A stretch of DNA of 47,745 nt from Desulfonatronovibrio sp. (GTDB lineage Bacteria; Desulfobacterota; Desulfovibrionia; Desulfovibrionales; Desulfonatronovibrionaceae), in contig PXDF01000166.1 of NCBI GenBank assembly GCA_003566455.1, positions 1-47,745 of the forward strand, given 5' to 3'. The notes under the pieces are model-generated. The model had not been told where the DNA came from and searched no databases. It was given only the letters and a program-made list of their open reading frames with translations. Positions 1 through 47,745 of this stretch are shown piece after piece; the first letter of the stretch is position 1, and each line of letters begins with the position of its first letter. Both the position numbers and the translations under genes were made by a program.

Positions 1-186
1 AAGGCCGGACAACTAGCCGGGTTCCTGGAGCGTTTGAGCCGCATTCTGGAGCGGGAGGTGGACAATACCCTGCGCCGCGTAATGGCCCTGCTGGAACCCA
101 TCCTCATCCTGATCCTGGGCCTGGTTGTAGGGTTCTTTGTCCTTGCCGTCATGGGGCCAATCTTCGACCTGACCTCACAGATATGA
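1..186 (+). CDS. gspF: GspF, type II secretion inner-membrane platform protein (3' end only)
   Basis: The reading frame is open from the first base and ends at TGA 184-186, giving the last 61 residues. They contain an amphipathic LERLSRILEREVDNTLRR segment, a long hydrophobic helix (EPILILILGLVVGFFVLAV) and the GPIFDLTSQI tail. This is the typical C-terminus of GspF/PilC family proteins, where the final transmembrane helix follows the second cytoplasmic domain. GspF is the polytopic platform protein that contacts the GspE ATPase and GspL. The gspG-N genes downstream identify the system as type II secretion rather than type IV pili. The stop codon overlaps the next start (ATGA). The rest of the gene, and probably gspC, D and E, lie outside the window. 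Confidence 0.85.
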   Translation, partial: KAGQLAGFLERLSRILEREVDNTLRRVMALLEPILILILGLVVGFFVLAVMGPIFDLTSQI

Positions 187-905
187 TTCATAACCGTTTC
201 CAGATCCTTGACATGGCCAGGGGAATGGCCATCACTCTCATGGTGGGCTTTCACCTGTTCTATAACCTGGAATATTTCCAGATGGTGGACATAAATATCA
301 AAGAAAATCCTTTCTGGACCAGCCTGCGAAATTTCATTGTTTCCATGTTTATTTTTATCGCCGGAATCAGCCTTTATCTGTCCTCAGTCAAGAGGCGGGA
401 TTTTATTATTCACCTGAAAAAACAGAAATGGCTTCTTTTGTGCGCCTTGCTGGTGAGCGCAGCCACTTATCCCATTTTTCCTGAATCCTGGATCTATTTT
501 GGCGTCCTCCATTTTATTCTGGCGGCCAGGATCATCGGTTTTGCTCTTACCGGACTGTATGTTGCCAACCTGGTTCTTGGGATACTTTTCCTGTGGATGG
601 GAATTTCTATGGAAAATGAACTTTTCAATCCAAAATGGATCAATTGGATCGGCTTTGCGACCCAAAAGCCCTTTACCGAGGATTATGTCCCTCTTTTCCC
701 CTGGCTGGGCGTTTTTCTGCTGGGCATATTCGCAGGAAAACACTTTCTGGGCAGGAAAAAAGTCTCTCACGCCCTGGAGCCGTCCTTTCCGGGAGCTTTA
801 GCTGGTTATCTGGCCCTGGCCGGGCAGAACAGTTTGATCATCTACATGGTTCACCAGCCCATACTCATGGGTATTATTTACACGGGGCTGCTGATATTTT
901 CATGA
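183..905 (+). CDS. DUF1624 / heparan-alpha-glucosaminide acetyltransferase-like membrane protein
   Basis: This 240-residue polytopic protein starts with the FQILDMARGMAITLMVGFH pattern and ends in GQNSLIIYMVHQPIL. Both are typical of the DUF1624/HGSNAT_cat family of integral membrane acyltransferase-like proteins. About seven hydrophobic segments are visible. The conserved D near residue 10, R13 and H23 lie in the first helix, and H225 lies in the last. Family members are thought to move acyl groups across the membrane onto sugars, but the substrate here is unknown. The ATG overlaps the gspF stop, so translation is probably coupled, although this is not a core secretion component. It may modify envelope glycans, or it may have been inserted into the operon by chance. 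Confidence 0.75.
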   Translation: MIHNRFQILDMARGMAITLMVGFHLFYNLEYFQMVDINIKENPFWTSLRNFIVSMFIFIAGISLYLSSVKRRDFIIHLKKQKWLLLCALLVSAATYPIFPESWIYFGVLHFILAARIIGFALTGLYVANLVLGILFLWMGISMENELFNPKWINWIGFATQKPFTEDYVPLFPWLGVFLLGIFAGKHFLGRKKVSHALEPSFPGALAGYLALAGQNSLIIYMVHQPILMGIIYTGLLIFS

Positions 906-1031
906 AAAATCCATTCGATGTGTCGAAAAACCATAAAAACTGAGGGTCTCTTTTTTTCAGCTTCTTGAATATTCAAGTCCGACAGGCTATATTCATTCAC
1001 AACCTTGAAACTTAAAACAACACAGCTAGTT

Positions 1032-2381
1032 ATGACCAGAATTAAATTTATCTCATGCCAGTCATGGCTTCCGGCCATATTCATCATCATGGTCGCGGCG
1101 TTCACCGCGGGTTGCGCCCCCAAAACGCCAGATCCTGACCCAAGGCCTGACCCACTGCTAACCCGCGAAAAACCCTTTGGCCCCACCATGAGCTTTGAAG
1201 AACTCCTTGATCAGACCCTGAACAGGCAGTACTCCTCACCTGAAACAATATTTGAACCTGATGATCCCCCCCCTCATCAGGGACTGATGGTCATAAACAG
1301 GGAAAAGCCGGTCCTGACCCTGGCCCGGAGCGTGAGTTCCTTTGCCGGAGGCCGTGACTTTCTGGCAGCTGGATTTAATGACGGCAATATCAGTATATGG
1401 AGCGGTTTTCCCTGCCCCATCGTCACCCTGCCTCAGAGAGAACCCGTAAAAAAAATCTGGTGGGACGGACAGTCGCCGTATATATGCGCGTCAGGTCAGA
1501 ACATGTCCAGGGCCCATATATATGATCTTGGCAGATGTGCCATGGTTGGGGATATTGCTGTTGAAGGCGCTGTGGAAGTAATGGCGGTATCGCCTGGGAG
1601 AGGCCATGTCGCCCTTGTTGATCAGGGAGGTAGACTGTGGACCGGCAGCCTTAATGAAGAACTGACCCAGAGGGAAACCCTTCGCTATGCCCCTTTGCAG
1701 GTTTCCTTTACTCCGGGGGAAGGCGTGCTCATGATTGCAGACAGCGCGGGATGGCTGATATTGTGGGCCACCTCTGACTATGAAGTTATGGAACAGGCCC
1801 TGATTCCTGGCGGTCCCTTTGGTAAAGCCCAGTTTGACGGACCCGTGCTCCTGCTCAGAAATTCAGAAAGTAATGATTTCGCGGCCTGGGACATCCCAGC
1901 AGGCCGGGCAATTGAAGCCTGGTCAGACAGGGGCAGATTCATTCTTGAAAATGAAGTGCTCTACTATATGCTGTCTGAAGAAAAAAAAATAAAAAAAATG
2001 CTCATGTCTAAACCTGAATTCATGGTTTCGGTTGACAGCCAGAAAATGATCCTGGAAATTCTGGATCTGGATGGACAAACCAGGTATTATAATGCCAGAT
2101 CCGGAAATGAAATAGACAAGCCATTAGAACTTGAAATCAGCGACAGGGTTGAAACATCAGTACTTGGAGATTTCACCTGGGCCGGCGCCCGATACAGCCT
2201 GGCTGATCCAGTCCTTGTCACTGACAAATGGGCGCTGTGGTCAAGGTTCATTTCCGGCCATGGACATTATTTGTGGTGGTCGGTCAACCCGGGAATGAAA
2301 ATAAAGGATTATGAAGGGGAATTGCCCCATCGGTTCAATATACGGAGTGAAATTCCTCCGGATTGGACAGTGCTTAAATAA
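1032..2381 (+). CDS. Propeller-like lipoprotein in the type II secretion operon
   Basis: The 449-residue product has a signal peptide ([13 protein letters not shown]) and a lipobox TAGC, so it is probably a lipoprotein anchored at about Cys28. A Pro/Asp-rich linker follows. From about residue 90 there are repeated beta-strand segments with WD-like wording ([42 protein letters not shown]), which suggests a beta-propeller fold. ATG 1032 is preferred over the in-frame TTG at 1005 because it puts a normal charged n-region before the hydrophobic core. The gene sits directly before gspG, 13 bp from its start, so a role in secretion is plausible (substrate, pilotin-like or outer-membrane accessory). 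I recognise no named family. Confidence 0.7.
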
Positions 2382-2394
2382 AAAAGGAATAATT

Positions 2395-2838
2395 ATGATT
2401 AGAAATTCATCCCGAGGTTTCAGCCTGATTGAACTTATGATTGTTGTGGTTATCCTTGGACTTCTGGCCGGATTGCTGGTTCCAAGAATCATGGACCGTC
2501 CTGAGGAAGCCAAGGTTACCAAAGCCAGGATGGATATGAGAACCATTGAATCCGCACTGCGTTTTTACCGTCTTGATAATGGCTTTTACCCCACTACGGA
2601 ACAGGGCCTGGAAGCTCTCGTTAGCAGGCCTGAATCCAATCCGGTTCCCAGAAACTGGCGTTCCGGCGGCTATCTTGAAGCTTCATCAGTCCCCAGAGAC
2701 CCCTGGGGCAGCGAATATATTTACCGATCCCCGGGTGATGAAGGCCGGGAATACGAGATTATCAGTCTTGGAGCTGATGGAAAAGAAGGGGGATCCGGAT
2801 TCAACCGGGAAATCAGAAGCTGGGAGGATCAGGGTTGA
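2395..2838 (+). CDS. gspG: GspG, major pseudopilin
   Basis: The 147-residue protein has the class III prepilin signature [20 protein letters not shown], cleaved after Gly by the prepilin peptidase, with the key Glu at +5. A periplasmic domain follows with the GspG hallmarks: residues spelling [16 protein letters not shown], then [16 protein letters not shown] and [11 protein letters not shown], which form the calcium-binding C-terminal region. GspG is the main subunit of the T2SS pseudopilus. The start at 2395 follows an AAAAGGA ribosome-binding site. The longer open frame upstream is rejected because it would bury the prepilin leader. Its TGA overlaps the next start. Confidence 0.95.
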
Positions 2839-3248
2839 AAGAGAAGGGATTGACCCTGGCTGAACTGTTAATAGTTCTTCTTATAATCGGGCTTGGCTGG
2901 TTTACTCTTTTGCCTCGGTTAGACCTTTCAGTTTCAGGATCTCAGGATAATATCAGCAATATTAACACCCTTCTTGCCCAGGCTGGAGAAAAAGCCGCTG
3001 CTACCGGCACCTTCCAGAAAATCTATCTCATTCCCGGCCTAAATTATGTTGAATGGAAACAACGCAGGTTTGAACTGCCATCACCTTTATCCAGCGGGGA
3101 AATCAACGGACAGAGAGCAACCAGGGAAAAATTTGCTTTTGTTGTTTATCCATCGGGACACATGGATGAATTGAATCTTTTCCTTGCCAATGGCAAGCAG
3201 CTGCGTTCAATCCCTCTTTTGAGGGAAATCATGGTTGTTGATGAATGA
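2835..3248 (+). CDS. gspH: GspH-like minor pseudopilin
   Basis: The 137-residue product begins with a very short prepilin leader, [20 protein letters not shown], with Glu at +5 of the mature form, and continues into a mostly beta C-terminal domain. Its place between gspG and gspI, and its size, fit GspH, a minor pseudopilin near the tip of the pseudopilus. The start is TTG at 2835, overlapping the gspG stop in TTGA, so translation is probably coupled. The leader position leaves no room for another start. Outside the N-terminal helix the sequence is divergent, so the H assignment rests mainly on gene order. Confidence 0.8.
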
Positions 3249-3598
3249 TTAAGGACCAGTATTCTTCGGGATTTTCACTTGTGGAACTGCTGGTGGCTCT
3301 GGTGGTGGGAGCTCTTATGGCCCACGCCCTGATCAATGCTCAGCAGTTCAGCTTGTATCTGGCCGCAAACCAGACGAACGCCTGGGAAGATCTCAATCTC
3401 ACTCAGGAACTAATGGCCAGTCAGAGTCTGACGGATATTTCCAAACCTACCGGAACCTGGCTCCACTTTGAAGGTACTCCGGGATTCAGGTGGAAAACCA
3501 GCCGTTCCACAGAGCTGCATGATCTCACCTTGTGGACAGAGCTGGCCACTGACGTCAACGGAGTAATCTTTAAATGGTCATGGCCTGTTCCAGAATAG
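3245..3598 (+). CDS. gspI: GspI-like minor pseudopilin
   Basis: This 117-residue prepilin-like protein has the leader SSGFSLVELLVALVVGALM, cleaved after Gly, with Glu at +5. The rest is short, as expected for GspI, the minor pseudopilin that forms the tip complex with GspJ and GspK. It overlaps gspH by ATGA at 3245-3248 and gspJ by about 25 bp. The body has few recognisable motifs and is somewhat short for the family. Order (G-H-I-J-K) is the main support. Confidence 0.8.
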   Translation: MIKDQYSSGFSLVELLVALVVGALMAHALINAQQFSLYLAANQTNAWEDLNLTQELMASQSLTDISKPTGTWLHFEGTPGFRWKTSRSTELHDLTLWTELATDVNGVIFKWSWPVPE

Positions 3599-4137
3599 AC
3601 AAAGATACAGGATTCACCCTGATTGAAATCCTGGTGGCCCTGGCTGTTGCCGGTATTCTGGCTTCAATCATCGCTGGAGTCATGGGACAGGGCATCCTGA
3701 CAAGCGATTTCCTGCTCAAAGAGAGCAGAAGCGAGACTGAAAAAACCGTGTTAAGACGTCTCCTGCACAGAGACATAAAAAACATGGTCTGGAATTCAGA
3801 ACTCGAACCAGCGCCTGAGGGCTTCCGGATCAATACTGGACATAATGTCCTGACTCCCTGTTCTATGCCTGTTGATGCATTCTGGGATTTTTCCGACAAC
3901 AGAATAACCCGTCATGAAGAAAACCAGGACCTTTCCTACGCAAAAAAACAGATCCTGTCCCGTGAGCTGAATTCTTTTCAGCTGGAATTTTTGACTTTTG
4001 AAGACAACCGCTGGATACGCCTGGACTCATGGCTTATCAGTTCTGACAGGCCAGGGCCAAGGGCAATCCGGGTTACACTGGAATATAGTGACGGAAAAAA
4101 ATTTCAGATCATTGAGCACATCCCAACGCATGAATAG
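3574..4137 (+). CDS. gspJ: GspJ-like minor pseudopilin
   Basis: The 187-residue protein carries the prepilin motif DTGFTLIEILVALAVAGIL followed by a larger periplasmic domain ending in RAIRVTLEYSDGKKFQ, which resembles the C-terminal strands of GspJ (P-R-A-I-R-V pattern). GspJ joins GspI and GspK at the pseudopilus tip. The start could be ATG 3574 or ATG 3580, both inside the end of gspI. Both give an n-region with basic residues before the cleavage glycine. It overlaps gspK by 8 bp. Confidence 0.85.
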   Translation: MVMACSRIDKDTGFTLIEILVALAVAGILASIIAGVMGQGILTSDFLLKESRSETEKTVLRRLLHRDIKNMVWNSELEPAPEGFRINTGHNVLTPCSMPVDAFWDFSDNRITRHEENQDLSYAKKQILSRELNSFQLEFLTFEDNRWIRLDSWLISSDRPGPRAIRVTLEYSDGKKFQIIEHIPTHE

Positions 4138-5077
4138 AAGAAATCCAAATCAAACATCTCCGGGGGCCGCGTTGATCATGGTCCTGATAAGTCTTCTCGC
4201 CCTGTCGGGTCTGGTATTGAAAGCCGCAGAATCAACCTCGATTCAGTCCAGAAACATGACCCTGCTTGCTCTGGAGTACAGATCAGACATCCTGGCCCGG
4301 GCCGGGCTCAAAATCGCTCTTGATCTTATGACAAAACCTGACGAGGAAGAAACAGTCATCACTCAGAAGATTTGGACCAAGATCTGGCAGGATCGGGGGT
4401 TGAAAATAAAAATCATGCCTTGCTCTTCCAAAATAAACCTTAACGGTCTGACAGCAGGCGGTGACGGCCGGGACAGACTGGAACAGGCAATCCTGTCCAT
4501 ATTCCAGGACAATGGACTGTCTTATCAGGAATTGGAGCACCTGCTCTACTGGACAGGATCGCTGGAAATCCGGTCCGGATCAAGAGGAGGCAATCCATTT
4601 GATGAATATTACTTGAGGAATGATTCCGGCTATTCGCCGCCCGGTCGGCCTCTGACAAGACCTGAAGAGCTTCTGCTGGTGGCCGGTTTTGAAAATGTCA
4701 GTCCTGAATGGGTCAGAACCTGGTTTACAGTCTGGGGTGAACCTGCGAGAATTGATATTAACTTTGCTTCACGGGAAACAGCTCTGGCCATTCTGCCGGA
4801 ACTGGAACCATACTGGCAGAAAATAGAATCCTTCAGGGCCTCTTCAGGAATAACCCATCCCAATCAGCTCTTGACTGAAATCGGTATGGACCTGACTGTT
4901 TACAATACGGTTTTGCCTCGAATTGTCCTTGAATCAAGACAATTTGAAATCATTATTGAGATTCATGAGGGTTCATGGTATGAGAAACACAGATACATTG
5001 TGGTCAGAGACAGCTTAAATCCAGGCATGCCTCCAAAAATCCGGGGCAGAGATGTCCTGGAATCAAGGCCTTTATGA
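4130..5077 (+). CDS. gspK: GspK, minor pseudopilin
   Basis: The 315-residue protein starts MNRRNPNQTSPGAALIMVL, a prepilin-like leader. GspK lacks the usual Glu at +5, and that is also true here. Further on are the GspK signatures KINLNGLTA, LLYWTG, a Gly/Tyr-rich segment, RPEELLLVAGF (helix-hairpin-helix-like) and RIDINFAS, followed by a second such region. GspK is the largest minor pseudopilin and caps the pseudopilus. ATG 4130 is chosen because the longer frame back to 3998 lies inside gspJ and would bury the leader. The stop overlaps the next start (ATGA). Confidence 0.9.
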   Translation: MNRRNPNQTSPGAALIMVLISLLALSGLVLKAAESTSIQSRNMTLLALEYRSDILARAGLKIALDLMTKPDEEETVITQKIWTKIWQDRGLKIKIMPCSSKINLNGLTAGGDGRDRLEQAILSIFQDNGLSYQELEHLLYWTGSLEIRSGSRGGNPFDEYYLRNDSGYSPPGRPLTRPEELLLVAGFENVSPEWVRTWFTVWGEPARIDINFASRETALAILPELEPYWQKIESFRASSGITHPNQLLTEIGMDLTVYNTVLPRIVLESRQFEIIIEIHEGSWYEKHRYIVVRDSLNPGMPPKIRGRDVLESRPL

Positions 5078-6192
5078 GAATATTCAAACTTTCTCCTCAA
5101 AAAAAAATTTATCTTTTGAGCTTTTTCCGGGATGAACCTGTCTGGGAACTATACTCCCAGGATGGCAGAGAAAAAGTTGACAGGCCGGTTAAAAATCCTG
5201 GGATTCCGATTCTGGCAATAATTCCTGACCGCTTTTTTTTCTTCTACATTCCCCGGGCAATACAGGGCAAGAACCTCAGGCATTCCCGGGAAGCCGCCCG
5301 CCTGCAGTTGGGGCACCTGTTCCCCAGTCCAGGACCTGGAGAAGATATGGGCGTACTGAACACTGGAAATGAAATCCTGGGCTTTTTCCAAAAGGCTGAT
5401 TTTGGTCATTTCCTGGAAAAATACAAGGACCAACTGGCAATGGCTGGATCGGTCACCACCCCCTTTCTTCTTGGACGGGCCTTAATGCATGCTGAAAACA
5501 TCAGCTCATGGTATACTCGCAATCCCGGCGATCCCGTTGTGCTGGTCAGAAAGGACAGGCTGGATTACTTTTCAGGAGATGACCGGGAACTAGAAAAAAG
5601 GCTTGGAAATCATAAATCAGACGAAAAACCTGTTCTGTTGGAATTCAGAGATCTTGTTTCCAGGCTCACCAATATGGTCATCCCGTGGAGCAGGTTCAGG
5701 CTTTCCCTTCCTGAAATTGAAGTCAGGCGTGGTGAAACAAGATTTCTGGCCGGAGTCGCCGCTGTTATCCTTGTTGCGGGACTTTTATTCTGCTTTGGAG
5801 AGATATTTAAGCTTTTTTCAGCCCGTTCATACAAAAACGACTGGGAAAAAGCCCTGGAATCTTTGTATGCCTCAGCACTTGGACCTGACTTTGGATCAGA
5901 CCCTTACGGCCTACTTTTATACCGGGCCAGCCAGTCCAGAAGTGAAGATCAGAACGGCCTGGACATTTTGAGTCTACTGGGGATTCTCAGCGGTTCAGCT
6001 CCGGACAGCCTTGTTGTGGAAAGTCTCTCATTGGGAATTGATTCCGGAGTCATCAGAGCTTTTGTCGGAAGCTATGATGAGATGGAAAATTTTATTAATC
6101 AATTGAGAAGAAATAACAAATACACCTTCACCCTGGATCAGGCTGACAGCGCTGACGGCAGGGTCAATCTGACCATCAGGGTAGCTTATTAA
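5074..6192 (+). CDS. gspL: GspL-like secretion protein
   Basis: The 372-residue protein has a soluble N-terminal region of about 225 residues, one transmembrane helix (FLAGVAAVILVAGLLFCFG, around residues 228-246) and a C-terminal periplasmic domain with a ferredoxin-like strand pattern ending in NLTIRVAY. This architecture matches GspL, the bitopic inner-membrane protein whose cytoplasmic actin-like domain binds GspE and whose periplasmic domain binds GspM. The start overlaps the gspK stop. The cytoplasmic part is divergent, and the assignment rests on topology and on the position after gspK. Confidence 0.8.
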   Translation: MRIFKLSPQKKIYLLSFFRDEPVWELYSQDGREKVDRPVKNPGIPILAIIPDRFFFFYIPRAIQGKNLRHSREAARLQLGHLFPSPGPGEDMGVLNTGNEILGFFQKADFGHFLEKYKDQLAMAGSVTTPFLLGRALMHAENISSWYTRNPGDPVVLVRKDRLDYFSGDDRELEKRLGNHKSDEKPVLLEFRDLVSRLTNMVIPWSRFRLSLPEIEVRRGETRFLAGVAAVILVAGLLFCFGEIFKLFSARSYKNDWEKALESLYASALGPDFGSDPYGLLLYRASQSRSEDQNGLDILSLLGILSGSAPDSLVVESLSLGIDSGVIRAFVGSYDEMENFINQLRRNNKYTFTLDQADSADGRVNLTIRVAY

Positions 6193-6221
6193 ACTTTAAC
6201 TGATTTTTACTGATATCCTGG

Positions 6222-6800
6222 ATGTCGAAAGCCTGCCTGAGGGGCATCAGCAACAGACCAGTTAAACAAAAAACAACAAACTCAATGTTATCCAGTTTAA
6301 AGGAACAGATCTCAATTCTTCTAGCCTGGCAAACCAGGCCGGTAGCGGAAAAAAAGAGGATTATCATGTTCGTTATCCTCCTGGCTGCTTTAATTCCAAT
6401 GTTTACCTGGTCCTGGATAAGTTCATCAACCGACAGGACAATGGAAGAAGCTCAACAGATTATCGACCGTTATGAAAGAGCGCTCCCCTTAGCTGTTGAA
6501 GTTATGGCCGGGAATACCATTCAGAATGATACGGGGTCAGGGATTTCACCTCTTGCCGCTGCTCAGCAGATTACCCGTCAGATGGGCCTGGAGGACAGAA
6601 TGACCTCAATACGTCCGTCCAGAGCTTTGCAGGGGAGGGACGGAGTTCAGATCTACATGGAAAATCTCAATCTAATGGAACTGCTGCAGTTGTTTGAAAA
6701 CCTGAAAAACCAGGCTGGCCTGCAAATTGTATCCGGCAATCTGAACAAAAGGCTGGACAACCCCCAACTCGTGGATCTGAGCCTGGTCCTGGCCAGATGA
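6222..6800 (+). CDS. gspM: GspM-like secretion protein
   Basis: The 192-residue protein has one transmembrane segment (IIMFVILLAALIPMFTW, about residues 47-63) after a basic cytoplasmic stretch, then a coiled-coil-like region and a small domain ending QLVDLSLVLAR. This fits GspM, the inner-membrane partner of GspL in the assembly platform. The start is uncertain: ATG 6222 and ATG 6285 are both possible, and neither has a convincing ribosome-binding site. The protein sits between gspL and gspN. Confidence 0.75.
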   Translation: MSKACLRGISNRPVKQKTTNSMLSSLKEQISILLAWQTRPVAEKKRIIMFVILLAALIPMFTWSWISSSTDRTMEEAQQIIDRYERALPLAVEVMAGNTIQNDTGSGISPLAAAQQITRQMGLEDRMTSIRPSRALQGRDGVQIYMENLNLMELLQLFENLKNQAGLQIVSGNLNKRLDNPQLVDLSLVLAR

Positions 6801-6825
6801 TTGACTCGCCCCTTGATAAGATTAC

Positions 6826-7581
6826 ATGAAAACATCGCATGCATTTTCGCCCAGCCATAACCCCGCTTCTCAATTAAAAAAAATCAGCATCTGGTCTATA
6901 CTGTTTTTTGCTGGCCTTATAACCGGACTGGCCTTTTTTTCCCCGCGTGAAACATTCTGGCAATACCTCATAAGCAAGGTGGACCAGAATTATGAAGCAT
7001 TAAGCATCAGCAGCCACCATCTGTCCGAAGCAAAGTGGAACAGGGCTCACATAACCAATTTGAAAATATCCGGCCAGGATCAGAGTTATTTTTTCCCCGG
7101 GATAAGGGTTCGAATGGGTTTCAGGCCCATATTCCGGGCTTTGATTGATACCGGCTCTGAAATAGCCATTAAAATTGAAACACGCAAAAAGTTGTCAGCC
7201 CTTGGAGAGATCGATCTGCTCACTCTGCTGCCCGACCGGGGAATAAAAGGCAGCTTATGGATTGATGGAGTGGCCTTTTTTACAACCTGGAGTCAGCCTC
7301 CTTATGAAGGAATACTTGAATTGGAAAGCAGAGGAACTCTAAGACTGGGTCAATCTCCGGCAATTAACCATCTGACTCTCCAGGCGGTTTTAAAGGACAA
7401 CCGTCTGGAAATACAGGATCTGCGCGCAGAAGAACCAGTCAGGTTTTCCTGCTCAGGCCATGTCCTTCTGAACTGGAATAATCCGGCTGAATCAACCTAT
7501 GATGTTCAGGGACATTTTACTCTGGCAGGCGACAATATTCCATTTGATCAACGGGGCAATATCTCTGACCTGTTTCCGTGA
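6826..7581 (+). CDS. gspN: GspN-like secretion protein
   Basis: The 251-residue protein has one N-terminal membrane anchor (IWSILFFAGLITGLAFF, about residues 22-38) and a long beta-rich periplasmic part with repeated strand patterns (LEIQDLRAEEPVRFSCSGHVLLNW). This matches GspN/AsmA-like proteins that end many T2SS operons. Its exact function is unclear in the family. It begins 25 bp after gspM and is the last gene of the run; the next gene is on the opposite strand. Confidence 0.75.
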   Translation: MKTSHAFSPSHNPASQLKKISIWSILFFAGLITGLAFFSPRETFWQYLISKVDQNYEALSISSHHLSEAKWNRAHITNLKISGQDQSYFFPGIRVRMGFRPIFRALIDTGSEIAIKIETRKKLSALGEIDLLTLLPDRGIKGSLWIDGVAFFTTWSQPPYEGILELESRGTLRLGQSPAINHLTLQAVLKDNRLEIQDLRAEEPVRFSCSGHVLLNWNNPAESTYDVQGHFTLAGDNIPFDQRGNISDLFP

Positions 7582-7684
7582 TAAACTGAAATCTTCCAGC
7601 CGCCCTTTCCTTCAGTCCATCACCTGATTAATCATCAGCTGTGCCAGGCTGATGCCATCTATATCCGCCTCAAATCACGGCCTT

Positions 7685-7984
7685 TCAGGTCATGTCCTGC
7701 ATCCCTGAAAAAAATGCTTCTTTGTCAAATGCTTCATTGTACTCTTTTTCAAACTTTTCCAATGCCGGGAAAAAACCTTCCCACTCCTTGACTTCATCTA
7801 CCTTTTTATTTTTAAAATAAAATTTGAACGTGGTGTCCGCCGGACACCTGGTCATGGCGATTTCCACCTTTCCTTTGGGGGTAATGTCAGACCAGAACGC
7901 TGTATAGGTATTGTCGTCCCCTTCAGTTTTTTTATACTTCCGGAAAAAACTTTCAAAAATATCCTTTATTTCCTGTTGATCCAT
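7685..7984 (-). CDS. Small hypothetical soluble protein
   Basis: This 99-residue acidic and lysine-rich protein has no signal peptide or membrane segment, and I recognise no family. It looks like an alpha+beta domain: a helix at 1-18, strands around YTAFWSDI, KVEIAMTR and TFKFYFK, and a C-terminal helix (ALEKFEKEYNEAFDKEAFF). A GGGAG ribosome-binding site lies about 7 bases before the ATG. Together with a plausible length, this supports a real gene. It is convergent with gspN and divergent from the CNNM gene. Confidence 0.65.
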   Translation of the reverse strand: MDQQEIKDIFESFFRKYKKTEGDDNTYTAFWSDITPKGKVEIAMTRCPADTTFKFYFKNKKVDEVKEWEGFFPALEKFEKEYNEAFDKEAFFSGMQDMT

Positions 7985-8131
7985 AACAGCTCCCTTTTTA
8001 CTGATTGACTTTTATGAACGGTTATTGACAATGATCTTCTTGCGGACATAATTTCCTACACTTTTATCACGGTTATCAACATTGTTTTATTTAACAGATT
8101 ACCTTTACAACATCAACAAGAGTAGCGCGTC

Positions 8132-9157
8132 ATGACCACTCTCACCTGGATAGGGATCGCCATTTGCATATCCCAGTCTGCAATTCTTTCAGGACTTAAT
8201 CTGGCTTTTTTCACCCTCAGCAAGCTGCAGCTGGAAATGGAAGCTTCCAAAAACAATGTCCATGCCCTGAAAATCCTCAAACTCAGAAAAGACTCCAACT
8301 TCCTGCTGGTGACCATCCTCTGGTCCAACGTTGGGGTCAATGTTCTTCTGGCTCTTCTGTCCGGTTCAGTACTGGCAGGAGTTACGGCCTTTCTGTTTTC
8401 GACCGTGATTATCACCATATTCGGAGAAATTATGCCCCAGGCCTACTTCTCCAGAAACGCCATGAAAATGGGCGCCCTGCTGTCGCCGGTTCTGCGCCTT
8501 TACCAGATCGTCCTCTATCCCATAGCAAAGCCAACAGCCATGGTGCTTGACCAATGGCTGGGTCCTGAAGCTATCACTTATTTTAAGGAACACGACCTCA
8601 GAGAAATGATCAAGATGCACATGGAGTCATCAAAAAGTGAGATTGATAAGGTTGAAGGTACTGGGAGTCTTAATTTTCTGGCACTTGATGACCTGCCTGT
8701 GGCCGCGGAAGGGGAAGTTGTTGATCCCAAAAGCATAATTAGCCTGGAATTCAAAGGCAACAAACCCTTGTTCCCAAAAATTAATCCATCCAGCAAGGAT
8801 CAATTTCTGCAAACTTTGCATCTGTCCGGCAAAAAGTGGATAATTATTGTTGATCATGAGAATCAGCCCAGAATGGTCATAAACTCTGACAGATTCACCC
8901 GAGAGGCCCTTTTCAGTCCACAGTCATTTAATCCGCATTCCCATTGTCACCGGCCGATTATTGTCCGCGAAGGCCTTAAAAGCCTGGGTGAAGTCATTCC
9001 AAGACTAAAGGTAAAGCCCATGCGCTCTGATGATGATGTAATTGATGAAGATATCATCCTTTATTGGGGCGAGGAAAAACACGTCATTACCGGATCGGAC
9101 ATTCTGGGCAGGCTTCTGAGGGGGATAGTCAGAACCGGACCTGTGAAAGAGTCTTAG
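8132..9157 (+). CDS. CNNM/DUF21 transmembrane domain protein
   Basis: The 341-residue protein opens with four hydrophobic helices in the DUF21 (CNNM) pattern, including ILSGLNLAFFTLSKLQLEM and GEIMPQAYFSRNAMKMG. The family motifs (S-G-x-N/E-x-A, and G-E-x-x-P) bind the ion in homologues that export magnesium or cobalt. The region after about residue 200 looks like a divergent CBS-domain pair (CHRPIIVREGLKSLGEVIPRL). It stands alone between two intergenic gaps. Magnesium or other divalent cation transport is inferred from the family only. Confidence 0.85.
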   Translation: MTTLTWIGIAICISQSAILSGLNLAFFTLSKLQLEMEASKNNVHALKILKLRKDSNFLLVTILWSNVGVNVLLALLSGSVLAGVTAFLFSTVIITIFGEIMPQAYFSRNAMKMGALLSPVLRLYQIVLYPIAKPTAMVLDQWLGPEAITYFKEHDLREMIKMHMESSKSEIDKVEGTGSLNFLALDDLPVAAEGEVVDPKSIISLEFKGNKPLFPKINPSSKDQFLQTLHLSGKKWIIIVDHENQPRMVINSDRFTREALFSPQSFNPHSHCHRPIIVREGLKSLGEVIPRLKVKPMRSDDDVIDEDIILYWGEEKHVITGSDILGRLLRGIVRTGPVKES

Positions 9158-9510
9158 GGAACTGCTTGCGCTTTTTCTTTTTTACTTGACCGAGTACAGA
9201 AAAAAAGCTGGCCCAAAAAGGCTTGATTTTAAAAAATTACTTGTCATATCCTTATCTTATCCCTTCCTTGACAATCTTTTCAACATCTTATAGGTCACGA
9301 AAATCTTTCACTGTTTATTTTTTCTTATGGTCCTTCTGCATATTAAATGAACTATATAAGAAGCCTTTTTACTGGAACATTTAATATGAAATCAGCAAGA
9401 GGCTCGCGCACTTTCTTAACCCCGCCAAACAAACTTTCCTGGTGTATAGAAAACCCAAATCTTACGTCAAAGAACTTCATTTATAAATCATCTTTCAGGA
9501 GGTTATCTAT
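9158..9510. other. 353 bp intergenic leader of the BCCT gene
   Basis: No open frame with coding character was seen. The stretch holds a possible sigma70 -35 TTGACA (9268-9273) with TATAGG 15 bases downstream, an 11 bp inverted repeat (9339-9349 with 9378-9388), and an AGGAGG ribosome-binding site (9497-9502). The candidate transcript would have a leader of about 200 bases, long enough for regulation. No known riboswitch class was recognised. Confidence 0.5.
9339..9388. repeat. 11 bp perfect inverted repeat upstream of the BCCT gene
   Basis: CATATTAAATG (9339-9349) is repeated in reverse complement at 9378-9388, with 28 bases between the arms. The arms could be paired operator half-sites for a dimeric regulator or the stem of an RNA hairpin. 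There is no following U-tract, so it is not an intrinsic terminator. Confidence 0.6.
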
Positions 9511-11502
9511 CTGAACACACACAAACCTGAAAAATCGTCCAGAACATGGTACAAAATCAATCCTCCGGTTTTCTTTGGATCAGCCGGTGTGACGGTTCTC
9601 TTTGTATTTTTCGCCCTGCTCAATCCTGACAGGGCTGCTGAAATCTTTGGAAGCATTCAGGGCTGGATAATCGAGACTGTAGGCTGGTTCTACATCCTTT
9701 CCGTGGCTACTTTCCTCATATTCGTGGTTTTTCTGGGTATTTCCAGACTGGGAGCCATCAAGCTGGGTCCAGACCACAGCGAGCCTGACTACACATATAT
9801 TTCCTGGTTTGCCATGCTATTTTCCGCGGGCATGGGCATCGGGCTCATGTTTTTCGGGGTTGCTGAACCGGTCATGCACTACTTGAGTCCTCCGGTGGGA
9901 GACCCTGCCACCATTGAAGCCGCCAGGGAAGCAATGAAAATCACTTTCTTCCACTGGGGGGTACACGCCTGGGCCATATACGCGGTCGTGGCCATTTCTC
10001 TGGCCTACTTTGCCTACCGGCATAACCTGCCCTTAACCATCCGTTCAGCTTTTTATCCGCTGCTTGGAGAACGCATATACGGACCCATCGGGCACACCAT
10101 AGATATTTTTGCGGTGTTCGGCACAATGTTCGGGGTGGCTACATCTTTAGGTCTTGGCGTTATGCAGGTTAATTCAGGGCTTGAATACCTTTTCGGCATT
10201 CCCAATACCGTTTTTGTCCAGATCATACTCATCGCGGCAATCACCGCTGTAGCTACTATATCGGTTGTTCTGGGACTGGACGGAGGAATCCGCAGACTTT
10301 CAGAATTGAACATGATCCTGGCAGTGTCAATATTATTTTTTGTTCTTGTGGCCGGTCCAACTGTTTTTCTGATGCAGACTTTTACCCAGAATGTCGGAAC
10401 ATATGTGGCTGACATCATATCCATGACTTTCAACCTTTACGCCTACGAACCTTCAGGCTGGCTGGGCGGATGGACCCTTTTCTACTGGGGCTGGTGGATT
10501 GCCTGGTCCCCCTTTGTGGGCATGTTCATAGCCAGGGTTTCCAGGGGCAGAACCATCAGGGAGTTTGTAATCGGCGTGCTTATGGTGCCGGTGGGGTTTA
10601 CCTTCATGTGGATGACCTTTTTCGGCAACACCGCTCTGCACATGATCTTTGTCAAAGGTGTCACCCAGCTGGGGGATGCTGTGGCAGCGGACACCACTAT
10701 GGCCCTTTTCCAGTTTTTTGAACATCTTCCCTTTTCAGCCATTGCCTCCCTTGTCGCCACTATCCTGGTTGTGACCTTCTTTGTCACTTCTTCAGACTCA
10801 GGATCGCTTGTCATTGACATGCTCACCTCAGGCGGAGAAGAAGACGCTCCGGTCTGGCAGAGAATTTTCTGGGCCTGCACAGAAGGCGTGGTAGCAGCAG
10901 TTCTCCTTCTGGCGGGTGGACTAGGCGCCCTGCAGACCGCCACCATTGCCAGTGCTCTGCCCTTTACCGTAATCATGCTTCTCATGTGCTGGGGGCTCAT
11001 CAGGGCATTGCGGATCGATGTGGTAAAAAAGACTACCCTGCGAACAGCCACCCTGATGCCGGACATGTCTCATCATGGTCCTGATGCGTGGAAAAAGCGT
11101 CTGAGAACTCTTATTCATCAGCCCAACAAGTCAGAAGTTGACCAATTCATCCAGAACACCGTAAAGTCGGCCCTTAATGAAGTTATGCAGGAACTGAAAA
11201 AAAGAAATATGGAAGCAAGAGTTCAGGATGGAGATGATGGCCGTGTCTGGCTGGAAGTACTCCACGGTGAAGAAATTGACTTTTTCTATTCTGTGCGGCC
11301 CCGGCCACATACTCCCCCAGCCTTTGTCATGCGCGACACAAAAAAAGAACGGTCAGAAAAACTCAAATTCTTCAAGGCTGAAGTCCACCTCAGTGAAGGA
11401 GGACAGGACTATGATGTGATGAACTGGACCAAAGACCAGGTCATCAGTGATGTGCTTGACCATTATGAAAAACATCTCCAGTTTCTCAATGTGGTCAGGT
11501 AA
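9511..11502 (+). CDS. BCCT family betaine/carnitine/choline transporter, probable CTG start
   Basis: A large secondary transporter of the betaine-carnitine-choline family with 12 predicted transmembrane segments. Diagnostic motifs are SAGMGIGLMFFGVAEPV, the tryptophan box GWWIAWSPFVGMFIARVS with RGRTIREFV after it, and VTFFVTSSDSGS. The GMGIG stretch lacks the Asp that proton-coupled choline members carry there, which favours Na+-coupled betaine uptake (inference). A C-terminal cytoplasmic domain of about 140 residues probably senses osmotic state. The frame contains the family N-terminus KINPPVFFGSAGVT upstream of the first GTG at 9589. The only candidate start in reach is CTG 9511, 8 bases after a perfect AGGAGG, giving 663 residues. 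Confidence 0.85.
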   Translation: MNTHKPEKSSRTWYKINPPVFFGSAGVTVLFVFFALLNPDRAAEIFGSIQGWIIETVGWFYILSVATFLIFVVFLGISRLGAIKLGPDHSEPDYTYISWFAMLFSAGMGIGLMFFGVAEPVMHYLSPPVGDPATIEAAREAMKITFFHWGVHAWAIYAVVAISLAYFAYRHNLPLTIRSAFYPLLGERIYGPIGHTIDIFAVFGTMFGVATSLGLGVMQVNSGLEYLFGIPNTVFVQIILIAAITAVATISVVLGLDGGIRRLSELNMILAVSILFFVLVAGPTVFLMQTFTQNVGTYVADIISMTFNLYAYEPSGWLGGWTLFYWGWWIAWSPFVGMFIARVSRGRTIREFVIGVLMVPVGFTFMWMTFFGNTALHMIFVKGVTQLGDAVAADTTMALFQFFEHLPFSAIASLVATILVVTFFVTSSDSGSLVIDMLTSGGEEDAPVWQRIFWACTEGVVAAVLLLAGGLGALQTATIASALPFTVIMLLMCWGLIRALRIDVVKKTTLRTATLMPDMSHHGPDAWKKRLRTLIHQPNKSEVDQFIQNTVKSALNEVMQELKKRNMEARVQDGDDGRVWLEVLHGEEIDFFYSVRPRPHTPPAFVMRDTKKERSEKLKFFKAEVHLSEGGQDYDVMNWTKDQVISDVLDHYEKHLQFLNVVR

Positions 11503-11655
11503 GTCGGTGAATCGGTGAATCAGTTAATCAGCTGGCCAGTGAATCGGTGAATCAGTAAATCGGTGAACCGGTGAATCGGTAAGTCTGTTAATCGGTGAAT
11601 CGGTGAGTCAGTTAATCAGTGGGTCAGTTAGTCAGTTAATCGGTGAATCAGTAAG
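11503..11655. repeat. Degenerate octamer array
   Basis: Immediately after the BCCT stop, about 19 imperfect copies of an 8-base unit (consensus near GAATCGGT / TAATCAGT) run in direct tandem. The units differ by transitions at fixed positions. The array contains no gene and ends shortly before rpe, which converges from the other strand. It resembles the other short-repeat arrays in this window. Confidence 0.85.
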
Positions 11656-11717
11656 ATAGAAAAGCAGTAAAGCGGGTGACCAAGAAAATCGAACTGATGA
11701 TGGTCTGGTTCGCTGAT

Positions 11718-12392
11718 TCATCGTCCGGCCGCGGCGTTTTCAAAAACCTCCAGCCTTTCCCTGTAGGGCGGATAAGCGAAAAAAGCTGACCCGGAAACAA
11801 GAATATCAGCTCCCCTTTGCACCAGTTCATAAGTATTGTCCGGAGTCACGCCTCCGTCTACCTGGATAAGGGTGTCAGCGTCCTTTTCCCTTATCATTTT
11901 TTTTAACCGGCTTACCTTGTCCATGCTGAAGGGAATAAAGCTCTGCCCTCCAAAACCGGGATTAACGCTCATGATGAGAACCATATAAAGCTGTGGAAGA
12001 ACATATTCCAGGACGTTCAGGGATGTATGGGGGTTGAGGGAAACAGCTGGCCTTATTCCCAGCCTGGCAATCTCGGAAACGGTTCGCTCCAGATGAAGGC
12101 ATGCCTCCGCGTGCACGCACAAAAGGTCTGCCCCGGCCTTTGCAAATTCATCAAGATAACGGTCAGGGTTCTCGATCATCAGGTGGACGTCAAAAAAAAG
12201 ACTGCTTCTCTTCCTGCAGGCAGAAATAACCGGTGGCCCAAAGGTGATATTGGGCACAAACGCCCCATCCATAACATCCCAATGCACCCAGGATATCCCG
12301 GCCTTTTCCAGGTCATCCAGTTCCTGTCCAAGCCTGGTGAAGTCAGAAGCCAGGAGCGATGGCGATATTATAACAGGCCTCTGATTTTCCAT
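11718..12392 (-). CDS. rpe: Ribulose-phosphate 3-epimerase
   Basis: The 224-residue TIM-barrel enzyme interconverts ribulose 5-phosphate and xylulose 5-phosphate in the pentose phosphate pathway. The signatures are complete: SPSLLASDF, HWDVMDGAFVPNITFGPP (metal-binding His and catalytic Asp), DVHLMIENP, SVNPGFGGQSFI (phosphate loop) and QVDGGV (second catalytic Asp), ending with SGSAFF. The length is standard. It is transcribed away from the Fe-S protein gene at 12596, with about 200 bp between them. Confidence 0.97.
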   Translation of the reverse strand: MENQRPVIISPSLLASDFTRLGQELDDLEKAGISWVHWDVMDGAFVPNITFGPPVISACRKRSSLFFDVHLMIENPDRYLDEFAKAGADLLCVHAEACLHLERTVSEIARLGIRPAVSLNPHTSLNVLEYVLPQLYMVLIMSVNPGFGGQSFIPFSMDKVSRLKKMIREKDADTLIQVDGGVTPDNTYELVQRGADILVSGSAFFAYPPYRERLEVFENAAAGR

Positions 12393-12595
12393 TATGTTCT
12401 CCAGTATGATCAGCGTTTAGCTGGTTGGAATGCATGAGTCAGGTTGACTTAAAAGTCTGAAAGGATCATTTACCTCTGGATCTGATGCTGTTATGCAAAT
12501 AAATGTTTATTACTATTGTTTAAGAAAACATTCAAGTTTGGGAAAGTTCCTTTTGATTTCTTCAGCTAACGTCGAAAAACTGGTAATTATCAGTC

Positions 12596-13726
12596 ATGCC
12601 TGAAAACTATTCTTTAAAAAAAGAGTGCGTCCTTTGCGGACGTTGTCTGGAAGTCTGCCCCATATTCAGAGTGACGGACAAAGAGGAGTTAAGCCCAAGG
12701 GGCAAAGGTTTTCTCCTGGGTCATTACCTGGAGCAAGGCATAAAGTTAAAAAGCGCCATTGACCTGGCAGGATTTTGCGTGGGCTGTAACAGGTGTTTTA
12801 AAACATGTCCTCAAAAAATCAATCTGCCTCTGGAAATTGCCAGGCTCAAATCCCTCCATCCTGACTGGAAATCCTGGATATGGTCAAGGATAGTCAAGTC
12901 GGGCACCGGTCTTTTGCCGGCCATAAAAAGCGGCAAGGCCATTATACCCGGAACAGCTCCGGTCTTAAAACAGGTTCTGCTCAATAAGCCCAGACTTCAG
13001 CCTCTGTTAAAAGCCATGCGAAAAAAACAGTTAAAAAAACACCGGGCAGTTGTATTCCCCGGATGTGTGGGACAACATTTTCGTCCGGAACTTGAAAAAA
13101 CAGCTTTCCAGCTATTGAACCTGCTTGGATATGAAGCACTTGAAACTCCGGACTGGCAATGCTGCGGTTATCCTCTTGGTTCAGCGGGTCTTTTGGAACA
13201 GGAAAAAAAAGATACAATGAAAAACCTTGACCTGTGGCTGCAAATGGACAAACCCATGATTTTTGTTTTTTGCGCCACATGTGAGGAAGGGCTGCGAAAT
13301 CCTTTTGGCGAATATCAAAGTCATTATCCATGGAAACTTTTCAGGCAAAGCGTGCATCCTTTAATTGAACAGCTTGCCTTTCTTGAATTTGAACCTGCAG
13401 CCATTCATGAAAAAAGAAAAATAGTCTGGCATCAGCCATGCCATGGATCAGTCGACTCAGGACTTATTTTTCAAAACATCCTCAATAGCCTTAACCGCGA
13501 ACTAACCATACTTAATAACAATTGCTGCGGAATGGGAGGCTCATTCGCTATTCAGAATCCCAAACTGAGCTCCAGTATTGCTGAAGAATTTTGGAAGGGC
13601 ATCCCTCAAACAAAAAGCACCGTGATCCTTACCGGCTGCAGCGGCTGTGTTCTCCAGCTTGAAGCCACCAAACCGGACTTTGCCCGGGTCGCTCACTGGC
13701 TGGAATTTATCAGCACTGGCGATTAG
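12596..13726 (+). CDS. Glycolate/lactate oxidase-type iron-sulfur protein
   Basis: The 376-residue cytoplasmic protein has two 4Fe-4S ferredoxin motifs (ECVLCGRCLEVCP and FCVGCNRCFKTCP) near the N-terminus. Two CCG domains follow: GCVGQHFRP with QCCGYPLG, and HQPCHGS with NNCCGMGG, then a final TGCSGC. This is the layout of GlcF, LutA and related heterodisulfide-reductase-like electron-transfer subunits that pass electrons from a flavin 2-hydroxyacid dehydrogenase. No FAD-binding partner gene is adjacent, so the substrate cannot be named. It may instead serve an oxidase encoded elsewhere. Confidence 0.85.
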   Translation: MPENYSLKKECVLCGRCLEVCPIFRVTDKEELSPRGKGFLLGHYLEQGIKLKSAIDLAGFCVGCNRCFKTCPQKINLPLEIARLKSLHPDWKSWIWSRIVKSGTGLLPAIKSGKAIIPGTAPVLKQVLLNKPRLQPLLKAMRKKQLKKHRAVVFPGCVGQHFRPELEKTAFQLLNLLGYEALETPDWQCCGYPLGSAGLLEQEKKDTMKNLDLWLQMDKPMIFVFCATCEEGLRNPFGEYQSHYPWKLFRQSVHPLIEQLAFLEFEPAAIHEKRKIVWHQPCHGSVDSGLIFQNILNSLNRELTILNNNCCGMGGSFAIQNPKLSSSIAEEFWKGIPQTKSTVILTGCSGCVLQLEATKPDFARVAHWLEFISTGD

Positions 13727-13804
13727 GGGGCTGATATAATCCTCAAAAATTACTTTTCATAAAAAACTGACTGTCTGAGAGTATTTTCAATTCTCTACTT
13801 TAAT

Positions 13805-13833
13805 TTGACTATATCAGAATAACGGTATAATAT
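13805..13833 (+). promoter_or_regulatory. Candidate sigma70 promoter for coaX-eno-folD
   Basis: TTGACT at 13805-13810 is followed after 17 bases by TAATAT (13828-13833), overlapping a perfect TATAAT at 13826. The start site would fall near 13840. This makes the TTG at 13844 an unlikely translation start and supports ATG 13898 for coaX. Confidence 0.5.
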
Positions 13834-13897
13834 AAATACCCTTTTGCAAATCAATAATCATGCAGATAATAATTACTTCTGCCATCAGGTAATTCCA

Positions 13898-14701
13898 ATG
13901 TCATGGATTCTCTTGCTGGACGCCGGCAATACAAATATAAAGCTCAGTCTTGCCAATGAAAAGGGGCTGAAGTCCCTACTCAATCTTCCCACAGATATCA
14001 GAGAAACATCAGACTCTCTTGGACTGAAGATTTATGATTATTTCAGACTGGAAAATATTGCTCCAAATCATGTCAAAGCTTGGGTAGTCTCATCGGTTGT
14101 CCCTTTTCTGGATGGAATTTTAGGCAGTGCCGCCCAGAGATTCTGCGGTTGCCGCTGTTATTTTGTGCCCGGAGATATTGATTTGCCCATCAACAACAAG
14201 TATAAGCGTCCCATGGAAGTTGGCTCTGATCGTCTGGTCACAGCTTTCGCAGCCAGACGTCTTTATCCTGCCAGAGCCATCATAGTCATAGACTTTGGCA
14301 CGGCCACTACTTTAGATTGCATTGTGGATAATGATTATCTTGGAGGGCTGATTTGTCCTGGCATCAATTCTTCCATAAAGGCTCTGAGTACTCAGACAGC
14401 CAAATTGCCGCAATTTTCCCTTGAATATGCGGCTCAAGAACTGGAAATAGGTCGAAGTACCGCGCAAAGTCTAAGTCAGGGTACTCTTTTTGGATTCGCG
14501 GAAATGGTTGAAGGGCTGGTCAAAAGACTAAAGCAAAAAATGCCTGGGGATGTTGTTGTGGTTGGGACCGGGGGAACAGCTGAAAAAATCAAGCCTTTAT
14601 GCCCGTCCATGAACGAGGTCCAGCCATGCCTGGTTTTGAACGGATTGAGAATATTATGCATGGATAACAAATTGATAGAACCGGATCAGATAATCCTTTA
14701 A
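13898..14701 (+). CDS. coaX: Type III pantothenate kinase
   Basis: The 267-residue enzyme catalyses the first step of coenzyme A synthesis, phosphorylation of pantothenate. It belongs to the CoaX class of the acetate/sugar kinase superfamily: phosphate-1 motif LLDAGNTNIKLS at the N-terminus, VGSDRLVTAFAAR, IVIDFGTATTLDCI (phosphate-2) and VVVGTGGTAEKI (adenosine motif). ATG 13898 is chosen because the conserved DAGNT motif should lie within about 10 residues of the start. It precedes eno by 15 bp. Confidence 0.93.
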   Translation: MSWILLLDAGNTNIKLSLANEKGLKSLLNLPTDIRETSDSLGLKIYDYFRLENIAPNHVKAWVVSSVVPFLDGILGSAAQRFCGCRCYFVPGDIDLPINNKYKRPMEVGSDRLVTAFAARRLYPARAIIVIDFGTATTLDCIVDNDYLGGLICPGINSSIKALSTQTAKLPQFSLEYAAQELEIGRSTAQSLSQGTLFGFAEMVEGLVKRLKQKMPGDVVVVGTGGTAEKIKPLCPSMNEVQPCLVLNGLRILCMDNKLIEPDQIIL

Positions 14702-14716
14702 CAACAGGAGAATATA

Positions 14717-16006
14717 ATGAGTATAATTTCTGATATCATGGCAAGACAGATACTTGATTCCAGAGGAAACCCAACCATCGAGGTGGAGATTGTTCTTGAA
14801 TCTGGATTAAGTGGTCGGGCGTCGGTTCCGTCAGGGGCATCAACAGGAACAAGGGAAGCCCTGGAGTTAAGGGATGGAGAAAAAGATTACGGCGGAAAAG
14901 GGGTTACCAAAGCCATCAATAATGTCCTTGAGGATATTGCCAATGAAGTGATCGGTATGGACGCCCTGCGCCAGGTTGAGATTGATGAATTCATGATTGA
15001 CCTTGACGGAACCGATAATAAATCAAAGCTTGGGGCCAACGCTATGCTGGGCGTGTCAATGGCCGTGGCCAGAGCTGCGTCCAGATATACCGGCCTTCCC
15101 CTTTATCAGTATATTGGAGGCGTCAACGCCAAGATCCTGCCAGTGCCCCAGATGAACATAATCAACGGAGGGGCTCACGCTCAAAACAACCTGGACATCC
15201 AGGAATTCATGATCATGCCTCTCGGCGCCAACACTTTTGCAGATGCCCTGCGCATGGGAGCTGAAACATTCCATGCCCTCAAAGCCATACTCAACAAAGA
15301 CGGCCTTTCCACTGCTGTAGGCGATGAAGGAGGTTTTGCGCCCAGCCTTAAAAGTCATGTTCAGGCCATTGACTACATCATCAAAGCCATTGAAGAAGCA
15401 GGGTATCAGCCTGGTTCAGAAATCGCCCTGGCCATTGATGCCGCTGCCTCTGAATTTTATAAGGACGGAAAATACCATTTTAAGGGTGAAAACATTGTAC
15501 TCAGCGTTGACGAGATTATTGAATATTATCGGGATCTGGCAGCCAGATTCCCCCTTATCTCCATTGAGGACGGCCTTGCTGAAGGCGATTGGGAAGGATG
15601 GCGCAAGCTCACATCCCTGTGTGACGACAGCCTGCAGATAGTTGGCGACGATATCTTTGTGACTAATCCTGGAATTCTGGCCGAGGGAATTTCCACTGGG
15701 GTAGCCAATTCCATACTCATAAAATTAAATCAGATTGGCACCCTGACTGAAACCCTGGACACAATTGAAATGGCCAAGTCAGCCGCCTATTCCACAGTCA
15801 TCTCTCACCGATCTGGTGAAACCGAAGACTCATTTATCGCCGATCTGGCTGTTGGCATTAATGCAGGTCAGATCAAAACCGGCTCTTTGTGCCGCAGCGA
15901 TCGCCTGGCTAAATACAATCAGCTTCTGCGCATAGAAGAAGAGCTTGAAGACCAGGCCATATATTTTGGCCCGGCCATTTCCATGCAGTGGTTTGGACAA
16001 GATTAG
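14717..16006 (+). CDS. eno: Enolase
   Basis: The 429-residue enolase converts 2-phosphoglycerate to phosphoenolpyruvate. All landmarks are present: [112 protein letters not shown] and [18 protein letters not shown]. The length is standard. A CAGGAG ribosome-binding site precedes the ATG. It lies between coaX and folD in the same direction, with folD starting 2 bases after its stop. Confidence 0.98.
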
Positions 16007-16008
16007 CC

Positions 16009-16863
16009 ATGCTGATTCTGGACGGAAAGACAGCAGCCTCATCAATCAGATCCAGGCTCAAACAGGAAATCACGAATTTCCTTCCTGTTGCCGGAAGGCC
16101 CCCTGGACTTGCCGTAATCCTGGTTGGAGATGATCCAGCCTCAGCTGTTTATGTTCGCAATAAAGAAAAGAGCTGCTTGGAAGTGGGAATCATTTCCCAG
16201 GGACAAAGGCTGTCCGGAAAGACATCCATGAATGAACTGGAAGGCCTTATCAGTAACTTGAATTCTGATGAAAAAATTGACGGAATTCTGCTCCAGCTGC
16301 CATTGCCTCAGCATCTTGATTCTCAGCAATGCCTGGAGTGGATAAACCCGGGGAAGGATGTGGACGGCTTCCATCCACAAAGCGTTGGCAAACTCACCCT
16401 GGGCCTGCCCGGATTCCGCTCCTGCACCCCGGCTGGCATTATGGCTCTATTAAGATATTACAGACTGGAGGTTTCCGGAAAAGACTGCGTCATCATCGGC
16501 AGAAGCAATATTGTTGGCAAACCACTGGCCCTCATGCTTCTGGCCGAAAACGCAACTGTTACTGTATGTCATTCCAGAACATCTGATCTCAAGGCTCATG
16601 TCCAAAGGGCTGATTTTGTATTCGCCGCTGTGGGCCGGCCGGGATTTATCACAGCTGATATGGTGAAACCTGGAGCCGTGGTCGTTGACGTGGGTATAAA
16701 CAGAACTGAGCATGGCCTCGTTGGAGATTGTGACTATCAAGGCATCAGGGAAAAGGCCCTGGCTGTAACCCCTGTGCCCGGAGGAGTCGGACCCATGACC
16801 ATTGCCATGCTTCTGGAAAATACTGTTGCTTCCTGGAAAAACTCAGTTCAAAGCCCGGGATGA
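16009..16863 (+). CDS. folD: Bifunctional methylenetetrahydrofolate dehydrogenase / cyclohydrolase
   Basis: The 284-residue FolD interconverts methylene-, methenyl- and formyl-tetrahydrofolate. Visible motifs are ILVGDDPASAVYVRNKEKSC (substrate site with the catalytic Lys), GILLQLPLPQHL, DVDGFHP, VIIGRSNIVGKPLA (nucleotide binding) and TPVPGGVGPMTIAMLLENT. ATG 16009, two bases after the eno stop, is chosen. The longer frame to 15988 lies inside eno and is not needed. In anaerobes the enzyme often also serves C1 metabolism. It is probably the last gene of this transcript. Confidence 0.96.
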   Translation: MLILDGKTAASSIRSRLKQEITNFLPVAGRPPGLAVILVGDDPASAVYVRNKEKSCLEVGIISQGQRLSGKTSMNELEGLISNLNSDEKIDGILLQLPLPQHLDSQQCLEWINPGKDVDGFHPQSVGKLTLGLPGFRSCTPAGIMALLRYYRLEVSGKDCVIIGRSNIVGKPLALMLLAENATVTVCHSRTSDLKAHVQRADFVFAAVGRPGFITADMVKPGAVVVDVGINRTEHGLVGDCDYQGIREKALAVTPVPGGVGPMTIAMLLENTVASWKNSVQSPG

Positions 16864-16941
16864 TGATCTCTGTAATCTCATCTGGATCTTTTTTCTGGTC
16901 AGCCATAACTTAACGGGTAAGGGGGAAATATTAATGCGGCC

Positions 16942-16972
16942 TTATCCAAAACCGTTACCCGGTTTTGGATAA
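16942..16972. terminator. 13 bp perfect hairpin between convergent genes
   Basis: TTATCCAAAACCG (16942-16954) pairs perfectly with 16960-16972 around the 5-base loop TTACC. It sits between the convergent folD and amrB genes, as a bidirectional terminator would. There is no clear U-tract on either side, so the role is uncertain. Confidence 0.5.
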
Positions 16973-17037
16973 TTAACAGCTCCGTGTCTTTACCTTTGTG
17001 ATCTTGGCGCCTGGCCTGGAAACCCTTCTCTCTGACT

Positions 17038-17838
17038 TCAGCTGATCAGGATCCCTGCATAGCCTACAACCTTTGAATAATCATTATTGACTTCTCCAGA
17101 AGTTGAATACGCGACTAATCGGGCATTTTTTGCGCCAAGTTCCCTGGCGCAGGCCAGACCGAGAACCATGGGCAAAACACCGCACATGGAAATTCTATTG
17201 ACCATGACCTCTGTGTAAAGCCCTTTTGGATCCATGGCCATAACCTGGTCAATGGCCATCTTATCTGCCTTTCTGGCCTGATCTTGCGATATATAATGAC
17301 TCATATCAGTACTCACCACCAGGGATACGTCAGCTTTCATGTTTTTCAGAACACGGCCCAGATTCTTTCCGTATTCAATCAGGAAATCCAGGTCAGACTC
17401 AGCAACAGCCACCGGAACCATTGAAAAATCATTCAGGGCCTCCTCCAGAAACGGCAGAATAACCTCAAGGGAGTGTTCATATAAATGGGCCTCATAATCA
17501 GATGAGAAGCCTGGAAGCTGCAGCAATGTATCTGCCAGTTCGGAATCAATGGGTACTTCCATGCCTGGCAACATCCAGTTTCCCCGGCTCCATACGGCAA
17601 CTTTCTGTCCCCTTCCGGTATGATTTGGGCCCAGGAGAATAATTCTTCTGGACAAATTGGCCTGAGCTATTGTTTTTCCGGCTACTTCTCCTGAAAAAAC
17701 ATAGCCGGCATGGGGTGCCATAGCCAGAATAGTCCTTTCTCTGGCTGGTTTGCCCTGCATATACTCAACTACCTGCGCCCGCAAGGCGCGGTCGGTTCCA
17801 GGATAGAACTGTCCCGCGACCACTGGTTGTCTGTCCAT
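17038..17838 (-). CDS. amrB: AmmeMemoRadiSam system protein B (MEMO1 family)
   Basis: The 266-residue protein has the MEMO family pattern: RQPVVAGQFYPG at the start, APHAGYVFSG, ILLGPNHTG, YEHSLEVILPFLE, STDMSHY and the C-terminal CGVLPM. The His and Cys residues match the metal-binding-like pocket related to LigB-type dioxygenases. In bacteria the gene usually accompanies AmmeMemoRadiSam A and a radical SAM protein, but neither is seen nearby. The function is not established. A GGAGAAG ribosome-binding site precedes the ATG. Confidence 0.9.
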   Translation of the reverse strand: MDRQPVVAGQFYPGTDRALRAQVVEYMQGKPARERTILAMAPHAGYVFSGEVAGKTIAQANLSRRIILLGPNHTGRGQKVAVWSRGNWMLPGMEVPIDSELADTLLQLPGFSSDYEAHLYEHSLEVILPFLEEALNDFSMVPVAVAESDLDFLIEYGKNLGRVLKNMKADVSLVVSTDMSHYISQDQARKADKMAIDQVMAMDPKGLYTEVMVNRISMCGVLPMVLGLACARELGAKNARLVAYSTSGEVNNDYSKVVGYAGILIS

Positions 17839-17859
17839 ATCTTCTCCCCCAGGATATTT

Positions 17860-17988
17860 CTGACCTCTTCCCTCTGACTGCTGACCTCTGATATCTGATG
17901 TCTGATCTCTGACTACTGACCTCTGATATCTGATGTCTGATCTCTGACTACTGACCTCTTCCCTCTGACTGCTGACCTCTGACTTCTG
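17860..17988. repeat. Short-repeat array with two perfect 35 bp copies
   Basis: Two perfect tandem copies of a 35 bp unit (17881-17915 and 17916-17950) are flanked on both sides by a 21 bp unit (17860-17880 and 17951-17971), followed by a partial copy. This gives an A-B-B-A layout. Each unit is itself built of 7-8 bp words of the form CTGATNTC / CTGACNTC. The array separates amrB from the secreted-protein gene and encodes the C-terminal residues of the latter. Confidence 0.9.
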
Positions 17989-18526
17989 GGCCTGCTCTTT
18001 GTATGGTTGCTCTGATTTTATGGGCAGGATAAGGCTCCATCACCCTGGGCTCAATCCCCATCAATGGTTCAGGCTGGGGTGCATCTATAAGTGGGGCAGG
18101 CAATGACGGGGAAGGTTTGTCCGGATCAGGTTCCCACCTTGCGCCAAGATAATCCATGAACATGACGATCACACCCTTATTTTCATGAGGAAGGGTATAA
18201 TAAATATACCCGAAAGCATCTGTACTGGTCCTGATTACAAAGTTCTTGTCCTGAAACCGGATATCACTTATCAACCTGGAACCTGAAAAATCCTCCGGTG
18301 ACAGTGTGGATTCCGATGCCCAGACATCTTCCGGCAGATCAAATGAGAGTTCTTCCCTTCCTGTTCGTTTGACCACAAATCCGGCAAGCTCATCCCTCAA
18401 TTCAAAGACAATTCTTTCATGATCTGAATGTTTTTCCCAGTAGCAGTCCATGGACTGAGCAGGTTGAACAGAGCAGAAAAATACTGTGACAATAAAGAAT
18501 ATATAAAGTCTGCATTTATGAATCAT
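17948..18526 (-). CDS. Small secreted protein of unknown function, C-terminus in repeat DNA
   Basis: The 192-residue product has a Sec signal peptide (MIHKCRLYIFFIVTVFFCS, cleaved near AQS) and a beta-rich domain of about 95 residues (ERIVFELRDELAGFVVKR, FVIRTSTDAFGYIYYTLP). A Pro-rich tail with PDPDKPSPSLPAP follows. The fold may be AMIN-like, but I cannot name the family. ATG 18526 is preferred over TTG 18541. The last dozen or so residues (GPEVRGQQSEGRGQ) are translated from the short-repeat array, so the original 3' end may have been replaced. It lies downstream of the sigma54 activator-like gene, in the same direction. Confidence 0.6.
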   Translation of the reverse strand: MIHKCRLYIFFIVTVFFCSVQPAQSMDCYWEKHSDHERIVFELRDELAGFVVKRTGREELSFDLPEDVWASESTLSPEDFSGSRLISDIRFQDKNFVIRTSTDAFGYIYYTLPHENKGVIVMFMDYLGARWEPDPDKPSPSLPAPLIDAPQPEPLMGIEPRVMEPYPAHKIRATIQRAGPEVRGQQSEGRGQ

Positions 18527-18608
18527 AATATCAATATCCAAGGTTTTTTAGGATAACAGAACACGTGTAACAGCCATAATGGAATAGATCGCAAATTTAT
18601 GTCAACAG

Positions 18609-19601
18609 TCATATCAGACTTTTCTTTTTCAACTTTTCAATAAGAGTGGTTCTTTTTATGCCGAGGATTTCAGCCGCCTGATTTTTTACACCATCACTCT
18701 TGTTTATCGCCTCCATCAGCAGATTCTCCTCGATCTTTTCCAGATATTCCTTGAGGTTCATTTTCCTGTCCCGCATATCCCTGAGTTTCGGCCATTCATA
18801 CCCTCCCGGAACAACAGGTTCCACCGGCTGTTCAATGTCGCCGGCGGACAGAATATTGTCCGGAAGGTGTTCAGCTTCAATCTCTGGGCCTTCACAAAGT
18901 ACAGCAGCCCTCTTCATAATATTCTCGAGTTCCCGGACATTTCCAGGCCATGAATAAATCATCATAAGTTTTCTGGCCTTTTGAGAAATAAATAAACTTT
19001 CTTTGCTTTTTTCGCGGAACTTTTTTAAAAAAAACTCTGCCAGCAAAAGAACATCTCCTCCTCTTGCCCTGAGGGGAGGCAGAGCTATGGGAATAACGTT
19101 CAACCTGTAAAAAAGGTCCTCCCTGAAATTGCCTTGTTCCACTTCCTTTTCCAGGTTGATGCTGGAAGACGCGATTACCCTGACATTGACCTTCTGCGGA
19201 CTGATTCCTCCCATCCTGACCAATTCCTTATCCTGAAGCAGTCTTAGTAACTTCACCTGCAGATCAGAGCCTAACAAGCCTATTCCATTGAAAAAAACAG
19301 TGCCTCCGTCTGCCAGGGCAACCCTCCCCTGCCCTGAGTTGGTGGTATTAATCAGTGCTCCTTTCTCATGGCCGAAAATCTCCGGCTCCAGAAACTCCCC
19401 AGGTATTGTTCTGCAGTTGATGGACACAAACGGCCTGCTTGCCCTGCGGCTGTTTTTGTGCAATGTCCTGGCCAGCAACTCTTTACCAGTGCCCGGCTCA
19501 CCTGTTGTCAGGACAGTTGTGTCTGTGGGCGCCACTCTGGCCAGTACCCGGAAGACATCTTGCATAACCGGACTTTGGCCTATAATACCCGATGTATCCA
19601 T
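18609..19601 (-). CDS. Sigma54 activator-like AAA+ regulator with lost GAFTGA and Walker B residues
   Basis: The 330-residue protein begins directly with the AAA+ domain (no receiver, PAS or GAF domain), as in PspF. It ends in a Fis-type helix-turn-helix (NQAAEILGIKRTTLIEKLKKK, residues 307-327). Walker A is GEPGTGKE (34-41), the Arg-finger region FREDLFYRLNV is present (159-169), and sensor II GNVRELEN is intact (220-227). The sigma54-contacting loop, normally GAFTGA, reads GALINT (81-86). Walker B, normally TLFLDE(I/V), reads TVFFNGI (101-107), so both acidic residues are gone. Sensor I is also altered. DNA binding is likely. ATP hydrolysis and sigma54 activation are doubtful. Confidence 0.85.
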   Translation of the reverse strand: MDTSGIIGQSPVMQDVFRVLARVAPTDTTVLTTGEPGTGKELLARTLHKNSRRASRPFVSINCRTIPGEFLEPEIFGHEKGALINTTNSGQGRVALADGGTVFFNGIGLLGSDLQVKLLRLLQDKELVRMGGISPQKVNVRVIASSSINLEKEVEQGNFREDLFYRLNVIPIALPPLRARGGDVLLLAEFFLKKFREKSKESLFISQKARKLMMIYSWPGNVRELENIMKRAAVLCEGPEIEAEHLPDNILSAGDIEQPVEPVVPGGYEWPKLRDMRDRKMNLKEYLEKIEENLLMEAINKSDGVKNQAAEILGIKRTTLIEKLKKKSLI

Positions 19602-19684
19602 TTACTTTTCCTTGAATTTTCTGCTCATACCTTTATTGCTCAACAGGTGTCAAAATGATGACTTAAAGTCAATAAATATTCATA

Positions 19685-20392
19685 ATGAAAGCAAACCACA
19701 TACCAATGCCTCCTCGCACTGTTAAAGCCCTTTTTGAAAGCAGGGAAAAACGATTCATCATTACAGCCCGGATAAATAACAGGTCCATTGCCGCGCACAC
19801 CAACAATTCCGGGTCCATGCTCGGACTTTTAAGGCCTGGACGGGAAATCCTCTTATCCAGATCTGACAATCCAAAACGAAGGCTTGCCTACACATTGGAG
19901 TTGGTCAGGGAAGACGGCTTCTGGGTAGGAGTAAATACTCAAATACCCAACAGGATGCTTAAGCTGGCCTGGGAAAAAAGCCTTATTCCTGAATTCATGG
20001 GATATGAAGCCTTCAGATCCGAGGCTGTGGTCGGGCAAAGTCGAATTGACTCCTGTCTTGAAGGTCCTGAGGGCAAAATGTGGGTTGAAGCTAAAAACGT
20101 AACCCTTGTGGAGGATGAAAGAGCCTGTTTTCCTGACGCTGTGAGCAAAAGAGCGTCTAAACATATGGAAGAGCTGATGGCCCTGGCCAGGAATGGACAC
20201 AGAGTGGCCTGTTTTTGTCTTGTTCAGCGGCCTGACTGCAAGTGCTTCGGCCCGGCTGATTTCATTGATGCTCAATTTGCCCGGGTGTTCAGGCAGGCTG
20301 CAGACAGCGGTCTGGAAATCCTGGCTTACAAGGCCATAATCAATGAAGCCGGAATCGGCCTGGGACAGAGACTCCCTGTTTATTGGGGATGA
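19685..20392 (+). CDS. sfsA: SfsA family protein
   Basis: The 235-residue protein has the SfsA landmarks: AHTNNSGSMLGLLRPG, IDSCLEGPEGKMWVEAKNVTLVE (with the D/E/K arrangement of a PD-(D/E)XK-like nuclease core), FPDAVSKRASKHMEEL and a C-terminal ADFIDAQFARVFRQA. SfsA was named for sugar fermentation stimulation in E. coli. DNA binding is reported and a nuclease-like fold is inferred, but the role remains unclear. The start could also be ATG 19706, because no good ribosome-binding site marks 19685. It is divergent from the sigma54-like gene by about 80 bp. Confidence 0.88.
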   Translation: MKANHIPMPPRTVKALFESREKRFIITARINNRSIAAHTNNSGSMLGLLRPGREILLSRSDNPKRRLAYTLELVREDGFWVGVNTQIPNRMLKLAWEKSLIPEFMGYEAFRSEAVVGQSRIDSCLEGPEGKMWVEAKNVTLVEDERACFPDAVSKRASKHMEELMALARNGHRVACFCLVQRPDCKCFGPADFIDAQFARVFRQAADSGLEILAYKAIINEAGIGLGQRLPVYWG

Positions 20393-20411
20393 ATGCAACC
20401 CGCTCTAAGCA

Positions 20412-21275
20412 ATGGAACATCTACGCGGATTTATTTACATTCTTATTGCAGCTGTTATGTGGGGCTGCATCGGTCCAGTGGCTAAACTGGCTTTTGCCCA
20501 GGGTCTTACCCCTCTGGAAGTGGCATTCTGGAGGGCAATAATCGGCTGGGCCTTTTTTACGTGCCATGCTCTGGCCATAAAAAGAATTGGAATATACCTG
20601 GAAGACCTGCCTGTCATCCTTATCTTTGCCCTGCTCTGTGTCACTGGTTTTTACGGATCATATCAGCTGGCAGTGAATCTGGGAGGTGCAGCCAGAGCCT
20701 CGGTTCTTTTATACACGGCACCTGCCTGGGTGGCTGTCATGGCTGTAATTTTTCTGAAGGAAGAAATCAGCCCCAGGACCATTGGCGGGATTCTGGCCTG
20801 CATGGCAGGAGTGGCTCTCATCTCGCTGTCAGGCCATCATATAACAGGGCACCATTTCTCATGGGCTGGAATAATGTTCGGCTTGTTGTCCGGATTCACA
20901 TATGCCCTGTATTTTATTTTTGGGAAAAAACTTTTTGCCCGGTACCACCCCGCCACCATCTTTGCCTGGATCCTTATCCTTGGCGCAATGGGGCTTATTC
21001 CATTTATTCAGTTTTCGCCTCCATCCTTGATTTCCTGGTTATCACTGCTGTTTCTGGGACTCATGTCAACTTACTGCGCCTATTTCATTTACTCCCGGGG
21101 CCTTGTGAGGCTCAAGGCATCCCAGGCCGCAGTAATAGCCACTCTGGAGCCGGTGGTAGCAGCCCTGCTTGCTTATCTTTTCTGGGATGAAAACCTGGGT
21201 GTACTGGGGTATTTTGGAGCTTGCCTGGTCATTGGCGGTGTGGTCTTACAGGCAGTGAGGAAAAAACCGGATTGA
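20412..21275 (+). CDS. DMT superfamily (EamA) permease
   Basis: The 287-residue protein has about ten transmembrane helices arranged as two EamA domains: PLEVAFWRAIIGWAFF in the first half, and ATIFAWILILGAMGL then LEPVVAALLAYLFWDENLG in the second. These proteins usually export amino acids or other small metabolites, but the substrate cannot be predicted. It starts 19 bp after sfsA, is probably cotranscribed, and ends at the strong terminator shared with nuoN. Confidence 0.9.
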   Translation: MEHLRGFIYILIAAVMWGCIGPVAKLAFAQGLTPLEVAFWRAIIGWAFFTCHALAIKRIGIYLEDLPVILIFALLCVTGFYGSYQLAVNLGGAARASVLLYTAPAWVAVMAVIFLKEEISPRTIGGILACMAGVALISLSGHHITGHHFSWAGIMFGLLSGFTYALYFIFGKKLFARYHPATIFAWILILGAMGLIPFIQFSPPSLISWLSLLFLGLMSTYCAYFIYSRGLVRLKASQAAVIATLEPVVAALLAYLFWDENLGVLGYFGACLVIGGVVLQAVRKKPD

Positions 21276-21299
21276 CCTCATCTTTTTTTGTTTCCTCAA

Positions 21300-21334
21300 A
21301 AAAAGGCCCGCGCAGGTGCTGCGCGGGCCTTTTT
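21300..21334. terminator. Strong bidirectional intrinsic terminator
   Basis: A perfect 15 bp stem (21300-21314 pairing with 21320-21334) with a GC-rich core GGCCCGCGCA and loop GGTGC. The stem has A-runs on one side and T-runs on the other, so it gives a U-tract on either strand. It lies between the convergent DMT permease gene and nuoN and would end both transcripts. Confidence 0.95.
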
Positions 21335-21360
21335 CAATTGATTTTCTTAAAAAATTTTAA

Positions 21361-22776
21361 TCAGGAAAGGATTACAGCGCTGGCATGCATCAGAAAGTCA
21401 AAAATATTCTGCGGGAGAATTCCCAGATAAATTACTCCCAGAGCCAGAATAATTGCTATGGATGCTCCAACCGGAGTAAGGGTTATTTTGGAGGGAGCAA
21501 CTTCATCCAGAGTATACGCGTGGCGGACCAGATTAAGATAGTAGAATATCGCCAAAGCCGTATTAATGACGGCCACAACAACCAGCCAGTAGAATCCGGC
21601 ATCCCAGGCTGAATTCAGAAGAAACAGCTTGCCGATAAAACCTGCTGTGGGCGGCAGACCAACCAGTGCAAAGGCTGACACTGCCAGGACAAAGGCAAGC
21701 ACAGGAGAACTGGAGTATAGCCCTTTAAGATCGCTTATGTATACGTTTTTGCCGTCCTTGGATATGCGGGTAATGATCCAGAAAATTGTCAGGTTCATGA
21801 TCATATATACCAGAGCGTAATAAGAGGCTGCGGCCAGACCGTATGCCCCTCCGGCTACAAGCCCCATAATGACGAATCCGGCATGAGCAACGCTGGAATA
21901 GCCCAGCAGTCTTTTGACATCATTTTGGATCAGGGCAACAAGATTGCCTACAGTCATGGATAAAGCAGCGAATATGGCCAGGATGGTTTTGACTTCAATG
22001 CCAGGATCAAAGGCCATCAGTCTGACCATTACCACAATAGCGCCAAGCTTGGGCAATGTGGCGGCAAAAGCGGCTGTTTCATTGCTTGCTCCCTGGTACA
22101 CATCAGGCGCCCAGAAATGGAAAGGAAACAAGGCCAGCTTGTAAAGGAAGGCAAGCAAAAACAGAATCAGGCCGATGAGAGCCATGGGCTGGTGAGAAAA
22201 TGTCCATTGCATGGTTATGAGTTCATTAATGTAGGTAGTGTGCTGAACAGCCATGATGTAGGATATGCCGTAAAGCCCGATAGCCGTTGCCAGCGCCCCG
22301 AAAAGGACATATTTGATGGCTGATTCTACAGCCCTTGGATCGCTGTTTCTGAAGGGCAATAGTATATAAAGACTGAAAGACGCCAGCTCAAGGGAAATAT
22401 AGATAGTGAAAAGTTCCACTGTACTGGACAGAAGCAGAAGGCCAAAGGCGCTCATATACATGAAGAAGAAATAATCTGACCGGTTGGCTTTGCCCAGAGT
22501 GCTGATCCGCAGGGCATTACCGGCGCATATGGCCAGACCGAGAAAAATAATGGTCTTGAAAAACTGGGACAGACCGTCAATCCTGTAGGACTCGTAAAAC
22601 ATGTATTCTGATGAGGTCGGAGAAAATCCGGCCAGCACAGCGCCAAGCAAGGCACCAAATGGAACCCAGCCGATAAAATCCTTAAGTCTGTTGCTTATGC
22701 TCTGGACGAACAGAATCGCCAGCAAAGCCACCATGTACAGTTCAGGAATTATGAGTTGAGGATTGAAGTTAAGCAA
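21361..22776 (-). CDS. nuoN: Complex I subunit N
   Basis: The 471-residue antiporter-like membrane subunit of NADH-quinone oxidoreductase has about 14 transmembrane helices. The proton-path residues are present: Glu in TM5 (YISLELASF, E130), Lys in TM7 (LYKLALFPFHFWAPDVYQGA, K213) and Lys in TM8 (LPKLGAIVVM, K243), with the NDVKRLLGYSSVAHAG loop after. It is the last gene of the nuo operon and lies next to nuoM, as in most bacteria. Confidence 0.96.
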   Translation of the reverse strand: MLNFNPQLIIPELYMVALLAILFVQSISNRLKDFIGWVPFGALLGAVLAGFSPTSSEYMFYESYRIDGLSQFFKTIIFLGLAICAGNALRISTLGKANRSDYFFFMYMSAFGLLLLSSTVELFTIYISLELASFSLYILLPFRNSDPRAVESAIKYVLFGALATAIGLYGISYIMAVQHTTYINELITMQWTFSHQPMALIGLILFLLAFLYKLALFPFHFWAPDVYQGASNETAAFAATLPKLGAIVVMVRLMAFDPGIEVKTILAIFAALSMTVGNLVALIQNDVKRLLGYSSVAHAGFVIMGLVAGGAYGLAAASYYALVYMIMNLTIFWIITRISKDGKNVYISDLKGLYSSSPVLAFVLAVSAFALVGLPPTAGFIGKLFLLNSAWDAGFYWLVVVAVINTALAIFYYLNLVRHAYTLDEVAPSKITLTPVGASIAIILALGVIYLGILPQNIFDFLMHASAVILS

Positions 22777-22823
22777 GGCTTGTCTCCTTTTATCCTGCCG
22801 GGCAGATTGTTACCCGTTTCTGA

Positions 22824-24434
22824 TTATCTTGCGTCCAGCAACAATTTGTTATGAATCTTTGCCATATCAGACCCGGTAAATTCGATCTTTTGGCCTGTGT
22901 CAGTCTCAAGCTCGATTATATGATCTGATGAAATTATGGGACCTGGCATGGGTTCTGGTATTATTATTATGTGCCTCTCAGCCTCAAAATTATTCAGCAG
23001 ATTTTCAATGGACGGTCCAATGAAATTCAGCGCTCTCCCCGGAGCCACTCCAAGGTAGATTACCAGTAATCCCAATGGGACCAGGTAGACCCATTCACGT
23101 ATATTCATATCCTTCCAGCCTTCGCCCCTGGAGGGAGTTCCCCAGCCAACATTGAGCAGCAGACGGATAAGATAGGCAAGACCCAGGATCAGACCGAAAA
23201 CAAACAATACTCCAAGCCAGTAGCTTGTTCCAAAAACTCCTATCAGAACCAGAAGTTTGCTGAAAAAGCCGTTGGTTCCGGGAAAGCCGAAGGCAGCCAG
23301 GGTAAAAAGCAGCAAAAAGCTTGTATATACTGGAACATGCTTGCTTAAACCTGAGTTGTCAGAAATTTCCCTGCTGTGGCTGCGCTCATAAATCAGTCCC
23401 ACCATCAAAAACATAGCCCCTGTGATAATGCCGTGGTTGACCATGTGCAGGATAGCCCCCTCAACCCCCCGGAAGGCAAAGACAAATATGCCCAGGGTGA
23501 CAAAACCCATATGCGCCACAGATGAATACGCGATGAGTTTTTTCATATCCGACTGCCCCAAGGCTACAAAGGACCCGTAAATGATTGAGATGATTGCCAG
23601 CGTGATCATCATGGGGGCAAAAAAGTCACTGGCCGCGGGGGTGATGGGCAGGCAAAAACGCAAGAATCCGTATGTTCCCATTTTAAGCAGTATGGAAGCC
23701 AGCAGAACACTGCCCGCGGTAGGGGCTTCAACATGGGCCGCGGGAAGCCATGTGTGAAAAGGGAACATGGGAACCTTGATGGCAAAGGCCAGAGCCATGG
23801 CCAGAAATGTCCATATCTGGAACTGAAACGTGTATCTGTGCTCCATAAGTTCAGGTATGGAAAAAGTGCCGGTGTTTATGAAGAAGGCAACTATGGCTGC
23901 CAGGAAGAGCGTGCTGCCTGTCAGGGTATAAATGAAGAATTTGAGAGAAGCGTAACGCCTTTGAGGACCGCCCCAGACAGCGATCAGCAGATACATTGGG
24001 ACAAGCATGGCTTCCCAGAAGATGTAAAACAGAATAAAGTCCAGAGCGCTGAATATCCCAATACAGGCTGAAGTCATGAGCAAAAGACAGAAATGAAACT
24101 CTTTGACCCGCTTTCCGATATACTGCCAGGAACATAAAACACAGATAGGAAAAAGCAGGACAGTCAAAATGACCATGAGAACGCTGATTCCGTCAATTCC
24201 CAGATAGTAATATATATTCCAGGCTTCTATCCAGGCAAACTTTTCCACGAATTGAAAATCAGCCGTAGTTATATCGAACCACAGTAATGGCAATACAAGG
24301 ACACATTCGATTAAACTTACCACCAATGTAAATACCCTGATGGTCTGATCACCTCTCAGGAAGAAGAGCACCACGGCCGCGATCAGCGGAAAGAAAATCA
24401 GGGCGCTGAGCACTGGAAAACCTGTGTTAAACAT
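22824..24434 (-). CDS. nuoM: Complex I subunit M
   Basis: The 536-residue proton-pumping antiporter-like subunit has TM5 Glu (YIFWEAMLVPMYLLI, E141), TM7 Lys (FAIKVPMFPFHTWLPAAH, K220) and TM8 Lys (LLKMGTYGFLRF, K251) all conserved, plus SDMKKLIAYSSVAHMGF. The C-terminus carries an extra hydrophilic tail of about 50 residues after the last helix (from about ENLLNNFEAERH on), rich in charged residues. This is longer than in many homologues. It lies between nuoL and nuoN. Confidence 0.96.
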   Translation of the reverse strand: MFNTGFPVLSALIFFPLIAAVVLFFLRGDQTIRVFTLVVSLIECVLVLPLLWFDITTADFQFVEKFAWIEAWNIYYYLGIDGISVLMVILTVLLFPICVLCSWQYIGKRVKEFHFCLLLMTSACIGIFSALDFILFYIFWEAMLVPMYLLIAVWGGPQRRYASLKFFIYTLTGSTLFLAAIVAFFINTGTFSIPELMEHRYTFQFQIWTFLAMALAFAIKVPMFPFHTWLPAAHVEAPTAGSVLLASILLKMGTYGFLRFCLPITPAASDFFAPMMITLAIISIIYGSFVALGQSDMKKLIAYSSVAHMGFVTLGIFVFAFRGVEGAILHMVNHGIITGAMFLMVGLIYERSHSREISDNSGLSKHVPVYTSFLLLFTLAAFGFPGTNGFFSKLLVLIGVFGTSYWLGVLFVFGLILGLAYLIRLLLNVGWGTPSRGEGWKDMNIREWVYLVPLGLLVIYLGVAPGRALNFIGPSIENLLNNFEAERHIIIIPEPMPGPIISSDHIIELETDTGQKIEFTGSDMAKIHNKLLLDAR

Positions 24435-24512
24435 GGTCGGCTACTCCGGCAAACGGTTTATAAATGTTGCGTGCATCAATGAATATCATATGGAATTCTA
24501 GTATATTTTTCA

Positions 24513-26609
24513 TCAGGACAGCCAGATCACTCCGCAGATGGTTAAGGCAATGATCACTGCCATGGCCAGATATTCCTGTATCCGTCCGGTTTGGATTCTG
24601 GATAAAAGCTGGCCGGAATTGACAACATTGTATGCTGTACCATCAACCACGCCGTCAATGGCGCGCTGATCAAACCAGACAGTGCCTTTGGAGATTTTTA
24701 AAATGCTGCCAGGCAGTCTCCTCTGCATCAGTACGTCCACTGTCTCTTCAATTTTGTCCGCGACTATTCTTGCCATACCCATGAATCCACGCACAAAAAC
24801 GAAGTTGTAAAGGTTGTTGATGTACCACCTGTTCCAGAGAAAGGCATGGACCATGCGGATCAGCCTTGAGCTTTCGTAAAATGCGTTGGGGTCCCATCTT
24901 CCAGAAAAATAGAAGAGATAAGCTGGAACCGCGCCCAGAAGTACGCTTCCTATTGAGAGAGAAACAACCATTATTTTGGGATAAGAGTATACATGCGCAA
25001 CAGTGGCAAGTCCCAGATCAGTAACAAGTTGAATCTTGAATAAATCATACAATGCATGCTCCGCCTTGATACCCAGGAGGCCAAAGGTTACGATCCCCAC
25101 GGCCAGGGCTCCACAGGCAAAAGTCTGGGGTCTGTATCCCTCGCCCACATGGTGATGTGGCTTGCTCGTCTCTTTGCGGATATGTCTGCTGGGCTTTCCG
25201 TGGAATATCATCGCAAAATAGCGCGTGGAATAAAAAGCAGTAAAGACCACCGAGATCAAAGCTATGGCAAAAAGCATAAAGTGATGGGATTCAAGGGTGG
25301 CCACAAGCACCGCTTCCTTGCTCCAGAAGCCGGGCAGCGGAGGCACACCGATGAGGGACAGGGTGGCCAGGCCCATGAACACCCAGGTATAGGGCATATA
25401 CTTGCGCATCGCTCCCATATCAGAGATATAAATGGAATGGGCCGCGTGGATTACTGTCCCTGCGCAGAGAAAGAGACAGGCCTTGAACATGGCATGGCTC
25501 ATGAGGTGAAAAGTGCCGGCCATATAGCCCTTGACCAGAACATCCTGGCCAAATCCGGACACGCCCAGGGCCAGCATCATGTACCCGATCTGACTCACGG
25601 TGGAGTAGGCCAGTATTTTTTTCAGTTCAGTGGCCACAAGGCCCTGACTTGCCGCTAGAAACGCGGTTATGGCCCCTACCCAGGCCACTATGAGGAAGAA
25701 ATTCATTGCGTCTTCCACCCCGGCTGTCCAGTAGCCGTAATAAAAAATCGGTATGAACCGGGCTATAAGGTAGACGCCGCTTTTGACCATGGTTGCCGCG
25801 TGGATAAGGGCTGATACGGGTCCAGGCCCGGACATGGCTTCAGGCAGCCATTCCTGAAAGGGAAACTGGGCGGACTTGCCTAAAGGTCCGGCTATAAGGA
25901 GTATGCTGACCAAAATGATCATCCCGGGAGTATCAGCCATTACCGGTATCCATTCAGGCGCGGTCTGGTAAAGTTCAAGCACATTAAAGGTTCCGGAGTA
26001 ATAGTAAATGATCAGTATGCCGCCAAGCATGAGCATATCGCCAACGCTGGTGACAATAAAAGCCTTAACCCCACAGGCTGATGGCTTGTCAAAGGCAAAG
26101 GGGGCAGGCCCGCCAATCCAGTATTTTCTTTCATCGCGATAGTAAAATCCGATTAATCCGTAGCTGCAGAGTCCAACCAGCTTCCAGCCGATAAAGATGA
26201 TTATCAGGTTATTGGCCAGCACCAGCAGCAGCATGCTGCCGATAAAGGCGTTCATGAGCATCCAGAAGCGCATGATGGATGGATCGCCTTTCATGTACCC
26301 CAGACAGTAAACCATGATGAAGAAGCTGATTACAGCCACCACATTGCCCACGATTATGCTCAATGGGTCCAGAAGGACTCCGAAGCTCACAGTGATCGGG
26401 GTATGCAGCCATACTAACGTGGACTCCAGAGGCAGTCTTTCCGCGGAGAAGAGCAGCGGCAGAAGCATGACTGCTGAAACCGCGGTCAGAAAGGCAAAAA
26501 AGACTGCTCCGTAATTCATCACGGGGGTGCTGATTCGGTCCAGAAACGGCGTAATCAGAACGCCGATCAGGGGGAAGATCAGGCAGAGCCACGCAAACTG
26601 AATGTCCAT
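24513..26609 (-). CDS. nuoL: Complex I subunit L with Lys replacing the TM5 Glu
   Basis: The 698-residue subunit has the N-terminal antiporter core and the long lateral helix and C-terminal helices of NuoL. TM7 Lys (GPLGKSAQFPFQEWLP, K245), TM8 His (SALIHAATMVKSG, H270) and an extra Lys (K276) are visible. At the TM5 position where NuoL normally has GWELVGLCSY, this protein reads GWKLVGLCSY. K143 (codon 26181-26183) thus replaces the conserved Glu (E144 in E. coli). ATG 26609 is preferred over the in-frame GTG 26621 because the GAGGTGGG ribosome-binding site fits it better. Confidence 0.95.
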   Translation of the reverse strand: MDIQFAWLCLIFPLIGVLITPFLDRISTPVMNYGAVFFAFLTAVSAVMLLPLLFSAERLPLESTLVWLHTPITVSFGVLLDPLSIIVGNVVAVISFFIMVYCLGYMKGDPSIMRFWMLMNAFIGSMLLLVLANNLIIIFIGWKLVGLCSYGLIGFYYRDERKYWIGGPAPFAFDKPSACGVKAFIVTSVGDMLMLGGILIIYYYSGTFNVLELYQTAPEWIPVMADTPGMIILVSILLIAGPLGKSAQFPFQEWLPEAMSGPGPVSALIHAATMVKSGVYLIARFIPIFYYGYWTAGVEDAMNFFLIVAWVGAITAFLAASQGLVATELKKILAYSTVSQIGYMMLALGVSGFGQDVLVKGYMAGTFHLMSHAMFKACLFLCAGTVIHAAHSIYISDMGAMRKYMPYTWVFMGLATLSLIGVPPLPGFWSKEAVLVATLESHHFMLFAIALISVVFTAFYSTRYFAMIFHGKPSRHIRKETSKPHHHVGEGYRPQTFACGALAVGIVTFGLLGIKAEHALYDLFKIQLVTDLGLATVAHVYSYPKIMVVSLSIGSVLLGAVPAYLFYFSGRWDPNAFYESSRLIRMVHAFLWNRWYINNLYNFVFVRGFMGMARIVADKIEETVDVLMQRRLPGSILKISKGTVWFDQRAIDGVVDGTAYNVVNSGQLLSRIQTGRIQEYLAMAVIIALTICGVIWLS

Positions 26610-26686
26610 ATTTATACCCACCTCAAGGTTTAGAATTAGTCTCTTTAAGGCTGCTTGTGCAGCTGATTAGGGTCACGGCGCTAATG

Positions 26687-28198
26687 CTACATATTGGCCA
26701 CAGCAGCGCTGATAACCGGTTCAAAAAGTTCCATGATCAAAGATGGATAAAGTCCCAAAGCCGCTGACACCAGAATAATCATGATGATGGGAACGGTCAT
26801 GGTCCATGGCGGATCTTTAATGTGATCATCCTTGGCGATATTTTCAGGAAGCGGACCGAAAAATATGACCCGGGTAAAGTGGACCGCGTATGAAATGGTC
26901 AAAAGAATGGCGCACAATCCCACTATGCCCATGACCAGGCTGAAGGTGTCCCCGCGTTCAAATATGCCCGCAAACATGACTACTTCCGCGGCAAAGCTGC
27001 TGAATGGAGGAATCCCGGCCAGCATAAGTCCGCCGCTGATAAAAAGCAGAGCGGTCAGAGGCATTTTGGCTGCCAGCCCGCCCAGCAATTTGATGTTTCT
27101 GACGTGAGTGATGTAAACAACCATGCCGCAGGTTGAAAAGAAAACGGTCTTGCCCATGATATGGCTCAGAAAAAAGAAGAGCCCGCCTTCAATGCTGGCT
27201 GCGGTAAGGGCTCCGATCCCCAGCATGGAATAGGCGCTCTGGCTGATGGTGGAGCAGGCCGGAATTCTTTTCATATCCGTCTGGGCCAGGGTCAAAAGTG
27301 AGCCGTAGATCATGGTGATTATCGCAAAGATCATTATCGGAGGCCCGAACCACTGGAAATCATCCCAGAGGGGAAGGACAAGCATCCTGACAATTATGTA
27401 TGCCGCAATATTGGCGTAGACAGCCAGAAGTCCGGCTATGCATGTAGGGTGTTCAGCATGTACCCATGGCATCCATACATGCAGAGGCACGATGGCCAGC
27501 TTGGCAAACATTCCGAAAAGCACCAGTGCGATGGCCCAGAATGCCAGAGGATTGCCGGCCATAAGGTGTATCTGGTCAATCTGGAAGGAACCAATCTGAG
27601 AATAAATTATAACCACACCGCCGAGAAACATCAGGGCTGAGAAAACACCCCAGATGAGACACATGGTGGCCACCCATACCCGCTCGTAATAGCCGAAATA
27701 AGCCATTAAAAAGAACAGGAAAAGAGTGAGTACTTCAAGGAAGAAGTACATCATTACCAGATCGCTGGCAAAGCTGACCCCCATGAAGCCCACAGGGAAG
27801 AAGAGAAACAGGTAAAAAAAGCAGGCGTAGTAGCTTGTCTCACCTTTCCCGCCCAGCACTTCGGGATAGAGTATTTCGATGCGGTGAGCCACGTACTTGA
27901 TGGAATAAGTGCCCAGAGCCAGACACAGCAGGTTACATATAAGGCCGATGGCTATGCTCAGGCCGTCTGCCATAAGGGTCACGCTGATATCCGGATTTTT
28001 GAGCAGCTGGTAGCTTTCCTTGATGGGCCCCACATTGTAGACTTGGACCAGGGCCGTAAGCAAAAGCAAGGTGGTATAGATAAGACCCAGTACTGCAACC
28101 CATCCGGCTTTTTTGCCCAGCTGGAACCTGAACACCAGGATTGCCAGGGCGACAAGGGCCGGGACAATAATTGTCTGAAGAAGAATAGAAGGCATCAT
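26687..28198 (-). CDS. Additional antiporter-like complex I subunit (NuoM/MrpD family)
   Basis: A 503-residue polytopic protein of the proton_antipo_M family lies between nuoK and nuoL and is additional to L, M and N. TM5 has Glu (YFFLEVLTLFLFF, E155) and TM7 has Lys (FAKLAIVPLHVWMPWVHAEHPT, K233). The TM8 Lys is replaced by Asn (VYANIAAYI, N263). The following loop reads TDMKRIPACSTISQSAY, close to the usual D-x-K-R-x-x-A-Y-S-S. It probably adds a fourth pumping-type module or an Na+/H+ exchange route to the membrane arm (inference). Its neighbours argue against it being a stand-alone Mrp gene. Confidence 0.9.
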   Translation of the reverse strand: MMPSILLQTIIVPALVALAILVFRFQLGKKAGWVAVLGLIYTTLLLLTALVQVYNVGPIKESYQLLKNPDISVTLMADGLSIAIGLICNLLCLALGTYSIKYVAHRIEILYPEVLGGKGETSYYACFFYLFLFFPVGFMGVSFASDLVMMYFFLEVLTLFLFFLMAYFGYYERVWVATMCLIWGVFSALMFLGGVVIIYSQIGSFQIDQIHLMAGNPLAFWAIALVLFGMFAKLAIVPLHVWMPWVHAEHPTCIAGLLAVYANIAAYIIVRMLVLPLWDDFQWFGPPIMIFAIITMIYGSLLTLAQTDMKRIPACSTISQSAYSMLGIGALTAASIEGGLFFFLSHIMGKTVFFSTCGMVVYITHVRNIKLLGGLAAKMPLTALLFISGGLMLAGIPPFSSFAAEVVMFAGIFERGDTFSLVMGIVGLCAILLTISYAVHFTRVIFFGPLPENIAKDDHIKDPPWTMTVPIIMIILVSAALGLYPSLIMELFEPVISAAVANM

Positions 28199-28266
28199 GT
28201 CATATCATCCTTATTAGAGCTAGAGGCGGAGCCAATGCGCTGCTTTCGATCCCAAGACATATCTTA

Positions 28267-28575
28267 TTATCCTCGCATAGTAATCAGTTTACCAGCCTCG
28301 ACGTTTTTAAAGCGTCTGGAAACAACCAGCAGAATGGCCAGCAAAAGTGTTGCTTCAGCCGCTGCTATCCCCATAACCAGAAGTGCGCCCACCTGGCCGA
28401 TTTCATTGGGTGTGGGAGTGAGCTGGGCAGATGCCATGATGCTCAGACCGGCTCCGTTCAGGATAAGCTCTATCCCCAGAACTATTCCAACCAAAGTCCT
28501 TCTGTAGGCTATTCCGAATATGCCGATACAAAGCAAAAAAATTGCAACCAGGTGGTATATGGTCATAATGCTCAT
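28267..28575 (-). CDS. nuoK: Complex I subunit K
   Basis: The 102-residue, three-helix membrane subunit has the family motifs FGIAYRRTLVGIVLGIELILNGAGL (with the essential Glu in TM2) and a second acidic residue in AAAEATLLLAILLVV (TM3). These glutamates are part of the proton path. The length is standard. It overlaps nuoJ by ATGA (28572-28575). Confidence 0.96.
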   Translation of the reverse strand: MSIMTIYHLVAIFLLCIGIFGIAYRRTLVGIVLGIELILNGAGLSIMASAQLTPTPNEIGQVGALLVMGIAAAEATLLLAILLVVSRRFKNVEAGKLITMRG

Positions 28576-29096
28576 TTCTTCTTCCTCCTTTCAAAGCCCA
28601 GTATAACCGCTCCGGCCATGGCTACGGTCAAAAGCAGAGAAATAAGCTCAAAGGGCAGGATATAGGGTTCCAGGAGGAATTTACCCAGTTCACTGACTTG
28701 TGTCTCCTCAGGGACAAAAACGGATGGAGGCGCGGTGCGTATGGCTGCAGAGCCCAGAAATACAGCCGGAGCAATAGCGGCCAGTGCGGCAAAAATTACT
28801 TTTTTTCCTGAAATATTGCCGCTTTCATCTCCGCCGGGCCAGGCGTTGGTCAGCATGATGGCGAAAAATATAAGTACGCTCACCGCGCCGACATAAATAA
28901 GAATTTGCATCAGCCCGATAAACGGCGCGGCCATCAGAAAAAACAGACCGGCGACACCAAATAATGTCAGAATCAGTCCCATCAATGCTCTGACTAGACT
29001 CTCAGACAGAACTGTGATGAACCCTCCAGCCACGATAATGGCGATGTGCCCGAAAAGCACAACCCAGGCCAGGTTTTCACTTGCCAGATTATCCAT
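28572..29096 (-). CDS. nuoJ: Complex I subunit J
   Basis: The 174-residue five-helix membrane subunit has the pi-bulge TM3 signature FIGLMQILIYVGAVSVLIFFAIML, including the conserved Tyr and Gly. NuoJ lies next to NuoK at the quinone end of the membrane arm. It overlaps nuoI by 8 bp and nuoK by 4 bp, as expected for a tightly packed operon. Confidence 0.95.
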   Translation of the reverse strand: MDNLASENLAWVVLFGHIAIIVAGGFITVLSESLVRALMGLILTLFGVAGLFFLMAAPFIGLMQILIYVGAVSVLIFFAIMLTNAWPGGDESGNISGKKVIFAALAAIAPAVFLGSAAIRTAPPSVFVPEETQVSELGKFLLEPYILPFELISLLLTVAMAGAVILGFERRKKK

Positions 29097-29616
29097 TTGC
29101 TGCTCCTTTTTTTTGAGCCTGATATTGAAGCCTGGCTAACAGGTCGATAACAAATTCCTGCCTGCTGAAACCCGCCAGATATACATCGCTGGAATACCTG
29201 AGCGCCCCGGAAGGACAGCTCTGAACACAAAGTCCGCACAGACAGCAATAATTGTAATCAAGGACAAAAGACAGCAGTTCAGGCTTTGCTTTTTTAGCTG
29301 GAGCCTTCTTGTCCTCTGCCCCATCAGCGGCCCCTTCTTTTGCTGCGGCCTTTTTGGGCTTGCTGGCTTTCAAAGAAATGCAGGCAGAAGGACAGATCCT
29401 GACGCAGCTGTTACAGGCTATGCATTTGGATTTGAAAGGATCATCCTCGTTTGGAACCAGTTCGATATGCCCGCGGTAACCTTCCAGCGACTTGACGCTC
29501 TGTCGCGGATAATGGACGGTTATGTTAGGCTGGATAAAATTTTTGCTGGTCACTTTCATTCCAACCAGCAGACTCCACATGCCCGCCACAGTTTCACGGA
29601 TGCTTTTGACTATCAT
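29089..29616 (-). CDS. nuoI: Complex I subunit I with a Lys/Ala-rich linker
   Basis: The 175-residue peripheral subunit carries two 4Fe-4S clusters (N6a/N6b). Their ligands are C65, C68, C71, C75 (KCIACNSCVRICP) and C124, C127, C130, C134 (CCLCGLCVQSCP). Between them lies a low-complexity Ala/Lys-rich stretch (about residues 83-112), which makes the inter-cluster segment about a dozen residues longer than in the classic form. The C-terminus has a short basic tail. The subunit passes electrons to NuoB. It overlaps nuoH by ATGA. Confidence 0.95.
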   Translation of the reverse strand: MIVKSIRETVAGMWSLLVGMKVTSKNFIQPNITVHYPRQSVKSLEGYRGHIELVPNEDDPFKSKCIACNSCVRICPSACISLKASKPKKAAAKEGAADGAEDKKAPAKKAKPELLSFVLDYNYCCLCGLCVQSCPSGALRYSSDVYLAGFSRQEFVIDLLARLQYQAQKKGAANG

Positions 29617-30611
29617 AAGGCAATCACCAATAATGTTACCAAGAGATTAATTACGGCAAGGGGGATAAGCCATTTCCAGCAGATATTGAGCAGCTGGTCA
29701 AAACGTACCCTGGGGAAAGTCCATCTTATCCAGATCATGATCAAAAGAAGAATGTACACCTTGGCCAGGAACCACCACCATCCTGAGACACCGGGACCAT
29801 GGAATCCTCCCAGGAAAAGAACCGCTGTCACGCATGCGGCAATGACCATATAAGCGTACTCAGAGAGAAAAAACAAAGCAAAGCCCATTCCGGAATATTC
29901 GGTGTGAAACCCCGCGGTGAGTTCGCTCTCCGCTTCAGGCAGGTCAAAAGGAGCCCGGTTGGTTTCGGCCAGTGCGCAGATGAAAAAGATGATAAATGCC
30001 AGAGGCTGGTAGACAATAAACCACTGCCATGGCCATGATCCCTGTTTCATGGCTATGTCGAAGAGGTTGAAAGTTCCTGTCATGAAGATTATGGGCAGGA
30101 TGGACAAAAGCAATGGTATTTCATAAGCAACCGACTGGGAAATATCCCTGGCAGCGCCCAGCAGCGAATATTTATTCTGGGATGTCCATCCCGCGATACA
30201 CAGGGCCAGAACGTTGATCCCGGTAAAGGCCAGAATCAGGACCATACCCACATTTGTGTTGAATATCTGCAGATGCGGACCAAATGGAATAACCAGAAAA
30301 CAGACCAGGGCCGGTGCCATGGAAATCATGGGCGCCAGCCAGTATAAAAAACTGTCCGCTCCTGTAGGGGTAAAAATCTGTTTGCCCACCAGTTTCAGAC
30401 CGTCGGCAAAGGGCTGGAGTATCCCATGGGGTCCTACTTCATAAGGACCTGGACGCCTGTGAATGAAGCCAGCGACTTTTCTTTCAAGATAGACCAGAAG
30501 AATCGCGTTCAGGCCGATGAAAGAAACGGTCGCTAACAGGCCTGCAAAAATAATCATCAATTGAATAGGTATTGCTTCAATCATCTGTAGGATAAGTATT
30601 GGTTCTATCAT
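29613..30611 (-). CDS. nuoH: Complex I subunit H
   Basis: The 332-residue membrane subunit forms the quinone-chamber roof. Motifs are YLERKVAGFIHRRPGPYEVGPHGILQP, FADGLKLVGKQ and the acidic TM5-6 loop AETNRAPFDLPEAESELTAGFHTEYSGMGFAL. It overlaps both nuoD and nuoI by 4 bp. No anomaly was seen. Confidence 0.97.
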   Translation of the reverse strand: MIEPILILQMIEAIPIQLMIIFAGLLATVSFIGLNAILLVYLERKVAGFIHRRPGPYEVGPHGILQPFADGLKLVGKQIFTPTGADSFLYWLAPMISMAPALVCFLVIPFGPHLQIFNTNVGMVLILAFTGINVLALCIAGWTSQNKYSLLGAARDISQSVAYEIPLLLSILPIIFMTGTFNLFDIAMKQGSWPWQWFIVYQPLAFIIFFICALAETNRAPFDLPEAESELTAGFHTEYSGMGFALFFLSEYAYMVIAACVTAVLFLGGFHGPGVSGWWWFLAKVYILLLIMIWIRWTFPRVRFDQLLNICWKWLIPLAVINLLVTLLVIAL

Positions 30612-31768
30612 CTGTCAATCTCCGGTATGACCAGGTCCAGGCTTCCCAAAATGGATACCGCGTCTGATATCAAAGTCCCCTGGGACACTTCAGCAAACAA
30701 ACTCAGGTTGGAAAAGCCGGGAGCCCTTAATTTGAGGCGGTACGCTGACTTGCCGCCGTCGCTTACCAGGTGCATGCCAATTTTTCCTCTGGCTCCTTCC
30801 ACTGCGAAATAAACATCCCCGGCAGGGGGCTTGGCGCGTTTCGGGGCTTTGGGGTGAATAAAATCTCCTTGGGGCAGACTGTCCAGGGCCTGTTCAATGA
30901 TTTTTATGCTTTCCTGCATTTCATCCATGCGCACCATATAGCGGCCCATGGCGTCGCAGGTATCATATGCGGGAATATTGAAATCAAAACGGTCATATAC
31001 TGAGTAGGGCTCTGCCCTGCGGACGTCGTATGCCTGACCCGAACCCCGCAGCACCGGTCCTGTGGCGCCGTACTTGCGACAGGTCTGCACGGATATTTCA
31101 CCGATTTCCTCAACCCTTTTGCGCAGAATAAAATTGTCTGTTACCAGGTCCTTGTACATTTTGAACCGCTCCTTCATTCGAGCGCATTGCTCCCTGGTCT
31201 CGTTCACAAAACGATCATCTATATCGTCCGAGACTCCGCCAAAACGGTAATAACAATAGGTAAGCCTGGACCCGGTGATACGCTGCATTATATCCATGAT
31301 GATTTCCCGGTCATCAAAGGAGTACATGATGGGAGTAAAGGCGCCCAGGTCCAGAAGATAAGCCCCCCACCACAGAAGGTGGGAGTTGATCCGGTTGAGT
31401 TCGCAGGTAATGACCCTGATGTATTCCGCCCTTTCCGGTACTTCAATGCCCATGATGCGTTCCACAGCTCCCACATGAGCCCAGCCCCAGGCCAGGGCAT
31501 GCAGATAGTCTGTCCGGGCCGGATTAGGCAGATACTGAGGGTAACTCATAACCTCGGCCATTTTTTCATGCATTCGGTGAATATAACCCAGAACCGGTTC
31601 GGCTCTGACTATGTATTCTCCGTCGATTTCCAGCAGTATGCGCAAGACCCCGTGGGTGGAGGGATGTTGCGGCCCCATGTTCAGAATCAGGGTGTCGTCA
31701 CGCTTGGTAGGCTGGAATTTCTGGGCGTAAAAGTCTCCGCTGGTGTCTAATCTCAAATCCAGGTTCAT
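30608..31768 (-). CDS. nuoD: Complex I subunit D (49 kDa-type)
   Basis: The 386-residue subunit related to the NiFe-hydrogenase large chain forms the quinone pocket with NuoB. Visible motifs are NMGPQHPSTHGVLRI, GYIHRMHEK, NRINSHLLWWGAYLLDLGAFTP, TGSRLTYCYYRFGGV and APGFSNLSLFAEV near the C-terminus. The NiFe-ligand cysteines are absent, as expected of a complex I subunit. The gene is separate from nuoC, unlike the fused nuoCD of E. coli. It overlaps nuoH and nuoC by 4 bp each. Confidence 0.97.
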   Translation of the reverse strand: MNLDLRLDTSGDFYAQKFQPTKRDDTLILNMGPQHPSTHGVLRILLEIDGEYIVRAEPVLGYIHRMHEKMAEVMSYPQYLPNPARTDYLHALAWGWAHVGAVERIMGIEVPERAEYIRVITCELNRINSHLLWWGAYLLDLGAFTPIMYSFDDREIIMDIMQRITGSRLTYCYYRFGGVSDDIDDRFVNETREQCARMKERFKMYKDLVTDNFILRKRVEEIGEISVQTCRKYGATGPVLRGSGQAYDVRRAEPYSVYDRFDFNIPAYDTCDAMGRYMVRMDEMQESIKIIEQALDSLPQGDFIHPKAPKRAKPPAGDVYFAVEGARGKIGMHLVSDGGKSAYRLKLRAPGFSNLSLFAEVSQGTLISDAVSILGSLDLVIPEIDR

Positions 31769-32328
31769 AACGGGTTCCTGTATTTTGGGTTGGAACAGTT
31801 GGTGATCTCACTGACAAATTTGTCGCTTTTAACGTCAACCGGTGTGAGATCCCGATCCGGATATATATCCTGAAGTCCTTTTCGTTCTGATTCTGCCTTG
31901 AGCAAAGGGGGCGGCCCCTGGTAATCCGGATCAAGAAGAATGGGCAGGAGATTGGGGTGTCCTTTGAATATCACCCCGAAAAAGTCGAAACATTCCCTTT
32001 CATGCCAGTCAGCACCGGGAAAAATATGATGAATAGAGGGGATCTCGGGCTTTTGTCTGTCCGCCATCACCCGAAGGCCAACGCGGCCGGGCTGGTCAAA
32101 ACGGTCAAAATGATAAACCACCTGAAATCCTTCCTGCAGATCCACGCAGGAAATATCTTCCAGGAAAAAATCAGCCTGATCCAGCTTTTCTACCGCTTCC
32201 ACCAGATCGTCAGGAGTCACAAAATAATCAAGATCGTATCCAGTGTAAATCGGGGGCGGGCTTTCTTCTGTTTTTGCAGCTTTTTCTTTGTCAGGAACCT
32301 CGACTGATTTTTCGTCAGCATCACTCAT
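31765..32328 (-). CDS. nuoC: Complex I subunit C (30 kDa-type)
   Basis: The 187-residue subunit has the signature DWHERECFDFFGVIFKGHPNLLPILLD, which contacts NuoD and NuoI. The N-terminus carries an unusual charged Lys/Glu-rich tail (about residues 2-25, EKSVEVPDKEKAAKTEESPP) before the conserved domain. ATG 32328 is chosen because AAGGAGG lies 4-5 bases before it; ATG 32331 is also possible. It overlaps nuoD by ATGA. Confidence 0.94.
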   Translation of the reverse strand: MSDADEKSVEVPDKEKAAKTEESPPPIYTGYDLDYFVTPDDLVEAVEKLDQADFFLEDISCVDLQEGFQVVYHFDRFDQPGRVGLRVMADRQKPEIPSIHHIFPGADWHERECFDFFGVIFKGHPNLLPILLDPDYQGPPPLLKAESERKGLQDIYPDRDLTPVDVKSDKFVSEITNCSNPKYRNPL

Positions 32329-32405
32329 CATTACCTCCTTGAGGCAGGGTGCAGCGATCACAAAAACAAAAGACAGGATACCTTACGTGTTATACTGTCT
32401 TTATC

Positions 32406-32945
32406 TTATCTGTCCTCAGCCATCCGGGGCATGGGCCACCAGCGTCTGCCTGTAATCTTTTTCTGAACCTGGAAGAGACCTTCCAGCAATCCTTCGGGTC
32501 TGGGCGGGCATCCCGGTATATAAACATCAACCGGAATAATCATATCCACACCTTCCACGATGCCGTACTGATCTTTAAATACGAAAGGACCTCCAGAAAT
32601 GGCGCAGTTGCCCATGGCTATTACCCACTTGGGAGCAGGCATCTGCTCGTAGAGCCTGGTAACCAGAGGGGCCATTTTGCGGGATATGGTCCCGGCAACT
32701 ATCATGAGATCTGACTGGCGGGGTGAAGGCCTGAAAACCTCGGCCCCGAAACGGGCGGCATCAAACCTGGCCATACCGAAAGCCATCATTTCAATGGCGC
32801 AGCAGGCAAGGCCAAAGGTCAGAGGCCACAGGGACATGGCCCTGCAGACATTGATGATTTTCTGAACCGGCGCAGAGTTAATGATGGGGTCATCAGTGCT
32901 TGTGTCAGCGAAAGGAAAAGCTACATTTTGATTTTCTTGGGCCAT
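32406..32945 (-). CDS. nuoB: Complex I subunit B (PSST)
   Basis: The 179-residue subunit carries the terminal 4Fe-4S cluster N2. The tandem cysteines [14 protein letters not shown] and the other two ligands, GNCAISGG and IPGCPPRPE, are all present, as is the conserved basic loop [15 protein letters not shown]. It hands electrons to the quinone held by NuoD. It overlaps nuoA by 25 bp, an unusually long but plausible overlap, and is followed by nuoC. Confidence 0.97.
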
Positions 32946-33304
32946 GAAAAGACTCCTTTTTTCCAGAAGTAGAGCACCGAAGCAAACAGGATCAAAATAA
33001 AGATCAAAAGCTTGATAAAAGCTACATAACCGGCGCTTTCAGAGTAGTACGTGGCCACGGGAAACAGGTACAGAACGTCCACGTCAAAGGCCAGGAAAAG
33101 CAAGGCGTAGAAATAGTAGTTGATGCCGAATTTGACCCAGGCGGAACCGTATGGGACCATGCCGCATTCATACGGCATTCTCAAATCTTTGGCTTTAACT
33201 TTGGGGGCTAAAAGGTGTGAAAGGAGGAAGGGGATCACTGCGAAAAGGATCATACCCTGAATGAAGAAAAAGATAATTGCTATATGCAGCCAGGATAAGC
33301 TCAT
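32921..33304 (-). CDS. nuoA: Complex I subunit A
   Basis: The 127-residue subunit has three transmembrane helices and the family motif [40 protein letters not shown] (shown as landmarks: YECG with the conserved Cys, and [10 protein letters not shown] with Asp residues in TM2). It forms the quinone-site loop. This is the first gene of the nuo operon, so the promoter should lie in the 380 bp AT-rich gap upstream. An AAGGAAG ribosome-binding site is present. Confidence 0.96.
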
Positions 33305-33634
33305 GACTATTTTCTTCCTTGAATTAGAAGTTAAATGGCAAAATAGCAGTATTTATAAAAATTTATACGGTTTTAGGGGTCAAATTTATGAAAAAACCTG
33401 TAAAACCATGATAAATTTTTTTTCAACCGGCGAGGCCGTGTTGTTATTATCTTTTCTATGGGCAATCAACCTCACTTTAAAGACAGTGTCAAGTAGAAAT
33501 TTTATTTTTTTTAAAAATACAATAAGATTTTGTTATCTTGAAGTCTGATAGATTCCTGCAAAACCCAAGTAAATCCAGGAAGCATCACGGAGAAAGAGAT
33601 GAGCGGATTTGTTGCGAAATAGATCCTGCTTTAT
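33305..33634. other. AT-rich divergent intergenic region upstream of nuoA
   Basis: No coding frame of note occurs between nuoA and the yjbQ promoter. The region is strongly AT-rich, with long A/T runs near 33410-33425 and 33500-33520. On the minus strand a consensus TTGACA (33487-33492) occurs, but no convincing -10 sits 17 bases from it, so the nuo promoter was not located. No riboswitch was recognised. Confidence 0.5.
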
Positions 33635-33662
33635 TTGGACTTTATTGAAGATCTAATATAAC
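33635..33662 (+). promoter_or_regulatory. Candidate sigma70 promoter for yjbQ
   Basis: TTGGAC (33635-33640), a 16-base spacer, then TATAAC (33657-33662). The predicted start site is near 33669, leaving a leader of about 17 bases before ATG 33686. Confidence 0.5.
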
Positions 33663-33685
33663 TTGTTTGAAAATCGGGGGTATGT

Positions 33686-34117
33686 ATGTCAAATATGAAA
33701 TTATATACAGGACAAATTCAGGCGGTTGCTGAAAAAGGAATCTGTATTGTGGATATTACTGACAGGATAAAAGAAATTGTCCGGAAATCAGAAGTACAGA
33801 CCGGAAGCCTGCACGCAACATGTATTGGCTCAACAGGATCTCTGACCTGCATTGAATTCGAACCTGGAGTAGTCTCAGACCTGGCCAGGACCATAAACGA
33901 ACTTGCCCCTCCAGGAAGGGAATATGAACATGAAAAGGCCTGGCATGACGGCAATGGCCACAGCCATGTCCAGGCCGCACTTATTGGTCCTTCTCTGGTT
34001 ATTCCCGTCAGGTCAGGCAGATGCGCGCTGGGCACCTGGCAGCAGGTGGTAGTCATAAATCATGATATCAGGCCCAGAACCAGGAACGTGGAAATCTCCA
34101 TAATGGGGGTTGTTTAA
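33686..34117 (+). CDS. yjbQ: YjbQ/UPF0047 family protein
   Basis: The 143-residue protein has the UPF0047 signatures: GSLHATCIGSTGSLTCIE, WHDGNGHSHVQAALIGPS (conserved HxxxxxxH-type metal site), and RCALGTWQQVVVINHD followed by RPRTRNVEI. Some family members have low thiamine-phosphate synthase activity, but the cell role is uncertain. It has its own promoter-like sequence and is followed by a palindromic repeat element. Confidence 0.9.
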   Translation: MSNMKLYTGQIQAVAEKGICIVDITDRIKEIVRKSEVQTGSLHATCIGSTGSLTCIEFEPGVVSDLARTINELAPPGREYEHEKAWHDGNGHSHVQAALIGPSLVIPVRSGRCALGTWQQVVVINHDIRPRTRNVEISIMGVV

Positions 34118-34130
34118 CGCGTAATTATTC

Positions 34131-34226
34131 AACCTGAATTGAGCGATTTTTCTATGTCATTGCGAGGGAAGCTCGCAATGACAGGCTTATTAAAACAGTT
34201 ACAGGTAAGAGCGCTCAATTTTGGTT
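34131..34226. repeat. Palindromic repeat element, copy A (REPIN/MITE-like)
   Basis: An approximately 96 bp element with imperfect terminal inverted repeats (AACCTGAATTGAGCG at the left; AACCAAAATTGAGCG reading in from the right). Inside is a perfect 12 bp hairpin (TGTCATTGCGAG, 34155-34166, with 34172-34183, loop GGAAG). It shares its left end and interior almost exactly with copy B at 38944-39031. The CATTGCGAG core resembles widespread bacterial REP sequences. Confidence 0.85.
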
Positions 34227-34256
34227 CATTTACATCGGCTGAGGACCTGGCCTGGA

Positions 34257-35357
34257 TCACTTCCCCAAGGCCTGTCTGAGGGCTTTGGAGATATATTCCA
34301 GTTCCGGCCTGGTCAGAAAAGGGTTCATAGGCAGACTCATGATCTCCTCACTCACCGCCTCGGCTACTGGAAAATCACCTGGGCCGTAACCCAGATATTT
34401 AAAGCACTCCTGCAGGTGTAATGGCATTGGATAATGAACAGCAGTGGGTATTCCGGCCTTTTTAAGCTCATCCTGAATCAGGTCCCGGTTTTTGTGCCTT
34501 ATAGAATACTGAGCCCAGACCGAAGTCCGGTCATCCCTGACTATGGGGGTTACAACCAGATCATCAAGCAAAAAGTTATACATACCGGCCACCTGCTGGC
34601 GCAGCTCGATTTCCTTGGGGTAGTGCTTTAATTTGGCCAGAAGCACTGCCGCCTGAATAGTATCCATGCGTGCTCCAATTCCAATGTATTTATGGCAGTA
34701 ACGCTCGTTCTGGCCATGAACCCGCAGACTTTCCATCTTCAAGGCCAGCTCGGAGTCGCTGGTGAATACCGCCCCGCCGTCTCCATAGCATCCCAGTGGT
34801 TTGGCCGGGAAAAAACTGGTGCAGCCCAATTCTGACAGACTGCAGCTCAGCTTGCCCTTATATTCGGCCCCAAAACTCTGGGCCGCATCCTCTATGACCG
34901 GCAGATTTTTTTGGGCTGCCACCCGGTTGATCGCTTCCATGTCCGCGGGCTGACCGTAAAGGCTAACCGGCATGATGGCCCTGGTTTTATCTGTGATGGC
35001 CTGCTCGATCTTGGCAGGGTCAATATTATAAGTCTCTTGGTCAATATCAGCGAAAACCGGACTGGCTCCAACATGAGCGATCATTTCCGCTGTGGCGATA
35101 AAGGTGAAGGGAGTGGTAATTACTTCATCTCCCGGACCGATATCCAGAGCCATGAGTGACAACAGCAGGGCGTCAGTCCCTGAAGAGCAGGCAATGCAGA
35201 ATTCAGCACCGGTAAAACCTGCCAGTTTTTTTTCAAGTTCGCTTATCTGCGGACCCATGATATATCTGGAGCTGTCAAGAACCTCATGAATGGCCTCATC
35301 GATCTCTTTTTTGTACAACTTGTACTGCATATTCAGGTTTGCAAAATCAATTTTCAT
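34257..35357 (-). CDS. DegT/DnrJ-type sugar aminotransferase (WbpE/WlbC-like)
   Basis: The 366-residue PLP enzyme of the DegT/DnrJ/EryC1 family has the PLP Lys at K186 in SFFPAKPLGCYGDGGAVF, and SSGTDALLLSLMALDIGPGDEV and VIEDAAQSFGAEYKG in the cofactor pocket. This wording is close to enzymes that aminate 3-oxo sugars of UDP-GlcNAc derivatives for surface polysaccharides. ATG 35357, preceded by GGGAG, is chosen. The frame upstream to 35450 adds a hydrophobic stretch absent from the family. No polysaccharide cluster surrounds it. Confidence 0.92.
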   Translation of the reverse strand: MKIDFANLNMQYKLYKKEIDEAIHEVLDSSRYIMGPQISELEKKLAGFTGAEFCIACSSGTDALLLSLMALDIGPGDEVITTPFTFIATAEMIAHVGASPVFADIDQETYNIDPAKIEQAITDKTRAIMPVSLYGQPADMEAINRVAAQKNLPVIEDAAQSFGAEYKGKLSCSLSELGCTSFFPAKPLGCYGDGGAVFTSDSELALKMESLRVHGQNERYCHKYIGIGARMDTIQAAVLLAKLKHYPKEIELRQQVAGMYNFLLDDLVVTPIVRDDRTSVWAQYSIRHKNRDLIQDELKKAGIPTAVHYPMPLHLQECFKYLGYGPGDFPVAEAVSEEIMSLPMNPFLTRPELEYISKALRQALGK

Positions 35358-35470
35358 GTTTCTCCCTTTTGACTGAAAAATATTCTTGTTAATAAGATAG
35401 ACAACCGGCAGGATCGATAAGAGCAATAAAAAAGGATCCAGGCTATTCACCCAGACCCTCTGAATATTTA

Positions 35471-35547
35471 TGGTAGCGAGGGAGGGACTTGAACCCCCGA
35501 CACTGCGGATATGAGCCGCATGCTCTGACCTCCTGAGCTACCTCGCC
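35471..35547 (-). tRNA. tRNA-Met (anticodon CAT)
   Basis: On the minus strand a full 77-base cloverleaf can be drawn. The acceptor is GGCGAGG with CCTCGCT plus A and an encoded CCA. The D-arm is GCTCAGGAGGTCAGAGC. The anticodon stem TGCGG/CCGCA encloses loop CTCATAT with anticodon CAT, and the T-arm contains TTCAAGT. The paired 1:72 position points to the elongator rather than the initiator. tRNA-Ile2 with lysidine-modified CAT cannot be excluded from sequence alone. Confidence 0.93.
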
Positions 35548-35596
35548 ATAAAGAAAATTTTTGTTAGTTGGATTGAAATAAAAAATCAAGCAAAAC

Positions 35597-36457
35597 TTAT
35601 TTGCATATCCAGAGGCTTGCTCTTTCCATTTTGCTCAGGACCTCGCCGCTGACTGAGCCCACAAAAAATCTGGCCAGTCCTGTCTTGGGGGCTGTCTGGC
35701 ATTTTCGACCCATGGCAATGACTGCGAAGTTATTTTTTCTGGCGTACTCAAGAATAAGCCTGGCCGCGTTGTCTCCCTCGAGGCTCATAGTTGAAACCCT
35801 TTCCCTGGAAAATCCATTTTCCATGATATGAGAGATAGCCTTGTCAAAGACTTCCTGCTCATTAACCGCGTTCTTCCGGGATTTGACATGAAGTATTGTA
35901 ATGTTGCTTTCCGGAGCAGCTCCCAGGACGAACCCAACATGATCCGCGGTGTTGAGGCTTTGCTGAGACCCATCCGTGCACAGGAGCACATGTCTTTTAT
36001 GCCTCTCCGGCTCACGGCATATCCAGATGGGGATATCGCACTGTTCGTCAAGGATTTTGCTGCTTACACTGTCCTGAATAAGATTCTCAAGCAGGGACAG
36101 TCCCCTTCGCCCGAGCACCAGAGAGTCATAGAGACCTCTGCGGCCATAGGCGATAATGTCCCTGACAGTAGATATGGAGCTTTGCCTTGATTCAGTCTTG
36201 ATATTCTGACCTGGAAAACCGAAATCAATCATTTTCTGTTTGACTTCCTGCAGAAATGCCTGCTCATTACCAGTTGAAGCTGATTTTTTTGGACCAGCTG
36301 AAGAATATCCTGAGCCAGGGGGACTATAAGATACATTCAGGATATCCAACAGGACATCGTTTTTGTTTTGAAAAAAATAACTTAGAAACCTCACTCCGTA
36401 TTGATGCGAGGTGTCTTTGCTCACTGCCAGCAGAAAATGTTTTTTAATTTTCTTCAT
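35597..36457 (-). CDS. Tandem universal stress protein
   Basis: The 286-residue protein has two UspA domains (about 1-148 and 150-286). The second shows the nucleotide-binding pattern: MGRKCQ, then GLARFFVGSVSGEVLSKM, the G-x2-G-x9-G-(S/T) type motif. It also has HVLLCTDGSQQSLNTADH at its start. The first domain has LGRRGLSLLENLIQDSVSSKIL and appears more degenerate. Such proteins bind ATP and appear under stress, but the specific role is unknown. It lies next to tRNA-Met and is followed by a CT-rich array. Confidence 0.9.
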   Translation of the reverse strand: MKKIKKHFLLAVSKDTSHQYGVRFLSYFFQNKNDVLLDILNVSYSPPGSGYSSAGPKKSASTGNEQAFLQEVKQKMIDFGFPGQNIKTESRQSSISTVRDIIAYGRRGLYDSLVLGRRGLSLLENLIQDSVSSKILDEQCDIPIWICREPERHKRHVLLCTDGSQQSLNTADHVGFVLGAAPESNITILHVKSRKNAVNEQEVFDKAISHIMENGFSRERVSTMSLEGDNAARLILEYARKNNFAVIAMGRKCQTAPKTGLARFFVGSVSGEVLSKMERASLWICK

Positions 36458-36475
36458 AATTATTCCTTAAATTAT

Positions 36476-36836
36476 ACCTTCCCACCTTCTCACTTCCTCA
36501 CTTTCCTACCTTCCCACTTTCTCACCTTCTAACTTTCCTACTTTCGTACTTTCCTACCTTCCCACTCTTTCACTTCTTTCCCTCAGTCTCTCAGTCTTTC
36601 TTTCCTGACACTGTCACTGACACAATTAACTGTCTTCCTTTCAGCTATGAGCTGTCAACTGATTTTTCTCTCCGTCTCTCCATCTCTCAGTCTCTCCGTC
36701 TCTCCGTCTCTCCGTCTCTTAGTCTCTAAGTCTCTCCGTCTCTTAGTCTCTAAGTCTCTAAGTCTTTCTTTCCTGACACTGACACAGACACTGTTCACTG
36801 TCTTCCTTCCCACTTTCGTACTTTATAACTTTTAAC
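36476..36836. repeat. CT-rich degenerate short-repeat array
   Basis: About 360 bp of pyrimidine-rich repeats with no gene. The first part is built from words like CCTTCCCAC / CTTTCCTAC. The central part (36670-36770) is a direct tandem array of 8-base units (TCTCCGTC, TCTCAGTC, TCTAAGTC). GACACTG words appear at both sides. It occupies the whole gap between the Usp and UbiB genes. It shares words with the arrays at 44890. Confidence 0.85.
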
Positions 36837-36847
36837 TCAAAAGATAT

Positions 36848-38500
36848 TCATCGACGCCTTGACCTGACCATAGCAATGATCAGGCGCAGAGCCAGAAAAA
36901 ATCCGATTATATATCCTATAACCCCAAGGGTTGGGTATCCCAGGAGCTTGGGACCTGTATCAGCCAGTATGACTATGCTCGAACCCAGAAAAAGAGTCCC
37001 GGTTATTATGCCTACCACCAGGCGGTTGACCACTCTTTCCATGGTTGCCTGCATGTCCTCCAGATTCTCGTGCCTGAACCGTATCACCAGTTCACCCCTG
37101 TCCAGCTTGCTGATAATTCCAAGAGCCTGCCTGGGAAATTCATGCTGAAAGCGGAAAATATGCCTGATGTTTCTATTAATGGCTTTTAAAATATTGGTCA
37201 GACTGAACCTGCTCCTGCTCAACTTCTTAACCAGAGGTTCGGCCTCTTTTATCACGTCCAGATCGGGATACAGCATCTTGGCTGTACCTTCAGCAGTAAT
37301 AAGGGCTTTGATCATTATGGAAAGATCCGTGGTCAGGATGCGGCCGTGAGCTCTTAAAATCGAGGTCATTTCAAGGAGCAGCTGTCCAAGGTTCACTTCC
37401 TTGATGGGCATCCTGGTAAACAGGCTGACAACCTCAAGAACTTCATTCTGAAGGATATCCCTGTTTATCTTTTCATGTCCTATGGTAAAACCCAGAAGAA
37501 TATCTGTAATTATTTCCACATCATTTTCAACAACAGCCGAAATGAGATCAACAAGCTCAAACCGGACTTTATCCGTCAGTCGACCCACCATACCCCAATC
37601 CAGAAGGATCAGATTTTCATCCTCATCAATGAGAAAGTTGCCGGGATGAGGATCAGCATGGAAAAATCCATATTCCAGCACCTGTCGCAAAGAAAGAAAC
37701 AATCCCCTCTTGGCCATGGTGGCCCTGTTTTTCAGGGAAGCAATGTCCACATCTTTCATTTTGCTTCCCCTGGCCAGTTCCATGGTTATTACAACATTGG
37801 TGCAGTAATCAGGGTAGGCTTCAGGCACCTCAATTCCAACTTCATTTTGGACCGTTGTCCTGACTATCTGCATGGTTCTCATTTCCCGGACAAAATTCAG
37901 CTCCTGGAGCATAAGCTTTCGAATGCGCTTAACAAGATCAGGCAGGTTGTAGACTTTGAAAGACTCAATGCGTCCATCAAGGCGAACAGCAATCTTTTCC
38001 AGGATATCCATGTCGTTTTTGATGGTATCAACGATATCCGGACGCTGCACTTTAACCGCCACTTCCTGTCCGCTCTCCAGAAGCCTTGCTTTATGAACCT
38101 GGGCCAGTGAGGCCGCGGCCAGAGGGACTTCATCAAAGTGAGAAAAAATTGTATCCAGAGGAGCCTGAAAACTGTCTTCAATAACCTTTCTGATCTCAGA
38201 AAAAGACTCTGGAGGCACATCATCCTGAAGTTTGCGCAACTCATCCAGAAGCTCTTTTGGCAACAGGTCTGCCCGCTGAGAAAGAATCTGTCCGCACTTG
38301 ATAAATGTTGGGCCCAGATCCTCCAGAACCTTGCGCATCCGCTCCCAGGTGCTCAGATGAGTGTCATGAACATGGATTTTTTCAAGATATTTCCGGCCTG
38401 GGATCTCCAGGCGATCCACTATATCGTCAAACCCATATTTGATAAGGGTTGCGACAATCTCACGGAATCGTCCCAAATGAGCTATTGCTTTAATGTCCAT
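36848..38500 (-). CDS. ubiB: UbiB/AarF-like ABC1 family kinase-like protein
   Basis: The 550-residue protein has the ABC1 family hallmarks: the KxGQ-type motif LGPTFIKCGQILSQRADLLP, the Ala-rich nucleotide loop PLAAASLAQVHKA, VAVKVQRP (Lys), FHADPHPGNFLI (catalytic/metal region), and LLDWGMVGRL. Two C-terminal transmembrane helices (VGIITGTLFLGSSIVIL and LGVIGYIIGFFLALRLIIAM) place it at the membrane. The family supports isoprenoid quinone synthesis or lipid homeostasis, possibly by ATP hydrolysis. The phasin-like gene lies 60 bp upstream. Confidence 0.93.
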   Translation of the reverse strand: MDIKAIAHLGRFREIVATLIKYGFDDIVDRLEIPGRKYLEKIHVHDTHLSTWERMRKVLEDLGPTFIKCGQILSQRADLLPKELLDELRKLQDDVPPESFSEIRKVIEDSFQAPLDTIFSHFDEVPLAAASLAQVHKARLLESGQEVAVKVQRPDIVDTIKNDMDILEKIAVRLDGRIESFKVYNLPDLVKRIRKLMLQELNFVREMRTMQIVRTTVQNEVGIEVPEAYPDYCTNVVITMELARGSKMKDVDIASLKNRATMAKRGLFLSLRQVLEYGFFHADPHPGNFLIDEDENLILLDWGMVGRLTDKVRFELVDLISAVVENDVEIITDILLGFTIGHEKINRDILQNEVLEVVSLFTRMPIKEVNLGQLLLEMTSILRAHGRILTTDLSIMIKALITAEGTAKMLYPDLDVIKEAEPLVKKLSRSRFSLTNILKAINRNIRHIFRFQHEFPRQALGIISKLDRGELVIRFRHENLEDMQATMERVVNRLVVGIITGTLFLGSSIVILADTGPKLLGYPTLGVIGYIIGFFLALRLIIAMVRSRRR

Positions 38501-38560
38501 TAATTTTTCCGGAAGAAAGAGTATCTTCCTGACATATCAGTCAGGTCATGCAGAGAGCGG

Positions 38561-38896
38561 CTATTGAGGTTTCTTTTCTTCTCCCATTTGCAGACTTTCA
38601 AGGGTGGAGACACGGTCTTCAAGACTGGATATTCTTGCCTCCAGGTTTTCTACCTGCTCTTTACCCGCGATATCCAGAGATTCCATGGCCGATTTGATGC
38701 TTTTGGAAATCCATTCATGAGTTTCCACCTGCTGGTCTTCGCTTTTCTTGATAAACTCTCTGATGAGGTTTTCTCCCTCTTCAGCCGAAAGCTTGCCTTT
38801 TTCCACGAGACTGTTGACCCTCTTTTCAACTTCTTCAGCCGTGATAATTATCAATCCCATTCCGGTAAAAAAACCTTTTTTGAACAAATCAATCAT
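38561..38896 (-). CDS. Phasin-like small helical protein
   Basis: The 111-residue, mostly helical protein starts MIDLFKKGFFTGMGLIIITAEEVEKRVNSLVEKG, and its C-terminal half is a coiled coil with heptads (VENLEARISSLEDRVSTLESL). The pattern matches small 'phasin superfamily' proteins commonly found next to ABC1 kinases in deltaproteobacteria. A polyhydroxyalkanoate role is not implied, and it could regulate or scaffold the kinase. It is probably cotranscribed with the downstream ubiB gene. Confidence 0.75.
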   Translation of the reverse strand: MIDLFKKGFFTGMGLIIITAEEVEKRVNSLVEKGKLSAEEGENLIREFIKKSEDQQVETHEWISKSIKSAMESLDIAGKEQVENLEARISSLEDRVSTLESLQMGEEKKPQ

Positions 38897-38943
38897 ATTT
38901 TACTCCTTTTGCAATGAGTTCAAAATTCAAGGATAAACTTGCT

Positions 38944-39031
38944 CCTGAATTGAGCGATTTTTCTATGTCATTGCCAGGGAAGCCATGACAGGCTTATCAA
39001 AACAGTTACTGGAAAAATCGCTCAATTCAGG
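38944..39031. repeat. Palindromic repeat element, copy B (REPIN/MITE-like)
   Basis: An 88 bp element with perfect 20 bp terminal inverted repeats: CCTGAATTGAGCGATTTTTC (38944-38963) and its reverse complement (39012-39031). The interior matches copy A at 34131, but the inner hairpin has been shortened to TGTCAT...ATGACA by loss of several bases. It lies between the phasin-like gene and trpB2. Confidence 0.9.
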
Positions 39032-39083
39032 TTACTGGTATAGTGACTTACCCCTGAGACATTGTCATAAAAGCCTGCATCCC

Positions 39084-40433
39084 CTAAAAGCCGACGCTGG
39101 GGCAAGCTTTCAGCGCCTCTTCAATCTCCTGGTCAGTAAAGGCTTTATCCTGAAGCTCTCCTCTGAGGTAAGCGTCATAAGATCCCAGGTCAAGAAGGCC
39201 GTGGCCTGAATAAAGCAAAACTATTACCTGTCCGGGTTCCGCTTCCTTAGCCAGATCAATGGTTGCCTTTATGGCGTGGGAAGTCTCGGGAGCCGGCACA
39301 AAGCCCTGGGACTGCATAAATATCCTGGCAGCGTCAAAAACTTCGTTCTGAAAATAAGCCCTGGCTTCAATATACCCATGTTTGGTCAAATGGGATATTA
39401 CGGGTGATTCTCCGTGGTAACGCAATCCACCTGCATGAATGGGAGGGGGAAAATACGAATGGCCAAGGGTATACATCTTGAGGAGCGGGGTCTGCCTGGC
39501 CATATCCCCGAAGTCATAGATAAACTGCCCCTTGGTCAATGTTGGACAGGCCTGGGGTTCAACAGCCACAAACCTGATATTTTCCCCGGCCATCTTCTCA
39601 GGCATGTAAGGCAGAACCAGTCCTGCAAAATTACTTCCCCCGCCTACGCAGCCAACAAGAATATCCGGTTTTTCCCCAGCTATTTCAAGCTGTTTTTTAA
39701 CTTCCAGACCTGTAATGGTCTGATGTAAAATAACATGATTAAGCACGCTGCCCAGAGCGTATTTTGTATCGTTGTGGGAAGCAGCGTCCTCAACCGCTTC
39801 AGATATGGCCAGACCGAGGCTGCCCCCGGAGTCAGGGTCTTTTTCAAGGATGCTTCGGCCAACGTTGGTTTTGTCGGAGGGTGAAGGAAAAACCTCGCCC
39901 CCGTAGGAACGGATAATTATCCCGCGGTAAGGTTTCTGATCATAACTGCAGCGGACCATATAAACCGTGCATTTCATATCAAACATCCTGCACGCGAAAG
40001 AGAGGGCTGTGCCCCATTGTCCGGCTCCGGTTTCCGTGGACAGCCGGCTCACTCCTTCCAGCTTATTGTAGTAGGCCTGGGCTATGGCTGTATTGGGCTT
40101 GTGAGAGCCTGCCGGAGAAACCGACTCATCCTTATAATAGATTCTGGCTTTGGTTCCAATGGCCTGCTCCAGCCTTCTGGCCCTGACCAGAGGCGAGGGC
40201 CGGTACAGTTTATATATCTCCAGAATGGGTTCTGGAATATCAATCCAGGACTGCCCGGACATTTCCTGCTCTATAAGAGACCTGGGGAAAATAGCTTCAA
40301 GCTTGTCAGGGGCAATAGGCTGCTTGGTTTCAGGATCAAGGGGAGGAGCAAGAGGGTCTGTAAGTTCGGGCAACACATTGTACCATTTTCGGGGCATATC
40401 TTTTTCAGGAAGCCTAATCTTGATTTCATCCAT
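39084..40433 (-). CDS. trpB: TrpB2-type tryptophan synthase beta chain
   Basis: The 449-residue PLP enzyme has the PLP Lys at K112 in [18 protein letters not shown]. It has [16 protein letters not shown], the phosphate-binding [11 protein letters not shown] and the C-terminal [16 protein letters not shown]. The N-terminal extension before [22 protein letters not shown] identifies the TrpB2 (beta-like) subgroup, which acts without TrpA or as an indole-salvage enzyme. No trpA lies beside it. An AAGGAG ribosome-binding site lies before the ATG. It is divergent from infA. Confidence 0.93.
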
Positions 40434-40562
40434 TTCAGTATCTCCTTGGGTTAATTTAGGTTGCGATGTGCTTGTCTGCTAATAAATTATATGCCGCGAG
40501 TAAAGCTTATATTATGACTGGATGCTTTTCAACGGTCTGTGTCAGCAAAACTCTGCCAGTTC

Positions 40563-40591
40563 TTGACAAGATAGATCTCTCAACGTAAAGA
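40563..40591 (+). promoter_or_regulatory. Candidate sigma70 promoter for infA
   Basis: A consensus TTGACA (40563-40568) is followed after 17 bases by TAAAGA (40586-40591), which matches the -10 consensus only in part. It would give a leader of about 37 bases before ATG 40635. Confidence 0.4.
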
Positions 40592-40634
40592 ATTTAAGAT
40601 TAAGAGGGAAACAATTCTCACCAGGAGAGCATTT

Positions 40635-40853
40635 ATGGTCAAAGAAGAAGCTATTGAGGTGGAGGGCACTGTTGAAGAAGCCTTGCCCAACGCCATGTTT
40701 AAAGTTAAGCTGGATAACGGACACGAGGTGCTGGGTCATATATCCGGCAAGATGCGCAAATTTTATATCCGGATCCTTCCCGGCGATCGTGTGAAAGTTG
40801 AACTTTCCCCTTATGATCTCACCCGCGGCAGAATAACCTATCGCTTTAAGTAA
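40635..40853 (+). CDS. infA: Translation initiation factor IF-1
   Basis: The 72-residue OB-fold protein is nearly the canonical length and sequence: [64 protein letters not shown] (landmarks: [34 protein letters not shown]). It binds the ribosomal A site during initiation. A monocistronic position is likely, since no ribosomal protein genes surround it. Confidence 0.98.
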
Positions 40854-40956
40854 AAAAGTCAGATAATCACCATTAAGCCTTGCTTGATTGCTGATAAGAC
40901 AATTTCAGAACCTCAGCATTCACAGGCTGAGTAACTTTGCTGAGATAAGGAATTTC

Positions 40957-41814
40957 ATGTCCCAGATAGACCTGCACACCCATTCAACCGCGTCAGACGG
41001 GACCTACACTCCTTTTGAGCTGGTAAGGCTGGCCAGAAATACAGGCTTGAAAGCCATTGCCCTGACCGACCATGATACAACAGGCGGATTAAATGAGGCC
41101 CTCAAGGCTGGCCGGGAAATGAACATGGAAGTAATTCCGGGCTGCGAGTTGAGCGCCCGGTATAATGGGCTGATGCATATCCTGGGGCTCTGGGTCAAGC
41201 CTGAAACCCCTGATCTCAACAAGTCCCTGCTTGAGCTCAGGAACAAAAGAAACGCCCGCAACCAGATCATGATTGAAAAGCTGAGAAAACTCGGAATTGA
41301 AATAACCTATGAAGAAATCAAATTACTGGCTGGCGACGCGGCCATAGGAAGGCCTCACATCTGCAGAGTACTCATGAACAAAGGAGCTGCTTCATCGATC
41401 CAGGAAGCTTTTGAAAAATTTCTGGGACCAGACGGGAAGGCCTATGTGCCCAAAGAAAAATTCAATCCTGACAAAGCCATATCTGTTCTGAAAAACGATC
41501 AGGCCACTGTTATCCTGGCTCACCCGTTCTCCATGAATCTCCAGCAGGATGAACTGAGAAAAGAGCTCATCAGGCTCAAAGATCTTGGATTGGACGGAGT
41601 TGAAGTATTCTATCCAGAACATACAAAAGAACAGACCAGCTTATATTCCTCCCTCTGCAAAGAACTGAGCCTGCTCCCCAGCGGAGGTTCTGACTTTCAC
41701 GGCTCCATCAAGCCTCACATCAAGTTAGGCAAAGGGCGCGGCAATCTCAACCTGCCCTACTCCCTGGTCGAAGCCATGAAAGACAAGAGAGCGGAGCAAG
41801 GTCTTTGGACATAA
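40957..41814 (+). CDS. PHP-domain phosphoesterase (RNase AM/YciV-like)
   Basis: The 285-residue enzyme has all PHP metal motifs: DLHTHSTASDGTYTP (I), LTDHDTTGG (II), PGCELSA, ILAHPF (III) and GGSDFHG (IV). Related proteins are 5'-3' oligoribonucleases or nucleoside 3',5'-bisphosphate phosphatases. ATG 40957 with TAAGG 6 bases upstream is chosen over the frame start at 40888, which would add a non-conserved extension. It overlaps the next gene by 10 bp, so translation coupling is likely. Confidence 0.9.
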   Translation: MSQIDLHTHSTASDGTYTPFELVRLARNTGLKAIALTDHDTTGGLNEALKAGREMNMEVIPGCELSARYNGLMHILGLWVKPETPDLNKSLLELRNKRNARNQIMIEKLRKLGIEITYEEIKLLAGDAAIGRPHICRVLMNKGAASSIQEAFEKFLGPDGKAYVPKEKFNPDKAISVLKNDQATVILAHPFSMNLQQDELRKELIRLKDLGLDGVEVFYPEHTKEQTSLYSSLCKELSLLPSGGSDFHGSIKPHIKLGKGRGNLNLPYSLVEAMKDKRAEQGLWT

Positions 41815-43043
41815 CTCCACCATTGCCGGAACTTTTATGTCCCGCCGGAGACATGGAGCACCTGCAGACCGCTCTCGCTTACGGCGCTGACGCCGTTTAT
41901 CTGGGCGGATCCCAACTCAACCTGAGATCAAAGGCCCGGGGATTTTCCCGTGACCAACTCAACAAAGCCATAACCCTGGCCGGAAATCATAACGCCAGAA
42001 TATATTACTGCCTCAACGCCCTGCCCCTGCAAAAAGACATCTCTCTTGTCCGGGATCAGCTGGAACAGGTATCCGGACTGGATCTGGACGGGCTTATAGT
42101 TGCTGATCCCGGAGTTATAAGCCTGGCTGGGGAAAAGGTTCCCAACCTGAAACTCCATTTAAGCACCCAGGCCAATACCTGCAATGAATACTCAGTCAAT
42201 TTCTGGAAAAAACAGGGGGTAAAGAGAGTCAATCTGTCCCGGGAACTTGGCCTGAAAGACATCAAAGCCATCAGTGCCCGGGTAAAGGACATTGAACTGG
42301 AAATATTCGTGCACGGCGCCATGTGCATGGCCATATCAGGCCGCTGCTTTTTAAGCGCTCACCTCAACGCGCGTTCAGCCAACCAGGGCCTTTGCGCCCA
42401 TCCCTGCAGATACGAATACAGACCTTTTGTTCTTGATCTCGAGGAAAGGACCAGGCCCGGGGTCCCGGTATGGCAGCTGGAGCAGGAAGATAATTACTCC
42501 AGGATATTGAGCGCGGAAGACCTCTGTCTGGTCAAGTATATCCCCTGGTTTATCAGGAACAACATCCATTCCCTGAAAATCGAGGGAAGAACCAAAAGCG
42601 TTTCCTACCTGGCCATTGTCACAGATGTATATCGAACAGCCCTCAATGACTTTGCCCGGAAAAAGTTCAGACCCATAAAGTACCTGGAAGAGCTGGCCCT
42701 GATCAGCACAAGACCCATGGCCACTGGATTTTTTCTCAAAAACAGAAGGTTTTTTGCCGGCCCTCAAAAGGCGCCGGTGAGAAACAACAAAATCCTGGCC
42801 AGAATAATTGAAAAAATCAGCAGTCACAAATGGCTTGTCCAGATTAAGGAAAAGTGGCCGGATTCAATTGATGTTGAGCTTGTCCTGCCCGGCCTGAAAC
42901 GCCCGGCAATACCAGCCATGGAATACAGCCTTGAGGATGCGTCCGGGCAGAAGACTCACGCGGCCCATTCAGGCATGACAGCTGTATTCTGCTGTGACCA
43001 TGACCAGATTCAGGAAAACATTTTTATCCGTTCGGGCGATTAG
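41805..43043 (+). CDS. Peptidase U32 family protein
   Basis: The 412-residue protein has the U32 signatures LLCPAGDMEHLQTALAYGADAVYLGG, LSTQANTCN, and EIFVHGAMCMAISGRCFLSAHL with the conserved Cys residues, then LKIEGRTKS. U32 members include TrhP/RlhA-type RNA hydroxylation proteins, so RNA modification is as likely as proteolysis. The start is TTG 41805 inside the end of the PHP gene. Its stop overlaps the ettA stop from the opposite strand. Confidence 0.9.
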   Translation: MDITPPLPELLCPAGDMEHLQTALAYGADAVYLGGSQLNLRSKARGFSRDQLNKAITLAGNHNARIYYCLNALPLQKDISLVRDQLEQVSGLDLDGLIVADPGVISLAGEKVPNLKLHLSTQANTCNEYSVNFWKKQGVKRVNLSRELGLKDIKAISARVKDIELEIFVHGAMCMAISGRCFLSAHLNARSANQGLCAHPCRYEYRPFVLDLEERTRPGVPVWQLEQEDNYSRILSAEDLCLVKYIPWFIRNNIHSLKIEGRTKSVSYLAIVTDVYRTALNDFARKKFRPIKYLEELALISTRPMATGFFLKNRRFFAGPQKAPVRNNKILARIIEKISSHKWLVQIKEKWPDSIDVELVLPGLKRPAIPAMEYSLEDASGQKTHAAHSGMTAVFCCDHDQIQENIFIRSGD

Positions 43044-44725
43044 TTTCTGGCCAGCTTCCTATACCTGATCCGCCGGGGTATTTCCGCCTCCCTGCCAAGC
43101 CTTTTTTTCCTGTCCTCTTCATATTCACTGAAGTTTCCGTCAAAAAAGACCACGCTGCTGTCTCCTTCAAAGGCCATGATATGCGTGGATATCCGGTCCA
43201 GAAACCAGCGGTCATGGCTGATGACCATGACGCAGCCGGCAAAGCTGAGCAGTCCTTCCTCCAGGGCACGCATTGTGTTCACATCCAGGTCATTGGTAGG
43301 TTCGTCCAGAAGCAGAACATTGGCTTCTTCCTTAAGCATCCTGGCCAGCTGAACCCGGTTTCTTTCTCCCCCTGAAAGCATGCCCACCTTTTTCTGCTGG
43401 TCAGCACCGGTGATGTTGAACCGGCCCAGATAAGCTCTGGAGTTTACCTCCCTGCCCGCCATTTTGATCAGGTCATGACCGTCGCTGATCATCTCGAACA
43501 CTGTCTTGTCCGATTCCAGATCATCGCGGTGCTGATCCACATGAGCCAATCTTACAGTTTCTCCAAGCATTATAGTTCCGGAATCAGGCTTTTCCACGCC
43601 GGTAATCATTCTGAAAAGCGTGGTTTTGCCGGCTCCGTTGGGGCCGATGATTCCAATGATAGCCCCGGGAGGTATAATAAAATCAAGTTCGCTCATGAGC
43701 AGTCGATCTTCAAAGGCCTTGGTAAGCCCTCTGGCTTCGATTACTTTCTGACCCAGACGGGGCCCAGGCGGGATAAATATCTCCAGATCTTTCTGCTGCT
43801 TCTGATAATCCCGGGACAGCATTTCTTCATAAGCTCCAATCCTGGCCTTGCTTTTGGCATGTCTGGCCCTGGGTGACATCCTGATCCATTCCAGCTCCCG
43901 CTCAAGGGTCTTCTGCCGGTGACTCTCAGCCTTTTCCTCCCTGCGCAGACGTTCTTTTTTCTGATCCAGCCAGGACGAGTAGTTGCCCTTCCAGGGAATT
44001 CCCCGGCCCCGGTCCATTTCCAGGATCCATCCGGCCACATTGTCCAGGAAATAGCGGTCATGGGTTACAGCGATAATTGTGCCCGGATACTGCTGCAGAT
44101 GATGCTCAAGCCAGGCAACTGTTTCAGCATCCAGGTGGTTTGTGGGTTCATCCAGAAGCAGAATATCCGGCTGTTTCAGGAGCAGGCGACACAAGGCAAC
44201 CCTTCTTCTTTCTCCCCCTGACACCTTGTCCATGGTCATTTCGGGCAAAGGACAGCGAAGAGCGTCCATGGCCATTTCCAGCCTGGCCTCAATATCCCAG
44301 GCATCCGTTGCATCCAGTTTTTCCTGAACCTCACCCTGACGCTCAATAAGCTGGTTCATTTCATCATCAGTCATGGGCTCGGCAAATCTGGCGTTAATCT
44401 CCTCAAACTCCTTGAGAAGGGCAACGCTTTCTGCCGCGCCTTCCTCCACCACCTCCCGCACGGTTCGGGTTTCATTGGCCAGGGGCTCCTGTTCAAGGTA
44501 TCCAATACTGAAGCCTGGAGAAAGGATTGTTTCACCCAGAAAATCCCTGTCAACTCCTGCCAGGACGCGCAGCAAAGTACTTTTGCCTGACCCGTTCATC
44601 CCCAGAACCCCGATCTTGGCTCCGTAAAAATAGGATAAAGAAATATCCTTGAGTACCGGCTTTTTGTCATAAAACTTGCTTACTCTGACCATGGAATAAA
44701 TTATCTTGTTTGGTTCATTGCTCAT
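43040..44725 (-). CDS. ettA: Energy-dependent translational throttle protein EttA (ABC-F)
   Basis: The 561-residue soluble twin-ATPase has Walker A GMNGSGKST and GPNGAGKTT, ABC signatures KVSGGERRRV and MLSGGERNRV, and Walker B LLLDEPTNHLD and LLLDEPTNDLD. The EttA arm lies between (residues near FAEPMTDDEMNQLIERQGEVQ), followed by the Lys/Arg-rich linker RMSPRARHAKSKARI typical of EttA. It gates the first peptide bond by ribosome E-site binding when ADP is high. It is convergent with the U32 gene. Confidence 0.96.
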   Translation of the reverse strand: MSNEPNKIIYSMVRVSKFYDKKPVLKDISLSYFYGAKIGVLGMNGSGKSTLLRVLAGVDRDFLGETILSPGFSIGYLEQEPLANETRTVREVVEEGAAESVALLKEFEEINARFAEPMTDDEMNQLIERQGEVQEKLDATDAWDIEARLEMAMDALRCPLPEMTMDKVSGGERRRVALCRLLLKQPDILLLDEPTNHLDAETVAWLEHHLQQYPGTIIAVTHDRYFLDNVAGWILEMDRGRGIPWKGNYSSWLDQKKERLRREEKAESHRQKTLERELEWIRMSPRARHAKSKARIGAYEEMLSRDYQKQQKDLEIFIPPGPRLGQKVIEARGLTKAFEDRLLMSELDFIIPPGAIIGIIGPNGAGKTTLFRMITGVEKPDSGTIMLGETVRLAHVDQHRDDLESDKTVFEMISDGHDLIKMAGREVNSRAYLGRFNITGADQQKKVGMLSGGERNRVQLARMLKEEANVLLLDEPTNDLDVNTMRALEEGLLSFAGCVMVISHDRWFLDRISTHIMAFEGDSSVVFFDGNFSEYEEDRKKRLGREAEIPRRIRYRKLARN

Positions 44726-44889
44726 TTTGATTCCTTTGCAGTGATTTATAATCCAAAAATCTCATCCCGGGGCATATTTTGCCTGCCGCGGCCCTTATAC
44801 CCGGAACACCCACAAATTCCAAGCCCACAAACCAGTGAATTTTTCCCTCCTATCCCTCCCTGCCTGGATTGGATAAAGCAAAGTTCCCC
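44726..44889. other. Intergenic region upstream of ettA, no gene seen
   Basis: No coding frame of note. The stretch is C/A-rich and joins the short-repeat array at 44890-45048. The ettA promoter must lie here or in the array, but no convincing match was located. Confidence 0.4.
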
Positions 44890-45048
44890 CCAATTCCAGC
44901 ATTCCAGTCAAGCCAGGGCGTGATCTACGCCTCGCTCCGACATTCCAGCATTCCAGCATTTATTCTTAACTTTTTCACTTTTTACTTTTTACCTTCACAA
45001 CTTTCATACTTTTAACTTTCAGCTTTGAGATTCCCACCTTCCCACTCT
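44890..45048. repeat. Short-repeat array upstream of the aminotransferase
   Basis: Contains repeated CATTCCAG words (two clusters, 44892-44908 and 44941-44960) followed by CT-rich words (CTTTTTACTTTTTACC, CTTTCATACTTTTAACTTTC, CCTTCCCAC). Several of these words also occur in the array at 36476-36836. No gene was seen. Confidence 0.7.
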
Positions 45049-45119
45049 GAATCATTGACATTCTCTAAAGGAAAAAGCACCATGTAGTTCAACAACACAG
45101 CAACTATCGGAGATAATTC

Positions 45120-46265
45120 ATGATTTCACAACGGTGCTCCAGCCTGAAGCCTTTTTACGTCATGGAAATACTTGAAAGGGCCAAGGAGCTTGAGAAAAAC
45201 GGGAAGGAAATTGTCCATCTGGAAATCGGAGAGCCTGACTTTGATACCCCTGAATGCGTTAAACAGGCTGCCCGAGATGCCCTGGACAGAGGTAAAACCC
45301 ATTACACCCACAGCATGGGCATTCCTGAACTGAGACAGGCCATAAGCAGACACTATACCAATACATATCAGGTGGATATCCACCCGGATCAGATTCTTGT
45401 CACCGCCGGCACATCACCGGCCATGTTCATGCTGTTTTCAACGCTTCTGCACCCCAAAGACGAGGTCATTATCTCAGACCCGCATTACGCGTGTTATCCC
45501 GGCTTTATCTCTTTTGCCGGGGGAACTCCGGTCAAGATACGGGTCAATGAGGAAAACGGATTTCAGTTAACCCCGGAAAAAGTCAGAGAGAGATTGACTC
45601 CGCGTACCAGAGGCATCTTTATCAACTCCCCATCCAATCCCACAGGCAATGTCACTCCTCCTGACATCATCAGAGAGCTGGCCAGCCTGGGCCCCTGCGT
45701 TATCTCAGACGAAATATACCATGGCCTTGTATACAAGGGCAAGGAGCACAGCGTTCTGGAATTTACCGACAACGCCTTTGTGCTTAACGGCTTTTCCAAG
45801 CTGTACGCCATGACTGGATGGCGACTGGGCTATATAATCTCTCCCAGACCGTTTGTCAGGACTATGCAGATAGTTCACCAGAATTTCTTTATTTCCGCGA
45901 ACTCAATAGCCCAATGGGCCGGTATCGCCGCCCTGGAGAAAGCGAGCGACGATGTCCTTAAAATGAAGCAGACCTATAATAAGCGCCGGGAATACATGCT
46001 GGAAAGGCTGGGCCGGATGGGTTTCAAGGTCAGTGTGGAACCAACCGGGGCTTTTTACATTCTGGCCAACGCCAGGTTTCTGTCTGATAATTCCTATGAA
46101 CTGGCCTTTGACATCCTGGAAAAAGCCGGGGTTGGAGTGGCCCCGGGCATTGATTTTGGTGAGGGAGCGGAAGGATATCTGCGCTTCTCCTATGCCAACT
46201 CCCTGGAAAACATCAAAACCGGCATGGACAGGCTGGAAGAGTATGTAAGCAATATTGTCTCTTAG
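45120..46265 (+). CDS. Class I/II PLP-dependent aminotransferase
   Basis: The 381-residue enzyme of the aspartate aminotransferase superfamily has the PLP Lys K227 in LNGFSKLYAMTGWRLGY. It also has N173 in NSPSNPTGN, D197 in ISDEIYHGLVY, and YTHSMGIPELRQAISRHY near the N-terminus. The C-terminal FLRFSYANS-like stretch (YLRFSYANSLENI) carries the carboxylate-binding Arg. The substrate is not predictable from sequence; aspartate, alanine/glutamate or a branched amino acid are possible. A foldback element follows the stop. Confidence 0.93.
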   Translation: MISQRCSSLKPFYVMEILERAKELEKNGKEIVHLEIGEPDFDTPECVKQAARDALDRGKTHYTHSMGIPELRQAISRHYTNTYQVDIHPDQILVTAGTSPAMFMLFSTLLHPKDEVIISDPHYACYPGFISFAGGTPVKIRVNEENGFQLTPEKVRERLTPRTRGIFINSPSNPTGNVTPPDIIRELASLGPCVISDEIYHGLVYKGKEHSVLEFTDNAFVLNGFSKLYAMTGWRLGYIISPRPFVRTMQIVHQNFFISANSIAQWAGIAALEKASDDVLKMKQTYNKRREYMLERLGRMGFKVSVEPTGAFYILANARFLSDNSYELAFDILEKAGVGVAPGIDFGEGAEGYLRFSYANSLENIKTGMDRLEEYVSNIVS

Positions 46266-46289
46266 ACAAGCAGCAGGTTTTTTCCTGAA

Positions 46290-46535
46290 AACTGTTCACC
46301 GGTTCATTTTGCGCGCTATCAGCGAGAGGCTCTATGTTTTCTTGGACCCGCCAGAAGGGGGAAACCGGACCGCGGGGAAGGCTGAATTATTAAAAAGAAA
46401 ACAAATGCTCTAAAATCGACAAAACACGGTAAACCCGAAACTTGAGAGTCCGGAGGGGGCAAGCGTCCCCCTTTGGCGGGGCATAGAAAACCCAGAGCCG
46501 GAAGCGCGGCAAGCAAAATGAACCGGTGAACAGTT
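46290..46535. repeat. 246 bp foldback element with 23 bp perfect terminal inverted repeats
   Basis: The ends (46290-46312 and 46513-46535) are perfect 23 bp inverted repeats reading AACTGTTCACCGGTTCATTT then TGC. Internal arms of about 60 bp also pair imperfectly (GGCTCT...GTTTTCT, CCCGCCA.AAGGGGGA). A separate small hairpin AGGGGG/CCCCCT lies near 46455-46473. No transposase frame is inside, so it is non-autonomous. Clear target-site duplications were not seen. Confidence 0.8.
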
Positions 46536-46570
46536 AACCCATAAATTTTCATTCAACTCGTGATAAACAA

Positions 46571-47425
46571 ATGATTCTTTCCTATCACCCATATTTTCAT
46601 GGACACAGATTCCGGCTCTGCGCCGGAAGAGATCCAGACAGCAAAGACCGGAAACTGATGCGTGAAGCCTCGGCAGTGCTATTGCCTCCAGGTCGCCTGC
46701 CTGCCCTTTATGAAGAGGCCATGAAACACTGCGGCCTGGTCTTCCCCAATTATTCCAGCCGGTACAGCTATCCCGGCAAAATCGGAGATATTCAGCTTTT
46801 CAGGGAAAAAAACCTGCCCCACCCCGGCACACATGCCTTTAACAGCCTGAAAGAGTGTCCTTCAGATTACTGGCAGACAATTGATTACCCTGTGATCATC
46901 AAACATTCCGCCGGCGGTGAGGGTCGTCTGGTATATCTTGCCCACACACCGGATGAGGCAATGGATGTCTTATCTGACTTCAAGGGTATGGAGAAAGAAG
47001 GTTTTTACGGATTTCTGGTACAGGAATTTGTGGATGCTGGACACAGCACCCTGCGGGTGGTTGTCATGCACACTTGTTTATACAGTTACTGGAGGGTGCA
47101 GCCTGATCCAGGCAAGATCAAGCACAATCTTGCTCAGGGAGGAATAGTTGACCATGAATCTGATCAACGCGTGCAGGCCAGGGGCCGAGAGCTTGTCAGA
47201 CAACTTCGCGCCTGCAGCGGCATCAATCTGGCAGGTATTGACGTGCTGTTTGATCACTCAATCTCTAATGAACCGCGCCCCCTGCTCCTGGAAGTAAACT
47301 ATTTTTTTGCCTTTGAAGGCCTTGGAGGCCTGGATGGTTACCATGAACTGCTTAAAAAAGCGGTTAAGGACTGGTTGCTGGATAAAGGCCTGCCCCTTCC
47401 TCCCAAGGATTTCGGACCAGATTGA
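46571..47425 (+). CDS. ATP-grasp superfamily protein (RimK-like)
   Basis: The 284-residue protein resembles ATP-grasp ligases. It has a pre-grasp region with DIQLFREKNLPHPGTHAF, then YPVIIKHSAGGEGRLVYLAH (Lys and Gly-rich nucleotide loop), VQEFVDAGHSTLRVVVMHT, HNLAQGGIVDHE and INLAGIDVLFD. It ends in LLLEVNYFFAFEGLGG (metal-binding Glu/Asn). Such enzymes ligate a carboxylate to an amine, as in RimK. The substrate is unknown. It lies between two different foldback elements. Confidence 0.85.
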   Translation: MILSYHPYFHGHRFRLCAGRDPDSKDRKLMREASAVLLPPGRLPALYEEAMKHCGLVFPNYSSRYSYPGKIGDIQLFREKNLPHPGTHAFNSLKECPSDYWQTIDYPVIIKHSAGGEGRLVYLAHTPDEAMDVLSDFKGMEKEGFYGFLVQEFVDAGHSTLRVVVMHTCLYSYWRVQPDPGKIKHNLAQGGIVDHESDQRVQARGRELVRQLRACSGINLAGIDVLFDHSISNEPRPLLLEVNYFFAFEGLGGLDGYHELLKKAVKDWLLDKGLPLPPKDFGPD

Positions 47426-47543
47426 TCAGATTTCACAACAGCCTCAGCAACAATTCAGTTAATACTGGCCGGAGAAAAAATACTCACGCCCGTTCAGCCT
47501 TAAGGCTTCACTAGAACCGCAGGGCAGGTCTCTGGAAGAATCC

Positions 47544-47745
47544 TTGAACCGCCCGCTCGCGGACTCGCTCAAGGCGCCAAGTACGCCAAGAAGAGTGTTC
47601 CTGTCTCTGCTGGGTTAGCCCAGTTCAAGAGCTTCGCTCTTTCTCTGGTCATACAGCAGAGCCAGAGACTTCGCCCCGTCTATCGACGGAAAGTGGATAG
47701 ATCTTACTTTGCGTCCCTGGCGCCTTGAGCGAAGCGGGCGGTTAA
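47544..47745. repeat. Foldback element at the window end
   Basis: The left arm near 47544-47590 (TTGAACCGCCCGCT, then CGCTCAAGGCGCCAAG, ACGC.AAG) matches in reverse complement the final bases of the window (TTAACCGCCCGCTTCGCTCA then AGGCGCCAGGGACGCAAAG). The arms differ by a few bases, including a small insertion near the start of the left arm. The stretch between contains further short palindromes such as CTTCGCTC words. No open frame is evident. The right boundary may continue past the window. Confidence 0.7.

Follow-up and report, generated by a model that had tools for sequence, protein, structure and literature searches.

A degenerate enhancer-binding protein and its neighbors

The window, by which is meant the whole 47,745-nucleotide stretch of Desulfonatronovibrio DNA that was analyzed (from genome G000), encodes on its reverse strand a 330-residue AAA+ protein with a C-terminal Fis-type helix-turn-helix (HTH). 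The features of this locus are as follows.

17948..18541 (-): 197-residue stub equivalent to residues 1-192 of an exported TPR protein of flagellated relatives (42% identity to the L055 protein)
18609..19601 (-): 330-residue AAA+/Fis-HTH protein, putative DVU2894-type (FlrA/FleQ-like) ortholog (open reading frame, Pfam, 14 aligned orthologs, gene tree equal to the neighbor-gene tree)
18624..18743 (-): Fis-type HTH, residues 287-326; conserved, with purifying selection at the background level (Pfam, codon models)
19161..19169 (-): sensor I, SSS at residues 145-147; ATN in flagellated orthologs (alignment)
19284..19289 (-): Walker B acids D-E replaced by N105-G106 (alignment)
19344..19361 (-): L1 loop, GALINT at residues 81-86; GAFTHA in orthologs (alignment)
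19479..19502 (-): Walker A, GEPGTGKE at residues 34-41, intact (sequence, alignment)
19648..19672 (-): conserved upstream site TTGACTTTAAGTCATCATTTTGACA with a GTCA-N6-TGAC core, putatively autoregulatory, matching the core predicted for DVU2894 orthologs (PMC4641369)

In Pfam scans the protein matches the AAA+ sigma54-interaction domain (PF00158, 1.4e-56), the AAA lid and, at its C terminus, the Fis-type HTH (PF02954, 1.7e-12). The frame is open over 330 codons, as the original prediction had stated, and translation and ortholog alignment bear out the three defects it had pointed to, namely the GALINT loop, the N-G pair in the Walker B box and an altered sensor I (residues 144-147 read ASSS, against AATN in orthologs). 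The remainder of the AAA+/HTH architecture had been described as well preserved; the Walker A motif, the Asn62 switch, the FREDLFYR arginine-finger segment and the PGNVRELEN sensor II segment are all intact. Judged as a functional bacterial enhancer-binding protein (bEBP, or EBP), the protein thus has PF00158 and the Fis HTH and lacks a tolerated L1 loop and the Walker B D-E pair. Two parts of the prediction were misleading. The starting loop had been taken to be GAFTGA, but the ortholog alignment gives GAFTHA as the ancestral loop of this gene family. An N-terminal domain is indeed missing, with no FleQ- or REC-like match in the Pfam scan of the window protein and no room for one before residue 6, but this is not a loss, since all family orthologs are built in the same way. 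The PspF row of the ortholog alignments possibly contains errors and carries no conclusion.

The family comparison covered 18 genomes, most of them fragmented assemblies. One-to-one orthologs of the window protein occur in 14 of the 18, at 55-67% identity, and the next EBPs in these genomes fall clearly below this range (only about 40-50%). Gene order around the regulator is kept (panK-eno-folD-memo-[TPR]-EBP-sfsA-EamA), and the phylogeny of the EBP branches in the same way as that of panK+eno+memo, so the gene has been inherited vertically; horizontal acquisition and paralogy were rejected on the basis of synteny and tree congruence. The window's genome contains no second intact copy: the next best match scores 257 bits, and a scan of the genome contigs returned distant paralogs only. 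Contig ends, rather than true absence, explain the missing gene in flagellated G010 and G011, and G006 has no ortholog but is an assembly only 66% complete. A 47-residue N-terminal fragment in G003 (L102, contig C130) represents a second, less degraded copy that carries the upstream site and adjoins sfsA; it may be a chimera, a contaminant or the product of a strain mixture, and G003 is perhaps a mixed assembly.

DVU2894 of D. vulgaris has been described as a single-component, FlrA/FleQ-like EBP with a GAFTHA loop and without an N-terminal domain, predicted to be a flagellar regulator, and a yGTCA-N6-TGACr core has been predicted for its orthologs (PMC4641369). The window gene appears to correspond to DVU2894, because the GAFTHA loop of its orthologs, the lack of an N-terminal domain and the upstream GTCA-N6-TGAC all match this account; the match is to the features published there, and it also makes Desulfovibrionales the probable order of these genomes. 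Among solved structures, FleQ provides the AAA+ and HTH sequences closest to the window protein (E = 3e-72), and FlrA was also matched.

The sequence TTGACTTnnnGTCAnnnnTTTGACA lies upstream of every family ortholog with readable upstream sequence except that of non-flagellated G012, with 0 mismatches (one in G014). The main G003 copy begins at a contig edge, where the site is unreadable. The window site has 0 mismatches and is the only one at up to 3 mismatches in the window's genome; in the sister genome G012 the site is gone, yet the HTH of the regulator remains. Stringent motif matches elsewhere in G000 were discarded as possible targets, all being inside coding sequences, and an apparent conserved motif near the flagellin genes of flagellated relatives was discarded for the same reason. 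The TTGACA within the upstream site could be a plain promoter -35 element.

Flagellar status and the pattern of motif loss

The window's genome (96.5% complete) contains no FliG_C, flagellin or FlhA, and the same three markers are absent from G001, G002, G003, G005 and G006. G012 has no FliG or FlhA and a single flagellin match, on a 7.6-kb contig. FliG is present in the remaining 11 of the 18 family genomes. GAFTHA, D-E and ATN are present in each of the nine flagellated orthologs available, and within the family catalytic changes are confined to the non-flagellated genomes G000, G012, G003 and G002. The G012 protein has lost the loop and has Lys for the switch Asn and Gln for the sensor I Asn; in G003 the loop reads GASAHA and the sensor I Asn is replaced by Ser; in G002 sensor I is changed. 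The original prediction had not recognized this setting, in which a flagellar regulator sits in a genome lacking flagella. The comparison with orthologs supports the earlier claim that the window protein has lost sigma54 remodelling and ATP hydrolysis: with its loop, Walker B box and sensor I degraded, it would be unable to remodel sigma54-RNA polymerase, and would probably bind ATP without hydrolyzing it.

Loss of the motor does not always follow loss of flagella: non-flagellated G005 still has an intact regulator, and FliG-negative genomes from elsewhere in the order, among them the Desulfovibrio-like G162 and G166 (each complete in a single contig), have both an intact GAFTHA protein and its site. 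GAFTHA, the Walker B acids and the upstream site are all retained at L149, L150, L151 and L139 (in G162, G117, G166 and G141), which come from FliG-negative genomes of another family that are 99-100% complete; sensor I is changed in the G141 regulator. These cases suggest that the regulator has a non-flagellar role in those four genomes. In four further FliG-negative genomes (G263, G178, G097 and G288; L155-L158) the best match has a GAFTGA-type loop and lower identity, and the upstream palindrome is absent from all except G263; these matches possibly belong to a different subfamily.

Between memo and the regulator, the full-length form of the neighboring gene encodes an exported protein of about 890-960 residues with AMIN-like and TPR regions (as in L055, 9753-12413, + strand). 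It is present in all ten testable flagellated genomes and is lost or cut in all six testable non-flagellated ones, and its product is a candidate flagellum-linked protein. A search against solved structures gave no specific match. The stub in the window is truncated precisely where a tandem repeat occurs (17859-17988; 3.3 copies of a 35-nt unit). In flagellated G016 the TPR gene is split by an in-frame stop (L057, contig C13), which is either real or an assembly error.

A simple alternative is that the regulator is undergoing plain decay: its purpose would have gone with the flagella, and it would be drifting toward a pseudogene, with the intact HTH and frame reflecting limited time only. The reduction of the TPR partner to a stub fits this explanation, as does non-flagellated G001, where the regulator and the TPR gene have been cleanly deleted between memo and sfsA and a decayed site remains. 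Rates of change, which are elevated after flagellar loss, point in the same direction; their distribution along the gene does not.

Selection on the two halves of the protein

The nine flagellated orthologs share 179 invariant positions; 40 of these are changed in the window protein, 32 in G012 and 19 in each of G002 and G003, compared to 1-5 when flagellated genomes are scored in leave-one-out fashion. The window branch has a length of 0.53 for the EBP and 0.11 for the neighbor genes, against 0.10 and 0.19 for flagellated G008. A sequencing error at 19270-19360, which the original prediction had allowed for, is very unlikely, because the changes consist of many separate substitutions, all in frame; the independent changes in G012 were a further ground for rejecting it. 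Genome-wide relaxation of selection in G000 was also rejected, as eno, panK and memo are unrelaxed in the window lineage.

Selection was analyzed with a codon model written for this purpose, in which every region and lineage has its own omega. In a four-region version, whose boundaries were picked after seeing where the changes fell, omega in the window lineage rises from 0.036 to 0.217 for residues 1-149 (p = 5e-8), from 0.079 to 0.154 for residues 150-230 (p = 0.07) and from 0.181 to 0.221 for the linker (p = 0.6). The corresponding values for the HTH are 0.063 and 0.067 (p = 0.88), a constraint like that in flagellated relatives. The neutral-decay test used boundaries fixed beforehand. Whole-gene neutral decay in each non-flagellated lineage was rejected in favor of an unrelaxed HTH (2dlnL = 26, 3 df, p = 1e-5); the rejection for the window lineage alone is modest (p = 0.012). 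Between the window and G012 there are 12 synonymous and 0 nonsynonymous codon differences in the HTH core (residues 305-328), versus 50 synonymous and 70 nonsynonymous in the AAA core (residues 1-172; Fisher p = 6e-5). Synonymous sites are saturated on some branches, for example that of G005.

Uniform neutral decay is thus rejected, because the HTH is unrelaxed in three lineages, and the frame of the window gene has stayed intact. Plain decay is rather unlikely. The original prediction had listed recent inactivation among its options and had proposed ortholog alignment and dN/dS as checks. When these were run, flagellated orthologs were found to keep the catalytic residues and dN/dS was found to be raised, the combination it had named as the mark of recent decay, but the rise is restricted to the ATPase half.

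The same distribution bears on two other possibilities. A dominant-negative anti-activator, another of the options in the original prediction, in which ATPase-dead subunits enter the hexamers of other EBPs and poison them, could draw on the intact Walker A, arginine-finger and sensor II segments and on the roughly 24 other EBPs and the sigma54 of this genome. However, the nearest of those EBPs is only 51% identical, and selection is relaxed on residues 1-149, which form part of the ring core, an unexpected result if ring assembly matters; this explanation is very improbable. It also seems most doubtful that the protein activates a sigma70 promoter through ATP binding without hydrolysis, by analogy with Rhodobacter NtrC. 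Walker A is intact and precedents have been reviewed (PMC10274813, PMC3162934), but the motif scan of G000 found no target promoter besides the protein's own site, and the relaxed residues 1-149 include Walker A.

A proposed origin, and comparison with known regulators

On balance we favor the view that the window protein once served as a sigma54 activator of flagellar genes, was deprived of its motor after flagella had disappeared, and now persists through DNA binding, probably as an autorepressor. Its ancestor would have been a vertically inherited, DVU2894-type (FlrA/FleQ-like) flagellar EBP. Flagella were presumably lost in the window's lineage, after which the loop that contacts sigma54, the catalytic Walker B residues and sensor I would have degraded; purifying selection continued to act on the HTH. 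Most likely the protein still binds its own palindrome (19648-19672) as an oligomer, blocking transcription there; it would thus act as an ATPase-independent autorepressor, and might have other targets as well. The earlier suggestion of a DNA-binding repressor therefore stands with respect to retained DNA binding, to which the unchanged selection on the HTH and the intact upstream site both point, and we infer repression in addition.

A broader proposal is put forward tentatively. Once flagella were gone, the sigma54 activator that had served them may have become, repeatedly and independently, a regulator that binds DNA but has no ATPase. At least two lineages (G000/G012 and G002/G003) would be involved, each with the motor half freed from selection and the HTH fully constrained. 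Such cases would amount to a natural, repeated experiment in which an EBP sheds its ATPase motor and keeps its DNA-binding part, and would provide a plausible route of origin for GAFTGA-less regulators such as VpsR or TyrR. In genome annotation, it would be wrong to list such genes among the sigma54 activators.

The window protein resembles DVU2894 of D. vulgaris Hildenborough (PMC4641369) in its FlrA/FleQ-like character, the lack of an N-terminal domain, the upstream GTCA-N6-TGAC and the position of the loop motif; it differs in its GALINT loop, in lacking the Walker B acids and the sensor I Asn, and in residing in a genome without flagella. FleQ of Pseudomonas and FlrA of Vibrio share the flagellar context as master regulators, and FleQ additionally represses genes via DNA binding. 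However, FleQ possesses GAFTGA, the Walker B acids and a REC-like domain at its N terminus, all three of which are missing from the window protein. When expressed in non-flagellated Lysobacter, Xanthomonas FleQ inhibits an antifungal biosynthesis pathway, and the HTH is required (PMC9927559). VpsR, TyrR and the NtrC proteins of Rhodobacter and Caulobacter are loop-less bEBPs reported to activate or repress sigma70 promoters (PMC10274813, PMC3162934). The window protein is like them in having the bEBP fold without a functional sigma54 loop, but they belong to other subfamilies and are established active regulators, whereas the window protein has also lost Walker B and owes its proposed function to sequence comparison.
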